A stretch of 64,000 bases of DNA from Pseudodesulfovibrio tunisiensis (GTDB lineage: Bacteria > Desulfobacterota > Desulfovibrionia > Desulfovibrionales > Desulfovibrionaceae): contig NZ_CP094380.1 of assembly GCF_022809775.1 (NCBI RefSeq), forward strand, positions 1,909,001-1,973,000, written 5' to 3'. Of the stretch, positions 1 to 64,000 are shown one piece after another (the first letter of the stretch is position 1; each line of letters starts with the position of its first letter). Below the pieces are notes generated by a model, which did not search any database, was not told the DNA's origin, and saw only the letters and a list, made by a program, of their open reading frames with translations. A program made the translations under genes and the position numbers.

Positions 1-102
1 CAAATGCCGCAGATGAGGGTAGAGATATCTGCGCTCCACCACACTCCTGAGGAAAGCGGGAATCGGCAAAGCATTCCATCCCCATCTGAGCAAATTCTTC
101 AT
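1..102 (-). CDS. Unidentified protein, N-terminal 34 residues only (runs off the left edge)
   Basis: A reading frame opens with ATG at 102 on the minus strand, preceded by a purine-rich GGAAGGGGG about 5 nt upstream, and continues without a stop to the window edge. It begins MKNLLRWGWNALPIPAF and is too short to assign to a family. It lies 33 nt downstream of the ABC transporter ATPase gene in the same direction, so it is probably the next gene of the glycan export and assembly operon. The function is unknown. Confidence 0.55.
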   Translation of the reverse strand, partial: MKNLLRWGWNALPIPAFLRSVVERRYLYPHLRHL

Positions 103-135
103 GGAGCCCCCTTCCATTTGCCTCAGGAACCATGC

Positions 136-837
136 TCATTTCTTCTGCGCGGAAATATACTCTTCCACGACATCATCGACATCCCCGACTCTGGTAATCT
201 CCCCATTCTCGATCCAGGCCACTCTCGTACACAATTCACGTACGACCGGAATGGCGTGCGACACCAGCACGACGGTCTGCCCGGATTTGATCTTCGCCTT
301 GATGCGAGCCGTTGATTTCTGACGAAACTCATAATCGCCGACTCCCAGAATCTCATCCACGAGAAGGACATCCGTCGACATCTCCATTGCCACGGTGAAT
401 CCCAGTCTGGCCCGCATGCCCGAGGAGTACATTTTTATGGGCTCGTCAATCCATTCCTCAAGCCCGGAGAAACGGATTATGTCATCAAGACGTTGCCGGG
501 CTTCCTCCTTGCTGTATCCGTAGAGCATGGCCCCCATGATGGCGTTGTCCCTTCCGCTCAGGTCGGGCAGAAACCCGGTCTGCAAGGTCAGCAACGCAGT
601 GGAAACAGGCTCACCGCAGACGATCCGACCACGGCTCGGCTGATAGATGTTCGCTATGAGCCGAAGCAGTGTGGATTTGCCTGCCCCGTTGCGTCCAAGC
701 AGCCCCAGGGTTTCCCCGGGGTAGATGTCAAAGGAGATGTCATGCAGCGCCTGATAGCTCCCATACCGGAAAAGGCTTCTTCTCACGGCATACGCATATC
801 CGACGCCTTGCAAGGAAATCAGAGGATTCGGGCTCAT
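136..837 (-). CDS. Polysaccharide ABC transporter ATP-binding protein (Wzt/KpsT type)
   Basis: This is the cytoplasmic ATPase of an ABC-2-type exporter that moves an undecaprenyl- or lipid-linked surface polysaccharide across the inner membrane. Visible motifs are Walker A GRNGAGKST, signature YSSGMRARLGF and Walker B VLLVDE. At 233 aa it is the short KpsT-like form, without the C-terminal glycan-binding domain found on many Wzt proteins. The start at 837 gives an ATGA overlap with the permease stop (834-836) and a GAGG 11 nt upstream; an ATG at 846 is the alternative. Longer upstream reading is a shadow of the permease. It is the partner of the permease directly upstream. The substrate is inferred to be the glycan built by neighbouring genes. 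Confidence 0.9.
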   Translation of the reverse strand: MSPNPLISLQGVGYAYAVRRSLFRYGSYQALHDISFDIYPGETLGLLGRNGAGKSTLLRLIANIYQPSRGRIVCGEPVSTALLTLQTGFLPDLSGRDNAIMGAMLYGYSKEEARQRLDDIIRFSGLEEWIDEPIKMYSSGMRARLGFTVAMEMSTDVLLVDEILGVGDYEFRQKSTARIKAKIKSGQTVVLVSHAIPVVRELCTRVAWIENGEITRVGDVDDVVEEYISAQKK

Positions 838-1604
838 TGCTGACATATCCTCGGATAGACGTGATTGAACCTGCGAATCAGAACAAAGCCGATCAGGCAA
901 AGGAGAAGCGCAGAAAAAAACACGTAGGACAGATATTCCCATTCCGGCCATGAGTCATAGATCAGGACCCGGCGGTAGTTCTTGAGCAACCCCGCAAGAG
1001 GATTCGCATACAGCAGGGAACGATGTTCCGGAAGCACCACATCGTCTATGCTGTAAAAAACGCCGGATGCAAACATTCCAAGATGCAGCAAGGTGCCAAC
1101 GACAAATTTCAGATCCGGAACGAATGGAACGAAAGATGCGCAAACAAGCGCCACGCCGCAATTAACGACAAATTGAACAAATATTATTATCGGAAGGGAT
1201 ATCCATGTTATACTGACAGGAGAAGGATAGAAGACCAGAAACAGCAGCAAGAGTACAACAACAAGTGAATGCTTGAAGCTGTCGCGTATGATGACTTCAA
1301 GCGGAAAGAATATCTTCGGGATATCTATTTGAAGCATCAGGTTTCTTCCTGCAACAATGCTGTTCGAGGCATTGTTCACAGTCCGTGAAAACCAAGCGTA
1401 ATTCACGACGCCGCACAACAGAAAGGCCGTGAAATATTCCTTTCCACGATGCAGAAGAACCGAAAAGACCAGATAGAAAACCATCATGGTCAGGATTGGA
1501 TCAACAATCCACCAAAGGTAGTTCAGATAGTACTTCGACACTTCGGTGCGAAGATTGGCACGGGCACTGAACGCGAGCAAATCGAAGAATCTTTTCCGGT
1601 TCAT
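834..1604 (-). CDS. Polysaccharide ABC-2 transporter permease (Wzm/KpsM type)
   Basis: The inner-membrane channel partner of the ATPase encoded just downstream. The protein (256 aa) has about six hydrophobic segments, for example DPILTMMVFYLVFSVLL and SLVVVLLLLFLVFY, and the N-terminal amphipathic region plus YLWWIVDPI pattern typical of ABC-2 polysaccharide exporters. The ATG at 1604 sits after the upstream stop (1615-1617) and has GGAG 4 nt upstream. A GTG at 1631 would add nine residues and overlap the sulfotransferase gene by 17 bp. The 4-bp overlap with the ATPase indicates translational coupling. Confidence 0.88.
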   Translation of the reverse strand: MNRKRFFDLLAFSARANLRTEVSKYYLNYLWWIVDPILTMMVFYLVFSVLLHRGKEYFTAFLLCGVVNYAWFSRTVNNASNSIVAGRNLMLQIDIPKIFFPLEVIIRDSFKHSLVVVLLLLFLVFYPSPVSITWISLPIIIFVQFVVNCGVALVCASFVPFVPDLKFVVGTLLHLGMFASGVFYSIDDVVLPEHRSLLYANPLAGLLKNYRRVLIYDSWPEWEYLSYVFFSALLLCLIGFVLIRRFNHVYPRICQQ

Positions 1605-1614
1605 ACCTCTCCCA

Positions 1615-2907
1615 TTACCTGTCTGGCTCACTAGGACTCAGGACGGAAACCGTCACTCCTGCCACGGCGCACCCCAGCTCTCTGGAATTCCCGGACTCTC
1701 CCTCCTTTCTGGTCGCGCTGAAAATCTTGATCGTATGAACGCAACGGGGGAAAAAACCGATACGCGTATCCGCTACCAGAGCATGTTCTTCCTCCCTTTG
1801 AACCAACTTGAAATCGACAGGGTCGCCGTCAATTTCCAACCGCAAGGTCTGAATGATCCCGGGAGATATGAAATCCAGAACATGGAGTTCGATCCGCACA
1901 CGGCTCCCTTCCGGAAATGGCGAATCAAACTCGATCAGTGCAGGAGACTCGTACCCAGTCCATGCGTACTCCACACCCTGAGGATTTTGCTCAGTCCAAT
2001 AAAACCCTTTGCGATCACGGCACTCCCGCAGGGGGAAATATTGGGAATCCGGCACAATCGGCATTTCCCGCACGGAAGCGTCCAACTCAAGTCTGGAGGA
2101 GAAAATGTTCCCGACACGTGCATGCAGCAGATCGCGGCCATACTCCCAGAGTTCGACATCCATCCGGTTGCAATCCAGAATCCGACGCATGGTTTCCGGC
2201 TTCACGTCATATGCCTTTCTGGCGTCCTTCCGGGGATTCAGATTGCGAATCATGGGACGAAAATCACCTATCGGCCGATATCCGAATGTCGCGCAAAACA
2301 GATTCAGCGAAAACCGGAAATCTTCCTGAATCCCGACGAAATCGAAGACGGTTTCCAGATTTCCCTTGGCCTTGTCCAGGAGGGCCTGATCAAATTCGCT
2401 GGAAAATTCGGGAGGGTCAAAAAACGGCGGAATGGACTGATCCGTTAGAAAAACAGTCTGGTAGTTCTGATAGATTTGAACAGCATAAGGATTGTCCGAC
2501 CTGACGAACTCGTCAAGGGAAGCGTTCTCGGCCCACTTCATGAATTCCTGAAATTCCGGAGGGGCAGCCCGGTGGTGCACCATCCAGTGCTCCGGAATTC
2601 TGTAGGAGTCATGAAAATTGTAGTATTGCGACACAACTCTTGCCACGGGATGCCGCAGGAAAACCAGCTTTGCGGCATCAGGAAACTGCTCGACAACAAA
2701 GGAATAGGAGAAATGCCCGGCAAAAAGCTGATACTGCCCCCTTTCATCATCACTCATGTCTTCAAAGAGATACTCAACCTCGTGAGGACACACCTTGTCC
2801 TCGGAAAAAAGGCTGTGCAAGATGGTCCTGAATGTGGAGCCTGCCGTTTTCGGCAGGTGATGATAGACAAACTGCATATCTGATGATGAAGCCGACAAGC
2901 TGCTCAT
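1615..2907 (-). CDS. Sulfotransferase family protein with C-terminal beta-rich domain
   Basis: A PAPS-dependent sulfotransferase of the carbohydrate type, predicted to add sulfate to a sugar of the exported glycan. The 5'-phosphosulfate loop is KTAGST at residues 20-25 and the 3'-phosphate motif is FLRHPVARVVSQY at about 83-95 (R85, S93). Residues about 285-430 form a second, beta-rich region (YWTEQN...YAWTGY) that is shared with the C-terminus of the next protein upstream. This shared region is not a domain I recognise; it may bind glycan. The gene is 21 nt downstream of the larger sulfotransferase and 10 nt upstream of the permease ATG, so it is co-transcribed with the exporter. The ribosome site before 2907 is weak; ATG at 2877 is an alternative. 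Confidence 0.82.
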   Translation of the reverse strand: MSSLSASSSDMQFVYHHLPKTAGSTFRTILHSLFSEDKVCPHEVEYLFEDMSDDERGQYQLFAGHFSYSFVVEQFPDAAKLVFLRHPVARVVSQYYNFHDSYRIPEHWMVHHRAAPPEFQEFMKWAENASLDEFVRSDNPYAVQIYQNYQTVFLTDQSIPPFFDPPEFSSEFDQALLDKAKGNLETVFDFVGIQEDFRFSLNLFCATFGYRPIGDFRPMIRNLNPRKDARKAYDVKPETMRRILDCNRMDVELWEYGRDLLHARVGNIFSSRLELDASVREMPIVPDSQYFPLRECRDRKGFYWTEQNPQGVEYAWTGYESPALIEFDSPFPEGSRVRIELHVLDFISPGIIQTLRLEIDGDPVDFKLVQREEEHALVADTRIGFFPRCVHTIKIFSATRKEGESGNSRELGCAVAGVTVSVLSPSEPDR

Positions 2908-2928
2908 GTATGGCTCATTTGAAGCGGA

Positions 2929-4989
2929 TTACACGGATTCGAGCACGACGTGTTTCAACGCGATCCCCAACAGACGATCATCACCTTCTATGGACACCTG
3001 AGGAGCATGCACGTTCAGCAGATGCACATGCAGCCCGGCTTCGGATTCCGGCAACTCGACAATTCCGGTCCAGCGCAGGTTTCCGGTCAACGTTCTGGAG
3101 CGATCGATGTGTTCAGGCACATTTCCGGCCATGGAGAACCCGACGTTCTCGGCGCACTCGGAATTGATGGCTGCCAATGCCTCGACAGTTATCCTGACGG
3201 CCCGAGCCGGCACCGGAAAGGTGACAACCATCTGCACCTCATCCTGACTTCCGGTCCAGCGGAAATTTCTTCCGAGCTTGTCCTTTTCAAGGAAATGAAG
3301 CCCCCGCACATTGTTCATTTCCCTGGCTTCAAGCTTCAGCCTGAACCGGTCGCCGGAAACATGGTTGTCCGATGTTTCGGAATAGGTTTCCCGAAACGCC
3401 GCATCCTGAAAGGATTCAATCCGTTCGAGCAGAAGGTCCTTGCCATACTCCCAGAGCTTGATGTCCATCTGGTTGTGCTGCATCAGTCTCTCAAGAGCCG
3501 CGTCCGAGACGCTGTACTTGTTTTCAAAGGCTTTCAAGGGATTGACGTTCTGAATGTAACTGGCTGTGGAGGCATACGGAAGTTCCCCGAAAGTGAGGCA
3601 GAACAACTTGATTGAAAGATCGAAATATTCCATCAGGCCGCAGAAGACGAACTCCTCACGAAGGTTCTTCTTTGCTTCATTCAGAATGGCCTCATCCCAA
3701 TCCGGCATGGCTCGCGCTGTTTCCGTGATCCGCGCAAGCCGGCGCGTCTGATGATTCCGATACTTGTTTTTCGCCCTGTGGTTGTCCCAGTCCAGAAACT
3801 TCTCCAGAGGCATGCCGATCACTCCATCGAGATACTCAAGAATGGAAGGATCGGTTTTGCTCAATTCACGAGCACGGGCCGTCCAGTGATCCGTTCTTCT
3901 CTCGGGATTCGAATCCATGCTGAATTCGGAAAGGAATCGATTGATCGGATTCCGCAGAAACACGATCTTTATCGTGTCCGCAAGATGGCGATCAAACGTT
4001 TCCATGCGGAAATGCCCACCAAAGAAACGGTACTTTTTCAGGTCCTCCGGATTTTCCCGTTCAATTTCCCAGAATATTTCGGATTGACAAACTTCCGATT
4101 CCGCAAAATTGGCCTGAAGCATGTTCCTGAACGTGGAACCGGCGGTTTTCTGAATGTGATAGAATGTAAGCCGTTGTTCCGATTCGTTTAAAGATCGGCC
4201 TTCCGGGGATGCAAGAGTTCTTACATATTGAGGAAAGCTGAATTTTCTGGCTGGCATTCCAGCCAGAATCTCGTTTTCGCGACGCACGAGAAACGAACGT
4301 TCAATCATCGCCTTCTGATGCTTGTCCAACGCATCCATGAAAGCGTTTCGCGCCCCTTCCCAAAGCATGGAGTCCAACCCGTTTCTCTCTTCAATGACGG
4401 AAACCACATTCTGGGAGGCTGCTGGTGCCCGCCAGAAGGATTCGGAGCCGACAAGCCCGGCCGGAACCGAACTGCCGGCAAGATATGCCATCAACTGAAG
4501 CGAAATCGGAAGGAATTCGTACAGTGAAACGATATCGCACGAGTCCGTCAGCAGATCGCGAACCCCGGACGAATCGGAAATAGTTGAAACGTCAGTTTTA
4601 CCTAAACGGGAACTGAAATTTTTCCATTGCACGTTCTCGATCAGGTTTTCAGCCCACTCGTCATCGCATGCCACGAACTCTTCCAGAGGGAGGCTCCTTG
4701 CGGCCTGAGCAGCCGCAGCCAATGGTTCATCCAGAGAAGCTTTCAGGGAATCGGAAGAAAGGGCACCATACAAGGACACGATTCGACTTACCGGATTTCT
4801 GCATGCAAGCACTCGCAGAATGTCCGTGCCAGAGGAATCGTTCCCTGCTGTTTCGGACAACCCGACGCTGCGGAGCAATCCCGCAATTTTCTCTCCGCCC
4901 GACATGGCGGAAGAGCTCAACGCGAAACCGTGAAAGGATACAGGAGATGCACCGGCTTGCCAAAAAGGCCTAATCATGCAGAGTTCCAT
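2929..4989 (-). CDS. Tandem sulfotransferase with a degenerate first copy
   Basis: A 686-aa protein built of three parts. Residues about 277-560 are an intact sulfotransferase domain with KTAGST at 281-286 and FLRNPINRFLSEF around 345-356. Residues about 55-225 resemble the second half of the same domain: CRNPVSRIVSLY at 63-74, PLEEFV at 101-106 and DSMLWEGARNAF at 206-217, matching FLRNPINRFLSEF, PLEKFL and DIKLWEYGKDLL of the intact copy. This first copy lacks any KTAGST loop, so it cannot bind PAPS normally. The last ~130 residues are the same beta-rich region as in the downstream sulfotransferase. It is first in the exporter operon as read here. The start at 4989 has a poor ribosome site; ATG at 4977 is the alternative. 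Confidence 0.8.
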   Translation of the reverse strand: MELCMIRPFWQAGASPVSFHGFALSSSAMSGGEKIAGLLRSVGLSETAGNDSSGTDILRVLACRNPVSRIVSLYGALSSDSLKASLDEPLAAAAQAARSLPLEEFVACDDEWAENLIENVQWKNFSSRLGKTDVSTISDSSGVRDLLTDSCDIVSLYEFLPISLQLMAYLAGSSVPAGLVGSESFWRAPAASQNVVSVIEERNGLDSMLWEGARNAFMDALDKHQKAMIERSFLVRRENEILAGMPARKFSFPQYVRTLASPEGRSLNESEQRLTFYHIQKTAGSTFRNMLQANFAESEVCQSEIFWEIERENPEDLKKYRFFGGHFRMETFDRHLADTIKIVFLRNPINRFLSEFSMDSNPERRTDHWTARARELSKTDPSILEYLDGVIGMPLEKFLDWDNHRAKNKYRNHQTRRLARITETARAMPDWDEAILNEAKKNLREEFVFCGLMEYFDLSIKLFCLTFGELPYASTASYIQNVNPLKAFENKYSVSDAALERLMQHNQMDIKLWEYGKDLLLERIESFQDAAFRETYSETSDNHVSGDRFRLKLEAREMNNVRGLHFLEKDKLGRNFRWTGSQDEVQMVVTFPVPARAVRITVEALAAINSECAENVGFSMAGNVPEHIDRSRTLTGNLRWTGIVELPESEAGLHVHLLNVHAPQVSIEGDDRLLGIALKHVVLESV

Positions 4990-5484
4990 GGCAATTATCC
5001 GTATTATCTAATGAGTTAAGGAAATGGGACGTCACTCGACGATTCTTGACCTCATGAGTATTCATACGCGTTCTTCATGCCGAATGAGCACAATTGCATT
5101 CTTCATACAGCAGCACGCAAGGCACACCAATTATAAACCAATGAAAACTGATAGCTGCGGCAGAAACATGATCGTCTTCACCTTTCCAGACGCAACACAT
5201 TTTCTTCATGCCATCCGATCATCGCAACAGGATTCTTTCCGGCACTGCAAAAACAGGGAATCAAATCCACCAAAGCACTTCGATGCAATGAGTACACAAA
5301 AAAAGCCATCCGAAAATGCCGTTTGCTACAACGGAAAGCGTCCGGCAGGAAATGGATCAAACCGACATCAACCTACTAAAGTCCATTGTTAATATAGTTA
5401 CATTTTTTGACAGCAATCGGCAAGTTGTTTGAGAATTTTCCGGAACGTCGCAAGCAGAAGGGAAGCTCCTCGAAAAATCGCAAC
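4990..5484. other. A+T-rich intergenic region with no convincing gene
   Basis: This stretch separates the sulfotransferase/exporter operon from the glycosyltransferases. It is clearly more A+T-rich than the T2SS region. Short open frames exist on both strands, but their residue content is erratic and none has a ribosome site. It presumably holds the promoter of the minus-strand sulfotransferase operon; I could not pick a confident -35/-10 pair. No clear terminator for the glycosyltransferase gene ending at 5485 was found. Confidence 0.5.
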
Positions 5485-6658
5485 TCACTGATCTCCTGAA
5501 GAACTTTGCGAAAAAAAACCGTTTTCCCGGGAATTTTCCCCCAAGGTCCGAACGAATGCAGCCAAAGTGAGGCGTGCTGTCTTTTCCCATGAGAACAGCG
5601 AAGCACGCGCATGCCCTTTTTCCACCATGCTCGCCCGCAGGCCGGGGTCTTCAGCCACCCGCCGAAGCAGGCTGGCCAGTTCTTCGATTTCTCCGGGATT
5701 CTCCTGATACAGGGCTGCGTCCCCACCCACTTCGGGCAGACTGGCACATCGGGTTGCAATCACGGGACATCCACAGGCCTGAGCTTCGGCCACAGGTAGG
5801 CCGAATCCTTCGTACTTGCTGGGAAAAACCAGAGCCAGAGCCCCGGAATACACCCCGACCAGCTCCGCATCCGACAGGTATCCCAAAGGAAATATACGTT
5901 CCCTGTCAGCATTCCCCCCCCCAACCGCTCCACCCGACAGAAACAAGCGGAATGTCCAGTCCGGCGACCTCCAATGCACGAGGAATGGTATCCGCATTCT
6001 TCCGAGGATCACCACTGCCCACGAACAGAAAATAGCGCTCCGGCAGCCCCAGCCTGGATTTAAGGCGCGACATTTCGACTTCGGGCACGGGCCGGAACAC
6101 GGAGGCCGGGGCAAGCGGAGTCACATCGATCCGTTCCGGGCTCGCTCCCAGCACGCTGACGATCTCGTTTCTGGAGAACTCGGAAACAGTGAGAATACGG
6201 TCCGCGAGGGCCGTGCGTTCCCTGAGAAAACGGCTCATGAACAAAACGCGTTCCCGGGGATGATGTTCGGGAAATCGAGATATGGACATGTCATGCAGGG
6301 TAAACACGGTTTTCACGCCAGTTGGTGTGATGAACGGAAAGAAACCGGCCTCGTGGTACACATCGAAACCGGACGCGACTTGTTGAAAAAGCCGTTCCCG
6401 TCTGCGATGCACCCAAAGCCGCACGACATAGGCAACCCGGGGCGGCAACTTCCAGAACACGTCCGCCATGAAGGCCCACCGCGCAAGGTTCTCCGGTCCA
6501 AAGGGCATATCCCGGCGTATGCCGACACCGTCGAAGTACCAGATATCCAGCTCGCAGGAATGTTCGCGCTCCAACACGGAATACAGGCATCGCAAATAGC
6601 GGCTGATCCCGGTAGCAACGTTGGTCAGGGGGATTGCGTTGACCAGCAGTCGAATCAC
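5485..6658 (-). pseudogene. Glycosyltransferase family 4, frame broken at a G9 tract
   Basis: A GT-B glycosyltransferase (GT4) read in two frames. The first part, from GTG 6658 (VIRLLVNAIPLTNVATGISRYL), carries the acceptor-side domain and LTVSEFSRNEI, and stops at 5906. The second carries the nucleotide-sugar domain with FPSKYEGFGLPVAEAQACG, ending at 5485. The frames join at a run of nine C on the plus strand (5914-5922), G9 in the coding strand. Removing one G gives a continuous protein of about 390 aa reading SGWGGNADRERIF across the join. The GTG start overlaps the stop of the upstream GT4 gene as GTGA. It could be a sequencing indel, a real mutation, or a phase-variable ON/OFF tract. 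Confidence 0.8.
5914..5922 (-). repeat. G9 homopolymer inside a glycosyltransferase gene
   Basis: Nine consecutive C on the plus strand (G on the coding strand) lie exactly where the GT4 reading frame breaks. G8 would restore the frame. Poly-G tracts of this length in surface-glycan genes are the classic substrate for slipped-strand phase variation, but they are also the commonest place for sequencing indels. Confidence 0.85.
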
Positions 6659-7809
6659 GCCCCACCTCCGGCGCAGATGTCCGCAATGCGTGCGGCAGCG
6701 GTTTCCATGCGAAACGGTTCGGGCAATTCCGTGCGAACGGCGGGTCCTGTTCCCCGTTTGAGCACGCGGCACAGGGCATCGGCCAGAGCCTGCGCATCTT
6801 CCGGAGGAACGATCTGCCCCTGCGGGTTCCAGCGGTTTACCCATGCCGTGCCCGAGCCGGGAATGTCCGTGGCCACGCATGGTCTGTTCATGCTCATGGC
6901 TTCGAGCAGCACCACGCCAAAGGCCTCGGTACGATGCGTGGAAGGCAGGCAGAAACAGTCGCACCCGCGCATCAGGGCCCAGAACTCCCGATCCGAAACA
7001 CGTCCCGGGAGTGCGACCATGCCTTCCAGTCCCTTTTCCCGGACAAGTCGGACCACTTCGGACCTTGTTTCCCCGTCCCCGGCAATGCAGAAACGAAGGT
7101 CAGGCAGTTGCTGCCGGGCCAGTTCCGCGGCCCGCACCAGCACATCGAACCCCTTGTAATGGGAGAATCGCCCTGCCGCGTAGACATAGCGGGCGTCGGC
7201 ATCACCCAGAATCCTGCGCCGGACCTCGGCCACCTCGGCCGCAGTCTGGTCCGGGATCCGTCCGGGGTCCATGCCCAGCGGCACGATCCGGCACTTGGCA
7301 CAAAAATCGTGAAGTGGCACGCTGCCATCCAGATAGGGTTCCGATGTGGTCACAATGGACGCGGCCCGCGCCAGCAATGCACGCTCGAACGCGGCATAGA
7401 CACGATAGGCCAACCTGTGCAGCGGCTTGTCCACCGGAAAAAGCACGTCCGCATGCCAGAATGCCACAAGCGGACAGGACAGACGCACGAACAGCGGCCA
7501 GAACGCGGACACGTTGGGCATGTGCGCCAGCACCGCATCCGGCCGAAAGTCCCAGAGCAATCGACGAAGATGCAGGGGATACCCCGGCGAAACCGGGGCG
7601 TACATGATTTCGCCGAAGCTCGACACGCGCACCACCCGGCCTTCCGGCCCGGTCATTTCCGAAGGCTCGCTCCGGGCCCTGTCCGCATGATGGGCCAGCA
7701 CCAGATTCTCATGCCCGGCCCGTTGCAGGGCAAGGGACAGATCGCGAACCACGGATTCAATGCCGCCCGGTACCGGAGGGTAATATTTGGCGAGCTGGAG
7801 AATCCGCAT
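6655..7809 (-). CDS. Glycosyltransferase family 4
   Basis: A 384-aa GT-B fold glycosyltransferase, predicted to add a sugar in surface-polysaccharide assembly. The N-terminal MRILQLAKYYPPVPGGIESVV is the glycine-rich acceptor-domain start of the family. The C-terminal half has AAGRFSHYKGFDVLVRA and the donor-binding ESxxE-like segment HRTEAFGVVLLEAMSMNRP. ATG 7809 is chosen because it opens the conserved first strand and lies 8 nt after the gspF stop; longer upstream reading is a gspF shadow. Its stop overlaps the next GT4 gene by 4 bp, so the two are translationally coupled. Donor and acceptor sugars cannot be read from sequence. Confidence 0.88.
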   Translation of the reverse strand: MRILQLAKYYPPVPGGIESVVRDLSLALQRAGHENLVLAHHADRARSEPSEMTGPEGRVVRVSSFGEIMYAPVSPGYPLHLRRLLWDFRPDAVLAHMPNVSAFWPLFVRLSCPLVAFWHADVLFPVDKPLHRLAYRVYAAFERALLARAASIVTTSEPYLDGSVPLHDFCAKCRIVPLGMDPGRIPDQTAAEVAEVRRRILGDADARYVYAAGRFSHYKGFDVLVRAAELARQQLPDLRFCIAGDGETRSEVVRLVREKGLEGMVALPGRVSDREFWALMRGCDCFCLPSTHRTEAFGVVLLEAMSMNRPCVATDIPGSGTAWVNRWNPQGQIVPPEDAQALADALCRVLKRGTGPAVRTELPEPFRMETAAARIADICAGGGA

Positions 7810-7817
7810 GGCGCGGG

Positions 7818-9050
7818 TCAGCCTCCCACCAGATTGCTCATCTCGAAAATGGGCAGCATGATGGCCATGACCACGAATCCGACCATGCCGCCGAGCAGCA
7901 GAATCATGATCGGCTCCATCAGGGACGTGAGCACCTGAAGCTTGGTCTCGACCCGGCTTTCGCAATCCTCGGACACGATGAGCAGCATTTCGGCCAGCCT
8001 GCCGCTCTGTTCGCCCGCCGCGATCATCTGCACCGTGGCATGATCGAAAATGGAGGAACCGGCCATGGGTCCGGTCAGGGGTTTGCCCTCCTGCACGTCG
8101 TGATGCATGACCCGGATCACGTCCCTGACCACTTCGTTGCCTGCCACGCTGATCACGATGTCCAATGCGCTGACAAGGGAAACCCCGTTCTTGAGCAGCA
8201 TGCCCAGAGTCCGGGCGAACCTCCCCACCGCAAGCTGGCGGATGATGTCACCCAGTACCGGCACCCTGAGCAGAAAACGGTGCCACGCCACCCGGCCCCG
8301 CTCGGTCTTGCAGAAACGGAACAGGCCGTATCCGCAGGAAAGCGTCACCAGCAGAAGGATACCCCAGCTTTTGCGCACCAGATCGCTGGCCGTGATGAGA
8401 ATGCGCGTGGGCAGCGGAAGCGCGCGCTCCATGTCGAAAAAGATTTCCGTGACCTTGGGCACCACGAACGACAGGAGAAAGATCACCACGCACACCCCGA
8501 CCACGAGCATGAGCACGGGATAGGCCAGAGTGGCCTGCACCTTGCGCCGCAGGGCGAGCTGCTGGTTGATGTGATCCGCCAGCCGTTCCATCACGATGTC
8601 CAGAGTGCCGGAATTCTCCCCGGCCCGAACCATGGTCACGAATGTGGTGGTGAACACGTGCGGATAGCGGGCAAAGGCCGAAGCAAGGTCGCCCCCCTCG
8701 CGCACGGCCTCCCGGACCTCGGTCATGATGCGCTGCAATTCGGACTGCTTTCCTCCTCCGACGATCACGGCATCCAGGGCCTTGTCCAGAGGCAAATCCG
8801 CATTGAGCAGGGTGGCAAGCTGACGAATGGTGGCGGCCAGAGCCTCTCTGGGCACGCGGCGCAGCATCCTGAGGCGGGAGACCGGATTGGCCGTCCCCCC
8901 TTCCCTGCGGGAACGTTCGCGGGAAACGTCCACCGGAAACAATCCCTGTTCCCGAAGATTGCGCACGGCCTGAGCCCGGCTCGCGGCATCCACGATACCG
9001 CTTTTCTTCCTGCCCCGGCTGTCCGCGGCTCTGTACCTGAACACGGGCAT
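7818..9050 (-). CDS. gspF: Type II secretion inner-membrane platform protein GspF
   Basis: A polytopic T2SS protein that sits at the centre of the inner-membrane platform and contacts GspE and GspL. At 410 aa it has the normal family length, with two repeated T2SSF domains: the first contains ATIRQLATLLNADLPLDKALD, the second FARTLGMLLKNGVSLVSALDI, separated by hydrophobic segments, with a third near the C-terminus. The start at 9050 (MPVFRYRAADSRGRKKSG) is the conserved family N-terminus. It lies among glycosyltransferase genes, 4 nt after a DUF2304 gene and 8 nt before a GT4 gene, rather than directly after gspE. Confidence 0.93.
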   Translation of the reverse strand: MPVFRYRAADSRGRKKSGIVDAASRAQAVRNLREQGLFPVDVSRERSRREGGTANPVSRLRMLRRVPREALAATIRQLATLLNADLPLDKALDAVIVGGGKQSELQRIMTEVREAVREGGDLASAFARYPHVFTTTFVTMVRAGENSGTLDIVMERLADHINQQLALRRKVQATLAYPVLMLVVGVCVVIFLLSFVVPKVTEIFFDMERALPLPTRILITASDLVRKSWGILLLVTLSCGYGLFRFCKTERGRVAWHRFLLRVPVLGDIIRQLAVGRFARTLGMLLKNGVSLVSALDIVISVAGNEVVRDVIRVMHHDVQEGKPLTGPMAGSSIFDHATVQMIAAGEQSGRLAEMLLIVSEDCESRVETKLQVLTSLMEPIMILLLGGMVGFVVMAIMLPIFEMSNLVGG

Positions 9051-9054
9051 GACG

Positions 9055-9420
9055 CTACCGGTCTTCCCGGACCGTGGTTTTCCGCTCCCCGGCCATTTCC
9101 GCCTCGAGCATGGCCAGACGCTGAATGAGCCTCCGGATGCGCACTTCCTGCCGGGAGCGGTCGATGTCGATGAACAGGGTCTTGATGAAGAGCATGAGGA
9201 TGGCGCCGAAAAACAGCAGTGCCGGAGGATAGCTGATCCCGAGATGGCCCACGAGAACATCGGACAGACGCGGAAACAGGCTGAACACGAGGATGGCGGC
9301 GCACACGGCAAACCACCAGAACGTGTATCGCACGTAGAATGCGTGCTTCTTGATGAGAAACAGGATGACGACCACTGTGGAAACGCCCAGAATCGCGGTG
9401 GTAATGGTATAATCTATCAT
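9055..9420 (-). CDS. DUF2304 family membrane protein
   Basis: A 121-aa protein with three hydrophobic segments near the N-terminus (ILGVSTVVVILFLI; FWWFAVCAAILVFSLF; ALLFFGAILMLFI) followed by a charged tail rich in Arg and Glu that may form a coiled coil. This is the DUF2304 pattern, a family commonly encoded beside GT2 glycosyltransferases. Its ATG overlaps the GT2 stop by 4 bp (9417-9420). A role in lipid-linked sugar transfer or flipping with the GT2 is inferred from the pairing only. Confidence 0.8.
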   Translation of the reverse strand: MIDYTITTAILGVSTVVVILFLIKKHAFYVRYTFWWFAVCAAILVFSLFPRLSDVLVGHLGISYPPALLFFGAILMLFIKTLFIDIDRSRQEVRIRRLIQRLAMLEAEMAGERKTTVREDR

Positions 9421-10109
9421 TTTCCGCCCGAAGGTCTGAAGTGGCAGACCGAGAGCACCATGCTGTAGAGCATGTACTGGAACACGGAGAGCCACGAATT
9501 GAATATTCTGGATTTGCCGTTCGTTCTCGGAAACATGCACACATCCACTTCCGCGATGCGGAAGCCGGAAGCGCGCAGCAGGCAGAGCACGCCCACGTCC
9601 TGATAGTCGAGCACCGTGGCGTTGCGTCCGGCCAGCACGGTTATCGCGTTGGCTTCATACCCTCGAAATCCGGAAGTCAGATCCGCAACCGAAAGCCCGG
9701 AAAGCAGCCGAAACAGGGCCCAGGCAACCCGCCTCAGCCGGGAGCCGCGCCCGGTGCACGCCCCAACAGCCACCTGCGTCCCGTTTCGATCCAGACAGTC
9801 GACAAGCAGGTGAATGCCCTGCGGATCATGCTGGCCGTCCGCATCGAAAGTGACGACCCTGCGGAATCCGTGTCGCTTGGCGTAACGCATTCCGGCCTGC
9901 GTCGCGCCCCATGCCCCGAGCTGCGCTGCCAGCGGCATGACGCGCGCCCCGGCCTCTCTGGCCCTGTCCGCAGTGGCGTCGGTGCTGGCGTCGTCGATCA
10001 CGAGCACGGGCAACCCCGTGACGCGCATCACGTCCCGCACGGTCTCGCCCACCATCTGCTCTTCATTGTGGGCCGGGATCACGACCAGAATATCCGCGTT
10101 GTTCGCCAT
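9417..10109 (-). CDS. Glycosyltransferase family 2 (polyprenyl-phosphate sugar transferase-like)
   Basis: A 230-aa GT-A glycosyltransferase resembling dolichyl/undecaprenyl-phosphate sugar synthases. It begins DILVVIPAHNEE and carries the metal and donor motifs VIDDAST and VVTFDADGQHD, then a conserved DLTSGFRGYEANAI segment. It has no C-terminal GtrB-type pair of transmembrane helices; the adjacent DUF2304 protein may supply the membrane part. It is translationally coupled to that gene. About 90 nt of sequence without a gene separates it from gspN upstream. It probably makes a lipid-linked sugar for glycan decoration. Confidence 0.87.
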   Translation of the reverse strand: MANNADILVVIPAHNEEQMVGETVRDVMRVTGLPVLVIDDASTDATADRAREAGARVMPLAAQLGAWGATQAGMRYAKRHGFRRVVTFDADGQHDPQGIHLLVDCLDRNGTQVAVGACTGRGSRLRRVAWALFRLLSGLSVADLTSGFRGYEANAITVLAGRNATVLDYQDVGVLCLLRASGFRIAEVDVCMFPRTNGKSRIFNSWLSVFQYMLYSMVLSVCHFRPSGGK

Positions 10110-10198
10110 GTTCCGGTGCTCCGAGGTTGAAGGTCCGCATTTCGAGACATACCAGACCGAAATTTTTCGTGCAATGCAGCCGAACGAAAAACCGCCTC

Positions 10199-11149
10199 CT
10201 ACTTCATGCGCACGTCCGGGCGCTCCAGTACGCCCTGCACGCTCACGGGCACGGCCTGCCTGCGCTTGAGCATGTTCACGGCCTCCGGGTCCAGCACGCT
10301 GACCGCCAGCCGCTCCGGGGTGCCAAGAAACCGCCCCCTCATGTCCAGTCTGCTCTGGCCCACGTTTTCGGGAACCAGCGTCACCACGCCTTCGAGCTTC
10401 AGGGAAACGTCCTCGCCGTCCGCAATATCCAGCCGCGCGAATTGCAGCTCGTTGTCCTGCTTTCCGCCTTCCAGATCAATGGTGAAACCCTTGATGCGCG
10501 GCCCCTTGATCACGGGATACCGATTCTCCATGTCCAGAGCCGACAGCCGCGCCGCAATGCGCAGATTCATGGACACGGGGTCGGCCCATGGACCGGACAG
10601 GGACGCGTCCGCATCCAGAAATCCCGTCATGCTTCTGTCGTACGCCCTGACCTGTGGAAACGACTGCAACTCCACCATCTCGGCCCGAATGTCCGCATCG
10701 AGCCAGTCGGTGTCGAACAGCGCGCCCGAAGCCACATCCGCCCGGACAATGCCTCCGAACATGCGCCCGGCCATGGAAACCCTTGCCTTGCCCACCAGAA
10801 GCGGCAGCACGGCCACACGGATTTCCGCATCCTTCATCTCCGCAATGGTACGCCCGGTCCTGGCGTCGACCACGCGCAGATAATCCAGAAACGCCCGGGG
10901 CGGCACCAGTTCCGGCTCCAGCAGGGGAAATTCCACGCGCACGCCCGGCAGTCCGGCAACCGCCTTCCGGGCCAGTTCGTCGGCCTGAAGCAGAAAGTAC
11001 CGGGCCGTGAACACCACGGCAAAGACAAGGCAGCCGTAGACCAGCCACGCTCCGGCCTTGAGCAGGTTCATGGGAGTGGCGAAATCCCGCACCCAGTCCA
11101 GAACCGCGTCCGGCGAAATCCGTTCCCGCATGACTTGCAGCATGTTCAT
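10199..11149 (-). CDS. gspN: Type II secretion protein GspN
   Basis: A 316-aa inner-membrane-anchored T2SS accessory protein of the form found in Deltaproteobacteria-type systems. One N-terminal transmembrane helix (LLKAGAWLVYGCLVFAVVF) is followed by a long beta-rich periplasmic region ending in PVSVQGVLERPDVRMK. It begins 3 nt after the gspE stop and is the last gene of the main gsp run. The assignment rests on architecture and position; GspN proteins are weakly conserved. Its role in secretion is poorly defined in the family. Confidence 0.78.
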   Translation of the reverse strand: MNMLQVMRERISPDAVLDWVRDFATPMNLLKAGAWLVYGCLVFAVVFTARYFLLQADELARKAVAGLPGVRVEFPLLEPELVPPRAFLDYLRVVDARTGRTIAEMKDAEIRVAVLPLLVGKARVSMAGRMFGGIVRADVASGALFDTDWLDADIRAEMVELQSFPQVRAYDRSMTGFLDADASLSGPWADPVSMNLRIAARLSALDMENRYPVIKGPRIKGFTIDLEGGKQDNELQFARLDIADGEDVSLKLEGVVTLVPENVGQSRLDMRGRFLGTPERLAVSVLDPEAVNMLKRRQAVPVSVQGVLERPDVRMK

Positions 11150-11152
11150 AGG

Positions 11153-12856
11153 CTACAGATTGGTCACTCGCAGAACTTCGGAAAGCGTGGTCAACCCTTC
11201 CCGAGCCTTGGAGCACCCGTTTTGCGTCAATGTTTCCATGCCGTCCCGCACGGCCTGTTCCCGTATCTGGTTGGAATCCGCCGTGTTCAGGACCAGCGCC
11301 TTGGTCGCGTCGGTCAGTTCCATGATCTCGTAAATGGCCATGCGCCCCCGATAGCCCGTGTTCATGCACGCGTCGCATCCCACGGGCCGATAGACCTCCC
11401 AGCCCCGGAAATCGTCTGCAAACGCACCGAAATCAGCAGCAAGCTGCGCCTCTGTCGGCACATACGCTTCCCGGCAGTCCGGGCACAGGCGACGCACCAG
11501 CCGCTGGGCCACAACGGCCCGCAGCACCGAGGAAAGCAGAAACGGTTCCACGCCCATGTCGATGAGCCGTGTCACGGCGCTGGGCGCGTCATTGGTGTGC
11601 AGGGTGGAAAACACGAGGTGCCCTGTCAGGGCGGCCTGAATCGCGATTTCCGCTGTTTCGTGGTCGCGGATTTCACCGATGAGCACCACGTCCGGGTCCT
11701 GACGCACGATGGACCGCAATCCCGAGGCAAAGGTCAGGCCGATCTTGGCATTGACCTGAATCTGGCCGATGCCGTCGAGCTGATATTCCACAGGGTCCTC
11801 GATGGTCAGGATGTTCTTGTCCGGAGAATTGATGTGGTTGAGCACCGCGTACAGGGACGTGGTCTTGCCGCTTCCCGTGGGGCCGGTGACCAGAATGATG
11901 CCATGGGAAATGGTGACCATCCGCTGCATGAGCTTCAGATTCTCATGCGTCAGGCCCAGCTCGGGCATGCTCAGAATCTTGGTGCTCTTTTCCAGAAGAC
12001 GCATGACCACACGCTCGCCAAACGCCGTGGGCAGACAGGAAACGCGCAGGTCAACCTGCCGACCGCCCAGCGACAGGGCGATGCGTCCGTCCTGCGGCAG
12101 CCGCTTTTCCGCAATGTTCAGCTTGGCCATGATCTTGATGCGCGAGACAAGGGCCGCGTGGAACCGCTTGGACACGGAGTGCTTGTCATAGAGCACGCCG
12201 TCCAGCCGGAACCGCACGCGCAGGATTTCCTTGTACGGCTCGATGTGAATGTCGCTGGCATTGGCGCGCACGGCCTGCGACAGGATCATGTTCACCAGCT
12301 TGATGAACGGCGCGTCGCTGGTGTCGTCCAGCAGGTCCTCGATCTTGTCGTCATCCAGACCGGCAAAGGAGTCCACCTCCGCGCCTTCCAGCACTTCAAG
12401 GGCCTCCAGATCCTCCTCCACTTCCCCGAACACCTTGTTGATCGCACCCAGCACCGCGTCCGACGGCATGAACACCGGGGTCACGTCATCGACTTGCAGC
12501 GCCAACCGGAAGTCATTGATCACATCCAGGGATTCCGGACGGCTCACCCCGACCAGAATCCGGCCGTCCGCATCCTGCAACGGCACGGCCATGAACCGTT
12601 TCAGGTAATGGATGGAAAATCTGCGAACCAGTTCAGGCAGCACCCAGTCCGGGTCGGGCGCGTCCAGAAACTTCAGATCATGGAACCGGGCGTGAAAGCG
12701 CGCCAGATCGGATTCCGACAGCCTGCCCTTCCTGTGCAGGTATTCGGTGACATCCAGATCCTGTTCCCGGGCCTTGGCAACCAGCTCGGGAACTTCCTCG
12801 GCCGACACGTGCCCCGCATCGACCAATGCGCTTTCCACGGTGAATCCGAGCATCAT
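11153..12856 (-). CDS. gspE: Type II secretion ATPase GspE
   Basis: The cytoplasmic hexameric ATPase that powers pseudopilus assembly. It is 567 aa. An N-terminal GspE_N domain (about 1-160) is followed by the secretion ATPase domain with Walker A GPTGSGKTT at about 322-330, the Asp box VLIGEIRDHETAE, His box GHLVFSTLHTND and a tetracysteine zinc motif (CPDC...CDAC) near residue 440. All motifs expected for activity are present. Start ATG 12856 shares one base with the gspD stop (TGATG). It partners GspL and GspF, both encoded in this window. Confidence 0.96.
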   Translation of the reverse strand: MMLGFTVESALVDAGHVSAEEVPELVAKAREQDLDVTEYLHRKGRLSESDLARFHARFHDLKFLDAPDPDWVLPELVRRFSIHYLKRFMAVPLQDADGRILVGVSRPESLDVINDFRLALQVDDVTPVFMPSDAVLGAINKVFGEVEEDLEALEVLEGAEVDSFAGLDDDKIEDLLDDTSDAPFIKLVNMILSQAVRANASDIHIEPYKEILRVRFRLDGVLYDKHSVSKRFHAALVSRIKIMAKLNIAEKRLPQDGRIALSLGGRQVDLRVSCLPTAFGERVVMRLLEKSTKILSMPELGLTHENLKLMQRMVTISHGIILVTGPTGSGKTTSLYAVLNHINSPDKNILTIEDPVEYQLDGIGQIQVNAKIGLTFASGLRSIVRQDPDVVLIGEIRDHETAEIAIQAALTGHLVFSTLHTNDAPSAVTRLIDMGVEPFLLSSVLRAVVAQRLVRRLCPDCREAYVPTEAQLAADFGAFADDFRGWEVYRPVGCDACMNTGYRGRMAIYEIMELTDATKALVLNTADSNQIREQAVRDGMETLTQNGCSKAREGLTTLSEVLRVTNL

Positions 12857-14850
12857 CAGGGCAGTTCCTTTTCGGTTACGCCGCTGGCAGCCTGCGGACG
12901 AATGAAGATGGGGGCGGACGGATCGGCCATGACCATCTTGGGCAGTCCCTTGCCGTCCAGTCCCAAGGTGACTTCATGGATCATCCGCTTCTTGAGTCGG
13001 GCCAGAGCCGTAGATTCGTCATAGGAATCGATGATCCGCGGCGTGATGAAAATGAACAGGTTGGTAGTGGTGCTCTTCTCCTTCTCCTGCTTGAAAAGCC
13101 AGCCGAACAGGGGAATGTCCCCGAGACCGGGCACCTTGGACTTGTTGCTGGTCTCGTCGTCGTTGATCAATCCGGCAATGACCGCGGTCTGGTTGTCCTG
13201 CATCTGGATCACGGTCTCCACCTCGCGCTTCTTGGTGGTGGGCGCGATGACCTTGACCCCTTCCTCGACCTCGACCAGATCGTTGAGCACCCGGCTGACC
13301 TCCTGCTTGATCTCCAGACGCAGCGTGCCCTGTTCCCCGATGTGCGGGGTAATCTCCAGCTTCACGCCCACGTCCTTGTAGCTCAGGCTCTGGGAATTGT
13401 AGTCGCTGTTCACGTTGGAGGTCTGGGTCTGAGTCGAGAACGGAATATTGTCCACCACGTTCACGCTGGCCTTTTCATTGTCCAGAGTCAGCAGTTGCGG
13501 CGTGGACAGAATCCTGTAGTCGCTGTCACTCTGCGCAAGGTTGATGAGCGCCTGAATGCTGTACATGCTTCCGCCGATGTTCACGGCATTGCTCAGCACC
13601 GCGCCCACGGTGCCGCCCGACGGAAAGGAAAGGAATTCGCCTTCGTTCTTCGGAATGGAAATGACCCCGCCTCCGTTGTTGCTCGAACCGAAGACCGAGG
13701 TATCCGACCCCGAGCCACCCACGGCCCAGTTCACGCCAAAGGTGAATTCCGCATCCGAGGACACTTCCATGATCAGGGCCTCGATGTAGACCTGTTTGCG
13801 CAGCACATCGAGCTTGCGGATGGTGGGCTTGAGCGCGGCGAATTCATCGGGACGGGCCGTGACGATCAGGCTGTTCGTGGCCTTGTCCGCCACCACCTTG
13901 ATGTCCTTGGACAGCTTGGTGGTCTTGCCTTCCTTGTCCACCTGCCGGGCGATCAGATCGTTCAGGAGCTTGGCCACGTCCTCGGCGTCCGCGTTCTCCA
14001 GATTCAGGTAATGGATGTCGTCCTTGCCCTTGGGCGTGGGGATGTCCAGAGCAACCACCATGTCCGCAATGGTATCCAGACTGGACGGGTCGCCCAGTGC
14101 GACCACGGAATTGGTGCGCATGTCCGCCTCCACCAGAGCCATGGCCTTTTTCCCGATCTTTTCCAGCTCCTGAATCTTGGTGGTCATGATCTTGGAAATG
14201 CTGGACGCAATGGTGTTGGCGTCCCCGTGCACCAGAGGAAAACTCTCCATCTGCGGAGCATAGGAGCTCTTGTCCACCTCGCGGACAATGGTCAGGATGG
14301 ATTTCAGATTCTTGGCCGGTGCAGTCACGATCAGGGTATTCGTGGGTGAATACACCGTGACCAGACCGTTCTTGTCCACCATGCTTGTAACGAGCTTGGC
14401 CAGCTCCGGAGCACTGGAGTTCTTCAAGGGAATGATCTGGGTGATGAGTTCCTCGCCCGAATCCGGGCGCACGGTCCGCCCGGTCTGGACCGGCACCCCG
14501 AGACGCCGGGCATCCACCACCGGAACGATCTTGTACTCGTTCTCCACGGCCGTGCCCACCACCGCGAAATCATGCACCAGCAGGATGGACTCGAAGGCCT
14601 TGTACGCCTCCTCGATGGACAGCTTGGACGGGGAATACGCGGTCACACGTCCGGCCACCCGCTTGTCCACGATGAAATTCCTGCCCGTGAGTTCGCTGAT
14701 GAACTTGATCAGAATGTGAATGTCCACGTTCTTGAAGTCCATGCTGATGGTGCGCTCGGATTCGGGCTGATCCGCAGGCGCGGCCCCAAGGGGCGCGGCC
14801 ACGAGCCATACGCAGAGAAACGCCAGCAAATACAATCGTGTCTTTCGCAT
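12856..14850 (-). CDS. gspD: Type II secretion secretin GspD
   Basis: The outer-membrane secretin that forms the exit channel. The protein is 664 aa with a signal peptide (LYLLAFLCVWLVAAPLGAAPA), N0 domain (ISMDFKNVDIHILIKFISELTGRNF), N1-N3 repeats with VTVYSPTNTLIVTAPAKN, and the C-terminal secretin domain including RILSTPQLLTLDN and VPGLGDIPLFGWLF. A Ser/Gly/Asn-rich insert near residue 395 is the usual variable segment between gate strands. No lipobox is visible, so it probably needs a pilotin or self-inserts; the TPR lipoprotein encoded two genes upstream is a candidate helper. It starts 1 nt after the gspC stop. Confidence 0.96.
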   Translation of the reverse strand: MRKTRLYLLAFLCVWLVAAPLGAAPADQPESERTISMDFKNVDIHILIKFISELTGRNFIVDKRVAGRVTAYSPSKLSIEEAYKAFESILLVHDFAVVGTAVENEYKIVPVVDARRLGVPVQTGRTVRPDSGEELITQIIPLKNSSAPELAKLVTSMVDKNGLVTVYSPTNTLIVTAPAKNLKSILTIVREVDKSSYAPQMESFPLVHGDANTIASSISKIMTTKIQELEKIGKKAMALVEADMRTNSVVALGDPSSLDTIADMVVALDIPTPKGKDDIHYLNLENADAEDVAKLLNDLIARQVDKEGKTTKLSKDIKVVADKATNSLIVTARPDEFAALKPTIRKLDVLRKQVYIEALIMEVSSDAEFTFGVNWAVGGSGSDTSVFGSSNNGGGVISIPKNEGEFLSFPSGGTVGAVLSNAVNIGGSMYSIQALINLAQSDSDYRILSTPQLLTLDNEKASVNVVDNIPFSTQTQTSNVNSDYNSQSLSYKDVGVKLEITPHIGEQGTLRLEIKQEVSRVLNDLVEVEEGVKVIAPTTKKREVETVIQMQDNQTAVIAGLINDDETSNKSKVPGLGDIPLFGWLFKQEKEKSTTTNLFIFITPRIIDSYDESTALARLKKRMIHEVTLGLDGKGLPKMVMADPSAPIFIRPQAASGVTEKELP

Positions 14851-14851
14851 A

Positions 14852-15697
14852 TCAACTTCCCGTGAGTATCAGCACCAGTTGCATGGGTTGTCCTTCCCGC
14901 AGCAGTTCCACCCGAATCTGGGGCTCATCCAGCAGCCGGAACAGGGAAAGGGGATTCGCTGTCGCCACAGGCTCGCCCTGCACGGTCAGCAGCACGTCGT
15001 CCCGCCGCAATCCCGCCCTGCCGAACAGGCTCGCGGGTCGCAAATGCCGGACCCAAAGCCCTTCCTGTTTGCCCCGGGTCGCCGGAACCAGCTGGATGTC
15101 CTGAGCCAGACTGTCCAGATTCTGAAACCGCGCCTTGACCGCCTTGCGCGAGAGCATCTTGCGCGCATTCCCGGCCCCGGCCGCAATCTTCCTGTCCTCC
15201 GCGTCGATGAGCAGAAGCTGCCGCTTTTTCCCCTTGGTCAGCACGATGGCCCGCCGCTGTATTTCGGACACCGTGTATCCGGCGAGCTTCTGCCCGATCC
15301 GAATCAGTTGCTGCTTGTCCCCCTCAAGAACGACGGCCCGGGAGAACTCGACATTTTCAGCGGCCATGGTCCCGAGCAGGCGCACATTCAGGTTGACCAC
15401 GGGCAACTTGTCCAGAGTGACCTTCCTGGGCTTGGGCGGCAGAGGCGGCTTGGGCATGGCCGCCTTGAAGGGATTCCGATCCAGAATCGGGGAAAACGCC
15501 TTGAGCGGCGGTATTTCCACCTTGGCCGCCACGTCCGCGACCAGTGCGGAATCCCCGGGCAGACGGGGCAATTTCGGCGGAATCAGCAGAGCGACGGCCG
15601 CCCCGGCCAGAAAGGAGGCCGCAAGCGTCACTGCCGACAGCGTCAGCAGAAACCGGGGCACACGCCCGTCGAGAAAGTTGCCGATCACTTGCCGCAT
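14852..15697 (-). CDS. gspC: Type II secretion protein GspC
   Basis: An inner-membrane T2SS protein (281 aa) linking the platform to the secretin. The short cytoplasmic start MRQVIGNFLDGRVPR is followed by one transmembrane helix (LLTLSAVTLAASFLAGAAVALLI), a proline-rich linker, the homology region with VNLNVRLLGTMAAEN that binds GspD N0, and a C-terminal PDZ-like domain (FGRAGLRRDDVLLTVQGEP). The ATG at 15697 overlaps the TPR gene by 13 bp; reading further upstream is a shadow of that gene. Confidence 0.93.
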   Translation of the reverse strand: MRQVIGNFLDGRVPRFLLTLSAVTLAASFLAGAAVALLIPPKLPRLPGDSALVADVAAKVEIPPLKAFSPILDRNPFKAAMPKPPLPPKPRKVTLDKLPVVNLNVRLLGTMAAENVEFSRAVVLEGDKQQLIRIGQKLAGYTVSEIQRRAIVLTKGKKRQLLLIDAEDRKIAAGAGNARKMLSRKAVKARFQNLDSLAQDIQLVPATRGKQEGLWVRHLRPASLFGRAGLRRDDVLLTVQGEPVATANPLSLFRLLDEPQIRVELLREGQPMQLVLILTGS

Positions 15698-16650
15698 TTG
15701 CCCGCCGCTTCGTATTTTTCCAGTGGTTCGCAGACCCCGAGATCGCAAGCCCGCTTCAGGTCCGCGCATCCCCTGGCTTCCTTGCCCAGCAGATAGTTCA
15801 GTTCGGCCCTGTTGATGTAGGCCTCGGGGAACGAGGCCTTGCGCGAAATGGCCCGGGTATAGTCATCCAGCGCCTTTTCGAATTCCTGACGCATCTGGAA
15901 CCCCTGTGCACGGTTGTAGAAATAGATCGCCTCATTGTCGTTCAGCCGAATCGCGTCTTCCAGATCAGCCATGCCGCCCCGGAAATCCTGAAGCTGAAAC
16001 CGGCACAATCCCCTGTTCGAATAGGCATTTGCCGTCTGCACCGGGTCCGTTGCCGAGCCGATGTATCGAGTGTATTCCACGATGGCGTCGGCCCAGAGGG
16101 AATTCCGTTGCAGGGCGTATCCCTTCATGAACACGCTTTCCAGATGATCCGGGTCCAGCCGGGCGGATTGCCGGAAATAGCCAAGCGCGATCTCCGGTTC
16201 GTCCATGAACAGATAGACGACGCCCTTGCCGTACACGGCCCGGGCATTTCCCGGAGCGACTTGCAGGGCATGGTCGAAAAAGGCGAGAGCCTCGTCCTGT
16301 TCCCCGAGCCGAACCTGGGCAAATCCCACGTTCACCAGATAGTCCGGGTTGGTCCGATCCTTGAGCGAGGCATCCTCGAAGGCGTCCAGCGCGGCATTGA
16401 CCCGGCCGTTGCGCAGCAGGACAACGCCCATGTTGTTCAGATACACGGGATTGTCGGGGTCCGCGGCCAGCAGTTCCTTGTAGATTTCCAGACTCCGCAG
16501 GTCGTCCCCGGCCTCGTAGGCCTGCGCCGCATCCAGAACCAGCGGACGGTCCGCCACGGATGCAGCGGGCGACGGCGCAAAACGTCTGGACGAGCATCCG
16601 CCCGCCAGCAGCGCCAGAGCCAATGCGAGGCACAATCCCGATCTGAGCAT
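15685..16650 (-). CDS. TPR-repeat lipoprotein in the T2SS operon
   Basis: A 321-aa secreted lipoprotein with lipobox LAGGC (Cys at about residue 19) and then at least six tetratricopeptide repeats, for example PVYLNNMGVVLLRNGRVNAALDAFEDA and IYFYNRAQGFQMRQEFEKALDDY. Such TPR lipoproteins act as pilotins or assembly scaffolds in type IV pilus and T2SS systems; that role is inferred here from position between gspH and gspC. A strong AGGAGG lies just before ATG 16650. The C-terminus carries four Cys (ARGCADLKRACDLGVCEPL), possibly in disulfides. Confidence 0.85.
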   Translation of the reverse strand: MLRSGLCLALALALLAGGCSSRRFAPSPAASVADRPLVLDAAQAYEAGDDLRSLEIYKELLAADPDNPVYLNNMGVVLLRNGRVNAALDAFEDASLKDRTNPDYLVNVGFAQVRLGEQDEALAFFDHALQVAPGNARAVYGKGVVYLFMDEPEIALGYFRQSARLDPDHLESVFMKGYALQRNSLWADAIVEYTRYIGSATDPVQTANAYSNRGLCRFQLQDFRGGMADLEDAIRLNDNEAIYFYNRAQGFQMRQEFEKALDDYTRAISRKASFPEAYINRAELNYLLGKEARGCADLKRACDLGVCEPLEKYEAAGKCGK

Positions 16651-16658
16651 TCTTCCTC

Positions 16659-17153
16659 CTAGTCGACAAAATCCGAAGCAGTCGCAAACCCTTCCCTGTA
16701 TTCCAGCTCCCGCACCACAGGACTGACCAGCACGCTGTACATTCGATCATCCACCCTCACCCGGATCACGGCGGAGCGGGCCAGCCCGCGCCTGTCGATC
16801 ACCAGTCTGTCCACGCCTTCCCGGTCCCGGCCCGGAAACACGATTTCCTCGAATTTCGCCGAGTCCGGCAGGTCCACACTCCGGCCATCGCCCGCAACCC
16901 GGAGGGAGGATTCCCAAAACCGCACCTCCACCGGGCTCCGGGTGAGCCGGGCATGGGAACGGCCCCGATCCAGCGCGGTCTTCATGGTCCTGACCACGGC
17001 CTCGATGCCGTCGCCCCCGATCTGCATGTCCACCCGGGGAATCACCAGTCCGGCCACCACGGCCAGAATCGCGATCACGACCAGCAGTTCGAACAGGGTG
17101 AATCCACCCGTTCCGGGCCTAGTCGATCTGCCAGCTGTTGACATCCGCATCAT
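16659..17153 (-). CDS. gspH: Type II secretion minor pseudopilin GspH
   Basis: A 164-aa class III signal-peptide protein. The prepilin site is GTGG|FTLFELLVVIAILAVVAG, with the conserved Glu at mature position 5, followed by a GspH-type beta domain (LTRSPVEVRFW, LVIDRRGLARSAVIRV). ATG 17153 is chosen because GGGAG lies 5 nt upstream. It overlaps the gspG 3' end by 35 bp, so it is translationally coupled. The order G-H next to each other supports GspH rather than another minor pilin. Confidence 0.88.
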   Translation of the reverse strand: MMRMSTAGRSTRPGTGGFTLFELLVVIAILAVVAGLVIPRVDMQIGGDGIEAVVRTMKTALDRGRSHARLTRSPVEVRFWESSLRVAGDGRSVDLPDSAKFEEIVFPGRDREGVDRLVIDRRGLARSAVIRVRVDDRMYSVLVSPVVRELEYREGFATASDFVD

Positions 17154-17583
17154 TGCCGCTCCCGCCGGACGCGCCGTCCGCACCGTAGGAAATCAGATCG
17201 AACGGAGCATGCTTGCCCGGGCAGATGTACACATAGGGCGACCCCCACGGGTCATTGGGAACCTTGGGCAGATAGCCGGACGGCGAATAGTTCTTCGGCG
17301 TCCGCCCCACGGACGGCTTGCGCACCAGCGCATTCAGGCCCTGCTCCGTGGACGGATAGAACCCGTTGTCGATGTAGAATTTCTTCAGGGCCGTGGAAAT
17401 GGCCTCGATCTGCATCTTGGCCTTGACCACCCGTGCCTTCTGGGGTTCGTCCATGAACTGCGGCACGATCAGTCCGGCGAGAACGCCCAGAATGACGATG
17501 ACCACCATGAGTTCGATGAGCGTGAAGCCGCCCCTGCGGCGACGCGTTTCCAATCTGCGTGCGATGCGATTTCGAAAATCCAT
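17119..17583 (-). CDS. gspG: Type II secretion major pseudopilin GspG
   Basis: The main subunit of the T2SS pseudopilus, 154 aa, normal length. The leader ends at RRGG with mature start FTLIELMVVIVILGVLAGLIVP (Glu5 present). The GspG signature KAKMQIEAISTALKKFYIDNGFYPSTEQGLNALV and PKNYSPSGYLPKVPNDPWGSPY is intact, and the C-terminal calcium-binding loop (SYGADGASGGSGNDADVNSW) is recognisable. ATG 17583 has GGAG 8 nt upstream. Confidence 0.96.
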   Translation of the reverse strand: MDFRNRIARRLETRRRRGGFTLIELMVVIVILGVLAGLIVPQFMDEPQKARVVKAKMQIEAISTALKKFYIDNGFYPSTEQGLNALVRKPSVGRTPKNYSPSGYLPKVPNDPWGSPYVYICPGKHAPFDLISYGADGASGGSGNDADVNSWQID

Positions 17584-17599
17584 GTGCGTTTCTCCGTTG

Positions 17600-19525
17600 T
17601 TAGCGGGAAATGGCCCGTTGATAGACCTGATCCTCGTATTCGAACACGATGTCCTCCCTGCCGATGCTCACCACCTTGACCCCCTCGATGTCGTCGCCTT
17701 CGTGCACCAGCCGCGAGTTGATCACCGCTATGCTGACCGTGGGGTCCGAATTCCAGGCAATGGCGCCGATGAGCAGCCCGCCCACCACGGGATGCACGGT
17801 TCCGTCCTCGAAAGTCCCGTCAGCGGGCAGGGATCGCGCCCCAACCGCCCTTGCCGGCTCCGAAGGCAAGGCTTCGGGCTCGGCCCGAGGCGTTGCTGCG
17901 GCCTTTTTCCCGGCATCAACGTCTTCCGCATCCGCAACGGACGGGGTCGGCTCCGCAGCTTCCGGGACATTGCCTTGGGAGGCCTCGTCCGGTTCCTCGA
18001 TCACGGGACCATCGAGAACAATGACCACCTCGGGCACGGGCTCGGCTTCCACGACGGAATCCGAGGGAACCGCGTCGGCCGCAACCGCCTCCGAAGCCGG
18101 CTCCCCGCTTCCACCCTCGACAGTGTCTCCGGCGGCTTCGTCTGCAAAAGATTCAGCGGATTCAGACACAGACTCGGCTGTTGCCAGCTCCGCCTCCTGC
18201 TCCGCAGTCCGGGCTCCCGGTTCCGATTCGTTTGCCGACGCGGACGGCTGAAAACCGTTTTTCTCCTGCACCATGGCCACGAGGTCTTTCGCACCGGAAT
18301 CGATCTGCGCCGAGACCGAAACCGGCACCGCATTTTCCTGCGTGCCGGACTCGATCGCTGGCTGCTGAAATTCGGCAACCATCGGCGATTCCGGCGCATT
18401 CATCTGCTTTTCCGCCGCCACCGGAGCAAGTTCAACGGCTACGGGGGCACCAGTTGCGGGCGCAGGCGTCTGCGCAACCGGGACCGCCGCAGGCCGAGCT
18501 TTCACCGGGGTCGGAATCGGTACCGAAGCCGAAGCCTGCGAAACGCGGGAAACAGCCGGGACAGGCTCCCAGCGGGCAAACAGTCTTTCCGGGGCGAGCA
18601 GCCCCGTGGCCCACAGCGTGCCAAACGCCGCGACCAGCACACCGAAAGCCGCAGCCGACGCCCATGCCAGCCGCAGCCGGGGACGACCTGCATTCCGCTT
18701 CGGGCGGGTACGGGTCTGAAACAGGCCGGTATAGACGGAATCCCGGCAGACTTCATCGACCATGCCCGGGGTGACCACGTTGGAATCCTTGAAGGCAAGG
18801 GCGTCCAGCGCATGAGCGCAGACATGATTGATCAGCCTCGGCAATCCGCCGCACTGTTCCCATATGCGCCTGACAGCGTCCTGCGAAAAACTCTCCATGC
18901 CGGTCCGGCCGCCCTTGTCCAGCTTGAAATGGATGTATTTGTCCGTGTCCTCCAGCACCAGAGGCGACAATTCGCAGCGCACGCCGATCCGCTGGTTCAG
19001 GGCTTCCATGCCTTCCGTGGTCAGCAGATCGAGAATCTCGAGCTGGCCCACCAGCAGAATCTGCACAAGCGGCCCGTCCTTGGCGCGCAGGTTGGACAGG
19101 ATGTGAATCAGGCTGAGATGGCGCTTGGTCAGCAGATGGCTTTCATCAAACACGATGACCGGGCGCTTGCCCTGCTCCAGCAGGGCGTGGAAATGCTGCT
19201 CCAGCCTGCCCACGCAATCGTGAATGGAACTCATGCCCGCCGTGTCCAGCCCGAACTTGGCGCAGCAGGAAAATATCTGCTCCAAAGGAGTCTGGTAGGG
19301 GTTGCCCAGTTCCACGAACATGAAACGGTCGGCAAGGTAGCTCTGGATGTACCGGGCCAGGGAGGTCTTGCCGATGCCGATCTCCCCGGTCAGCAGAATC
19401 AGGCCGCAGTTGGACTCCAGCCCCCGCACGATCCGGTGCACGCCCTTCTTGTGACTGAGGGAAGGAAAGAACACGAAGTTCTTGGATGAATCCCCAAAGG
19501 GATTGAGGCGACTTCTTGCGACCAT
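17600..19525 (-). CDS. GspA-GspB fusion: AAA ATPase with periplasmic GspB domain
   Basis: A single 641-aa protein combining the two factors that in Aeromonas-type systems (ExeA, ExeB) assemble the secretin. Residues about 1-270 are the AAA ATPase with Walker A GEIGIGKTS and Walker B VIVFDESHLL. A transmembrane helix follows at about 290-312 (WASAAAFGVLVAAFGTLWATG). A long Ala/Glu/Pro/Val-rich periplasmic linker spans about 315-570. The C-terminal ~60 residues (GAIAWNSDPTVSIAVINSRL ...) match the GspB domain. No PG-binding domain is evident. Start ATG 19525 follows GGAGGG with 8 nt spacing. It sits between gspM and gspG. Confidence 0.88.
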   Translation of the reverse strand: MVARSRLNPFGDSSKNFVFFPSLSHKKGVHRIVRGLESNCGLILLTGEIGIGKTSLARYIQSYLADRFMFVELGNPYQTPLEQIFSCCAKFGLDTAGMSSIHDCVGRLEQHFHALLEQGKRPVIVFDESHLLTKRHLSLIHILSNLRAKDGPLVQILLVGQLEILDLLTTEGMEALNQRIGVRCELSPLVLEDTDKYIHFKLDKGGRTGMESFSQDAVRRIWEQCGGLPRLINHVCAHALDALAFKDSNVVTPGMVDEVCRDSVYTGLFQTRTRPKRNAGRPRLRLAWASAAAFGVLVAAFGTLWATGLLAPERLFARWEPVPAVSRVSQASASVPIPTPVKARPAAVPVAQTPAPATGAPVAVELAPVAAEKQMNAPESPMVAEFQQPAIESGTQENAVPVSVSAQIDSGAKDLVAMVQEKNGFQPSASANESEPGARTAEQEAELATAESVSESAESFADEAAGDTVEGGSGEPASEAVAADAVPSDSVVEAEPVPEVVIVLDGPVIEEPDEASQGNVPEAAEPTPSVADAEDVDAGKKAAATPRAEPEALPSEPARAVGARSLPADGTFEDGTVHPVVGGLLIGAIAWNSDPTVSIAVINSRLVHEGDDIEGVKVVSIGREDIVFEYEDQVYQRAISR

Positions 19526-19537
19526 GCTGCCACCCTC

Positions 19538-20044
19538 CTAGCCGAATTTCTGAAGCGTCATCTGCGTGTCGAGGTTCTTCCTGCCATCCTTCTTTATGGA
19601 AATCGCCCGCACGTATATTTCACGCTTCTCCACTTCAATATGGTAAAGGAATCTGACGAACTCATTCAATGATATTCCCTTGAAAGCCACATGCACCACT
19701 TCAACCGTGCTGCCGTCATCCCGTGTCCTGTTCTCCGGGCGAACGTAATCTATCCTGTTGTTGAGCTTCAGCGTACGCGTCACCTTTTCCACATAGGAGA
19801 AAAGCGGCTCCTGCAACACGACGCTCTGCTTGCCGTCCTTGCCTTTTTTCAGGACTGCGTAACGCTGTGCCAGGGAAACCGCCTCCAGATACTGGCTCCT
19901 GACGCGGCTCACCATTGCCCTGTATTCATCCTGCTTTCCGGAAACCGGCAGATACACGATCAGAACAAGGGCCAGCACCAACCCGGCTCCCGCAAGCATC
20001 CTGATCGGACGGCTGACCTGCATGCCCAGAGAAAGATTCATCAT
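19538..20044 (-). CDS. gspM: Type II secretion protein GspM-like
   Basis: A 168-aa bitopic inner-membrane protein: short cytoplasmic N-terminus, one helix (MLAGAGLVLALVLIVYLPV), then a periplasmic coiled-coil and ferredoxin-like region. It is identified mainly by architecture and by its position directly after gspL with ATGA overlap (20041-20044). GspM binds and stabilises GspL in the platform. PilO is the type IV pilus counterpart and cannot be excluded by sequence, but every neighbour is a gsp gene. Confidence 0.78.
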   Translation of the reverse strand: MMNLSLGMQVSRPIRMLAGAGLVLALVLIVYLPVSGKQDEYRAMVSRVRSQYLEAVSLAQRYAVLKKGKDGKQSVVLQEPLFSYVEKVTRTLKLNNRIDYVRPENRTRDDGSTVEVVHVAFKGISLNEFVRFLYHIEVEKREIYVRAISIKKDGRKNLDTQMTLQKFG

Positions 20045-21561
20045 CGCAGCACCCCGATCTCGAACCGGATTTTCCGGGATTTCTTGTCTGCCACGGCATT
20101 CTTGACCTTGACCTCGCTGAACGCCCCGGTACGGACCAGCGCGGCGCGGATCGCATCCACCTCGTTCATGGATCGGGTTTCCCCCTGCAACGCAATGCTC
20201 TTGCCATCCAGACTGAGACTCAGAAATTCCACGTCTATCTTCCTGTCCAGAACCGAACTGACGATGCGAAGCGTCTCGATGACCGGGGTGCCGACCCCGT
20301 CCCTTCCCACCTGCCCCTCGCCTGCCAGCAGATTCACCTTCGAGGAAAGAATGCTCTGATACTGCACGGACGACAGGTCCGCGCTCACATTGGGCAGTGC
20401 CTCGCGGTAGACTTCGGTCATGGCCTCGCGCAGATAGACGATCTCCCGCTGTCCGCTCACCAGCGAAGCATAGGCGTATCCGGCCCATGCCAGCGCCACG
20501 ACAATGCCGAGCACGGCAAGATGCGCGGCTTCGCGTCCCCAGATTCCGGCTGCATGTGCCAGAGCGAACTCGCCCTTGCGGAAATCGAACCCCGGCCCGC
20601 TCTCCTCGGCAACTCCGTATCCGACAGCCAACCCGCTGCCCCGCTGCCCTTCATCGGTTTCCTCGCCCAGAGCCAGAACCGTTTCCTCCCAGACCTCGAC
20701 TCCGGTTTCCGCCTCGGCCTCGAAAATCCGACGAAAACCCTGCACACGTACCACGTCTCCGCTCAGCATGAAGCTGGACGGCCATTCCCGATCCCCGAGA
20801 ATCCGATACGTTTCGCGAAGAAGACGCTGCACGAATCCGGTCACCCGCGCGGCAACCCGATCCTCCTGTTCCGCAGCCGTGGAACCGTTGGATGCGTCTT
20901 CCCCGAACACCAGAAGCCTGTCCGCCTCTTCCTCGGCCATGCCGTGATCCCGGGCCACGTCGCGGGCAAGCAGGGACTCGCCCCATGGCAGCACCGACAG
21001 GCAGGCCACACGCCCCTGATCCAGCAGGCAGAACAGGGTCCGATCCCGGCCGATTTCCAGTCCGCCCAATCTGGCCCTGCCATCGGCCACGGCCAGACAC
21101 GCCCGGGCAAACGCCGCCGCATCCACGTCCATTCTCTCGATCTCCACATCCTGCGCATCGAACATGGCGACCAGTTCCGCAATCCGCTCCCTTTTCACGG
21201 CAGCGGCCACGACATGGGAAATTCCGTCCTGATGCAATCCGCAGAAATGGTCCCGAACAAGGTCCTCGGCATCCAGGGGAAGATCTTCGTCCAATTCGAA
21301 ATCCACGGCCTGTTCAAGCTGCCTGCGCCCCCGGATGGGCATGCGATAGTTGCGCAGGATGCAGTCCCGTCCGTCCACGGCCACAACGGCCCGATCGAAA
21401 TCTGCACCGTTGTCCCGGGCATGAGCCAGCGCCGCGGCCAGCCCCTCCGCATCCGATGACACGGACATGGCGAGCTGAAGCAGCGGGGCCTGCCTGTCGG
21501 ACCGCAGCAGAAAATGCAGTTTCCCGTCGGTCAGGGCAATGTGGGCGATGCGATTCCTCAT
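20041..21561 (-). CDS. gspL: Type II secretion protein GspL
   Basis: A 506-aa platform protein. The cytoplasmic actin-like/PilM-like region (about 1-345) includes AVVAVDGRDCILRNYRMPIRGRRQLEQAVDFELDEDLP, which docks GspE. A transmembrane helix lies at about 350-370 (HLAVLGIVVALAWAGYAYASL). The periplasmic part ends in a ferredoxin-like PilN-type domain (DRKIDVEFLSLSLDGKSIAL). It is followed by gspM with a 4-bp overlap and preceded by gspK with a 21-nt gap. Confidence 0.9.
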   Translation of the reverse strand: MRNRIAHIALTDGKLHFLLRSDRQAPLLQLAMSVSSDAEGLAAALAHARDNGADFDRAVVAVDGRDCILRNYRMPIRGRRQLEQAVDFELDEDLPLDAEDLVRDHFCGLHQDGISHVVAAAVKRERIAELVAMFDAQDVEIERMDVDAAAFARACLAVADGRARLGGLEIGRDRTLFCLLDQGRVACLSVLPWGESLLARDVARDHGMAEEEADRLLVFGEDASNGSTAAEQEDRVAARVTGFVQRLLRETYRILGDREWPSSFMLSGDVVRVQGFRRIFEAEAETGVEVWEETVLALGEETDEGQRGSGLAVGYGVAEESGPGFDFRKGEFALAHAAGIWGREAAHLAVLGIVVALAWAGYAYASLVSGQREIVYLREAMTEVYREALPNVSADLSSVQYQSILSSKVNLLAGEGQVGRDGVGTPVIETLRIVSSVLDRKIDVEFLSLSLDGKSIALQGETRSMNEVDAIRAALVRTGAFSEVKVKNAVADKKSRKIRFEIGVLR

Positions 21562-21582
21562 CTGTCCTTCCGGATCAATGGG

Positions 21583-22578
21583 TTAGTGCACATTGTTGAA
21601 AAGCACCCTGCACAGCTTGTCCTCCCGCTTGATGATGGTTGTGGAACCGAGCTTCCCGGCTCCGATCGTTGCGCTCAGGGTCACGCGAAAATATCGGCTC
21701 CTGAAGATCAGGGCCTTGGAGGGAAACGCGTCCATGTCGAACCCGATCCGCTCGGCAAGGTCCAGATACCAGGGCTCGGAAAGATTGTTGGCTCCGTTGT
21801 TGCGAAATCCCAGCACGGCCTTGACGAACTCGGCCCGATACCGTCCTTCCGGGGCCATGGCGCCCAGCATTTCGGAACGGGCCGTGTTCACGTTGAGGCG
21901 CCCTTCTCCCCACACCGTGACGAACGCTTCGAGTCCGGGCGCGCCGGGCCTGCCGAAATACAGCCGCTGGAAATCCTCGCGGGACACGTCTTCCCAACGC
22001 ACGAGCAGCAGTTCTTCCGCGCAGTTGAACGGCCTGCGGGGAGCCGCATAGCTCGGGTCCTGATCCCCGTACCATGCCGCATCACCGCTCAGGTCCTTGG
22101 CGCCGAGCCAGACCCTGATCGACTGGAGCAGCACGTTCGGATTTCCCTCCACACCATGGGTCGCGCACAAGCCCCGCATCAGTCTGAGAAAAATCCCGGC
22201 CAGTGCCTTGCCCAGTTCGTCCTGCTGACGCAGGTGATTCAGATTTATCCGGGAATTCTCGGGCACGATGGTCCCGGCAAGCTCCCCGGACTCCAATCCC
22301 GAGGAAAGGGTCTCGAAGAAACGGTCCGCTCTGGCCCATTGGTCGAACTTGTGATCCCCGACATCGCCGTGCTTGCGCAGGTCCTGCATGAGCAGCTCGC
22401 GGGCGACATCCACCCCGGAACGCAGCAGACTTCCGCCCGAGGCCATGCAGCGCTGATACGCGGCCCCACCATAGTCGATGCGAACGACCTTGCCGCTCTC
22501 CATGACCAGATAGGCCGCAGCAGCGAGTATGAGCAGAACCACGATGAGCACCGATCCCTCCTTCCGTGGCTGACGCAT
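21583..22578 (-). CDS. gspK: Type II secretion minor pseudopilin GspK
   Basis: The large minor pseudopilin at the tip of the pseudopilus, 331 aa. The leader is short (MRQPRKEG) with mature start SVLIVVLLILAAAAYLVMESG, lacking Glu5 as is typical for GspK. The body contains the GspK helical inserts (SRINLNHLRQQDELGKALAGIF; EGRLNVNTARSEML). It is followed by gspL and preceded by gspJ, giving the canonical I-J-K tip-complex order. Confidence 0.92.
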   Translation of the reverse strand: MRQPRKEGSVLIVVLLILAAAAYLVMESGKVVRIDYGGAAYQRCMASGGSLLRSGVDVARELLMQDLRKHGDVGDHKFDQWARADRFFETLSSGLESGELAGTIVPENSRINLNHLRQQDELGKALAGIFLRLMRGLCATHGVEGNPNVLLQSIRVWLGAKDLSGDAAWYGDQDPSYAAPRRPFNCAEELLLVRWEDVSREDFQRLYFGRPGAPGLEAFVTVWGEGRLNVNTARSEMLGAMAPEGRYRAEFVKAVLGFRNNGANNLSEPWYLDLAERIGFDMDAFPSKALIFRSRYFRVTLSATIGAGKLGSTTIIKREDKLCRVLFNNVH

Positions 22579-22581
22579 CGA

Positions 22582-23220
22582 TCACTCCGTACCGACCGCG
22601 TCCACGGACAATTGCGTCACGAACGACTCTTCCCGACCGTTCCGGTACACCACCTTGAACCGAACGGCTCTGGGGCACCTTCCGCCATCCCCTTCCCAGG
22701 ACGTGACATAGCTCCAGTCGAACGGGTCCAGATATTCGACCTCCATCTCGCGCACGCCCCGAAGCACCGGGACCTCGACCCATTCCCATTCCCCGGGCAC
22801 TCCGCAGTTCGGCCGCTCCCTGCGGTACACGTCGTGCAGATCGCCGCGACCCTTCAGCAGATATTCGACCCGTTGCAGGGCAAACGACGGCCCGATGTTC
22901 GCCCGCCCCAGTCCGACCGAGGTGCAGAATTCCAGAAACTGTCCGTCCAGACCGAGAAACGAACCGCTGCTTCCCTTGAAGCGGAACTCCGCCTCCTTGT
23001 CGGCATACACCGATCCCAGATCGTCGAAGAGCAGTCCCTCGAAGACCCGCTGACTGTTGGCGGCTTCCTCATGCTGCTCGACACCGGCCACCACTTCCAC
23101 CACCGCGCCGAACATGCCGAACAGGGCCATCATGATCACGGCGGACAAGGCCACGGCCACGAGCATCTCCATGAGCGTGAATCCGGCCCTTTCGCCGCCA
23201 TGCCGCTTCCCGATTCCCAT
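22582..23220 (-). CDS. gspJ: Type II secretion minor pseudopilin GspJ
   Basis: A 212-aa minor pseudopilin with leader ending in GERAG and mature start FTLMEMLVAVALSAVIMMALFG (Glu5 present). The globular part has the GspJ pattern of beta strands, including QRVEYLLKGRGDLHDVYRRERP and REMEVEYLDPFDW. It sits 3 nt before gspK and 7 nt after gspI and would form the I-J-K tip complex that starts pseudopilus assembly. Confidence 0.92.
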   Translation of the reverse strand: MGIGKRHGGERAGFTLMEMLVAVALSAVIMMALFGMFGAVVEVVAGVEQHEEAANSQRVFEGLLFDDLGSVYADKEAEFRFKGSSGSFLGLDGQFLEFCTSVGLGRANIGPSFALQRVEYLLKGRGDLHDVYRRERPNCGVPGEWEWVEVPVLRGVREMEVEYLDPFDWSYVTSWEGDGGRCPRAVRFKVVYRNGREESFVTQLSVDAVGTE

Positions 23221-23227
23221 GCCGACC

Positions 23228-23581
23228 TCACAACAGTTCGCGAAAGACGCGTTCCAGAATCACGGTCCGCCCGGTGTCCCTGCGCCGAACCTCAAGCACC
23301 ATTCTGTACCATCCGTCGTCGTTCACGCCGACCGATCCGGCGCTCCACTCGTACCCGGGTTCATCGTCAAAGCCCCCGCTCCGGGAAAACGAGGACGAAA
23401 AACCGTCCTTTTCCAATTCCAGCATCCTGATTCCGGCCAACCGGGACATGGCGTCAGTATGGCTGATCTCCGCGCTCACCTCCTGGGTCTGGGACGCGAA
23501 CTTCATCACGGACAGCGCGCCAATGCTGAGCACGACCAGAGTGACGAGCACCTCGATGAGCGTGAAGCCTTCACTGCGCAT
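23228..23581 (-). CDS. gspI: Type II secretion minor pseudopilin GspI
   Basis: A 117-aa minor pseudopilin with very short leader (MRSEG) and mature start FTLIEVLVTLVVLSIGALSVMKFASQ (Glu5 present), followed by the short GspI globular region. It overlaps the upstream alpha/beta hydrolase gene by 11 bp. Position with gspJ and gspK supports the name. Confidence 0.9.
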   Translation of the reverse strand: MRSEGFTLIEVLVTLVVLSIGALSVMKFASQTQEVSAEISHTDAMSRLAGIRMLELEKDGFSSSFSRSGGFDDEPGYEWSAGSVGVNDDGWYRMVLEVRRRDTGRTVILERVFRELL

Positions 23582-24476
23582 GTCCGTCCGCCTCCTGTCC
23601 GAGAAAATCCGTCACGACCCCGGCAAGCGCATCGGCCCGATCCCAGACCACGGCATGACCGCTTCCTTCCAGTTCCAGCAGCGAGCCGTGGGGCAACTGC
23701 CCGGCCATGTCCCGAAACAGTTCCCTGCCCATGATTCGATCCTGCTCCCCGCAGACGATCAGCACCGGGCACTGCACGCGGGGCATGGCCGCTTCCAGCC
23801 GCTCGCCTTCAACAGCCAGCTGATCGAGAAAATGCGGCAGGGCGCGAAATACCCGCGTGGTCCTGTCCCAATGGGGGCGCAGGAACAGGGACGGAACCGG
23901 AGGCGGACTGGAAAAAATCCGGTAATGGAAATCCCGGCCCGGGTCATCCGGGTCCAAGTCCAGCCCTTCCAGCACCTGATCCGCCTTTCCGCCCAGGGGC
24001 GAAACCAGCACGACCCTGTCCACCCGTTCGGGATGGTCCGCTGCAGCGCGCAAGGCGGGCCAGGCCCCGAAGGACAGCCCCACGATCGAGGCGCGCTCCA
24101 CATCGAGATTGTCAAACAGCATGTCCACCAGCCTGTTTTCCAGATCAATGCCGTACCCTGAGCCGACAAGATCGGGCAGATTGGCGAAAAACATGTCCGG
24201 CGCGATCACCCGATACTGCCGGGCGAGATCGGGCATGAGCCGGAACCACGAGGTCAGGGCGTTGCCTCCCACGCCGTGCAGAAGCAGCACGGTGCGCCCG
24301 TCCCGGGGGCCGCCCTCGAAAAGGAATACCGTATCCCCGCCCCGGACAATGCGTTTGCCGTGAATGCCGTGCAGTCCGAAATAGGCCCGGAGGACCATGG
24401 AGAACACGGCCTCCCCCTGCACGGCCACGCCAGCGCAGACCAGAAGCAGGACCATGGCGGCAACGCGCTTCCTCAT
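23571..24476 (-). CDS. Alpha/beta hydrolase with signal peptide, inside the T2SS operon
   Basis: A 301-aa serine hydrolase of the alpha/beta fold. It has an N-terminal hydrophobic export signal (RVAAMVLLLVCAGVAVQGEA), the oxyanion segment LLLHGVGGNALTSWF, nucleophile elbow GLSFGAW (Ser), a late acid around CGEQDRIMG and catalytic His in GSGHAVVW. ATG 24476 is 4 nt after the gspO stop, and the 3' end overlaps gspI. Co-transcription with gsp genes suggests a secreted or periplasmic substrate of the system, or an envelope ester/lipid hydrolase. The substrate is unknown. Confidence 0.85.
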   Translation of the reverse strand: MRKRVAAMVLLLVCAGVAVQGEAVFSMVLRAYFGLHGIHGKRIVRGGDTVFLFEGGPRDGRTVLLLHGVGGNALTSWFRLMPDLARQYRVIAPDMFFANLPDLVGSGYGIDLENRLVDMLFDNLDVERASIVGLSFGAWPALRAAADHPERVDRVVLVSPLGGKADQVLEGLDLDPDDPGRDFHYRIFSSPPPVPSLFLRPHWDRTTRVFRALPHFLDQLAVEGERLEAAMPRVQCPVLIVCGEQDRIMGRELFRDMAGQLPHGSLLELEGSGHAVVWDRADALAGVVTDFLGQEADGHAQ

Positions 24477-24480
24477 GGCG

Positions 24481-25203
24481 TCACACCCCCGCCATGCAGA
24501 CAAGACACCCGGCCGCAAGACATCCGGAGAACGGAATGCGCCAGCCATGCCGGACCGAAGCCACGCCAAGGCAGACCGTCCCGACCATGACTGCGGCGGC
24601 AAACCACGGATTCGTGGTCACGGTTCCGGCAACCAGAGCCGCGCCCATGGCCAGCCATGCCGGGCCCGGGCTGACCGCGTGCTTCCACGCACCAAGCACG
24701 GCCATCAGAAGGCCGACGCACCAGGCCAGCGCCACCCCGGGAATCAGGACGGACAACACGGGACGATCCCCGGTCAGCGCAATGATCAGCGCAGCGCCGC
24801 AAAGCGCAGCCGGAACCATTCCCGCCACGCGCCCCAGACGCATCTCCTCGGTCCATGCCACGGCCAGCAGCAGGAGCGCGCCCATGCAGGCAGCCCATGC
24901 CATGACCGGAAGCCCCCGGACCGCGATCAGAATCGCGCTGAGGAAAAACGCCAGCTCGATCAGGGGATAGGCCGCGTCGATCGGCTTGCCGCAATGACGG
25001 CAATGTCCCCGGAGCAGGCAGAACCCGAGTATGGGAATGTTTTCAAACCAGGAAAGAGTGGTCCCGCATTTCGGACAAAAGGAACGGGCCGGAGACAATA
25101 CGGATGTCCCGGCTGCGTGCCTGCAGGTAACGCATCCCGCGAAACTGCCAAGAGCCAGTCCGGCCGCGGAAAGAGCAACCACCCTCATCAATCCTGTTTC
25201 CAT
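24481..25203 (-). CDS. gspO: GspO-type prepilin peptidase/methyltransferase, peptidase half degenerate
   Basis: A 240-aa polytopic protein. The N-terminal methyltransferase-type domain is intact: FAGCVTCR, SFCPKCGTTLSWFENIPILGF and GHCRHCGKPIDAAYPLIE with four zinc-type Cys at 43, 46, 68 and 71. The C-terminal half should carry two catalytic aspartates (in the LLPD-like loop and the GxGD loop). Here the equivalent loops read EEMRLGRVAGMVP and KHAVSPGPAWLAMGA, and the only Asp after residue 76 is D146 in TGDRPVLS. The reading frame is clean and hydrophobic to the end. It is the first gene of the operon. It may methylate but not cleave, or be inactive. Confidence 0.8.
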   Translation of the reverse strand: METGLMRVVALSAAGLALGSFAGCVTCRHAAGTSVLSPARSFCPKCGTTLSWFENIPILGFCLLRGHCRHCGKPIDAAYPLIELAFFLSAILIAVRGLPVMAWAACMGALLLLAVAWTEEMRLGRVAGMVPAALCGAALIIALTGDRPVLSVLIPGVALAWCVGLLMAVLGAWKHAVSPGPAWLAMGAALVAGTVTTNPWFAAAVMVGTVCLGVASVRHGWRIPFSGCLAAGCLVCMAGV

Positions 25204-25493
25204 GCGATCTCCAGCGTCGTTGCGATGATTCGTTCCTTGCGGCGGGGCTTTTCCCCGCGTCGAAGAGTCGTCGGAGTGTCAACGTGTCGTTTTCGCTGAA
25301 TCTCTCCCGGTCCTCCATCCCTTTTGAAACGGATTCGAAAGGGCATCCGGGAATTATCACTGCTATCAGTATACATAGGTGAGTCGAAAACCGGATTATA
25401 ATCTTCTCTTTTTCCGCAACGGCATGAACTTTCGAACAAAAAAAAGGCCCGCGCATGATGCGCGGGCCTTCCGGAAATTCGTCGGCAGGATGC
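25204..25493. other. Intergenic region between rluA-type gene and the T2SS operon
   Basis: This 290-bp stretch contains the terminator of the pseudouridine synthase gene (25438-25470) and should contain the promoter of the gspO-led operon. A TATAAT on the minus strand at 25395-25400 is a possible -10, but no convincing -35 lies 17 bp upstream of it. No gene was recognised. Confidence 0.45.
25438..25470 (-). terminator. Rho-independent terminator of the pseudouridine synthase gene
   Basis: A perfect 13-bp stem, AAGGCCCGCGCAT paired with ATGCGCGGGCCTT around a one-base loop, is followed on the minus strand by a run of eight T (A8 at 25438-25445 on plus). It lies 23 nt after the stop at 25494. 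Confidence 0.9.
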
Positions 25494-26138
25494 CTAGAAA
25501 CTGGGTTCGGTGAAAAATTCCATCATTTCCTTTGTCTTGGGATGCATGAACCGCAGATATCCGGCATGCAAAAGGAGTTGACCGGGTCCTGTGCCCGAGC
25601 CGTAGAGCCTGTCGCCCACAATGGGGCAGCCAAGACCAAGAGGATGGGCCGAGTGCATGCGGAGCTGATGCGTGCGGCCCGTGTGCGGACTGAATTCCAC
25701 GCGGGTGCGGCCGTTTTCCACGGACAGTCTGCGCCATTCCGTGACAGCGCGCCTGCCGTGAATCGGATCATAGACCTGATAGGGACGGTTGAACCTGTCC
25801 ATGCGCAACGGCAGGTCAATCACGCCTTCGGGTCGGGTCACCAGACCATCCAGCACCGCGACGTAGCGCTTGCTCACCTCGCGGTCGTGAAACTGCTGCG
25901 ACAGTTCGCGCTGGGCACGCGCCGTCAGACCGAGCACAAGCAGGCCGGACGTGTCCATGTCCAGTCGATGTACAGTGGGAAACTTGCGGCATTCCGGGAA
26001 CATGGCCTGTACGCGGGTCACCACGCAGTCCTGATTTTCCGGTCCCCTGCCGGGCACGGACAAAAGCCCGCTGGGCTTGTCCACGACCACCAGCTTGCGG
26101 TCCGCATAAATCACGTTCAATCCGGGAGGTATCTTCAT
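25494..26138 (-). CDS. RluA-family pseudouridine synthase
   Basis: A 214-aa enzyme converting specific uridines in RNA to pseudouridine. The catalytic motif HRLDMDTSGLLV is present with Asp60 as the nucleophile, along with VVVDKPSGLLSVPG near the start and the C-terminal SPHTGRTHQLRMHSAHPLGLGCPIVGDRLYG. Length and lack of an S4 domain fit the RluA subgroup (23S U746/tRNA U32 in E. coli), but the target cannot be fixed from sequence. ATG 26138 gives the usual N-terminus; upstream extension is Gly/Pro-rich and unconserved. Single gene with its own terminator. Confidence 0.9.
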   Translation of the reverse strand: MKIPPGLNVIYADRKLVVVDKPSGLLSVPGRGPENQDCVVTRVQAMFPECRKFPTVHRLDMDTSGLLVLGLTARAQRELSQQFHDREVSKRYVAVLDGLVTRPEGVIDLPLRMDRFNRPYQVYDPIHGRRAVTEWRRLSVENGRTRVEFSPHTGRTHQLRMHSAHPLGLGCPIVGDRLYGSGTGPGQLLLHAGYLRFMHPKTKEMMEFFTEPSF

Positions 26139-26241
26139 TTTTCCGCCTCTGCTGCCTGATTTCCCGGGCAGCCCGGGAGCACCGGACCTACCAGCAACAG
26201 GCGGCAAATGGCAAGTCTTCGGACCATCGATTCAAACAGAT

Positions 26242-26270
26242 TTGTTTTTCCATCGCAAAATATGTATTTT
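26242..26270 (+). promoter_or_regulatory. Probable sigma-70 promoter for the binding-protein gene
   Basis: TTGTTT at 26242-26247 and TATTTT at 26265-26270 are separated by 17 bp in a locally A+T-rich stretch, 21 nt before ATG 26292. Confidence 0.5.
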
Positions 26271-26291
26271 CCCATGATCAGGAGAAGATTC

Positions 26292-27065
26292 ATGACCTTC
26301 ACCCGAAGACAATGTCTCGCCATGTTTTCGGCCACGGCCGCCGCTCTTGCGATTCCGCTGTCAGGGATTGCCGAGGCCCCGCGCCTGATCATGCATTACG
26401 GAGACAACCTCAATCCGCTGAGCTTCGAGACCGGAGACCGGATGAACGGCCTCCTCGTGGACCTGATGAACGCGATTCTCAGGGATCGCATGGGATACGA
26501 TGTGGTGCACCAAGGTTTCCCGTGGGCAAGGGCGCAGCAGCTCGTGCGGGAAGGCGCTGGCGACGGCTTCTGCACCAACCCGACAGCCCCCCGGCGCGAA
26601 TACGCCTTTTTCTCGGCCACTCCCGCGCTGACCATTGATTTCGAGCTGTTCTACAACAGGGACAATCCCGAACGGGAAATCATCGAATCGGTCAATTCGC
26701 TGGAGGACATCCGAAACCTCAGCATCGTGGACTACAAGGGCAACAATCTGGCCCGCAGCATATATCCCCGGAGTTACGACGTACTCTGGGCCAATTCCCC
26801 GGAAAACATCATCCGCACACTGGCCGAAGGCAGGCGGGACATCTACATCGGCAATCCGCTCTACGCCATGCGCATCATCCGCGAACAGGGGCTGGAAGAC
26901 ACCATCGCCAGAAAACCCGTCTCCATCATGCCACCCACGCGCTATCATCTGGGCATCCGCAAGTCGTATCCCCATGCCCGGGCAGTGCTCGCCCATTTCG
27001 ATCTGGAAATGGCAGAGGCCCGCAAACAGGGCGTGGTCCACGATATCAGGCAGAGATACTATTGA
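26292..27065 (+). CDS. Extracellular solute-binding protein, family 3 (orphan)
   Basis: A 257-aa periplasmic binding protein of the amino-acid/HisJ-like class (SBP_bac_3). An N-terminal signal begins MTFTRRQCLAMFSATAAALAIP; the twin Arg followed by a hydrophobic stretch could be a Tat signal, but a Sec signal is possible. The body has NPLSFETGDRMNGLLVDLMNAIL and the domain-two segment AEGRRDIYIGNPLYAMRII. ATG 26292 has GGAG 8 nt upstream. No permease or ATPase gene is adjacent, so it may act as a sensor input or serve a transporter elsewhere. The AhpF-like gene follows after 61 nt. Confidence 0.82.
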   Translation: MTFTRRQCLAMFSATAAALAIPLSGIAEAPRLIMHYGDNLNPLSFETGDRMNGLLVDLMNAILRDRMGYDVVHQGFPWARAQQLVREGAGDGFCTNPTAPRREYAFFSATPALTIDFELFYNRDNPEREIIESVNSLEDIRNLSIVDYKGNNLARSIYPRSYDVLWANSPENIIRTLAEGRRDIYIGNPLYAMRIIREQGLEDTIARKPVSIMPPTRYHLGIRKSYPHARAVLAHFDLEMAEARKQGVVHDIRQRYY

Positions 27066-27126
27066 TCGCAAAACAGGGCTTCCACAGGAAGCATCAACCT
27101 TCCACAAACCGACCACAAGGTGACGC

Positions 27127-28800
27127 ATGCACCCGAAATCCGACCCCGGCAGCACACGCAACGACTGGTTCCTTCCCAAAGACATCCGCCAGCAACTGGA
27201 GAAGCATTTCCAGTCCCTGAAGCATCACGTGGCGCTGGAACTGTTTCCGGACACGGGCCGAAACCGGGAGCATTCGGAATACACGGCAAAACTCTGCGCC
27301 GATCTGGACAGACTTTCGGACAGGATCACGTTCACCACGCATGAAGCGGATTCCGCCCGGGCAAGGGAACTGGACATCACGGCCTTTCCCACGCTCTGCA
27401 TCAATCCGGACAGCATGCACATCCGTTTTCTCGGCGCTCCCATCGGCGAGGAAAGCCGGGCCTTCATCACCACGATCCTGCTCGTGTCCATGGGTACGGC
27501 CGGACTTTCCCCAGTCTCCAGCGACCTGCTGCGCGAGCTGAACGAAGAACGGTTCGTGCAGGTATTCGTGAATCCGTCCTGCCCATACTGCCCCGGGCAG
27601 TTCCTGAACGCGGTCCGCTGCGCCATCCACAGCCCGAAACGGGTCAGGGCCGAGTGCGTGGACAGCACGGAAAACCCGGAACTCGCGGAAAGGCACAACG
27701 TCGGCTCGGTGCCGCACACGGTCATCAACAACACCTTCACCCAACTCGGGCTCATGCCCGAGGAGCGGTTCGTGGTGGAACTGCTGGCCCTGCGCAGCGC
27801 CGAAGACCTGCTCGCGGACGGCTCCCTGCCGGGAGTCGAGAACAGCAAGGCCCCGGACCATTACGGTTCCCTGGAAAAAGGCGAAGTGGATCTGGTCATC
27901 GTGGGTGCGGGCCCGGCCGGTCTCACTGCCGGAATCTACGCGGCCCGGGCCGGACTCAAGGCCGTTGTCCTTGAAAAGGGGCTGATCGGCGGTCAGGTGG
28001 CCCTTACCCCGGTGGTGGAAAACTATCCCGGATTCGCCACTGTACCCGGCAAGCAGCTCATGGACATCATGAGCGAACACGCGCGCGAATATGTGCCCAT
28101 CCGCGAGGGAGAAGGCGTGGAGCACATCGAAACCGGCGAACGCATCGAAATCACGACCAACCGTGCCGTCCATTCGGCCCGGGCCGTCCTGCTGGCCACG
28201 GGCTCGACATGGAGAAAACTCGGCGTACCAGGCGAGGACACCTGCTTCGGCAAGGGCGTGAACTACTGCGCATCGTGTGACGGGTACCTGTACAAGGGCA
28301 AACGCGTGGCCATTGCCGGAGGCGGCAACACGGCCCTGACCGACGCCCTGCATCTGCGCAACCTCGGAGTGGCCGTGACCATCATCCATCGCCGGGATGC
28401 ATTCCGCGCACAGGATCATCTGATCAAGTCCGTGGAACATGCCGGTATCCCGATCAGGTGGAACACCGTGGTCACGCGAATCAGGGAAACCCACGGCAAG
28501 CTTGCCGGGCTCGACCTGCGCAATGTTCTGGACGGCCGGGAATCCGAACTCGACGTGGACGGCCTGTTCATCGCCATCGGCCAGACAGCCAACACGGACC
28601 TTGCCCGGGAACTGGGCGTGGAGCTGGATGAAAACGGCTTCATCAGGGTGGACGAAGCCATGCGCACCAATGTGCCACGCGTGTACGCGGCCGGAGACGT
28701 GACCGGCGGCGTGCAGCAGATCGTCACGGCCATCGGAGAAGGATCGGTTGCCGCCATGTCCGCGTTCGAGGACATCTCCTCGCCCTACTGGCGGAAATAG
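27127..28800 (+). CDS. AhpF-like disulfide reductase (thioredoxin-reductase domain with N-terminal glutaredoxin-like tandem)
   Basis: A 557-aa FAD/NAD(P)H disulfide oxidoreductase. Two thioredoxin-fold units occupy about 1-230; the second has the redox pair in SCPYCPG near residue 150. The thioredoxin-reductase part begins at GAGPAGLTAGIYAARAG (about 260), has the active-site CASC at about 381-384, the second dinucleotide fold AGGGNTALTDAL and the C-terminal FAD motif VYAAGDVTGG. This is the domain order of AhpF, the electron donor to peroxiredoxin AhpC, but no ahpC is next to it. A dithiol donor for other thioredoxin-fold partners is equally possible. ATG 27127 follows AAGGTGA. Confidence 0.88.
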   Translation: MHPKSDPGSTRNDWFLPKDIRQQLEKHFQSLKHHVALELFPDTGRNREHSEYTAKLCADLDRLSDRITFTTHEADSARARELDITAFPTLCINPDSMHIRFLGAPIGEESRAFITTILLVSMGTAGLSPVSSDLLRELNEERFVQVFVNPSCPYCPGQFLNAVRCAIHSPKRVRAECVDSTENPELAERHNVGSVPHTVINNTFTQLGLMPEERFVVELLALRSAEDLLADGSLPGVENSKAPDHYGSLEKGEVDLVIVGAGPAGLTAGIYAARAGLKAVVLEKGLIGGQVALTPVVENYPGFATVPGKQLMDIMSEHAREYVPIREGEGVEHIETGERIEITTNRAVHSARAVLLATGSTWRKLGVPGEDTCFGKGVNYCASCDGYLYKGKRVAIAGGGNTALTDALHLRNLGVAVTIIHRRDAFRAQDHLIKSVEHAGIPIRWNTVVTRIRETHGKLAGLDLRNVLDGRESELDVDGLFIAIGQTANTDLARELGVELDENGFIRVDEAMRTNVPRVYAAGDVTGGVQQIVTAIGEGSVAAMSAFEDISSPYWRK

Positions 28801-28869
28801 TTTTCCACAACGGTTGATCCACATGCTGTTGAAAAGACATGGACGAATCCATTTTTTGCCGTTTTCGCT

Positions 28870-28898
28870 TTGACAACGGACAATGTCGCGACTATGGA
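28870..28898 (+). promoter_or_regulatory. Probable sigma-70 promoter for the RTX protein gene
   Basis: TTGACA at 28870-28875 and TATGGA at 28893-28898 are separated by exactly 17 bp, 47 nt before the ATG at 28945. Confidence 0.5.
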
Positions 28899-28944
28899 TG
28901 ATTCGTTAATGCGACTTAACAATTTTACGAGCGACTGATACCCC

Positions 28945-30804
28945 ATGCCGAATCCCACGGATGCCGCCCGAAACATGTCTGCGACATCACTGGCAACCGA
29001 TACGAACGTGCGTGATCATTTCGACACGGCAGAACCTCCTCGCGACGGGGCGAACGACGCGCCCTTCGGCACCAACGGGTGGCTCCCCGAGTTGAGCGAG
29101 TCGCTTGTTTCCTATTTTTCCTCCCTGAACGACACCACGGAAATCACGCCATCCCCGCAGGCCGACATCGAACTTCGGGACATGGACCACGACGGCGACA
29201 TGGACATTCTGGTCACGCCCCATGCCCCCGGCACAACGCCCTTCTGGGTCGAAAACATGGGACAGGGTGCGAAGAATCTGGAAAGCCTGACCAATGCCGC
29301 GCCCATGGCCGTGGGGTTCGGCGACCTGAACGGCAACGGCTCGCCGGATCTGGTCATCGGCTTTGCCAAGGGGCTGAAGATCGTGTTCAGCAAGACCGGG
29401 GATATCCACAGCCCCGGCGTCATTCTGGACAACCCGCGCGCCATCCATGTGGCGGACGTGGACCGGGACGGCGCAAACGACATCATTGTCCGCGACAGCG
29501 ATCAGATCGTTCTGCTCCAGAATTCGGACGGTCCGTTCGGCTCGCGCATTCTGGCCTGGCCCGATCTGGGCGATCATTCGGTGCTGGCCGTGGGCGAGCT
29601 GGACCGGACAAACGCCATGCTGGAATTCGCCACCATCAACGGCAACACCAACGAACTCCAGATCATCCGGCATGACGGCACCCAATGGCACGCTGCCAAC
29701 GCCCTTGACTCCGACCATGAATACAACGATGCGCGCATTGCGGATGTGAATCACGACGGCTATTGCGACATCACGGCCACGGATTGCTCAGGACACGCCA
29801 TCTGGTTCAGAAACGACGGCGCCGGAGAATTCTCGCGCATGACGGAGATGCCGGCACAGCCTCGGCCCGAAACGATTCCGCATGCAGATGTGGAAGACGA
29901 GGCAATGCCGCTCGACAATGCAACGTCCGAAACGGATTCCGGGCCGCCGCCTCCGGATGATCAGGAACGGCAGATCGCGGCAAAACACTTCTCGGCCACG
30001 ATCGCGAAAATCGAAAATTCGCCGGACGATCAGGGAAAGCAACCCGATTCCGGAGACTTTTCCGAGGAAACCGGCAATCTTCGCATAGATCTGGAATCCG
30101 GTACCGTTGTCCGCGAAACTCCCGGCAACACGGGATCGACCATGGCACACACGGATGCGACCAATGCGTCGAGCGGATCAGGCAGGGATATTGTCGAAGG
30201 AACCGCCGGCGACAACACGCTTTCCGGCAATCAGGGAGGCGACCAGCTCTTCGGACGGGACGGCAACGACACCCTGCGCGGCGGAGCCGATGACGACGCC
30301 CTGTTCGGCGGCAACGGGCAGGACCGCCTGTCCGGCGATGCGGATCGGGACATTCTCGTCGGCAATCAGGGAAACGACCTTCTGGACGGCGGCACAGGGC
30401 AGGACTACCTGTTCGGCGGAGACGGCAATGATCTGCTCATCGGCGGCGCGGATCAGGACTACCTGTTCGGCGGCAGAGGCAGCGACGTGTTCGCCTACAA
30501 GAGCGCGGACCACGGCAACGACCGCATTCTGGATTTCAATCCGAATGAGGATACGGTTGAGCTGGACTTCAGCCACGGCCCCCTGATCATGGCAAATGGC
30601 GAATATTCCGGCATTTCGGGAACTGCGGGAAGCTGTCTGATATGGGAATCCTCTGGCAGTGATTCCGGTTCCCTGATCTACGACGAAGACGGTTCCCAAC
30701 TCGGCGGCGAACATCTCATCGCCGCAATCGACCTTGCGGATACGGACGCGGACTTCGACCCCGGCGAATTGCTCACGGACATGTTCGACCCCCAGTCCGC
30801 ATAG
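28945..30804 (+). CDS. VCBS/FG-GAP repeat and RTX calcium-binding secreted protein
   Basis: A 619-aa acidic protein with no N-terminal signal peptide. Residues about 75-290 hold FG-GAP-like beta-propeller blades with calcium loops such as DMDHDGDMD, DLNGNGSPD, DVDRDGAND and DVNHDGYCD. An acidic low-complexity linker (about 300-410) follows. From about 412 to 519 lie RTX nonapeptides (for example GGDGNDLLIGG, GGTGQDYLFGG). The tail is acidic and ends DMFDPQSA. RTX proteins are exported by type I ABC/HlyD/TolC machinery that recognises the C-terminus; none is encoded nearby. A role in adhesion or the extracellular matrix is possible, and no enzymatic domain is visible. The gene has its own putative promoter but no obvious Shine-Dalgarno before 28945. 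Confidence 0.85.
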   Translation: MPNPTDAARNMSATSLATDTNVRDHFDTAEPPRDGANDAPFGTNGWLPELSESLVSYFSSLNDTTEITPSPQADIELRDMDHDGDMDILVTPHAPGTTPFWVENMGQGAKNLESLTNAAPMAVGFGDLNGNGSPDLVIGFAKGLKIVFSKTGDIHSPGVILDNPRAIHVADVDRDGANDIIVRDSDQIVLLQNSDGPFGSRILAWPDLGDHSVLAVGELDRTNAMLEFATINGNTNELQIIRHDGTQWHAANALDSDHEYNDARIADVNHDGYCDITATDCSGHAIWFRNDGAGEFSRMTEMPAQPRPETIPHADVEDEAMPLDNATSETDSGPPPPDDQERQIAAKHFSATIAKIENSPDDQGKQPDSGDFSEETGNLRIDLESGTVVRETPGNTGSTMAHTDATNASSGSGRDIVEGTAGDNTLSGNQGGDQLFGRDGNDTLRGGADDDALFGGNGQDRLSGDADRDILVGNQGNDLLDGGTGQDYLFGGDGNDLLIGGADQDYLFGGRGSDVFAYKSADHGNDRILDFNPNEDTVELDFSHGPLIMANGEYSGISGTAGSCLIWESSGSDSGSLIYDEDGSQLGGEHLIAAIDLADTDADFDPGELLTDMFDPQSA

Positions 30805-30828
30805 CGAACGTTCCTTTCACTCCGCCCA

Positions 30829-31951
30829 TCAGGCCCGGACCAGTGCCGGGATGAACGGTCCATGCACCGCAGGCCTGCCCACCAGTTGCGGAGCATAGCG
30901 GTTCAGCAGAAACACGAATGGCACGCATCCCAGAATGGAAAACGCGGGAAAAGACCACGCACGCGCCTGTCACGGACATGGCGTGCCCCGGCAGGGTACG
31001 CGCGAACCAGTCCGCGAACGGACCGTTCAGGAAATGGTAGAACACGCCGTTCAGACAGAACAGGATCAGGGCGTTGCGCCCCAGAAACGCGGTCCATGTC
31101 ACGTCCTGCGACAGTCGCGCCAGCAGCAGAAGCAGCAGGCTTCCGGCAAGGGCCGTGAACGGGAACCAGACCACGTTGCCATGCCCGGACAGCACGATCA
31201 CCACGGCGTCGAACAGCCGGAACGGCCCCTGATTCAGATTCCAGGTCAGGAGCACGGCCAACCCGCAGACCACGACAGCCCCAACCATTCCCCACGACAT
31301 GCCCTTGCCGGACAGGAAATTGCGCCGCCGCATGAGCACGCCGATCAGATAGAGGGCATAGACCACCGGGGCTTCGTGCAGCAGCCAGAAATTCGGCCCC
31401 GGGATGAACTGCACCTTGAGGGTCAGCCAGTACCCGCCCAGATACATGAGCCCGGCCACCGCGAGCAGTCGCGCATCCGTGGTCAGGAAACGGCCCAGCA
31501 GAAAATGCAGCACTTCCACGGACACGAGGCAGGCCAGAAACCAGAGCGGAATGTTGAAGGCCGGGAATCCCGTGAGCGTGGCAATCGTCCCGACCAGATA
31601 CCCCTTGGCCGTGCTCAGGTCAGCCACTACGAAATGCCCGGCAAAAAACAGGCTGAGCACCACGAGCACCAGCGTGAAGAACACGTACGGCACCAGTCTG
31701 GACGCGGCCTCCCGCCGCAGAAACGCGCGCACGGGCAGAAAGACCTTGTCCGGCGGGGCTGCAAAACCGGCCAGCAGAAAGAAGAACGGCATGTGAAACG
31801 AGTAGATGAACTTGTACTGGGCGGTTGCCGCCGGATTCTTCAGGTACATGATCCGTTCCACGATGTGGCCGTAATACACGAGCACGATTCCGTAGAACCG
31901 GGCCACGTCCAGAAACGCAATTCGTTTTTTTATGGCATTTTCTTCCGACAT
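30829..31951 (-). CDS. Acyltransferase-3 family membrane protein, frame broken near the 3' end
   Basis: A polytopic inner-membrane acyltransferase (about ten helices) that transfers acetyl or similar groups to exported sugars. The N-terminus has KRIAFLDVARFYGIVLVYYGHIVE and then SFHMPFFFLLAGF, the family's catalytic His region. As read, the frame runs on to 30773, overlapping the RTX gene with an unlikely tail. Removing one base from the four-A run at 30949-30952 (T4 on the coding strand) gives a natural end, ...FPAFSILGCVPFVFLLNRY and stop at 30829, with about 373 aa and no overlap. The start could be 31951 or 31966; neither has a good ribosome site. It is divergent from the TetR gene, whose operators lie in the shared upstream region. 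Confidence 0.78.
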
Positions 31952-32043
31952 ATCGGCTACATACATTAAAACAGTTGTCAGGTCAACCAGTTGGGCCAAA
32001 CAACTGGAGTTCTCATCGCTTTCCCTGAAAAGCGTCACGATTG

Positions 32044-32070
32044 TTGACACCCCTTCCCTCGGCATGATAG
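32044..32070 (+). promoter_or_regulatory. Possible promoter of the TetR gene
   Basis: TTGACA at 32044-32049 is followed after 15 bp by TGATAG at 32065-32070. The spacing is short, so the -10 assignment is tentative. Two operator palindromes lie just downstream. Confidence 0.35.
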
Positions 32071-32088
32071 CCGAGGACTCGTAAAAAA

Positions 32089-32119
32089 TGACCAGCGGTC
32101 ACTTTCTGACCAGCGGTCA
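32089..32119 (+). promoter_or_regulatory. Two tandem operator palindromes, TGACCAGCGGTCA
   Basis: The same 13-bp interrupted palindrome TGACC-AGC-GGTCA occurs at 32089-32101 and again at 32107-32119, 18 bp centre to centre (under two helical turns). The pair lies 24 nt upstream of the TetR ATG and about 140 bp upstream of the divergent acyltransferase start. Size, symmetry and position fit a TetR-family operator bound by two dimers. Confidence 0.8.
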
Positions 32120-32142
32120 TCTCTCAGGGAGACGGAGCGGTC

Positions 32143-32739
32143 ATGACAACGAAACAACAGGAAAAATCCAGACAGACGCAGCAGGAACTCAAGTCTGCGG
32201 GCATGGCCCTGTTCCGCGAAAAGGGATTTCTGGAGACCTCCGTGGCCGAGATCACCCAGCGGGCCGGGTATGCCAAGGGCAATTTCTACCGCCACTGGGA
32301 CAGCAAGGACGACCTGTTTCTGGAAATCGTGGAAGACAAGCTCCAGCGGTATCGCAACTCGCGCGACCGCGTGTTCTCCGACGCCACGAATCTGGAAGAG
32401 GCCCTGCGCTTCATCTGGGACTTTCTGGAAAACATGGTGGCGGATCACAACTGGGCCAAGGTGTTTCTGGAGTTCACGGTGCAGGCCGCGCGCAAGCCGG
32501 AACTGCGCACCGAGCTGAACCAGAGCAAATATCGCCTGTCGAACAAGGTGTTTGCAGGACTGGTCCGGGATTTCGTGGAGACCGACTATCCGCCGGAAAA
32601 GATCGGCGCCATGAACACGGCCCTGTTCGAAGGCTTCATGGTGCACAATGCGCTGGAGACCGGGGTGCTGACACTGGAAGACGTGCGCGAGGCCGCCATA
32701 ACACTGGCCCTGTCGCGCGGCGTGAAGCAGCCCGAATGA
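32143..32739 (+). CDS. TetR-family transcriptional regulator
   Basis: A 198-aa repressor. The N-terminal helix-turn-helix reads GMALFREKGFLETSVAEITQRAGYAKGNFYRHWDSKDDLF, the classic TetR pattern. The C-terminal ligand domain is all-helical and includes FLEFTVQAARKPELR. It is preceded by the two TGACCAGCGGTCA operators, so autoregulation is likely, and is followed after 52 nt by dctP, so it probably controls the TRAP transporter. Possible ligands are the transporter substrate or a related metabolite; this is inference. Confidence 0.9.
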   Translation: MTTKQQEKSRQTQQELKSAGMALFREKGFLETSVAEITQRAGYAKGNFYRHWDSKDDLFLEIVEDKLQRYRNSRDRVFSDATNLEEALRFIWDFLENMVADHNWAKVFLEFTVQAARKPELRTELNQSKYRLSNKVFAGLVRDFVETDYPPEKIGAMNTALFEGFMVHNALETGVLTLEDVREAAITLALSRGVKQPE

Positions 32740-32791
32740 CGAGAGTGGCGGGGCCTCGACCCCGAAAAGAATAATCACCCTGGAGGGTATC

Positions 32792-33793
32792 ATGAAACGT
32801 CTGATGCTGGTTCTCGCAGTCGCCGCACTCCTCTCCGCGGCCCTGCCCGGTCCTTCCCAGGCCGGAACCCGGCTGACCTACTCGAATTTCTTCCCGCCCA
32901 CCCACGTCCAGTCCGAACTGGCCGAGGAATGGTGCCGCGAAGTGGAAAAACGCACCAATGGCGAAGTGGTCATCGACTACTTCCCGGGCGGCACCCTGAC
33001 CAAGGCAAGACAATGTTATGACGGCGTGGTCGAAGGCATGTCCGACATCGGCATGTCCGCCCCGGCCTATTCGCGCGGCCGCTTCCCGGTCATGGAGGCC
33101 GTGGACCTGCCTTTGGGCTACACCTCGGGCACGGACGCCACGCGCGTTGCCAATGCCGTATACGCGGAATTCACGCCTGCGGAGTTCAAGGACGTGCAGG
33201 TCATGTATTTCCACGCCCACGGCCCGGGCCTGCTCCATTCGGCCAAGGCCCCGGTGCGCACGCTTGAAGACCTCAAGGGCATGAAACTCCGCGCCACGGG
33301 CAATTCCGGCAAGGTGGTCAAGGCCCTCGGCGGCACACCGGTGGCCATGTCCATGCCCGACTCGTATCAGGCCATCCAGAAGGGTGTGGTCAACGGCGGC
33401 ATGTACCCGGAAGAGACCAACAAGGGCTGGCGCATGGCCGAAGTCGTGGACTACTGCACCGACTCCACTGCCGTGGCCTACACCACCACGTTTTTCGTGG
33501 TCATGAACCGGGACCGCTGGGAATCCCTTTCCCCGGAAGCGCAAAAGGCCATTGCCGAACTGAATCGGGAATGGGCCGAACGCCACGGGCAGGCATGGGA
33601 TCAGGCCGACGTGGAAGGCCGGGAATTCTTCAAGGCCAGGGGCGGCACCCTGATATCCCTCTCGCCCGAGGAAACCACGCGCTGGAAGGACGCGGTTGCC
33701 CCGATTCTGGAAGACTATGTCAGGAATGCCGAGGCCAAGGGCGTGAACGGCCGGAAAGTCGTGGACTTCACCACCGGCGAACTGGCCCGCTAG
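32792..33793 (+). CDS. dctP: TRAP transporter substrate-binding protein DctP
   Basis: A 333-aa periplasmic binding protein with Sec signal (MKRLMLVLAVAALLSAALPGPSQA). Family features are FFPPTHVQSELAEEWCREVEKRTNGEV, the Arg-containing substrate segment GMKLRATGNSGKVVKALGGTPVAMSMPDSYQAIQKG and GGMYPEE. The conserved Arg that binds the carboxylate is present. Strong GGAGG before ATG 32792. It delivers an organic acid to the DctQM permease encoded downstream; the exact acid cannot be read. Confidence 0.93.
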   Translation: MKRLMLVLAVAALLSAALPGPSQAGTRLTYSNFFPPTHVQSELAEEWCREVEKRTNGEVVIDYFPGGTLTKARQCYDGVVEGMSDIGMSAPAYSRGRFPVMEAVDLPLGYTSGTDATRVANAVYAEFTPAEFKDVQVMYFHAHGPGLLHSAKAPVRTLEDLKGMKLRATGNSGKVVKALGGTPVAMSMPDSYQAIQKGVVNGGMYPEETNKGWRMAEVVDYCTDSTAVAYTTTFFVVMNRDRWESLSPEAQKAIAELNREWAERHGQAWDQADVEGREFFKARGGTLISLSPEETTRWKDAVAPILEDYVRNAEAKGVNGRKVVDFTTGELAR

Positions 33794-33856
33794 CCGAGAA
33801 CCACGGGCCGGGGGCGGTTCATGCGACCATTCCCGGCCTTTCATCAGGATAACGCA

Positions 33857-34342
33857 ATGCAGACGCTCATCATCATACTGGGCAGACTGGAAACCGTCAT
33901 GAAGATCGTGGCAGCATGCTGTCTCATGGGCATGGCGCTGGTCACGGGCGCGGACGTGCTCGGCCGGGGAGCCATGAACACGCCCCTGTTCGGGTCCGAG
34001 GAAATCGTGACCATTCTGGCCGTGCTCGTCATGGGCATGGCCCTGCCCTATGCCCATTCGCAGGGCAGTCACATCGGAGTCGAGGTGGTCATGCGCCGCT
34101 TCAGCCGCAAGGTCCGGGCACGGGTCAAATGCTTCACCGACCTGTGCGCCTGCGTCCTGTTCGGCATCGTTGCGTGGCGCATGGCCCTGTACGCGGCCAG
34201 TCTCGAACGTTCGGGACAGGTGTCCATGAATCTGGAACTGCCCACCTACTGGGTGGTCCATGCCCTTGCCTTCGGCTTTCTGGCCTTTTCCCTGTGCCTG
34301 CTCAAGGACACGCTCATCTTCTTCACAAAGGAATCCCGGTAA
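33857..34342 (+). CDS. dctQ: TRAP transporter small permease DctQ
   Basis: A 161-aa inner-membrane protein with four hydrophobic segments (IVAACCLMGMALVTGADVLGR; IVTILAVLVMGMALPYAHSQGSH; CACVLFGIVAWRMALYA; VVHALAFGFLAFSLCLL), the DctQ fold. The GSHIGVE segment after helix two is typical. ATG 33857 has AGGA 7 nt upstream; reading further upstream is unconserved. The stop overlaps the dctM start by one base (TAATG). Confidence 0.9.
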   Translation: MQTLIIILGRLETVMKIVAACCLMGMALVTGADVLGRGAMNTPLFGSEEIVTILAVLVMGMALPYAHSQGSHIGVEVVMRRFSRKVRARVKCFTDLCACVLFGIVAWRMALYAASLERSGQVSMNLELPTYWVVHALAFGFLAFSLCLLKDTLIFFTKESR

Positions 34343-35655
34343 TGGACCCGACTCTCGCCGGAATCATCGGCATCGGCGTGATGCTGCTCCTGTTCATGAC
34401 CCGCATGCCCGTGGCCTACGTCATGACCATGGTCGGCTTCGTGGGCTTTTCCCTGCTCATCTCGTGGAAGGGCGGCATGAACCTGCTCTCGCGCTCCATC
34501 TACGACGCGTTCGCCTCCTATTCCCTGTCCACCATTCCCCTGTTCATCCTCATGGGCCAACTCGCCTTCAACTCCGGGATCAGCCGCCGACTGTACCGCA
34601 CGGCATACTGCTTTCTGGGCCACATCCGGGGCGGACTCGCCATGGCCACGGTTTCGGCCTGCACCGCGTTCGGCGCGGTATGCGGGTCCAGCCCGGCCAC
34701 GGCAGCCACCATGGCCACGGTCGGCATCCCGGAAATGAAACGCTACGGCTATGCCGACTCGCTCGCTGCCGGGTCCGTGGCCTCGGGCGGGGGCATGGGC
34801 ATGATCATGCCGCCCAGCGTGGTGCTCATCGTGTACGGGGTGCTCACCGAACAGTCCATCGGCGCGCTCTTCATGGCCGGCATCATGCCCGCGGTCCTGC
34901 TCACGGCCCTGTTCGTTGCCGCAGTCTTTCTCCAATGCCTGATCCGGCCCGATCTCGGTCCGGCAGGCGACACCTTCACCCTGACCGAAAAGCTCAAGTC
35001 CCTGCTCGGGCTCATGGACACCCTGCTCGTGTTCATCCTCGTGATCGGCGGCATGTTTCTGGGCTATTTCACCCCCACCGAGGCCGCATCCATCGGCGTG
35101 CTCGGCGTGCTGATCCTGTCCGTGATCAAACGCCAACTCACGTGGAAGGGATTCGTCAATTCCCTGTACGAAACCCTTCGCAGTTCCTGCATGGTGCTGT
35201 TTCTCGTGGCCGGGGCCGTGGTGTTCGGCAAGTTCCTCGCCGTGACCCGCATCCCCTTCAACATGGCCTCGTGGGTGGCCGGATTCGACCTGCCCTCCTG
35301 GGCGATCATGGCCCTGATCCTGTCCATCTATTTCATCGGCGGCTGCTTCATGGACGCGCTGGCCCTGATCATGCTCACCATTCCGGTCTTCTATCCCGTG
35401 GTGGCGAATCTCGGCTACGATCCCATCTGGTTCGGCGTCATCATCGTGCTCATCACCCAGATCGGCGTGATCACCCCGCCCGTGGGCATCAACGTGTACG
35501 TGGTCTACGGCATGGCCCAGAAAATCGCGCCATCCATCACGCTGGAATCCATATTCAAGGGAACCATGCCCTTTCTCGCCGCCATCATCGCGGGGATCGC
35601 CCTGCTCTTCGTGTTCCCCCAAATCATCCTCTGGCTGCCCGGACTGATGTATTGA
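34342..35655 (+). CDS. dctM: TRAP transporter large permease DctM
   Basis: A 437-aa polytopic permease with about 12 helices, the sodium-coupled channel of the TRAP system. Family segments include STIPLFILMGQLAFNSGISRRLY, GAVCGSSPATAATMATVGIPEMKRYGY, ASGGGMGMIMPPSVVLIVYG and ITPPVGINVYVVYG. It starts at the TAATG junction with dctQ. A terminator-like hairpin lies 22 nt after the stop. Confidence 0.94.
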   Translation: MDPTLAGIIGIGVMLLLFMTRMPVAYVMTMVGFVGFSLLISWKGGMNLLSRSIYDAFASYSLSTIPLFILMGQLAFNSGISRRLYRTAYCFLGHIRGGLAMATVSACTAFGAVCGSSPATAATMATVGIPEMKRYGYADSLAAGSVASGGGMGMIMPPSVVLIVYGVLTEQSIGALFMAGIMPAVLLTALFVAAVFLQCLIRPDLGPAGDTFTLTEKLKSLLGLMDTLLVFILVIGGMFLGYFTPTEAASIGVLGVLILSVIKRQLTWKGFVNSLYETLRSSCMVLFLVAGAVVFGKFLAVTRIPFNMASWVAGFDLPSWAIMALILSIYFIGGCFMDALALIMLTIPVFYPVVANLGYDPIWFGVIIVLITQIGVITPPVGINVYVVYGMAQKIAPSITLESIFKGTMPFLAAIIAGIALLFVFPQIILWLPGLMY

Positions 35656-35676
35656 TCCCGGGAATGCCTTCGGCGA

Positions 35677-35706
35677 CCAGAGACCCCTTTGAAAAGGGTT
35701 CTCTGG
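35677..35706 (+). terminator. Hairpin downstream of dctM, likely terminator
   Basis: CCAGAGACCCCTT pairs with AAGGGTTCTCTGG with one mismatch around a four-base loop, 22 nt after the dctM stop. It lacks a good T run, so it may act as a 3' stabiliser as much as a terminator. Confidence 0.55.
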
Positions 35707-35721
35707 ACTCTCCCAAACTTT

Positions 35722-36026
35722 CTGGTTCTACGCCGCCTGCAAGGGATGAGGAAACTTGTCCGGCTCGTATGGCGGCGTAGGGCGATGCGAAAAAGCAGGC
35801 GATTGCGCTATTGAAGAAAAGAACTCAGGGGAAACAGGCAAAGGAAGAAAAGCAAGTCTCTCTTTTGAAGTCACCCCGTCTTGAGAATTTGGAGAGGCCG
35901 GATGCATGTCCCGACAGGGCATGTATCCGGCCTCTTCGAATTCTCAAGACAGAATGGGGATCCAAGGGGCCTTGCTCCTTGGCGGGTCCGGGCAGAGCCC
36001 GGCCCCCCGGGAGGGTCGCCGAAGGC
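35722..36026 (+). repeat. Intergenic dispersed repeat, copy 1 (about 235 bp plus inserted hairpin)
   Basis: This block starts CTGGTTCTACGCCGC and ends GCCGAAGGC. It shares, in order, CTGGTTCTACGCCGC, CTCAGGGGAAACAG, ACAGAATGGGGATCC, AAGGGGCCTTGCTCCTTGG and CCCGGGAGGG with the inverted copy at 57213-57441. It contains several smaller hairpins (for example CCAAGG.GC / GC.CCTTGG). Without the 34-bp-stem hairpin at 35878-35950 its length matches copy 2. It fills the gap between the convergent dctM and binding-protein genes. No protein is encoded. Confidence 0.8.
35878..35950 (+). repeat. 34-bp-stem hairpin nested in repeat copy 1
   Basis: The left arm is 35878-35911 and the right arm 35917-35950, with loop CGACA. 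Thirty of 34 positions are Watson-Crick; the other four (stem positions 13, 15, 27 and 32) are G-U pairs if the plus strand is transcribed and A-C mismatches if the minus strand is. The element is absent from copy 2 at the matching point. Confidence 0.8.
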
Positions 36027-36029
36027 CGC

Positions 36030-36836
36030 CTATTGCCAGCCCGAATATGTTTTCAGAATACGGTCATATTCGCCATTGGCCCGGATGATGTCGAGCCCCC
36101 TGTTGAAGGCATCGCGACATTCGGGCTGGGCAAAGACACAAGTCCGGGGCGCGGGGGAGAAAATGTCGTGAAAGGCAAGGCCGTGGGAAAAATCGATGTC
36201 CCGGCTCTCCGGAGAGTCCTGCAGCACATCCCTCCAGTAAAGAAAGATGTTCTTGTCAGCGACTGCGACGTCGGCCCGGCCCAGATAGAGCAGCCTCACT
36301 TGCCGGGCCTGATCCTCGACTTCCCGATAGTGCTTGTTCAGAGCGACCACGGTCGCATACTTCGGCCCGAGATACTGCGTCGCATTCTGAAAGCCGACCA
36401 CCCGGAAAAGACCGAGATCGGCCAGCGAGGACAATCGAATGTCATGATCCGCCAGAGTAATGGCATAATTGTGGTATACCAGCGTGATATCCGAGGCAAA
36501 GGAGGTTCGCCCGGTTTCCCGGGTCACGTCGTATTCCGCATTCACGGCCAGAGCATCCACCTGACCATGCTCGAAGGCCAGTGCCAGCCTTTTCTTGGGA
36601 AGATAGACGATCCGAATGCGGCAATGCGCTCCGGCCTCGCCAGCGGCTCGGAGAATTTCCACTTCCATCCCGGAATCCGTGGCAGCAAGAGCATATGGCG
36701 GCAGGTCCTCGGCTATGCCGATCCGGACGACATGCGCATCCTGCGCCCGGGCAGGTGCAGGGAAAAGCAGGAGCAGGAGCAAAACGACGCGGCTCCACAG
36801 GAAAAACGCACGGAGTGCAGCCTGTTCCATGCGCAT
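36030..36836 (-). CDS. Extracellular solute-binding protein, family 3 (orphan)
   Basis: A 268-aa periplasmic binding protein with signal peptide (VVLLLLLLFPAPARAQDA). The SBP_bac_3 pattern includes RIGIAEDLPPYALAATDSGMEVEILRAAGEA and HGQVDALAVNAEYDV. The C-terminal Cys pair (RTCVFAQPECRDAFNRGLDIIRANGEYDRILKTY) matches the family's closing helix. It starts at TGATG with the nitroreductase stop and so is co-transcribed with it. No permease gene is near. A sensory or scavenging role is possible. Confidence 0.83.
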   Translation of the reverse strand: MRMEQAALRAFFLWSRVVLLLLLLFPAPARAQDAHVVRIGIAEDLPPYALAATDSGMEVEILRAAGEAGAHCRIRIVYLPKKRLALAFEHGQVDALAVNAEYDVTRETGRTSFASDITLVYHNYAITLADHDIRLSSLADLGLFRVVGFQNATQYLGPKYATVVALNKHYREVEDQARQVRLLYLGRADVAVADKNIFLYWRDVLQDSPESRDIDFSHGLAFHDIFSPAPRTCVFAQPECRDAFNRGLDIIRANGEYDRILKTYSGWQ

Positions 36837-37657
36837 CAGAAAAGCCAGGTCGCGTCCGCCGGAGGTCTTGGCGGAATCGCGGAATATCTCCGGGCCGGGT
36901 ATCCGAGCAGCAGCGCACCGCTCACCCGATTGTCCTCGGGAACGCCGAGACTGGCGCGAACGGCCTCGTTGTAGCGCGCGGCAATGGCTGCGAATCCGCA
37001 CCAGCAACACCCCAGCTTCCTGCTCTTGGCAGCGAGGTCCAGATAGGTCACGGCAATCACGCAGTCCTCCACCGGAGTGATGCCCTGCTTGGGCGCATGG
37101 GCCACGGCCAGCACCGGAGCATTGCGGCAGACAAGGTCCGTGCCTTCGTCCCACTTCCGGACAATGCCGGAAAAATGCAGCAGCTTGGAAAGGGGCGTGT
37201 CCTCCTCGACCTCGGACCGCATCCATTCCACCACGGCCTCGGCCACCACGGCCACGCGTTCGGCCGATCCGGCAATGGACCACTGCACGGGCCGGGCATT
37301 GTGGCCCGAAGGCGCATACTGGGTCAGATCCAGAAGATCGGCGATCACGTCCTTGTCAACGGGCTTGTCCTTGAACACGCGAACGGAGCGCCGGGACTTG
37401 AGAAACTGGACAACCTGCTCGGAACCGGGCTCCTGATCCCAGTTGAGCGGTTCACCACCCCGGGCGAACGCTTCGAGCTGAATCGCCCCGGTCTTGCACA
37501 CGGCCATGCAATGGCCGCACCCCATGCAATAGCGGTATTTCCTCTCGTGGGGAATCGGCAATCCGTTCGCCCCCATGACAATGCAGCCCAAGGGACATTC
37601 CCGGGCGCAGTCCCCTTCGTGGCGGCACAAATCCGGATCAACAGTAAACAGCGTCAT
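36836..37657 (-). CDS. Ferredoxin-fused nitroreductase family protein
   Basis: A 273-aa FMN flavoprotein with an N-terminal two-cluster ferredoxin domain. Cys at 11, 17, 21, 25 and at 44, 47, 50, 54 (CMGCGHCMAVC) can hold two [4Fe-4S] clusters, although the first set is spaced unusually. From about residue 77 the nitroreductase domain shows SRRSVRVFKDKPV (FMN phosphate binding), YAPSGHNARPVQWS and LGYPARRYSAIPPR. Such proteins reduce nitro compounds, quinones or flavins with ferredoxin-type electrons in anaerobes. The start at 37657 is preceded by GGAGGAGGT. Confidence 0.9.
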   Translation of the reverse strand: MTLFTVDPDLCRHEGDCARECPLGCIVMGANGLPIPHERKYRYCMGCGHCMAVCKTGAIQLEAFARGGEPLNWDQEPGSEQVVQFLKSRRSVRVFKDKPVDKDVIADLLDLTQYAPSGHNARPVQWSIAGSAERVAVVAEAVVEWMRSEVEEDTPLSKLLHFSGIVRKWDEGTDLVCRNAPVLAVAHAPKQGITPVEDCVIAVTYLDLAAKSRKLGCCWCGFAAIAARYNEAVRASLGVPEDNRVSGALLLGYPARRYSAIPPRPPADATWLF

Positions 37658-37721
37658 GACACACCTCCTCCTGAGCCCACATACTGTGGCCTTTTCCACG
37701 CCGTGTGGCAAGTCCCTGAGA

Positions 37722-37750
37722 TTGACCCTCAATGGGTTTTCCCGTATTGC
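37722..37750 (+). promoter_or_regulatory. Probable sigma-70 promoter of glnS
   Basis: TTGACC at 37722-37727 and TATTGC at 37745-37750 with 17-bp spacing, 88 nt before the glnS ATG. Confidence 0.5.
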
Positions 37751-37837
37751 CAGTGCGGGTGAAATAATCAGATACACCCACCCCCGAAAGACGATACATC
37801 TCCTGCATTACAGGAATAGCAACCACAAGGACCGACC

Positions 37838-39604
37838 ATGAGCACCAATTCCGAAGCCCCGGAAAAGGGCAAGGATTTCATCCGCCAGATCATCGACAGG
37901 GACCTGGAAGACGGCAAGTACGGCAACCGCGTGCACACCCGCTTCCCGCCCGAGCCGAACGGATACCTGCACATCGGCCATGCCAAGGCCATCTGCCTGA
38001 ATTTCGGCGTGGCGCGCGACTATCAGGGCGACTGCAACCTGCGTTTCGACGACACCAACCCGGTCAAGGAGGACACGGAATACGTGGACTCCATCAAGCA
38101 GGACGTATCCTGGCTCGGGTTCGACTGGACGAATCAGTGCTACGCCTCGGACTATTTCGAGAAATTCTATGCTGCCGCCGAGCTGTTCATCAAGCACGGC
38201 AAGGCGTACGTGGACGACCTCAATGCCGAGGAAATCCGCGAATATCGCGGCACGCTCAAGGAACCGGGAAAGAACTCCCCGTACCGCGACAGGTCCGTGG
38301 AGGAAAACCTCTCCCTGTTCCGTGCCATGCGCGCCGGGGAATTCAAGGACGGCGAGCATGTGCTGCGCGCCAGAATCGACATGAGCGCCCCGAACGTGAT
38401 GCTGCGCGACCCGGCCCTGTACCGCATCAAGCACGCACACCATCATCGTACCGGAGACGCGTGGTGCATCTATCCGATGTATGACTTCGCGCATTGCCTG
38501 TCCGACCATTTCGAGGGCATCACGCATTCCATCTGCACGCTGGAATTCGAGAACAACCGTCCCCTGTACGACTGGGTTCTGGACACCCTGATCGCCATTC
38601 AGGCCGAGGGCGACGCGAACGCGGACCAGATCGCCCTGACCACGGGCGGCGGCAAGGCCCCGGCCCAGCGCCCCTACCAGTTCGAGGCCGCACGCCTGAA
38701 CATCACGGGCACGGTCCTGTCCAAGCGCAAGCTGATCCAGCTGGTGCAGGAAGGCCATGTGAAGGGCTGGGACGATCCGCGCATGCCCACCATCAGCGGT
38801 TTCCGCCGCCGGGGTTTCACCCCGGAATCCATCCGCGACTTCTGCGAACGCATCGGCATTGCCAAGTCCAACTCCATGGTGGAATACGCCCTGCTCGAAC
38901 ACTGCGTACGTCAGGATCTCAACAACCGCTCGCCCCGCTATCTGGGCGTCATCGATCCGGTCAAGCTGGTCATCGAGAACTATCCCGAGGATCAGGAGGA
39001 CGTGTTCGAAATGCCGCTGCATCCCGAGGATGAATCCATGGGCAAGCGCAAGGTTCCGTTCACCCGCGAGCTGTGGATCGAACGCGAGGATTTCATGGAG
39101 GACGCGCCCAGAAAGTTCTTCCGCCTCAGCCCGGGCCGGGAAGTGCGGCTCAGGTTCGCCTACTACGTGACCTGCACCGGCTTCGACAAGGACGAGAACG
39201 GCAGGATCACGGAAATCCGCGCCACCTACGATCCGGCCACCAAGGGTGGATGGTCGCAGGACGGACGCAAGGTCAAGGGCACCCTGCACTGGGTCTCGGC
39301 CAAGTACGGCAGGCGCGCCGAAGTGCGGCTGTACGACGGCCTCTTCACCACGGAAAATCCCAATGCAGTGGAAGAAGGCAAAACCTTCCTCGACTATCTG
39401 AATCCCGATTCCGAAACCGTGCTCGCCGAGTGCTATCTGGAACCCGCGCTGGCCGAGGTCGAGCCGGGCGCACACGTCCAGTTCGAACGCAAGGGCTACT
39501 TCTGCGCGGACATCCGCGACCACAAGCCGGACGGAACTCCGGTTTTCAACCGCACGGCCACGCTGCGCGATACCTGGGCAAAAATACAAAAACAGTCGAA
39601 ATAA
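37838..39604 (+). CDS. glnS: Glutaminyl-tRNA synthetase
   Basis: A 588-aa class I aminoacyl-tRNA synthetase that charges tRNA-Gln. HIGH motif at 45-48 ([16 protein letters not shown]), KMSKS counterpart VLSKRKL near 294, and the GlnRS-specific [29 protein letters not shown] and [18 protein letters not shown]. The C-terminal anticodon-binding barrels are complete (RVHW-like segment [23 protein letters not shown]). ATG 37838 follows AAGGA with 6 nt spacing. A glnS gene implies at least partly direct Gln-tRNA charging. Confidence 0.97.
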
Positions 39605-39624
39605 ATTCGATAAAATGCTATGGA

Positions 39625-39662
39625 AAACGCCGGGTGACAGAACATGTTGCCCGGCGTTTCCT
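39625..39662 (+). terminator. Terminator-like hairpin after glnS
   Basis: AAACGCCGGG (39625-39634) pairs with CCCGGCGTTT (39650-39659), followed by a short T-rich stretch, 20 nt after the glnS stop. Confidence 0.65.
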
Positions 39663-39696
39663 CTTGCGCCCCTTCCGCAACCGACCGGGATCGAAA

Positions 39697-41058
39697 ATGC
39701 TTGACGTACGTACGCTCTGTTTCGTTCTGACCCTGCTTACCGCGGTATCCGCAGTGCTGATATACGCCCTGCACCGATACCGGCTCCCCGAGGAAGGCCC
39801 TCGATGGTGGGCCCTGTCGTTCGGTCTGGTGACCACAGGGCTTCTGCTCATGGGAAGCAGGGCCATCATTCCGAACTTTCTCTCCATTGTCGTGGCCAAC
39901 GTGCTGATTCTTCTGGGGTGGCTCACGACCCTGAACGGAATGCGCCGTCACGTTGGAAGACCGGGGCTTTCTCCTCTGGAATGGCTTGTCTCCAGCGCGA
40001 TTCTGCTTCTGGTCGGAGCCGGATTGTACTGGTTTTCCGCCATGTCTCCGTCACTGTCCATGCGCATGCGCCTGTTCTCCTGGACAGCCTGCGCCATTTC
40101 TTCGGCCACGACATGGGAGCTCCTGACACACAACAACGGCAGTCCCGCAATACGCGTCACCAGCGTGTCCTTTCTGATCTACGCCCTGTTTTCGGCCGCC
40201 CGAGCCCTGCACCCCAGCGTCAGCAGCCAGTATTATCTTCATGCCGGACCGTTCAATGAAGCGCACCTCCTCGTCTCCATACTGTTCGTGGTCGGCATGT
40301 CCTTCGGCATGGTCCTGATGATCAACGAAAAGCTGCAAAACCGGCTGGCGCTCAAGACGGCGCAACTGGAGGAAAACATCCGATGTCGCGACGAGATGGA
40401 AGCCATAATCCGCCACGACCTCAAGTCGCCCATCGCGCCCGTGGTGACACTGGCCGAGGTTCTCGGACAGGAACCGGACCTGCCGCCGAACGTGACCAGG
40501 GGGCTGGACCTCATCCGCCAATCCGGCATCAAGGCACTGGACATGGTCAACCGATCCCTTGACCTCTACAAGCTGGAGCACGGCAAATACGAACTCGACG
40601 TTCAGGAAACCGACATCGCCCGCCTGCTCCGAAGCTGCGCCGCAGACCTCGAAAACACGGCGCAGGGTCACGCCGTGAACCTGCAACTGCTGTTCGCGGG
40701 CAGAACCATGCACGAGGTGGACACCCTGCTTGTCAACGGGGACAGGCTGCTGCTCTACACCATGATCATCAACCTGCTGCGCAATGCGCTGGAAGCCGCA
40801 CCACAGGAAACGGACGTCACGGCTGATCTGGACATGCACGACAACGTCATCAGGCTCACCATCACGAATCAGGGGGAGATTCCGGAAAAATTCCTGCCCA
40901 GATTCTTCGAAAAATACGCCAGCCACGGCAAGCCGGGAGGCACGGGGCTGGGCACGTATTCGGCCAAGCTCACGGCCGAGGCGCACAACGGGACCATAGC
41001 CGTGAACTCGCACAACGGCCTGACCACGATAACCACGGCCCTGCCGAAAACCGCTTGA
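39697..41058 (+). CDS. Membrane sensor histidine kinase
   Basis: A 453-aa sensor kinase. The N-terminal ~210 residues contain about six or seven hydrophobic helices with little periplasmic loop, suggesting sensing within the membrane. A short coiled coil (NEKLQNRLALKTAQLEENI) leads to the phosphoacceptor H in IIRHDLKSPIAP. The ATPase part has the N box MIINLLRNALEAAP, a degenerate first G box (ITNQGEIP) and GGTGLGTYSAKLTAEAHNG. This RHDLKxP form occurs in deltaproteobacterial kinases. No response regulator is adjacent, so it is an orphan. ATG 39697 opens the first hydrophobic helix. Confidence 0.87.
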   Translation: MLDVRTLCFVLTLLTAVSAVLIYALHRYRLPEEGPRWWALSFGLVTTGLLLMGSRAIIPNFLSIVVANVLILLGWLTTLNGMRRHVGRPGLSPLEWLVSSAILLLVGAGLYWFSAMSPSLSMRMRLFSWTACAISSATTWELLTHNNGSPAIRVTSVSFLIYALFSAARALHPSVSSQYYLHAGPFNEAHLLVSILFVVGMSFGMVLMINEKLQNRLALKTAQLEENIRCRDEMEAIIRHDLKSPIAPVVTLAEVLGQEPDLPPNVTRGLDLIRQSGIKALDMVNRSLDLYKLEHGKYELDVQETDIARLLRSCAADLENTAQGHAVNLQLLFAGRTMHEVDTLLVNGDRLLLYTMIINLLRNALEAAPQETDVTADLDMHDNVIRLTITNQGEIPEKFLPRFFEKYASHGKPGGTGLGTYSAKLTAEAHNGTIAVNSHNGLTTITTALPKTA

Positions 41059-41092
41059 AAAAAAGGCTGCCCGGAATTTCCGGACAGCCTTT
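41058..41092. terminator. Bidirectional terminator between the kinase and queF
   Basis: An A-rich run at 41058-41064 is followed by a stem AAGGCTGCCCGGAA / TTCCGGACAGCCTT with one mismatch and a short T run. It sits between convergent genes and can serve both. Confidence 0.75.
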
Positions 41093-41113
41093 GCCTCATT
41101 CATCGGACCACGG

Positions 41114-41614
41114 TCAGGATTGATGCCGACCGTTCTCCCGCTTCCATTCCGACACCACGGCGCGGACATGATCCATGTCCGGCCCGCTATCGCGAAAATG
41201 TTCGGCAAACACGTGCAACCGCGTGGCCCCGCGCGGAGCAAACAATCCCTTCACCCGGCACCACAGCGGGTCCAGCGCCTCCACGAAATCGTCCAGCATG
41301 TTGTTGGCCAGTGTCTCCATGAAGGATTTGTGGTTGCGATAGGCGAACATGTAGAGCTTGAAGCTCTTGGATTCCACCACGCGCTCGTTGGGCACGTATT
41401 CCATGATGATGGTGCCGAAATCCGGCTGCCCGGTCATGGGGCAGAGCGAGGTGTATTCCGGAAATTCGATGCTCACCACATAGGGGCGTCCCGGATGGTT
41501 GTTGGGAAAGGTTTCCAGAATCGCGGCATCCGGCCCTTCAAGCCGGTACTCGGTCTGGCCGCCCTTGCCCAGGGTCTTCAGATGCACAGTCTGATCCTGG
41601 CTTTTGGTGGTCAT
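41114..41614 (-). CDS. queF: NADPH-dependent preQ0 reductase QueF
   Basis: A 166-aa short (unimodular) QueF that reduces 7-cyano-7-deazaguanine (preQ0) to preQ1 in queuosine synthesis. The catalytic motif EYTSLCPMTGQPDFG has nucleophile Cys58 and general acid Asp65, and ESKSFKLYMFAYRNHKSF is the NADPH/substrate segment. Length fits the B. subtilis-type enzyme. AAGGAG precedes ATG 41614. It is divergent from a YhhQ/VUT queuosine-precursor transporter gene, a strong functional pairing. Confidence 0.95.
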   Translation of the reverse strand: MTTKSQDQTVHLKTLGKGGQTEYRLEGPDAAILETFPNNHPGRPYVVSIEFPEYTSLCPMTGQPDFGTIIMEYVPNERVVESKSFKLYMFAYRNHKSFMETLANNMLDDFVEALDPLWCRVKGLFAPRGATRLHVFAEHFRDSGPDMDHVRAVVSEWKRENGRHQS

Positions 41615-41833
41615 GATGGTTTCTCCTTGGGCCCACGCCGCCCGCCCGGAAAAGCCGGGTGCGTGCAGCGGACCTTGATGTGATTTGTCAGGGGCGCGAT
41701 TTTGACTTTTCCGGTCCGGGATGGCAAGCCCTGAATCCTGTGACCAGGAAAGCCGCCCGGGACTGTTCCTTCCCGCCAGCGGCAGGCCGATTCGGCCACG
41801 CTTTCGGACTGTTCATCCAAAGGAGAAACACGC

Positions 41834-42463
41834 ATGACCCGTTTCGAACGGAAGACCTACACCCTGCTCGTGAGCCTGTTCATGGGCGGACTGACCGCGG
41901 CAGCCTTCATTTCCAGCAAGATCATCACGGTATTCGGGCTGGCCGTGCCCGCCGGAGTCCTTGCCTATTCCCTGACCTTTGCGGTGTCCGACGCCATCGG
42001 CGAAATCTGGGGCAGGGAACGCGCCGAGGAAACCGTTGCCTGCGGATTCGCCGTGCTGATCATGGCCACAGGGCTGGCCTATCTGTCCGTGCACTGGCCC
42101 GGAGCCGTGTTCTGGAACGGACAGGAAGCCTTTGCCAAGGTCGTCGGGTCCACGCCCCGCATCGTGGCCGCATCCCTGCTCGCCTACGTGGTCAGCCAGA
42201 AGCACGATGTCTGGCTGTTCCATCTCCTGCGCGACCGCATGCAGGGCCGCCACCTGTGGCTGCGCAACAACCTGTCCACCATGTGCTCCCAGTTTCTGGA
42301 TTCCGTGATCTTCGTGACCGTGGCCTTTTACGGAGTCATGCCCGTCGTGGACATCATCATCGGCCAATGGCTGGTCAAAATGCTCATCGCGGCCTGCGAC
42401 ACCCCGGTGGTATACGCCATTGTCGGCGGAATTCGCGGCAGGCTGCGCACGGCCACAGCCTGA
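41834..42463 (+). CDS. Queuosine-precursor transporter (YhhQ/VUT family)
   Basis: A 209-aa inner-membrane protein with six hydrophobic segments. Family features are the first-helix pattern AAFISSKIITVFGLAVPAGVLAYSLTF, VSDAIGEIWGRERAEE and the conserved YVVSQKHDVWLFHLLRDR and RNNLSTMCSQFLDSVIF. Members take up preQ0/preQ1. Strong AAAGGAG before ATG 41834. It is divergent from queF, so salvage and reduction of the same precursor are paired. Confidence 0.92.
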   Translation: MTRFERKTYTLLVSLFMGGLTAAAFISSKIITVFGLAVPAGVLAYSLTFAVSDAIGEIWGRERAEETVACGFAVLIMATGLAYLSVHWPGAVFWNGQEAFAKVVGSTPRIVAASLLAYVVSQKHDVWLFHLLRDRMQGRHLWLRNNLSTMCSQFLDSVIFVTVAFYGVMPVVDIIIGQWLVKMLIAACDTPVVYAIVGGIRGRLRTATA

Positions 42464-42489
42464 TTCGTCCAGCCTGAATGAACCAATGC

Positions 42490-42532
42490 GACAGCGGCCC
42501 GGAAAAGAGTTTCCGAGCCGCTGTCTTTTTTC
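42490..42532. terminator. Terminator after the YhhQ-family gene
   Basis: GACAGCGGC..GGAAA pairs with TTTCC..GCCGCTGTC and is followed by six T on the plus strand. It lies between convergent genes; the minus strand lacks a matching T run. Confidence 0.85.
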
Positions 42533-42542
42533 CTGATTCCAA

Positions 42543-43061
42543 TCATGTCACTTGTCTGCGGATGCCGTCTTTTTCGCAGCCGGCTTTTTCGCAGCGGGCT
42601 TCGATCTTGCTGGCGCAGCCTTTTTTGGTCGCGGTCCTTTTTCCGTCGGCTTTGCCGGCCGAAGCCTTTTCGGCCGCAACCTTCCCGGCGGGCTTCCTTT
42701 CTGCCGAAGCCTTTTTCGCCGGAGGCGCGGCCTCGACCTTTTCCGCCGGAGGATCGGCCTTGACCTTCCTTGCGGGGGGCGCCGCCTTTTTTCTGGTGGC
42801 AGGCGGCGTCGCCGCCCTGCGTTCGACCAGCGCATCCCCGGGCAGCTTCCAGCTCAGGGAAACAGCGTAACGGGCCTTGTCCTTCCTTGTCCGGGCCTTG
42901 ACTTCCAGCTCCACGGTCTCGCTAACGCCGAAACGCAATTCCCTGTCCTTCCCGGCAAGGACCACCTCGCCACCTTCCAGACTCGCGGCCAACTCCCTGA
43001 GAAAAGCGGCGACCTCGGCCCGGCCGAGTTCACGCGCGTCCCGCACTTTGTTTCTTCCCAT
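42543..43061 (-). CDS. Amphi-Trp domain protein with histone-H1-like tail
   Basis: A 172-aa protein as read. Residues about 1-80 resemble the amphi-Trp domain (LAASLEGGEVVLAGKDRELRFGVSETVELEVKARTR...YAVSLSWKLPG). The rest is Lys/Ala/Pro-rich and basic like histone H1 or bacterial DNA-compacting tails. The last ~27 residues turn Cys-rich in the present frame. Removing one A from the A6 run (T6 at 42621-42626 on plus) restores ...KKAAPARSKPAAKKPAAKK and a stop at 42548, which continues the tail naturally. The tail probably binds DNA or another polyanion. Single gene. Confidence 0.75.
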   Translation of the reverse strand: MGRNKVRDARELGRAEVAAFLRELAASLEGGEVVLAGKDRELRFGVSETVELEVKARTRKDKARYAVSLSWKLPGDALVERRAATPPATRKKAAPPARKVKADPPAEKVEAAPPAKKASAERKPAGKVAAEKASAGKADGKRTATKKGCASKIEARCEKAGCEKDGIRRQVT

Positions 43062-43205
43062 CTCCGTCCTCCCAACAGGTATGCAGTAGTCGCTTCACAC
43101 GGAATAGCCTTCCGCATATCATGATTTGCCTTTTCAGCTCAACCGTCCGTCAGTCCGCGGCCAGTGTGGATTGAGAAAAAAATCACACCTTGAGACAGAT
43201 TATCC

Positions 43206-43261
43206 TTGACATTGATTGATCAATCAACTTAACTCGGCCTTGTCGGACTGATTGGACAATC
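43206..43261 (+). promoter_or_regulatory. Promoter with two palindromic operators for the downstream TetR gene
   Basis: TTGACA (43206-43211) and a weak -10 TTAACT (43229-43234) are 17 bp apart. The spacer holds a perfect 16-bp palindrome TTGATTGATCAATCAA at 43212-43227. A second site GATTGGACAATC lies at 43250-43261; its arms GATTG/CAATC match the inner arms of the first. Binding would block RNA polymerase directly, so autorepression is likely. Confidence 0.8.
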
Positions 43262-43290
43262 AATCACCCGTTCAAAAAACAGGAAGGACC

Positions 43291-43902
43291 ATGACGAAAA
43301 AGGAAGCCATACTTCTCGCGGCTCAGGAGGCCTTCGGCCAACTGGGGTATTCAGCCACCACGGTCAAGGGCGTGGCCAACCGCGCGGGTGTGTCCTTCGG
43401 ACTGGTTTCCCACTACTTCGGCAGCAAGCAGGACCTGTTTCTGGCCGCCGGATACGACATGGCCCAACGGCTCATCGCCACTCTGGAAACCGCCACTGCG
43501 AATTCCGAGTCCGGCATCAGGGCCGTGGAAACGTACATGACCACCTATTTCGCCTTCACCATGGAGGAGCGCGAACGGTTTCCGATCCTTCTGCGCTGCT
43601 CGCCCTTCAGCCATATCGAGCCGGGCGTGGACGCGAGCAAGGTGGCCGAGCAGTTCCGGGTTTTCATCGATGTGCTCCAGTCGTGCGTGCAGCGCGGCAT
43701 GGACGACGGTACCGTCATTCGGAAGCACACCCCGGAAATGGCGGCGTTGATCATCTACGGCAACATTGTCGGCGCGGTCCGCACCAACCTGCTGTCGCCC
43801 TACGACTCCGGCACGATTTACGCCGAGACCGTGGAACACGTGATCCGCAGCCTGCGAACCGACACGGCCGAACAGGCCGAAACCGCCCAAGGCGAAGCAT
43901 AA
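43291..43902 (+). CDS. TetR-family transcriptional regulator (orphan)
   Basis: A 203-aa regulator with helix-turn-helix AAQEAFGQLGYSATTVKGVANRAGVSFGLVSHYFGSKQDLF. The C-terminal domain is helical. ATG 43291 has GGAAGG 3 nt upstream; an upstream in-frame start would include the operator region. Unlike most TetR genes it has no efflux or enzyme gene beside it: a 40-codon frame and two terminator hairpins follow. Its targets may be elsewhere, or neighbouring genes may have been lost. Confidence 0.9.
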   Translation: MTKKEAILLAAQEAFGQLGYSATTVKGVANRAGVSFGLVSHYFGSKQDLFLAAGYDMAQRLIATLETATANSESGIRAVETYMTTYFAFTMEERERFPILLRCSPFSHIEPGVDASKVAEQFRVFIDVLQSCVQRGMDDGTVIRKHTPEMAALIIYGNIVGAVRTNLLSPYDSGTIYAETVEHVIRSLRTDTAEQAETAQGEA

Positions 43903-43912
43903 GGAAATTCCC

Positions 43913-44035
43913 ATGTCTTCTGCAAAAAACGCGAGCAGACGCATGGATTTCATACTTGGACGCCGCAACAGGCATCCTCATTCCTCTCTCACCTCGTTTG
44001 CGTCCTGGAGGTCTCTGGCCGCCAGCGACGACTAA
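43913..44035 (+). CDS. Possible 40-aa small protein
   Basis: A short frame starts 10 nt after the TetR stop with AAGGAA 6 nt before ATG. It is basic and Ser-rich (MSSAKNASRRMDFILGRRN...). It could be a leader peptide, a gene remnant or chance. No family is recognised. Confidence 0.25.
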   Translation: MSSAKNASRRMDFILGRRNRHPHSSLTSFASWRSLAASDD

Positions 44036-44118
44036 CCGAACGTGATCGGTCACCTCCAACCGACCGCAGGAATTGGACCGCAAACCATCCCTGCCTTAGC
44101 CTAGTTCACAGTTCGGTC

Positions 44119-44171
44119 TGCCCGGGCCACCTACCCGGGCATCAAAAGGGAGCCGTACCACGGCTCCCTTT
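44119..44171 (+). terminator. Tandem hairpins terminating the TetR transcript
   Basis: The first hairpin is TGCCCGGG/CCCGGGCA (44119-44141). The second is AAAGGGAGCCG/CGGCTCCCTTT (44145-44171), followed by TACTTTTG. The second has the stronger terminator form. Confidence 0.75.
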
Positions 44172-44209
44172 ACTTTTGTCCTTTTTCTCCCGAACTGCCG
44201 TCGCAAAAC

Positions 44210-44266
44210 TGTCGCATGCGACATCTTTTAGATGCGACACCATGTCGCATCTGTAGCAATGCGACA
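44210..44266 (+). promoter_or_regulatory. Array of TGTCGCAT sites, likely activator-binding sites
   Basis: Five copies of TGTCGCA/TGCGACA half-sites: a perfect 14-bp palindrome TGTCGCATGCGACA (44210-44223); GATGCGACA, 3 nt, TGTCGCATC (44231-44251); and ATGCGACA (44259-44266). A weaker CGTCGCAA lies at 44199-44206. The array sits about 90-145 bp upstream of a sigma-54 promoter, the usual place for a bacterial enhancer-binding protein. Confidence 0.8.
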
Positions 44267-44354
44267 CTTCCTTTCAAAGACAAAAAACATCCTGAAAAGT
44301 TTAGACTTTTTATAACCATTAGTTTTTACAAGAAATACACTTTTCACACTTTTT

Positions 44355-44372
44355 TTGGCACAGGGGTTGCTT
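44355..44372 (+). promoter_or_regulatory. Sigma-54 (RpoN) promoter
   Basis: TTGGCACAGGGGTTGCTT matches the -24/-12 consensus, with GG and GC exactly 12 bp apart. It lies 54 nt before the ATG of the CII-like gene, leaving a short leader with GGGAGGG ribosome site. Confidence 0.8.
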
Positions 44373-44425
44373 AATGTCTGGCAGAAGTTTCGAACATTTT
44401 CAATGATCCCAACAGGGAGGGCGAC

Positions 44426-44686
44426 ATGTTTGAGAAGAGCGTAACCAAGGTGGTTCAGGACTGCATCCTCGACAGCGGCATTCAGGCCAAGCATGTGGCC
44501 GAGCAGATCAACAAGCCGTACTCGACCCTGATGCGTGAAATCAATCCCTTCGACACCAGCGCCAAGCTCGGAGCCGAAACCCTGCTGGACATCATGAAGG
44601 TGACCAACGACATCCGTCCGCTGCTGTTTATGGCCGAGGAAATGGGCTACACCCTGCACAGCAACGAATTGGCGGAAGCCGTCTAG
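44426..44686 (+). CDS. CII-like small regulator, copy 1
   Basis: An 86-aa protein resembling phage CII/CP76-type regulators. It contains ILDSGIQAKHVAEQINKPYSTLMREINPFD, a likely helix-turn-helix, then AKLGAETLLDIMKVTNDIRPLLFMAEEMGYTL. It is a clear paralog of the 104-aa protein at 55416-55730 (shared KPYSTL.RE.NPFDT.AKLGAET). It stands alone with its own sigma-54 promoter, upstream sites and terminator, so it looks like a domesticated regulator rather than part of a prophage. Targets are unknown. Confidence 0.8.
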   Translation: MFEKSVTKVVQDCILDSGIQAKHVAEQINKPYSTLMREINPFDTSAKLGAETLLDIMKVTNDIRPLLFMAEEMGYTLHSNELAEAV

Positions 44687-44766
44687 CCAGTCGGGATCAG
44701 ACAGCATATTGCCGCCACGCCCAAGGGGAATCCCGGGGAACCGGGAAGGACGGGCGGCCACTTTTC

Positions 44767-44798
44767 GGGGCCGGAGCAATCCGGCCCCATTGCTTTTT
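44767..44798 (+). terminator. Terminator of CII-like copy 1
   Basis: GGGGCCGGA pairs with TCCGGCCCC around GCAA, followed by ATTGC and five T. Confidence 0.85.
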
Positions 44799-44918
44799 GC
44801 CCGGCCCCGATGTAGCCACATTGTCCCTGAAATGACTCGACCTTTATTTTACCATTGACTATAGTGCGCTGCATTCACCGGAAAGTACCGGCGTCACACA
44901 CGCATCAGGAGAAACAGC

Positions 44919-45398
44919 ATGGACACGAACGGTTCGGGTTCCGGCCTGCCCACCAATGAAGAGTACGCCGCGTTCGTCAATCGCAATGTGCACAAGTTCC
45001 TTCCCAAATTCATGATCTACTCGGCCATGCCCGTTGGCGTCCATGCGGGTTGGAACTGGCCGTGCTTCTTTTTCAGCTTCTGGTGGTTCCTGTATCGCAA
45101 GATGTACTTCTGGTCGTTCCTGTGCTTCATCTCCTTCTGCATCCCGTACCTGAACATGATCACATGGATCGCGTGGCCCATTCTGGCCAACGACCTGTAC
45201 TTCAAGTTCGCCACGCGCAAGATCATCGAGGTCAAGACCTACCATCCCGCAGACTACCCCAACTATCTCGGGTCCATCGGCGGGGTGAACTCCTGGGTTC
45301 CGTGGGTGGCCATTCTGGTTTCCGGCGGCCTGTTCGTGCTCGCCCTGTTCATGGGGCTGGTGGGATTTCTCGCCTTTTCCGCAACCGCCACCTACTAG
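44919..45398 (+). CDS. DUF2628-type membrane protein
   Basis: A 159-aa protein with an acidic/neutral N-terminal tail and three hydrophobic regions rich in Trp and Phe (WNWPCFFFSFWWFLYRKMYFW; FLCFISFCIPYLNMITWIAWPIL; WVAILVSGGLFVLALFMGLVG). The AGWNWPAFFF..FWWFLYRKMY-type segment is the DUF2628 hallmark. The function of the family is unknown. Single gene with its own terminator; a TATAGT about 50 nt upstream of the ATG may be the -10. Confidence 0.8.
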   Translation: MDTNGSGSGLPTNEEYAAFVNRNVHKFLPKFMIYSAMPVGVHAGWNWPCFFFSFWWFLYRKMYFWSFLCFISFCIPYLNMITWIAWPILANDLYFKFATRKIIEVKTYHPADYPNYLGSIGGVNSWVPWVAILVSGGLFVLALFMGLVGFLAFSATATY

Positions 45399-45423
45399 CA
45401 CGCCTCTCATTTCGTTTTCCACG

Positions 45424-45453
45424 GGCTGTCGAGTCTCTCGGCAGCCTTTTTTT
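45424..45453 (+). terminator. Terminator after the DUF2628 gene
   Basis: GGCTGTCGAG pairs with CTCGGCAGCC (one G-T pair) around TCT, followed by seven T. Confidence 0.9.
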
Positions 45454-45539
45454 GCAGCCGGACAACCGCGAATCCGTTGACCGCGACGCGCACGGTGGCG
45501 TACCCTTCATGCCATTCCCTTTCCTGCACGGAGGCTGGC

Positions 45540-47969
45540 ATGGAACCGATTCAGGACATTGACGCGACAATAGACTACAAGGCCGTGACCGGCCTTTTCC
45601 AACACGCCCGCGAACAGGGACGCGACTCCCTCTTTGAATATGAAGTGTACGACCTGCTCCGCTTTTCCGGGGCGGAGACTCCGCCCGGCACGCAGTTCCT
45701 GGCCCGGGGAGCCAAGCCCTCGGATCAGGCACTGGCCTCCATGCCCGGCGACCGAGTCGTGCTCAAGATCGTGTCCCGAACCATCGTGCACAAGACCGAG
45801 GCCGGAGGCGTGCGCATCGTGGACAACCAACCGGACAAAATCCGGTCCGCAATGCGCCGCATGCTCTACGAAGTGCCGGAAAACGCTGCTTCGGTCATCG
45901 AACGCGACCCGGCCCATGCCCCGGCGGAATATCAGGGACTTTCCGGCGATGCCCTTGTCGCGGCCATTGCCGAGGACGTTCACGGCGTGCTTCTGGTGCG
46001 CTACATGCCCCCGGACTCCGAGGCATTCGGCAACGAACTGATCGTGGGCATCCGCCGCACCCGGGAATTCGGCATGATCATCAGCGCGGGACTGGGCGGC
46101 ACGGACACGGAACTCTACGCCAGCCGATTCCGCAAGGGACAGGCCGTGGTCGCCGCGTCCACGGCCATGACCGACGGCTGCGCGTTCTTCGAGCTGTTCA
46201 AATCCACCATATCCTACCGCAAGCTCGCCGGACTGACGCGAGGCCAGCGCCGCATTGTCACGGACGAGCAGCTCATCGAATGCTTTGCCTCGTTCATCGA
46301 GATGGCCAACCACTATTCTCCGGAAAACCCGGCCGCCCCCTTCGTGATCGACGAACTGGAAATCAACCCGTTCGCATTCACGGACTATCTCATGGTACCT
46401 CTGGACGGCCTGTGCCGATTCTCCCTGCCTGCGCAGTGCGGTGCAGGACGGCCCGTGGCGAGAATCGGCAACCTGCTGCACCCGGAAACCATCGCGGTGA
46501 TCGGCGTATCCGGCTCGCGCATGAATTTCGGACGCATCATCCTGAACAACATTCTGGCACAGGGGTTTCCCCAAAAAAACGTGACCGTGATCAAACCCGG
46601 CACGGATGAGATCGACTCGGTGCACTGCGTGCCCGACATCGCCTCCCTCGGCAATCGCGTGGACCTGCTCGTGGTGGCCGTGAAATCGACGCAGGTGCCC
46701 GACCTCGTGGACGAGGTCATCCGCAGGGACGCGGCCGCCAGCGTCATGCTCATCCCCGGCGGCATGGGCGAAACCGAGGAGAGCCGGGAACGCGCAAGGG
46801 CCGTAATCCGCCGCATAGGCGAAGCGCATGCCGAGCCTGACGGCGGCCCGGTCTTTCTGGGCGGCAACTGCATGGGCGTGATCTCCCGACCCGGCGGCTA
46901 CGACACATGGTTCGTTCCCAAGGAAAAAATGCCGCCGCTCAATCCGGGCAAGCACCATCGCGCGGCATTCGTGAGCCAGTCCGGGGCATTCATGCTGACC
47001 CGGCTTTCCCAATGCCCGCGCCTGAATCCGGCCTACATGGTGTCCGTGGGCAACCAGACCGATCTGACGCTCGGAGACATGATGGCCTGGTTCGCGGACT
47101 CCGACGAAGTGGACGTGATCGCAATCTATGCCGAGGGCTTCAACGACATGGACGGACTGGCCTTCTGCCGTGCGGTGCGTCGAGCCGTGCTCGCGGACAA
47201 ACAGGTCATCGTGTACAAGGCGGGCCGAACGCCCGAGGGCAAATCCGCCACATCCGGGCACACCGCGTCCCTTGCCGGGGACTACATGGTCTGCGAATCC
47301 TGCGTGCGTCAGGCCGGAGCCGTCGTGGCGCGCAGCTTCACGGAATTCGAGAACCTGTTTCTGCTGGCCGAGCGCCTGCACCACAAGGCCGTACGCGGCA
47401 ACAGGCTGGCAGCGGTCTCCGGCGCGGGATTCGAGGCCGTGGGCATGGCCGACGCCATCCGGTCCGACGACTATCGCATGGAGCTGGCCGTACCGAGCCC
47501 GGCAACCTGCACGGCCCTTGCCGAGCTGATACGATCCAAGGGACTCGACTCGCTGGTCACCATCAAGAATCCTCTGGACATCACCCCGGGCGCGGACGAC
47601 GAGGCGCATGCCGAGGCCGTGCGCATCATGGCCAACGATCCCGACGTGGACGCGGTCGTGGTGGGACTGGACCCCATGTCCCCGGTCATGCGTACCCTGA
47701 TCAACCCGGAAAACGCGACCCGCAGTCTGGACGACGAACGCTCCATTGCCGCACGCATGACCCGGCTGGTCCCGGAACTCGACGTGCCCGTGGTGGCCGT
47801 GGTGGATGCGGGACATCAGTACGATCCGCTGGTGAATCATCTCAAGGATGAAAAGGTCTGCGTGTTCCGCACCTCGGATCAGGCCGTGGCCGCCATAGCC
47901 CAGTACATGGACGCACGGCTGCATGCGGACCGCATCAGGGCCTTGGCCCGAAATCGGGAGAAACCCTGA
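45540..47969 (+). CDS. ADP-forming acyl-CoA synthetase-like protein (ATP-grasp N-terminal)
   Basis: An 809-aa single-chain NDP-forming acyl-CoA synthetase. An ATP-grasp domain comes first (about 15-290; [20 protein letters not shown] and [15 protein letters not shown]), then a CoA-binding Rossmann domain ([19 protein letters not shown]) and a succinyl-CoA-ligase-like domain with [14 protein letters not shown] and the phospho-His region [14 protein letters not shown]. The reaction is acyl-CoA + ADP + Pi to acid + CoA + ATP, or the reverse. The ATP-grasp-first order is less common than the archaeal CoA-first order. ATG 45540 has GGAGG 5 nt upstream. It is followed after 44 nt by the hybrid kinase gene. 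The acyl substrate is unknown. Confidence 0.9.
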
Positions 47970-48013
47970 AAACGGACCGGAATGTTGCGCTGGACAGGGA
48001 AAACCAATATGCA

Positions 48014-50313
48014 ATGAAGGACATGACCATCAAGCCAGACAGCGACATGCCTGATCGCGACGCGCTCTCCCGTCCCGGGTCGGGAAGAACGCTCATGCGT
48101 CGATTCCGCTTTGCCCAGACCTCCATCATCGCTCTTGTGGTGATGCTCTTTGCCTCGGCCATCATTTCATTCAACGGCTACCGCCTGTACAGCCAGACCG
48201 AGGAGCGGATCAACGGCATATCCCGGCTGGCCGAGACCAGTCTGGCCTCGGCGGTCTGGCAGGTGGATCACGCCTCGGTCCGCGACTTCATCAACGCCCT
48301 GTTTCAGGACGACACCATTGTCTATGCACAGGTGGTCACGGGCCGGGAGATCATGGCCTCGCGCTCGCGTCCCGCCTTTGCCGGCCGGGCATTCCAGGAG
48401 TTCCGCAAGGATGCCGGGTTCATCACCCATACCGTGGAAATCCGCAAATTCGGCGACTGGATCGGCACCTTCAACCTCGCGGTTTCCACCCGCCACATCC
48501 GGGAGGACATCCTGTTCAACGCGGGCGTGTCCCTTGTGCTGGCTCTGGCCCTGATTCTGGCCATTTCCCAGACCACGCTTTCCTTTGCACGCCGAAGGCT
48601 GTTCCGCCCGCTTCACGAACTGGAAAAGTCCGCCACGGCCATTGCGGACGGCGATCTGGATGCCCCGGTGGACACCTCGGCTCCGGACGAAATCGGCAAT
48701 CTTGCCCGGGCCTTTGACGACATGCGCGAATCCGTTCGCCACCTCATCGAGGACCTTCAGGCCGCGAACGTCAAGCTGGAGTCCCATCGCAGCGCGCTGG
48801 AAAGCAAGGTCAAGGAACGCACCGAGGAACTCAAGCGCAAGAACGTGTCCCTGAACCGCGCCCTTGAGGAAGTCCGGCAGGCCAAGCAGGCCGCGGAGGT
48901 GGCCAATCTGGCCAAGAGCCGTTTTCTGGCCAGCATGAGCCATGAAATCCGTACGCCGATGAATGCGATTCTGGGCATGGCCGACATTCTCTGGGAAACC
49001 CGTCTGAGCGAGGATCAGGCCCGCTACGTGCAGGTTTTCCGCTCGGCCGGGGAAAGCCTGCTCGGCATTCTCAATGACATTCTGGACCTGTCCAAGATCG
49101 AGGCCGGAAAAATGGATCTGGAGCATACCCGGTTCAGCCTGTCCGAACTCGTGGATCGCACCTGTTCCGTTGTCGAACCCAGAGCCAGAGCCAGAAAAAG
49201 CAGCTGACTTTCGAGTATGTCATTGCTCGGGACGTGCCCGACACATTGCGGGGCGACCCCACGCGCGTGGGCCAGATTCTCGGCAACCTGCTGGGCAATG
49301 CGGTCAAGTTCACGCATCAGGGCCGCATCCGCCTCAGGGTGGAGCGGGAGCCGGGCTCGACTCCGGCAACCCTGCATTTTTCCATCGAGGACAGTGGGGT
49401 GGGCATTCCCACGGACAAGCTGTCCTCGGTATTCAACTCCTTTACGCAGGCCGACAGTTCGACCACTCGGGAGTATGGAGGAACCGGGCTCGGGCTGGCC
49501 ATCTGCCGCCAGCTCGTGGAAATGATGGGCGGCAGGATATGGGCGGAGAGCCGCCCGGGCAAGGGAAGCACGTTTCACGTGACCCTGACCTTTGACACCC
49601 CGCCCTCGCAAATGGCGTCCGAGGACGCGCCCCAGCCCCCGGGCCAGCACTCCCTGCCCAGACGAAACATACTTCTGGCCGAGGACTCCAAATACAACGC
49701 CTTTGTCATCCAGACCTATCTCAAGGACACGCCCTGCTCCCTCACTCTGGTGGAAAACGGCAGGGAAGCACTGCGCGCCTTTGAGCAGAACGCCTTCGAC
49801 ATCGTGTTCATGGACGTGCAGATGCCGGTCATGGACGGCTTCGACGCCATGCGCGCCATCCGCGACATGGAGGAACGCACGGACAGGAACCGGACCCCCA
49901 TCGTGGCCATGACCGCCTATGCCCAGCCCGAGGACGCCCACCGCTGCCGCGAGGCCGGAGCGGACCACCACCTGCCCAAACCCGTGAAGAAAAGCGATCT
50001 GTTCGAGATCATCACCGCGTTCACGGGCGGCAATTCATCCCTGTCCGCGCATTCGGCAGCGGACAGGCCGGAGGACATGGACCGGATACGCTCATGGCTG
50101 CACAAGGCGTTCTCGGCCAGCGATGCCGGGGATTTCGCCGATGTGGCACAGGCGGCGCAGGCTCTGGCGGAAATGGGCGAGACCATGGGCCTGCCGTCCC
50201 TGTCCGGCTACGGCACGGCCCTGATGGATGCCTCGGAAGACCGCAACCACGAAGCCACGACAAGAATACTGGCCTCGCTCTCGGGCTACGTGGACCGCAT
50301 GGGCATCTTCTGA
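48014..50313 (+). pseudogene. Hybrid sensor histidine kinase, frame broken at an A5 run
   Basis: A membrane hybrid kinase in two frames. The first (48014-49207) has a transmembrane helix ([18 protein letters not shown]), a periplasmic sensor of about 110 residues, a second helix, a HAMP domain, a coiled coil and the phosphoacceptor [12 protein letters not shown]. The second frame (from about 49208) has the ATPase ([34 protein letters not shown]), a receiver domain (DIVFMDVQMPVMDGF) and a ~75-residue Hpt-like helical tail without a clear phospho-His. Adding one A to AAAAA at 49196-49200 gives [16 protein letters not shown] and one ~766-aa protein. It is either a sequencing deletion or a real break. 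It lies 83 nt upstream of the partner-switching operon. Confidence 0.82.
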
Positions 50314-50395
50314 CCGGGCCCAGCCCAACTCTGGACATTCCTTCCGTCTTGGGTCTATCGTCGTTTGAATCAAAAAAAGATCAGGCAATACGGAC

Positions 50396-51562
50396 ATGCA
50401 GACACGCAAACGACTTCCGGCCCCGCGCATCCTCTTCCCGGCCCTGGCCGTGCTGCTGCTTGCCGCATTCCCGGCGCTCGGGCAGGACGAATTTCCGCTG
50501 CGGCCCTTCTATCCGGGCGTGGCCAGCATTTCCACCAGCGAACTGGCCGAGGTCTATGATTCGGCCGTGATCATCGACATCCGCACCCGGTTCGAATTCG
50601 ACGTCGCCCACATGGCCAGGGCAAAGCGCATCCCTCTTGCGGATGGCCAATTCCGACTCGGCCTCAAGGGACTACGCGGCCTGAACAGCGCCGCCCCCCT
50701 CGTCTTCTACGCCAACGGTCCCACGGACAGCAAAGTATATGAAGCCGTGCGCAAAGCCATGCACATGGGCTTTGCCAACGTATTCGCCTATGATGCAGGC
50801 ATCTTCGCCTGGATATCCACACAACCGGAACATTCCTACCTTCTCGGCAAATCTCCGGCCCGCCCCGAACGCATGATCCCGCCGCGCATGTTCGAACGCC
50901 GCCTCCTCTCCCGTGAGGCGTTCACGGAACGCGCGGCCCTGCCCGATGCCGTGGTCATCGACATCCGCTCCCGCTATCACCGGGAATTCGAACCCAGGAT
51001 TCCCGGGCTCAGAAACATTCCCATGAGCAGCCTGCTGGAAATGATCGACTCGCGCATCTGGATGGAAAAACGGCTGCTCTTTCTGGATCAAAACGCCACG
51101 GAAGTCCGCTGGCTCCAGTACTTTCTGGAAGCGAACGGCTACGTGGACTACGCATTCCTGCACAGTGGCGTGGACGGCTGGCCCAAGGACCTCCGCCGCC
51201 GGGTTCAGGCCGAGGAAGCACGACTGACCATGAACCAGCATGCGCTGGCCGAGCTGGCAGGCAACATGCTTCTGGACCGCACGGCCCTGCGGCTGCTCAT
51301 GCGCGTCCTGTCCCGGATACGTCTGGAAAACATCGCCGTGGCGGAATCCTCGACCCTGCTGGCCGCTCTGGAAATTTCCCCGGAGGCATTGCGCGCGGCA
51401 GCGGAATCACTCCGCCGCGAACAGGCGCTGCTCTACAGCACCATCGGCGACACCTACATTTTCGAAATCAATCCCGGACTGGCATGGCGCGGGGAAATGG
51501 GCGGCACGATCTGGAAGGAGCGCGCCACCCAGTTCCTGAACGCGGTGCAGAGGAGACGATGA
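50396..51562 (+). CDS. Periplasmic tandem rhodanese-like protein lacking active-site Cys
   Basis: A 388-aa exported protein (signal ILFPALAVLLLAAFPALG). Two rhodanese folds are visible: domain 1 about 40-145 (AVIIDIRTRFEFDVAHMARAKRIPL ... LVFYANGPTDSKV) and domain 2 about 170-275 (AVVIDIRSRYHREFEPRIPGLRNIPM ... LLFLDQNATEVRW). The catalytic-loop Cys is replaced by Ala in the first (YANGPT) and Asp in the second (FLDQNAT), so neither should transfer sulfur. The C-terminal ~100 residues are helical. Its stop overlaps the next start (ATGA). It probably acts as a protein-interaction or sensing partner in the signalling operon. Confidence 0.82.
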   Translation: MQTRKRLPAPRILFPALAVLLLAAFPALGQDEFPLRPFYPGVASISTSELAEVYDSAVIIDIRTRFEFDVAHMARAKRIPLADGQFRLGLKGLRGLNSAAPLVFYANGPTDSKVYEAVRKAMHMGFANVFAYDAGIFAWISTQPEHSYLLGKSPARPERMIPPRMFERRLLSREAFTERAALPDAVVIDIRSRYHREFEPRIPGLRNIPMSSLLEMIDSRIWMEKRLLFLDQNATEVRWLQYFLEANGYVDYAFLHSGVDGWPKDLRRRVQAEEARLTMNQHALAELAGNMLLDRTALRLLMRVLSRIRLENIAVAESSTLLAALEISPEALRAAAESLRREQALLYSTIGDTYIFEINPGLAWRGEMGGTIWKERATQFLNAVQRRR

Positions 51563-52554
51563 TCATGCAGGCACGCCCGCTCGTCCCCTTTCGTCCGCTT
51601 GCCGCGGTTCTCATTATCCTCTCCGTGCTGACCGCAGGCCCGGCCCCGGCCATGGAAAGGGCACGTCTGGTCCTGCAATGGACACATCAGGCCCAGTTCG
51701 CCGGCTATTACGTGGCCAGAGAGAAAGGGTACTACGCGGAACTCGGTCTTGATCTGGAAATCATGCAGGGAGGACCGGACCGCATTGCCATGGAATGTCT
51801 GGAAACAGGCCGCGCCGACTTCGGCTCCATGTTTCTGGCCACGGCCATCGAGCACCGGGCTTCAGGCATGCCCGTGATCTGCCTTGGCCAGTTCGTGCAG
51901 AAATCCGCGCTCATGCTGGTGGCGAGAAAGGGAACAGGCATTACCGGAGCAACCGACCTGAACGGCAGAAAGGTCGGCATCTGGGCCAATGAGTTCCAGC
52001 TCCAGCCAAGGGCCCTGTTCCGCAGGCTGAACATCCGCACGCAGCTCATTCCCCAGACATCCACCCTTGACCTGTTCCTCAGAGGCGGCGTGGCTGCGGC
52101 CTCGGCCATGTGGTACAACGAATACCACAAGCTGATCATGCACGGCGTGGACGAGGACGAGCTGGTCCCCTTCTTTTTCAGCGACATGGATTTGAATTTC
52201 CCGGAAGACGGCCTGTACTGCATGGAATCCACGTGGCAGGAACGTCCCGAGGCGTGCAAGGCACTGGTGCAGGGCACGGCAAAAGGATGGGAATACGTCT
52301 TTGCCCACCCGCACGAGGCTCTGGACATCGTGCTCCGCAACATGACCGAGGCCAGACTGCCCCTGAACCACGTGCACCAGCGCTGGATGCTGGACCGGAT
52401 GCGCGACATCATCCAACCGGAAAACGGAACCGTTCCCCTTGGCGAACTGTCCCGCCGGGATTTCCGCCGCGTGACCGAAACCCTGCTGGAAACCGGCTTC
52501 ATCCGCTCCGCGCCAGCCTACGAAGCCTTCTACAAAGGGGTGCCCCATGACTAG
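51559..52554 (+). CDS. THI5/NMT1-type periplasmic substrate-binding protein (no transporter nearby)
   Basis: A 331-aa exported binding protein (signal PLAAVLIILSVLTAGPAPA). Family pattern: LVLQWTHQAQFAGYYVAREKGYYAELGLDLEIMQGG, ECLETGRADFGSMFLATAIEHRASG and LNGRKVGIWANEFQLQPRALF. These proteins bind pyrimidine or aromatic precursors for an ABC importer, yet the operon has no permease or ATPase. It starts in an ATGA overlap with the rhodanese-like gene, has AGAGGAG upstream, and overlaps the phosphatase gene by 8 bp. A ligand sensor for the neighbouring phosphatase is more likely than uptake; that is inference. Confidence 0.85.
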   Translation: MIMQARPLVPFRPLAAVLIILSVLTAGPAPAMERARLVLQWTHQAQFAGYYVAREKGYYAELGLDLEIMQGGPDRIAMECLETGRADFGSMFLATAIEHRASGMPVICLGQFVQKSALMLVARKGTGITGATDLNGRKVGIWANEFQLQPRALFRRLNIRTQLIPQTSTLDLFLRGGVAAASAMWYNEYHKLIMHGVDEDELVPFFFSDMDLNFPEDGLYCMESTWQERPEACKALVQGTAKGWEYVFAHPHEALDIVLRNMTEARLPLNHVHQRWMLDRMRDIIQPENGTVPLGELSRRDFRRVTETLLETGFIRSAPAYEAFYKGVPHD

Positions 52555-54490
52555 AAACACGGGCATCGCCGCCAAGCTCGCCCTGCTCGTGCTGGGGACC
52601 GCCCTGCTCGTGCTGGCTGCAGTTCTGGCATACAACTATCAGGTTTCCAGGGACATCATCGTACGCGAGGCCGAACGCAACGTCCGCAACCTCGGCCGGA
52701 AGACCGTGCACCAGTTCGGTCAGGTACTGGTGCCCATCGAGCGCACCGTGCAAAACATGGCCATCGCCCTTGAGGACGCGAATCTGACCCGTGACGACAT
52801 CATCGCCATGAACCGCCGCATTCTGGAAAACAATCCGGACATATTCGGCATGGCCATCGCGTTCGAACCGTTCGCACTGGGCAAGGACCACCTCTACTTC
52901 TCGCCCTACTGGTACCGCTCGCAGGGACGCACCGCCTTCACCATGCTGGGCGGCCCGGACTATCGGTACTTCTACATGGACTGGTATCAGGTGCCCAAGG
53001 AGCTGGACCACCCGGCATGGACCGAACCCTATTTCGACGAGGGCGGCGGCGGGGTCATCATGACCACCTACTCCGTACCCTTCTATCGCACGGAAAACGG
53101 CAAGCGCGTGTTCGCGGGCGTGTGCACGGCGGACATTTCCCTGGAATGGCTGCGCAGAAACGTGTCCGACATCCGGCTCTACGAGAACGGCTACGCCGTG
53201 GTGCTCTCCAAGCACGGCACCTATGTCTATCATCCCATGGAACGGCAGGTCATGAGCCACACCATCTTCTCCCTCGCAGTCGAGCGCAACGATCCCTCGA
53301 TCCGGGCGATCGGCAAGGCCATGATCAACGGGGAAACCGGATTCGTGGCCCGCAAGAGCGTCAAGGACGACAGGGACAGCTTTCTCTACTACACGCCCCT
53401 GCCCATCGGAGGCTGGTCCCTCGGCATCCTGTTCGCCCGGGACGACGTGCTTGCGGGAGTTCAGGAACTCACACGGGACATGCTGCTCATCGGGCTGGCC
53501 GGGTTCCTGCTGCTGGCCGCTGCCGTGATCTGGATAGCCCGCTCCATCACCAGCCCCCTGCGCGACCTGTCCGGCGCGGCGCTGGAAATCGCGTCCGGCA
53601 ATCTGGAGCTGCAACTGCCGGAAATCAAAAGCCGGGACGAGGTGGGCGATCTTGCGGACTCGTTCCACATCATGAAGCGCGACCTCAGGGCCTACATCGA
53701 CAATCTCACGAACACCACGGCGGCCAAGGAACGCATCGAATCCGAACTCCGCATTGCCCGGGAAATCCAGATGGGCATCCTGCCCAAGCTCTTCCCGGCC
53801 TTTCCGGACCGCCCGGAATTCGATGTGTTCGCGTCCATCGAACCGGCCAAGGAAGTGGGCGGCGATCTGTACGACTTCTTTTTCGTGGACGAACGCCACT
53901 TCTGCTTTCTGGTTGGCGATGTCTCCGGCAAGGGCGTTCCCGCAGCCTTTTTCATGGCCGTGACCAAGACCCTGCTCAAGGTGGTGTCCGAACGCGGTCT
54001 TGATCCCGGCGAAATCCTGTCCAAGGTCAACAGCGACCTGTCCGAGGAAAACGAATCCTGCATGTTCGTGACCCTGTTTCTGGCGATCATGAACATCGAG
54101 ACCGGCGAAACACGCTATGCCAGCGCCGGGCACAATCCGCCGCTCCTCGTGCCCTGCCACGGCGACCCGGAATGGATTCCACCCTCGCGTGAACCTGTTG
54201 CCGGGGTCATGCAGGGCATGGAATACACCACCAACGTCATGACCCTGCGCCCGGGCGATATCCTGTTCGTATACACGGACGGCGTGACAGAGGCCATGAA
54301 TCCGAAGCGCGAACTCTTTTCCGAGCAGCGGCTCATGGATTTGGCCTCCTCGGCCGAGGGCATGAAAGCGTCCGGCCTGATCGGTCAGGTGGACGCGGCC
54401 ATCAAGGAATTCACCGAGGGAGCGGAACAGTCCGACGACATAACCATGCTCGCCATGCAGTATTGCGGAGCATGCCCAGACAAGGAATAA
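52547..54490 (+). CDS. Membrane PP2C-type (SpoIIE/RsbU) phosphatase with Cache and HAMP domains
   Basis: A 647-aa transmembrane serine/threonine phosphatase. Helix 1 (KLALLVLGTALLVLAAVLAYN) is followed by a double-Cache-like periplasmic domain (about 35-300; GMAIAFEPFALGKDHLYFSPYW, WTEPYFDEGGGGVIMTTYSVPF), helix 2 (LLIGLAGFLLLAAAVIWIA), HAMP (ITSPLRDLSGAALEIASGNLE) and a SpoIIE phosphatase domain. Metal-binding residues are intact in GGDLYDFF, VGDVSGKGVPAAFF, DGVTEAMN and SDDITMLA. It should dephosphorylate the STAS protein encoded 5 nt downstream, in response to a periplasmic signal. Confidence 0.93.
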   Translation: MTRNTGIAAKLALLVLGTALLVLAAVLAYNYQVSRDIIVREAERNVRNLGRKTVHQFGQVLVPIERTVQNMAIALEDANLTRDDIIAMNRRILENNPDIFGMAIAFEPFALGKDHLYFSPYWYRSQGRTAFTMLGGPDYRYFYMDWYQVPKELDHPAWTEPYFDEGGGGVIMTTYSVPFYRTENGKRVFAGVCTADISLEWLRRNVSDIRLYENGYAVVLSKHGTYVYHPMERQVMSHTIFSLAVERNDPSIRAIGKAMINGETGFVARKSVKDDRDSFLYYTPLPIGGWSLGILFARDDVLAGVQELTRDMLLIGLAGFLLLAAAVIWIARSITSPLRDLSGAALEIASGNLELQLPEIKSRDEVGDLADSFHIMKRDLRAYIDNLTNTTAAKERIESELRIAREIQMGILPKLFPAFPDRPEFDVFASIEPAKEVGGDLYDFFFVDERHFCFLVGDVSGKGVPAAFFMAVTKTLLKVVSERGLDPGEILSKVNSDLSEENESCMFVTLFLAIMNIETGETRYASAGHNPPLLVPCHGDPEWIPPSREPVAGVMQGMEYTTNVMTLRPGDILFVYTDGVTEAMNPKRELFSEQRLMDLASSAEGMKASGLIGQVDAAIKEFTEGAEQSDDITMLAMQYCGACPDKE

Positions 54491-54495
54491 TCCTC

Positions 54496-54822
54496 ATGCA
54501 ACTCACCAGCGAAACCAGAAACGGCTTTCTCGTTGTCAGCGTATCCGGCCGCATGGACGCGGTCACGGCCCCGGAATTCGAACGCGAATGCTCGGCCCTG
54601 AGCACGCCCGGCACCCGACTCGTGGCCGACCTCTCCGGTCTGGAATACATCAGTTCCGCAGGGCTTCGGTCCATACTGGCCACGGCCAAGCGCCTCAAGG
54701 CGAACAAGGGAGACATCCGCTTCTGCGGTCTGCAAGGCATGGTACTGGAGGTCTTCGAAGTCTCTGGCTTTGCCGCCATGTTCTCCATCCATCCGAATCA
54801 GGAAGCCGCCGTTGCCGTCTGA
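54496..54822 (+). CDS. Anti-sigma-factor antagonist (STAS domain, RsbV type)
   Basis: A 108-aa single STAS domain. The phosphorylatable Ser lies in LSGLEYISSAGLRSIL. Fold markers FLVVSVSGRMDAVTAPEFE and IRFCGLQGMVLEVFEVSGF are present. Unphosphorylated, it would bind and sequester the RsbW-type kinase; the kinase phosphorylates it and the upstream PP2C removes the phosphate. ATG 54496 has AAGGA 9 nt upstream. Its 3' end overlaps the kinase gene. Confidence 0.92.
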   Translation: MQLTSETRNGFLVVSVSGRMDAVTAPEFERECSALSTPGTRLVADLSGLEYISSAGLRSILATAKRLKANKGDIRFCGLQGMVLEVFEVSGFAAMFSIHPNQEAAVAV

Positions 54823-55258
54823 CGCGCATCACAGTTCGAAAATCACGGCCCGGGCCGTTCCCGGCATTCTTCCGGAATTCCGTTCCCATGTTCTGCAATG
54901 CGCTTCCAGGGCCGGGGCGTCTGCCGCCCAGCTCACGCGCATCGAACTCGCGTTCGAGGAAGCCCTGATGAATGTCTGCACCCATGCCTACCCGGAGAAG
55001 ACGGGCACGGTCTCGGTCGACTGCTTCACGAAACGGGAAAAAACCGGAGCTCCGCTTTTCTGCGTCCGACTCACGGACCATGGAGAGCCCTTCAACCCTC
55101 TTGAGCATACGCCCCGCCCCACTCCTGCGGACATGAACTCGCGTACGCCCGGCGGCATGGGAATTGTCCTGTTGCAACGCATGGTTGACCAAGCCGACTA
55201 TTTCCGAACCGATACCGCAAACTGCATGATTCTCTGTTTTTCCCTTTCTGTCCGATAA
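54812..55258 (+). CDS. Anti-sigma-factor-type serine kinase (RsbW-like HATPase)
   Basis: A 148-aa GHKL ATPase of the RsbW/SpoIIAB class. The N box is ELAFEEALMNVCTHAYP, G1 is VRLTDHGEPFNP and G2 is GGMGIVLLQRMVD. No ATG lies near the domain start. TTG 54812, with GGA 9 nt upstream and an 11-bp overlap with the STAS gene, is the most likely initiator; an ATG at 54770 would overlap more. The downstream target (sigma factor or another effector) is not encoded next to it, so the output of the module is unknown. Confidence 0.87.
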   Translation: MPSDAHHSSKITARAVPGILPEFRSHVLQCASRAGASAAQLTRIELAFEEALMNVCTHAYPEKTGTVSVDCFTKREKTGAPLFCVRLTDHGEPFNPLEHTPRPTPADMNSRTPGGMGIVLLQRMVDQADYFRTDTANCMILCFSLSVR

Positions 55259-55284
55259 TATTCCACAGCCAACCTCACTTATTC

Positions 55285-55306
55285 CACATGAGGAGTTGTT
55301 CATGTG
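55285..55306 (+). promoter_or_regulatory. Inverted repeat upstream of CII-like copy 2
   Basis: CACATGA (55285-55291) and TCATGTG (55300-55306) are separated by 8 bp. A third CATGTG lies at 55399-55404 just before the ribosome site. They flank the promoter at 55346-55375. Confidence 0.55.
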
Positions 55307-55345
55307 TTATTTTGGCATTTTCTTGCCACTTTTGCCGTTTTTTTG

Positions 55346-55375
55346 TTGACCACTTTTCCCCAGAAAGTGTAATAC
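55346..55375 (+). promoter_or_regulatory. Sigma-70 promoter with internal inverted repeat for CII-like copy 2
   Basis: TTGACC (55346-55351) and TAATAC (55370-55375) are 18 bp apart. The spacer contains CACTTT..AAAGTG arms (55351-55356 and 55364-55369), a likely operator between -35 and -10. Confidence 0.65.
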
Positions 55376-55415
55376 TGAATATAAGGCAAAATTTTCAACA
55401 TGTGGGGGGATAAAC

Positions 55416-55730
55416 ATGTTTGAGAAGAATTTGACCAAGAAGATGCAGGATGTTGTTCTGGAAGGAAGAATTCCGGCAAAAGAGATCTGCTCGCGGATCA
55501 AGAAGCCGTATTCGACCCTCCTCCGCGAACTGAACCCGTTTGACACGCATGCCAAGCTGGGCGCGGAAACCATGTTCGACATCGTCAAGGTGACACACAA
55601 CGTATCCGTCCTGGAATTCATGGCCAGGGAGCTCGGGTACACCCTGACGCCGCTGGAAGCCATGGAGCGCAGACCCAGACCAGCCAAGGTCGCGGCCAAG
55701 CGCATTCGCAGGCAGGCCGCAACGGTCTGA
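55416..55730 (+). CDS. CII-like small regulator, copy 2
   Basis: A 104-aa paralog of the protein at 44426-44686: both start MFEK, and share KKPYSTLLRELNPFDTHAKLG-type and ETMFDIVKVT segments. It differs in a basic C-terminal extension (RRPRPAKVAAKRIRRQA) that could bind nucleic acid. It has its own sigma-70-type promoter and terminator and no phage neighbours. The family resembles the phage CII/CP76 regulators; the regulated genes are unknown. Confidence 0.8.
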   Translation: MFEKNLTKKMQDVVLEGRIPAKEICSRIKKPYSTLLRELNPFDTHAKLGAETMFDIVKVTHNVSVLEFMARELGYTLTPLEAMERRPRPAKVAAKRIRRQAATV

Positions 55731-55757
55731 CACGACGTCCGAATCTTGCCTGCACCG

Positions 55758-55789
55758 GGGAGGGCGCCGATGGCGGCGCCCTCCCTTTT
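55758..55789 (+). terminator. Terminator of CII-like copy 2
   Basis: GGGAGGGCGCC pairs perfectly with GGCGCCCTCCC around a six-base loop, followed by TTTT. Confidence 0.88.
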
Positions 55790-55889
55790 CTCGGCATGCC
55801 CAACACGGACATCCGGGGAATCGTTTTGACTTTTGCCAGTCTTTGGTTTTAATTAGGGTTGCACACAATATTGCAAGGAGGATGGGCCA

Positions 55890-57155
55890 ATGACCCAGGA
55901 TACATTCAATAAAGCTCTCGCTGTCGGCCGCCCGCCGAACGTCGTCAAAAATTTCCCCAATTCCAAGGCTCTCATCGTCAGCGGCAAGGTGATCGACCGC
56001 GCCATGCTCGCCAAGGGCAAGGCAATGACCATCGCTGCCAACGGACGCAACATCTTCGTGATCGAAGGTGCACTGCGTGCCGCGCAAAAGGCCAATGCAG
56101 CCCTGATCATCGAAATCGCGCGCTCCGAGTCCACCTACTGCCCCACCACCATGTGGAACATCTCCCGCAGGGTGGACTACCTCTGCAACAAGCTCGGCAT
56201 CACCGTGCCCGTGGCCATCCACGCCGACCACTACTTTCTCAAGAAGTGGGATCACGTGGCCGAGGCGCTGGTGGAGATTCCCACGCTGTTCGACGCGGGC
56301 ATCACCTCCATCGCCATCGACGCCTCGCACATGACCGATGATCTCAACCTGCTCGCAAACATCGCGCTCGCCCCGGTCATCCCGGGCTGGGCCGGTTACG
56401 AAACCGAAATCGGCGAGATCAAGGGCAAGTTCGGCCTGTCCACCCCGGTGGAGGCCAAGTTCCTGGTGCAGGGACTCAACGCCCACGGCATGTGCCCGGA
56501 CTGGATCGCCCTGAACAACGGCACCACCCACGGCATCGAGGCCTCCGGCACCGGCATCCAGGTCGGCCTGACCGCCGAAATTCACGAGGCCCTCGTGCCC
56601 TACGGCACCTCCGGCGCCCAGCACGGCACCTCGGGCAATGATTCCCAGCGGCTGCGCGAGATCGCCGAGCAGACCAAAACCACCAAGGCCAACGTGGCCA
56701 CCGCCCTGCAGATGGTAGGCTGGGGCGTCAAGGTCAATGAATTCGGCAACGCCATCATGGACGGCGAGGCCTTTGTCAAGGAAGCGGGCAAGGGACTTTC
56801 CGAAGCCCTCTGGAACGAAATGGTCGCCTATGCCGATGAAAACGACATCAAGGGCGGCAACTACAAGAAGCTCAACCTGCCCTTTGAACGCCGCATGCAG
56901 GGACAGCCCGCGGAAATCCGCGAACGCATGGTCGCCATCACCGAGGACTTCGTCTACGACCTGCTCGTCAACGTGTTCCACGCCGACGGCACTGCGGAAA
57001 TAGCCTACGACGTCATTCTCAAGGCCGGTTCCCATGACCTCGGCCCCAAGGTCGAGCGGTTCGAGAACCCGGCCGAGTGGACTGAAGAGAAAATCAAGGC
57101 CCGTGCCGCGGAAATCGATACGGACAAGGGCCCGGCTGGCGATTTCGACGACTAG
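55890..57155 (+). CDS. fba: Class II fructose-bisphosphate aldolase family protein
   Basis: A 421-aa metal-dependent aldolase that cleaves or forms fructose-1,6-bisphosphate in glycolysis and gluconeogenesis. Zinc-site and catalytic segments are VAIHADHYF (His, Asp), ITSIAIDASHM, NNGTTHGIE and PYGTSGAQHGTSGND, which holds the second metal His and the phosphate loop. It is longer than E. coli FbaA but of the length seen in a class II subgroup in anaerobes; activity on a related ketose bisphosphate cannot be excluded. It follows a GGAGG ribosome site and ends at a strong terminator. Confidence 0.88.
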   Translation: MTQDTFNKALAVGRPPNVVKNFPNSKALIVSGKVIDRAMLAKGKAMTIAANGRNIFVIEGALRAAQKANAALIIEIARSESTYCPTTMWNISRRVDYLCNKLGITVPVAIHADHYFLKKWDHVAEALVEIPTLFDAGITSIAIDASHMTDDLNLLANIALAPVIPGWAGYETEIGEIKGKFGLSTPVEAKFLVQGLNAHGMCPDWIALNNGTTHGIEASGTGIQVGLTAEIHEALVPYGTSGAQHGTSGNDSQRLREIAEQTKTTKANVATALQMVGWGVKVNEFGNAIMDGEAFVKEAGKGLSEALWNEMVAYADENDIKGGNYKKLNLPFERRMQGQPAEIRERMVAITEDFVYDLLVNVFHADGTAEIAYDVILKAGSHDLGPKVERFENPAEWTEEKIKARAAEIDTDKGPAGDFDD

Positions 57156-57182
57156 TTCACCGCCAGTATTGCGATAGGAAAA

Positions 57183-57212
57183 GGCGTCCCGGTGAACCGG
57201 GACGCCTTTTTT
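57183..57212 (+). terminator. Terminator after the aldolase gene
   Basis: GGCGTCCCGGT pairs with ACCGGGACGCC around GA, followed by six T. Confidence 0.93.
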
Positions 57213-57441
57213 GCCTTCGGCGCCCCTCCCGGGAGGCCGGGCGCTGCCCGAACCCGCCAAGGAGCAAGGCCCCTTGGATCCCCATTCTGTTTCGGGTGGC
57301 CCAAAAGAGATGACAACTTTTTTGTCTGTTTCCCCTGAGTACTCTCTTCCGACAGGGCTACTCCCGGCATTTCAGCAATCTTCTACGGCGCCATGCGAGC
57401 CTTTCAAGTTCACACATCCCATGCAAGCGGCGTAGAACCAG
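57213..57441 (-). repeat. Intergenic dispersed repeat, copy 2 (inverted)
   Basis: Read on the minus strand it starts CTGGTTCTACGCCGC and ends GCCGAAGGC, collinear with copy 1 at 35722-36026. Shared blocks include CTCAGGGGAAACAG, ACAGAATGGGGATCC and AAGGGGCCTTGCTCCTTGG. The middle is diverged and lacks the nested 34-bp-stem hairpin. No protein is encoded. Confidence 0.8.
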
Positions 57442-57779
57442 CAATTTTCGATTCATCTCCCAATTCCGGGGAAGGCAGCCCCATTCTCCTGTTTTTGCTT
57501 GACTCGGGGGCATGCTTCGGCGTAGGCGGTTAGAGCGATTGGCCCGTCCACCATGCTTCTGGATGGAAAAATCCGATCGCATCGGAACTTTGGACCGGCA
57601 AACAGATCTTGATTTCAACGGGTTGCCGTTTTCCTGCAAAAGTTCTGCATCAGAAATAACCATTGAACAGCCCGGACTCTGCCCAGAGGGTGGAGGTGCC
57701 GGGTTGCTGGCTGTATTCGGCAAAATCCGGCAAAATACACTGTCGGATAGCCTCGGCTTGGACATAAAGAGGAGGTAAA
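57442..57779. other. Leader region of infA
   Basis: About 340 bp between the repeat and infA, without a recognisable gene. It must hold the infA promoter. A direct repeat of CGGCAAAAT lies around 57715-57735, and AAAGAGGAGG just before the ATG is a strong ribosome site. No riboswitch class was recognised. Confidence 0.45.
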
Positions 57780-57998
57780 ATGGCAAAAGAAGAAGGCATT
57801 ACGGTCAACGGCGTCGTTGAGGAAGCTCTGCCCAACGCCATGTTCCGCGTGGAACTGGAAAACGGGCACACCATTCTCGCACACATCTCCGGCAAGATGC
57901 GCAAGTTCCGCATTCGCGTCATGCCCGGGGACACGGTCACCGTTGAGCTGTCCCCTTACGATCTGACGAGAGGACGCATCACCTTCCGTCCCCGCTAG
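57780..57998 (+). CDS. infA: Translation initiation factor IF-1
   Basis: A 72-aa S1/OB-fold protein that binds the ribosomal A site during initiation. The sequence is canonical: [40 protein letters not shown] and [20 protein letters not shown]. Length is exactly that of the family. Very strong GAGGAGG ribosome site. Single gene. Confidence 0.98.
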
Positions 57999-60900
57999 CA
58001 GACGTAAAAAGGGAGAAGCCTTCCGGCTCCTCCCTTTTTGCTTGTTTCTTCATCCTTCCCTATTTCGGCTTGGCGACCTCGATGGTCTTGCCCGGCTGCA
58101 ACTTCCATTTTCCTGTCATAGATGACCACCGGAATGGATACGTCGCCCTTGTGGTAGGCGGTCATCTTCACGGATCTGTGATCCATGTGGATGTCGAACC
58201 AGACCTTGCGGTGCACGAAACTGAAGGACAGCTCGCCCCAGTGCTCGGGCAGGTCCGGATACACACTGATGGGATCGGACGACAGATTCAGGCCCGCGAA
58301 ATCCTGCTTCAGGACTTCCAGAGTTCCGGCCATCACGCCGGTATGAATGCCCTCCGGCGTGGTTCCGCCCTGCGAGTCGAAAATATCGCTCTCCATGGCT
58401 TCCATGAACCAATCCCATGCAATATCGCTTGGATAGATGTACTTCGCGATAACCGAATGCACCACCTTGGATAAAGTTGATCCGTGACTGGTGCGCTTTT
58501 CGTAGAAGTCGTAGTTGGCCTTGAGCAGCTTGAGCGGATCATCGACGGCATAGCCGAGCTTGCCCAGAATCCGGGAGACCTCCTCGGGTTCAAGCACGTA
58601 CCAGGTCATGAGGGTATCTGCCTGCTTGGCCACCTTGTAGTGATCCGGCGAATCGTTCTCGGCCTTGAGAATGCGATCCATGCGATGGATCGAATAATAC
58701 CGCTTGCGGTAGTCGTCCCAATCCAGCTCATCCAAATCCATGTAGCCATCGAACTGGCTGATGATGCCGTCCTTGGTGAAGATGACATTCAGCTTCTCGG
58801 TCATGCCGCGCCACTTGACCACGTCGTCATCGGTCAATTCGATCTTGGCCTTGAGCCGTTCAAGCATTTTGGCCGGAATCTCATTCATGACCTCAAGCGC
58901 CTTTTCCATGAGCCAGGCGACCATGATGTTGGTATAGGCATTGTCCTTGAGCCCGGGGACATCCGACCCGGGCAGGGCTTCGTGGAACTCGTCCGGCCCC
59001 ATGACCCCGGCGATGTGGAACCGACCATCGTTTTCGTCGAATTCCGCGATGGAGCCCCAGAACTTGGCGATATCCAGCAGCATTTCCGCGCCGTACTCCT
59101 TGAGAAAGGCCGTATCTCCGGTCCAGGAAACATAGCGCCAGACATTGACGAACACGGCGATGGACACGTGCCGCTGCCGTCGGGAAAGGTCCGGGTCCCA
59201 TTTCTTGGACTCGGGATTGTAGTGCACCTCCTGCGTTTCCTCGGACCCGTCATCCGCAGTCTGCCATGGATACATGGCGCCTTCATAGCCGTTCTCCCGC
59301 GCATATCTGCGGGCCGCGTCCAACCGGTTGTACCGGTAGAGCAGCAGTCCCTTGGATATTTCCGGGAAATTGGCGTCGAAGAACGGCAGGATGTACAGTT
59401 CATCCCAGAAGATGTGGCCGCGATAGGCCTCGCCATGCAGACCGCGCGCAGGCATGCCCGCGTCGCGTCCCGCATTGTGCGGGCTGGCCGTGACCAGAAG
59501 ATGATAGGTGTGCAACCGTAGCACGCGCTGCACGAACCTGTCGCCCGTGACCCGCATGTCCGCCTTCTGCCACAAGCCCTTCCACGCCTTGGCATGCGGT
59601 CCGAAAACGCCCTGAAAGGTCTTCACGCCTCCCAGCGCGTCCACGCACATCTCCTTGAGATTGCCGGGCGTCTTGTCCAGCGAAGTGCGCACGTACACAT
59701 ACTTTTCAAGGCAGTAATTGGTGTTTTCCAAGGCCAGAAACTGCATTTCCTCGGTGACCTTGGCCTTCTCCTGAAACACGCTCTTGCGCATGTCCAGAGG
59801 CTTGCCGTTTTCCAGCAGCATGGTCTTGGCGGCCATGACGACCTGATATCGGGAGTGGCTGGTTTCCACATGCAGGAAGATGCCATCCCCGGCCTTGCCT
59901 CCGGCCACGCGGCACAGATGATTCGACGTGAGCTTGGAATACCGGGGCACGCCGCCGTTGGTGACATTGCCGTCGATGGAGGATCGGAACGTGATCTTAC
60001 CGGAATAGTTCAGGGGCATGACCTCGAACCGAAGTGCGCACAAATGGGCGTCCGCCATGCTGACCAACCTGCGGCTGGAGATGCGCGTGATGCGCCCGAC
60101 CTTGTCCTTGACCACAAGATCGCGTTCCATCACGGCTTCACGCATGTTCAGCCGGTGGGAATAGCTCAGGATTTCCATGGAAAGCGGACTGACGAACTCG
60201 CCGGCTCCGATCTTGAATTCCACGGGCAGCCAGTTCGGGCAGTTCACGAAATCATTGTTGTAGATTTCCCGGCCCTGCACCATGCTCGGCACCTTGTTGA
60301 AGATGCCGGAAATGTAGGTTCCCGGGTAGAAGTAGTAGGACGCGCATTCGCATTCGTATGCGCCGCGCGTACCCAGATAGCCATTGCCCACTGCGGTCAG
60401 GGTTTCACGGAGCTTTTCATCGCCCGGCTCGAATCCGCTGTACACATGGTACCACTCGTCCGTGGCCATGCCCGTATCGAACCATTCCTCGAAATCGTCC
60501 ACCGTGATTTCGCCCAGATCGGAAACCACGAGATCCGCGCCGAACCGCTTGAGCAGCTCGCCCGCAATGTTTCTGGCAATGCCGAGCGTCATGCCGAAAT
60601 TTCCGGCGCGCCCGGCCTGAACACCGGATATGGCGTCCTCCACCACGATGCACTGACCGGGATGCAGGCCCATCTCTTTTGCGCAGGTCACGAAAATGTC
60701 CGGATCAGGTTTGCCCTTGAGGTTCAACTCTGCGGACACCATGCCGTCGACCCGGGCATCGAACAGGTCTTCCAGCCCGGCGAGCTGAAGCACGAGCAGG
60801 CAGTTTCGGCTGGATGTGGCAACGCCAACCTTCACGCCCATGTCCTTGAGCTGCTTGATCAGGTCCACGGAAGTGTCGAAGACCTCCGGACCTTCACGCC

Positions 60901-61225
60901 GCAGGATTTCCTGATACAGATCATTCTTGTAGTTGCCGATGCCGCAGATGGTCTCCAATCCCGGAGCGTCTTCCGGAGTGCCCGGATCAAGGCGGATGTT
61001 GCGGGATTTCAGAAAGCTCAGGACGCCTTCGAACCGGGGCTTGCCGTCCACGTAGTTGAGGTAATCATGCGTCCTGTCGAACGGTTCGAAAGGCACGCTC
61101 TTTTCGTCGGCCCTTTTCTTGAGAAACTCGTTGAACGCGGTTTCCCACGCCTGGGCATGCACCCGTGCGGTCCGCGTGATGACTCCATCGAGATCAAAGA
61201 CTACGCCACTCAATTTGACAGCCAC
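57995..61225 (-). CDS. Beta-phosphoglucomutase (HAD) fused to GH65 glycoside phosphorylase/hydrolase
   Basis: A 1076-aa fusion as read. Residues about 1-225 are a HAD beta-phosphoglucomutase: nucleophile [18 protein letters not shown] and [15 protein letters not shown]. The rest is GH65, with the N-terminal beta-sandwich ([23 protein letters not shown]), the barrel ([24 protein letters not shown]) and the catalytic acid Glu in [13 protein letters not shown]65 phosphorylases split trehalose, maltose or kojibiose to beta-glucose-1-phosphate, which the HAD half would convert to glucose-6-phosphate. The GTG start has GGAG 5 nt upstream. Near the end, removing one A from the A4 run (T4 at 58108-58111 on plus) gives [18 protein letters not shown] and a stop at 58060, which avoids overlapping infA. 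Confidence 0.88.
58007..58038. terminator. Bidirectional terminator between infA and the GH65 fusion gene
   Basis: A five-A run, a GGGAGAAGC / GGCTCCTCCC stem with mismatch, and a five-T run. It serves infA on plus. On minus it follows the inferred GH65 stop at 58060, which supports the frame-corrected end. Confidence 0.75.
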
Positions 61226-61271
61226 GTTCGCTCCTTTTCCCTGTCGGGGAGTTGAGGTGTCGACGTGAGGG

Positions 61272-62471
61272 CTACCCGAGGGTGCCCAGAATGGTGACCA
61301 GCATGTCCGGCTGCGGCACGATGACCGCGTCCGGGCAGAGGCTTTGCACCCGTTGCGCCAGGTCCTGTTTGTCCGTCACGTAAATGGCCTTGGCATCGCG
61401 GGACAAATCCAGCGCCGCCTCCAGCATGGGCACGTCGCTGTTCGTATCTCCGCAAATGAGATGCGGTCCGCGATGCATTTCCAGACCAAGTTCGCGATTG
61501 AGATATTTCACACCATCACCCTTGTCGAAATCCTTGAGTTCATCGCCCGAGGATTCCACGGTCAGGATGATCTCCACGTCCAGCCCTGTATCCTCGATGC
61601 GAAAACAGGCATGTTCGGGGTCGAGTTCGGCCACGAGCCGTTCCAGTTCGGCCATGAACGCGTCGGACTCGTCTTCGGCAACGGACTTGTTGATGTCCTG
61701 CCGGGCCACGGTGGACTGGCCGAACTTGAATTGCAGCCCCGACCCGATCAGGGTGAATTTCTCGTTCTCGGGTTTGGCCACCAGTTCTTCCAGTCTCCGA
61801 TTCAAGCGGTCCATGGCCGCCTGCTTGTCCGGCGGAATGGCCAGCCGCCTGAGTCGTCCCTCCAGATCCAGACACTCGCGCCCCTTGGATGCCGCGTAAT
61901 AGAACTCACCCTCGGGTACCACACTCATCTGGCGCAGTCCGTCCATGGGGGCGGAGGTAAGAATCACCGGGCTGGTCGCTCCGGACCGGGCGAACCGGGC
62001 CAGAAAAACCGCATTGTAGATGGACTGCACCGAGGTCAGATACCGAGCGCAGTAATTGTTCACGGTGCCGTCCCGATCCGAAACAAGACAGTTGAGGTCC
62101 AGACCGTCCAGCATCGCCTGCCCCTGAGCCACGTAATCCCGGAATCCGGGATGCAAGTCTGCCAGATGATCGAGAAAGGCCTGCTCTCCCTGTTCAAGGT
62201 AGATGAGATCCTTTTTCATTTCGTTGATTTCATAGGCCATATCCAGAGCTATCTTCCGTTCCCGATCAAGGGCGAGTTCCTTGCGTCCCTCCAGTTCGGG
62301 CACATCCTCCAGACTGGCAAGGGCATTCTTCAGGGATTGGGCGGCATCGTCCCGGGCCTGACGGCCGTCCAGAATCCGACTCACGGCATCGTGACGCACT
62401 TCGCGCGTCGCGCCCATGAGCGCATAAAAATCCTTGAGCGTTTTCAATTCGACCCGTTCCACCTGAGCCAT
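61272..62471 (-). CDS. HAD-family phosphatase, trehalose-6-phosphate phosphatase-like
   Basis: A 399-aa HAD hydrolase. The nucleophile motif is LVSDRDGTVNNY and the C-terminal Mg-binding motif is ICGDTNSDVPMLEAAL. The N-terminal ~125 residues form a helical cap or oligomerisation region. It resembles sugar-phosphate phosphatases of the trehalose/sucrose group. Lying just upstream of the GH65 fusion in the same direction (46-nt gap), it suggests disaccharide metabolism, for example making trehalose from trehalose-6-phosphate. No trehalose-6-phosphate synthase gene is in the window. AAGGAGG precedes the ATG. Confidence 0.82.
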   Translation of the reverse strand: MAQVERVELKTLKDFYALMGATREVRHDAVSRILDGRQARDDAAQSLKNALASLEDVPELEGRKELALDRERKIALDMAYEINEMKKDLIYLEQGEQAFLDHLADLHPGFRDYVAQGQAMLDGLDLNCLVSDRDGTVNNYCARYLTSVQSIYNAVFLARFARSGATSPVILTSAPMDGLRQMSVVPEGEFYYAASKGRECLDLEGRLRRLAIPPDKQAAMDRLNRRLEELVAKPENEKFTLIGSGLQFKFGQSTVARQDINKSVAEDESDAFMAELERLVAELDPEHACFRIEDTGLDVEIILTVESSGDELKDFDKGDGVKYLNRELGLEMHRGPHLICGDTNSDVPMLEAALDLSRDAKAIYVTDKQDLAQRVQSLCPDAVIVPQPDMLVTILGTLG

Positions 62472-62515
62472 GACGCCTCCTTGGTGCGCACCCGCCGGAT
62501 TTGCCGGCCGCGCAC

Positions 62516-63907
62516 TTAATGACGAATTGTCGCGGTATACGTAACTTCAACCTGCCCACCCCGATCAGAGGGCGGAACATTCACCACGAATTCCGCAGTG
62601 GCCGCGTCCATCTTGCGGAACTCCATGCTGGACTTCGTGATTTCCCAGTCCATTCCGAGCCGTTCGCGCAGCAGAACCGTCTTTTCCGAATCACTTCCGT
62701 TGCGCAGCACGATCTTCCAGGCCACGGCGTACTCGTTTTTCGCCACCTTGGAAAAGGAGGTCTGCACCCGGCGCACGTCCAGATCGAACGCCTCGCCCAG
62801 CGCAAGATTCACCCTGGCCTGACTCGCGACATGGGGCACGCGGGATTCACCAGCCAACACGCGGACCCCGTCGTCCGTCGCATCGTACACCCGGACGATC
62901 CCGGCAGGCAGGGGAATGCCCAGCCCGTTCCGCTTGATGTTGTCGAAAGCCAGATTCATGCGCACCGGCTCGCGGATTTCCCCGGAATTCCGACCCATGC
63001 CGTTCCAGACCGCCACGTATTCACGCTCCGGATTCAGCAGGGATGCGGAAAACAGGCTTATCTGCTTCACGCCTCGCGCGGGGATGGAGACCGGACGGTC
63101 CACGGAATACATGTGATATCCGGACACGGCCTGTTCCGCCACGTCCGGAGCCGGGGCAGCCTCGGCGTTCATGGCCATGGCCGCCTTGAACATGCGCTGC
63201 CCTCCGCCCTGCCGCTGCACATCTCCGGCAATCAGGCGAAGATGCGCGCCCTTGAATGCAGAGCCGGAATCGTTGCGCACGGACGCACGGCATTCCAGCC
63301 GTCCGCCGTTGCCCTTTTCATCAAGCAGAAGAGCGTATTCCGCATTCCAATCCAATCCGCCCAGAAAATACGACACATCCACGGGACGCACCTTGGCACC
63401 CCGATTGTCCACGGTCATGGCCAACTCCGGGGTGGCCTGCAGCTCTTCGGGCTGGTCCGGAAAAATCAGGGCCTCGTGCCTGCCCACGTAAATCCTGTCC
63501 TTGATGCGGAACACCGGCCCTCCCGGTCCGGCCGAAAGCAGTGTGGCCTTGCGCGTCACCCTGCCGTCGGCATCCCCGGGATCAGGCAGAATCACGGAAA
63601 TCTCCCGCCCCACATATGCCTTGAGCAGAGCTTCCGGGGAAATCGGATTCCAACGGTATTCCATGTCCAGAACCGAAAGGTCGCGCCCGGAAATCAGCAC
63701 CGAATCCGGATCGATCCCCCGGGGCATTCCGGGTATCACGACTTCGCCGACACCCCGGGCCATTTTCAGGGTTCTGACCTCGTGCACAAGAGCCCGGCCT
63801 CCGTTGTAGACGGTCAGAGAGGCCCCGGAATCCGAGGCAAAAGCGGGAAAACATGTGCCACACAGGATCAATACAAGAAAAAGAACATGAGATTTCAAGA
63901 AGTTCAT
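62516..63907 (-). CDS. DUF4139 domain-containing exported protein
   Basis: A 463-aa secreted or periplasmic protein with a Sec signal (FLVLILCGTCFPAFA). The DUF4139 pattern includes ASLTVYNGGRALVHEVRTLKM near the start, PVDVSYFLGGLDWNAEYALLLDE in the middle and KNEYAVAWKIVLRNGSDSEKTVLLRERL near the end. The family has no established biochemical role. GGAGG lies 4 nt before ATG 63907. The stop is 44 nt before the HAD phosphatase gene, so the three minus-strand genes may form one operon. Confidence 0.85.
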   Translation of the reverse strand: MNFLKSHVLFLVLILCGTCFPAFASDSGASLTVYNGGRALVHEVRTLKMARGVGEVVIPGMPRGIDPDSVLISGRDLSVLDMEYRWNPISPEALLKAYVGREISVILPDPGDADGRVTRKATLLSAGPGGPVFRIKDRIYVGRHEALIFPDQPEELQATPELAMTVDNRGAKVRPVDVSYFLGGLDWNAEYALLLDEKGNGGRLECRASVRNDSGSAFKGAHLRLIAGDVQRQGGGQRMFKAAMAMNAEAAPAPDVAEQAVSGYHMYSVDRPVSIPARGVKQISLFSASLLNPEREYVAVWNGMGRNSGEIREPVRMNLAFDNIKRNGLGIPLPAGIVRVYDATDDGVRVLAGESRVPHVASQARVNLALGEAFDLDVRRVQTSFSKVAKNEYAVAWKIVLRNGSDSEKTVLLRERLGMDWEITKSSMEFRKMDAATAEFVVNVPPSDRGGQVEVTYTATIRH

Positions 63908-64000
63908 CGAGCCTCCAGAGCATATTGCCCGGCTTCGCCCGGGCGAGGAAGATTTCTACTATTTACCATAGTACAATTTCGCGTATCGATTTGCAAAAGA

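Follow-up and report, generated by a model that had tools for sequence, protein, structure and literature searches.

The genome of Pseudodesulfovibrio tunisiensis consists of a single contig of 3.61 Mb. Open reading frame and Pfam analysis of the stretch studied here (the window: 64,000 nucleotides, G000:C1:1909001-1973000) identified five tightly packed genes on the same strand at positions 50396-55258. The genes and the features next to them are as follows, in window coordinates:

48014..49207, + strand: hybrid histidine kinase, N-terminal piece (small sensor domain, HAMP, HisKA); sensor profile match at G000:C1:1957125
49234..50313, + strand: C-terminal piece of the hybrid kinase (HATPase, receiver), in a different frame
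50396..51562, + strand: double rhodanese, exported, with two PF00581 stretches and, at about residues 275-388, a tail that is probably a winged helix
51559..52554, + strand: NMT1/THI5-type periplasmic binding protein, the proposed co-receptor (PF09084, E 1.2e-36)
52547..54490, + strand: membrane receptor phosphatase with PDC/dCache, HAMP and SpoIIE-type PP2C domains (PF07228, E 3.6e-50)
54496..54822, + strand: STAS antagonist with conserved SSAG site (PF01740; TIGR00377 over the cut-off)
54812..55258, + strand: RsbW-type kinase, HATPase_c_2 (PF13581, E 5.8e-23), with a TTG start
55285..55306, + strand: weak terminator-like hairpin 3' of the operon

The five-gene set is a real feature of this genome. 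An earlier note on this DNA had described it as a candidate operon for periplasm-sensing partner switching; the identities it assigned to the five packed genes were borne out by Pfam matches and motifs, and the overlaps of 4, 8 and 11 bp it gave are exact, while the gap between the PP2C and STAS genes is 5 bp. Only four SpoIIE places exist in the whole genome and the order rhodanese-NMT1-PP2C recurs in all 20 relatives that carry the long rhodanese, which places the gene set far beyond chance; chance adjacency was rejected. A promoter and terminator scan gave one hairpin against a mean of 6.8 in shuffled sequences, and is therefore not significant.

The products of the last four genes have the features expected of a periplasmic input joined to a partner switch. 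The NMT1 protein has a signal-like N-terminus and the fold of a periplasmic binding protein, and is classed as an exported binding protein. Structurally it is best matched by proteins that bind thiamin, or the pyrimidine precursor of thiamin, for transport; it is 21-23% identical to ThiY/thiamin-binding proteins (PDB 3ix1, 4nmy) and differs from them in the lack of an adjacent same-strand ABC ATPase gene. Thi5 is characterized by the motif CCCFC, and a Thi5-type enzyme was rejected since this motif is absent from the NMT1 sequence. The phosphatase carries GGDxxD (438), GDVSGKG (457), TDGVTE (577) and SDDIT (629), which we take to be the metal-binding motifs. GGDxxD is found in 37 of 42 aligned receptors, the other five being cyclases or cut by contig ends, and the form GD[VAM]xGKG in only 28 of the 42. 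The STAS protein has SSAGL at 53, a type of site present in 22/22 aligned sequences, and the RsbW-type kinase contains EEALMN and DHGEPF. Among aligned RsbW sequences GGxGI and DxGxxF are each present in 22/22, and the N box in 19/22, including that of the window, by a wider pattern (6/22 by a stricter one). Domains and intact motifs thus support the periplasm-sensing partner-switch set proposed earlier.

Partner switching by RsbU/RsbP-RsbV-RsbW controls sigma B in Bacillus. The set described here shares with it the PP2C phosphatase, the STAS antagonist and the GHKL kinase, each bearing the motifs expected, and differs in its periplasmic Cache input, the adjacent binding-protein gene and an operon without a sigma factor gene. 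Only four Sigma70_r2 places are found in the genome, none of them at the locus. As there are so few, a SigB/SigF-type target is doubtful, and the RsbW-type kinase may plausibly act on something else than a SigB-type sigma factor. The phosphatase SiaA of the Pseudomonas SiaABCD system is likewise a Cache-HAMP-PP2C protein. The SiaA family (NF038263) is the best NCBIfam match of the window phosphatase (E 1.3e-20, residues 320-637), but the protein stays below the curated threshold of this family, scoring 73.5 bits where 700 are required. Unlike in SiaABCD, the partners are here STAS and RsbW, a binding protein is added and no diguanylate cyclase is present in the operon.

All 22 long rhodaneses have a signal-like hydrophobic stretch at the N-terminus. 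The domain-1 loop (YCN...C) retains both cysteines in 21/21 aligned relatives and has lost both in the P. tunisiensis strain, while the domain-2 loop is without cysteine in all 22 rows (three relatives have a cysteine elsewhere in domain 2). The window protein accordingly lacks the active-loop cysteine in both rhodanese loops, so that the term "double pseudo-rhodanese" used in the earlier note is right for this strain, but as a family trait it was rejected. Compared to double-domain rhodaneses/sulfurtransferases (PF00581), the protein is exported, devoid of loop cysteines and extended by the tail. Profile matches of the tail are weak (RepL in 5/21, best E 1.6e-4; HTH_6 in 6/21, best E 0.0037), with none for the window's own tail, and a PDB sequence search with the tail gave zero matches. 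The structure comparisons made with the rhodanese model covered mainly residues 33-248, i.e. stopped short of the tail. The model of the tail has the order H-E-H-H-E-E, which fits a winged helix, and a domain of this kind probably closes the long rhodanese. Tail-less short forms are found in Geobacter kin, Gammaproteobacteria and others; they are considered here as the best 80 of 138 matches, a set biased towards the cysteine loop because the search patterns included YCN..C. The count of 21/21 is independent of that set.

Relatives were sought in evenly drawn, incomplete samples: 297 genomes from the order, and 198 and 395 from the phylum. Queried with the rhodanese, the 297 genomes of the order gave full-length relatives (36-44% identity) in 20 genomes besides that of the window, 17 of the same genus and three of a second genus; 19 of these loci were fetched with their surroundings and the twentieth, in genome G198, is locus L060. 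In one relative, L036, the NMT1 gene is split over two frames. Uniqueness of the gene order to this strain, which the earlier note had named as refuting its proposal, was not encountered, but STAS and RsbW follow the PP2C gene in only 11 of the 20 relatives and are missing there in nine, and the five-gene unit was rejected as the conserved core. At the eight pair-lacking loci that were fetched, the next gene follows PP2C after just 184-222 bp, and all four PP2C motifs are intact in 8/8 such loci checked. The absence of the pair forces at least two changes on the PP2C tree and is most simply read as two losses among the close relatives. Together with the nine of 20 closest relatives that lack the pair behind PP2C, this indicates that the STAS-RsbW arm can be dispensed with. 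Orthologues of the pair at a displaced position, 55% (STAS) and 44% (RsbW) identical to the window's proteins, were seen only in G195, the one pair-lacking genome searched with RsbW. Elsewhere in the window genome, and in eight pair-lacking genomes, there is a second SpoIIE-STAS set, which in the window genome is adjoined by an RsbW-like gene. Where a local STAS is missing, the phosphatase must have a different substrate, perhaps the second STAS carried by those genomes.

A downstream CII-like gene (PF06892) and a class-II aldolase gene (PF01116), like the upstream hybrid kinase, were seen only within the genus. The second genus (L031-L033; L031 is a contig of 7.4 kb) has the five genes without the kinase, CII-like and aldolase neighbours, and synteny by common descent alone therefore does not account for the set. 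NMT1-PP2C is preceded by the long rhodanese at two further loci: L055 of a Nitrospirota genome (Ca. Magnetocorallium), where no STAS or RsbW was seen in the region, and L058, a contig of 8.5 kb assigned by binning to Desulfobulbaceae, which ends inside the PP2C gene.

A wider view was obtained with the NMT1 protein, for which 198 genomes of the phylum yielded 28 further close homologues (38-53% identical, E < 1e-60). A Cache receptor gene lies directly downstream on the same strand in 27 of the 28, with an estimated -7 to 105 bp between the two genes, and is absent at one. These 27 receptors comprise 22 Cache-HAMP-PP2C proteins (two seen in part only), four Cache-HAMP-nucleotide cyclases (that of L200 was assigned by sequence and by its likeness to L201, without a Pfam scan) and one cut by a contig end. 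The sensor class PF22673 with PF02743 is common to both outputs, being found in 3/3 cyclase and 5/5 PP2C receptors scanned. This swap of output between PP2C and cyclase is the best evidence that the NMT1 protein communicates with the Cache domain. Of the PP2C loci of the phylum, 20 were fetched, and 11 of these have STAS and RsbW homologues in the region (at L199 the STAS gene is about 3 kb away), as against none of four cyclase loci; the other nine PP2C loci have neither in the region, although some contigs end close by. Where the genes occur together, STAS-RsbW-NMT1-PP2C is a common order. As judged from gene order, the conserved core is the NMT1 protein and the Cache-HAMP receptor behind it, rather than the five genes. 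Several more distant NMT1 matches lie within long reading frames, one of which (L180) was examined and is an NMT1-PAS-histidine kinase.

Other genes adjoin the module at a few loci. A GNAT-like gene stands immediately before STAS in L182, L191 and L194 only; the three proteins are 56-66% identical among themselves, and a Pfam acetyltransferase match was obtained in one of the three. At two loci a long protein adjoins the module, in one case with a weak HATPase_c_2 match. The GNAT-like gene and the long neighbour are leads to the output and not evidence for it. Some neighbouring reading frames, apparently antisense, gave no Pfam match.

The reading we favour, and hold to be somewhat more probable than its negation, is that the NMT1 protein gates the Cache-PP2C receptor, which in turn drives the STAS/RsbW partner switch. 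The periplasmic NMT1 protein would capture a small ligand and, once loaded, dock on the PDC/dCache domain of the receptor encoded behind it. Docking would switch the cytoplasmic PP2C domain on or off, and the phosphatase would dephosphorylate a STAS protein, presumably the local one. The STAS protein could then bind the RsbW-type kinase, by which the putative target of the kinase would be freed. This mechanism rests on gene content, packing, intact motifs, the NMT1-Cache pairing, the exchange of outputs and the absence of an adjacent same-strand ABC ATPase. The last point bears on an alternative which we regard as unlikely, namely that the NMT1 protein is the orphan of an importer encoded elsewhere and the Cache-PP2C protein senses a ligand of its own, the two being merely co-regulated. 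The resemblance of NMT1 to thiamin and pyrimidine-precursor transport proteins would fit such an origin, as would the finding that three of the seven other NMT1 genes of the window genome lie near ABC ATPases. At the module loci, in contrast, ABC ATPases are found in only two of 50 regions (Fisher p 0.011 against the 3/7), both of them oriented against the module and one at a distance of about 2.8 kb. No same-strand ABC ATPase is present in the 50 regions, on which ground an importer operon was rejected. A permease pattern gave zero matches at the module loci and zero in the controls as well. Co-transcription of the binding protein with an ABC importer in relatives, which the earlier note had named as fatal to its proposal, was hence not encountered, and its description of a binding protein without a transporter is supported as far as ABC ATPases go. 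Mere co-regulation also sits poorly with the near-constant receptor pairing, which extends to receptors with swapped outputs, and with the fusion of a related NMT1 domain to a kinase in L180.

The place of the rhodanese is less clear, and here the upstream kinase has to be considered. The earlier note was right that a hybrid kinase lies upstream, but in P. tunisiensis the gene is split between frames, whereas a single frame spans both pieces in 16/16 fetched relatives of the same genus. Within the short-form loci, which come from other phyla (best 80 of 138 matches), 16 of 70 have a same-strand receptor-like gene within 310 bp of the rhodanese, and the seven of these 16 that were scanned are all chemoreceptors; other gene clusters, including a CheY-like one, also adjoin short rhodaneses. 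Sixteen receptor sensor domains, a few of which come from more distant receptor genes of these loci, match as a set the sensor of the kinase with an hhalign probability of 95.7 (E 8.9e-9), against 0.1 for a PP2C Cache control. The small sensor domain is rare, with 12 matches compared to 229 HAMP places in five genomes, two of which contributed rows to the profile used. Since short relatives adjoin receptors that share their sensor domain with the upstream kinase, the rhodanese may serve the kinase; on present gene neighbourhoods it may serve the kinase, the phosphatase or both. The locus could consist of two merged modules, rhodanese with hybrid kinase and NMT1 with PP2C (STAS, RsbW), the rhodanese acting on the kinase sensor and not on the phosphatase. 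We consider this arrangement less probable than its opposite. It is weakened by the long rhodanese that precedes NMT1-PP2C in L032, L033, L055 and L058, where no such kinase was seen beside it (L031 has only 1.3 kb upstream), by the 54 of 70 short-form loci that are without a receptor neighbour by the clustering used, and by the sensor profile itself, four of whose six rows stem from just those pairs of short rhodanese and receptor. The split kinase gene and the loss of both domain-1 cysteines could also be taken as signs that the system is being lost in the P. tunisiensis strain. Decay of the locus appears quite improbable, as the NMT1, PP2C, STAS and RsbW genes are undamaged and retain the motifs tested and all five frames are open, and the kinase frameshift may be a sequencing error.

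Returning to a binding protein that gates the receptor phosphatase, the rhodanese is probably a lineage-specific accessory, a periplasmic modulator added in some lineages. More tentatively, and with the balance against it, NMT1 and Cache-HAMP may form a portable cassette placed on PP2C or cyclase outputs across Desulfobacterota and at least one member of Nitrospirota. On this view Pseudodesulfovibrio and certain other lineages would have gained a further, sulfane-sulfur or redox input in the form of an exported rhodanese with two cysteines and a winged-helix tail, so that two periplasmic signals would gate one switch. The interpretation given in the earlier note is in this way upheld in part: the partnership with the receptor stands, whereas the core is the NMT1 protein and the Cache receptor, with the rhodanese an accessory that perhaps serves the kinase.

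Receptors stimulated by binding proteins include chemoreceptors, sensor kinases, diguanylate cyclases/phosphodiesterases and Ser/Thr kinases, as reported in a passage of PMC9602780. The present system has in common with these that the gene for a periplasmic binding protein adjoins that for a membrane receptor, while PP2C phosphatases and adenylate/guanylate cyclases fall outside the receptor types given in that passage (PMC9602780). Within titles and the beginnings of abstracts, with most subscription journals outside the search, neither a binding-protein-assisted PP2C partner switch nor this gene set was found described. The earlier statement that no named system has this set is consistent with that result, but the set is better seen as a variant of binding-protein-assisted receptors, its new part being the application of such signalling to a PP2C partner switch. 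If the favoured reading is true, binding-protein-assisted sensing would extend to Ser/Thr phosphatases and partner switches. The NMT1/Cache pair, which occurs with either of two outputs, and the PP2C, which occurs both with STAS-RsbW and without them, would then constitute a natural experiment. The system would also show where a signal enters a partner switch in sulfate reducers, with a ligand and a kinase target that are directly testable.

The hybrid histidine kinase gene upstream of the operon (48014-50313) lies in two separate frames in the P. tunisiensis strain; among the fetched loci, it forms a single frame in all 16 same-genus relatives. A further copy of the small sensor domain found at the N-terminus of this kinase is located at 3050047, within a second partner-switch set of the same genome as the operon (G000:C1:3048003-3059362, part of which falls within locus L141), comprising two SpoIIE places, a STAS and an RsbW-like member. 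Downstream of the operon, the following genes are found:

55416-55730, small CII-like gene (PF06892)
57995-61225, minus strand, fusion of a HAD hydrolase with a GH65-type protein
61272-62471, minus strand, trehalose-6-phosphate phosphatase gene adjoining this fusion

A paralogue of the CII-like gene is present upstream of the hybrid kinase in many same-genus genomes.

The receptor gene directly behind the NMT1 binding protein varies between loci, as a Cache-HAMP-nucleotide cyclase takes the place of the phosphatase in L188, L197, L200 and L201. The neighbours also vary: in L182, L191 and L194 a GNAT-like gene is followed directly by STAS-RsbW-NMT1-PP2C, and in L184 and L185 the module is adjoined by a long protein, with a weak HATPase_c_2 match in one of the two.

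In several phyla, a receptor-like gene lies at most 310 bp from a short periplasmic double rhodanese, on the same strand (L061-L064, L069-L073, L075-L078, L086, L095 and L119), and all seven of those scanned are chemoreceptors. The tail of the long exported double rhodanese (50396-51562; also L031-L058) seems, judging from weak RepL and HTH_6 matches, to be a winged-helix domain at the C-terminal end. Winged-helix domains of this kind are usually at home in DNA-binding proteins.
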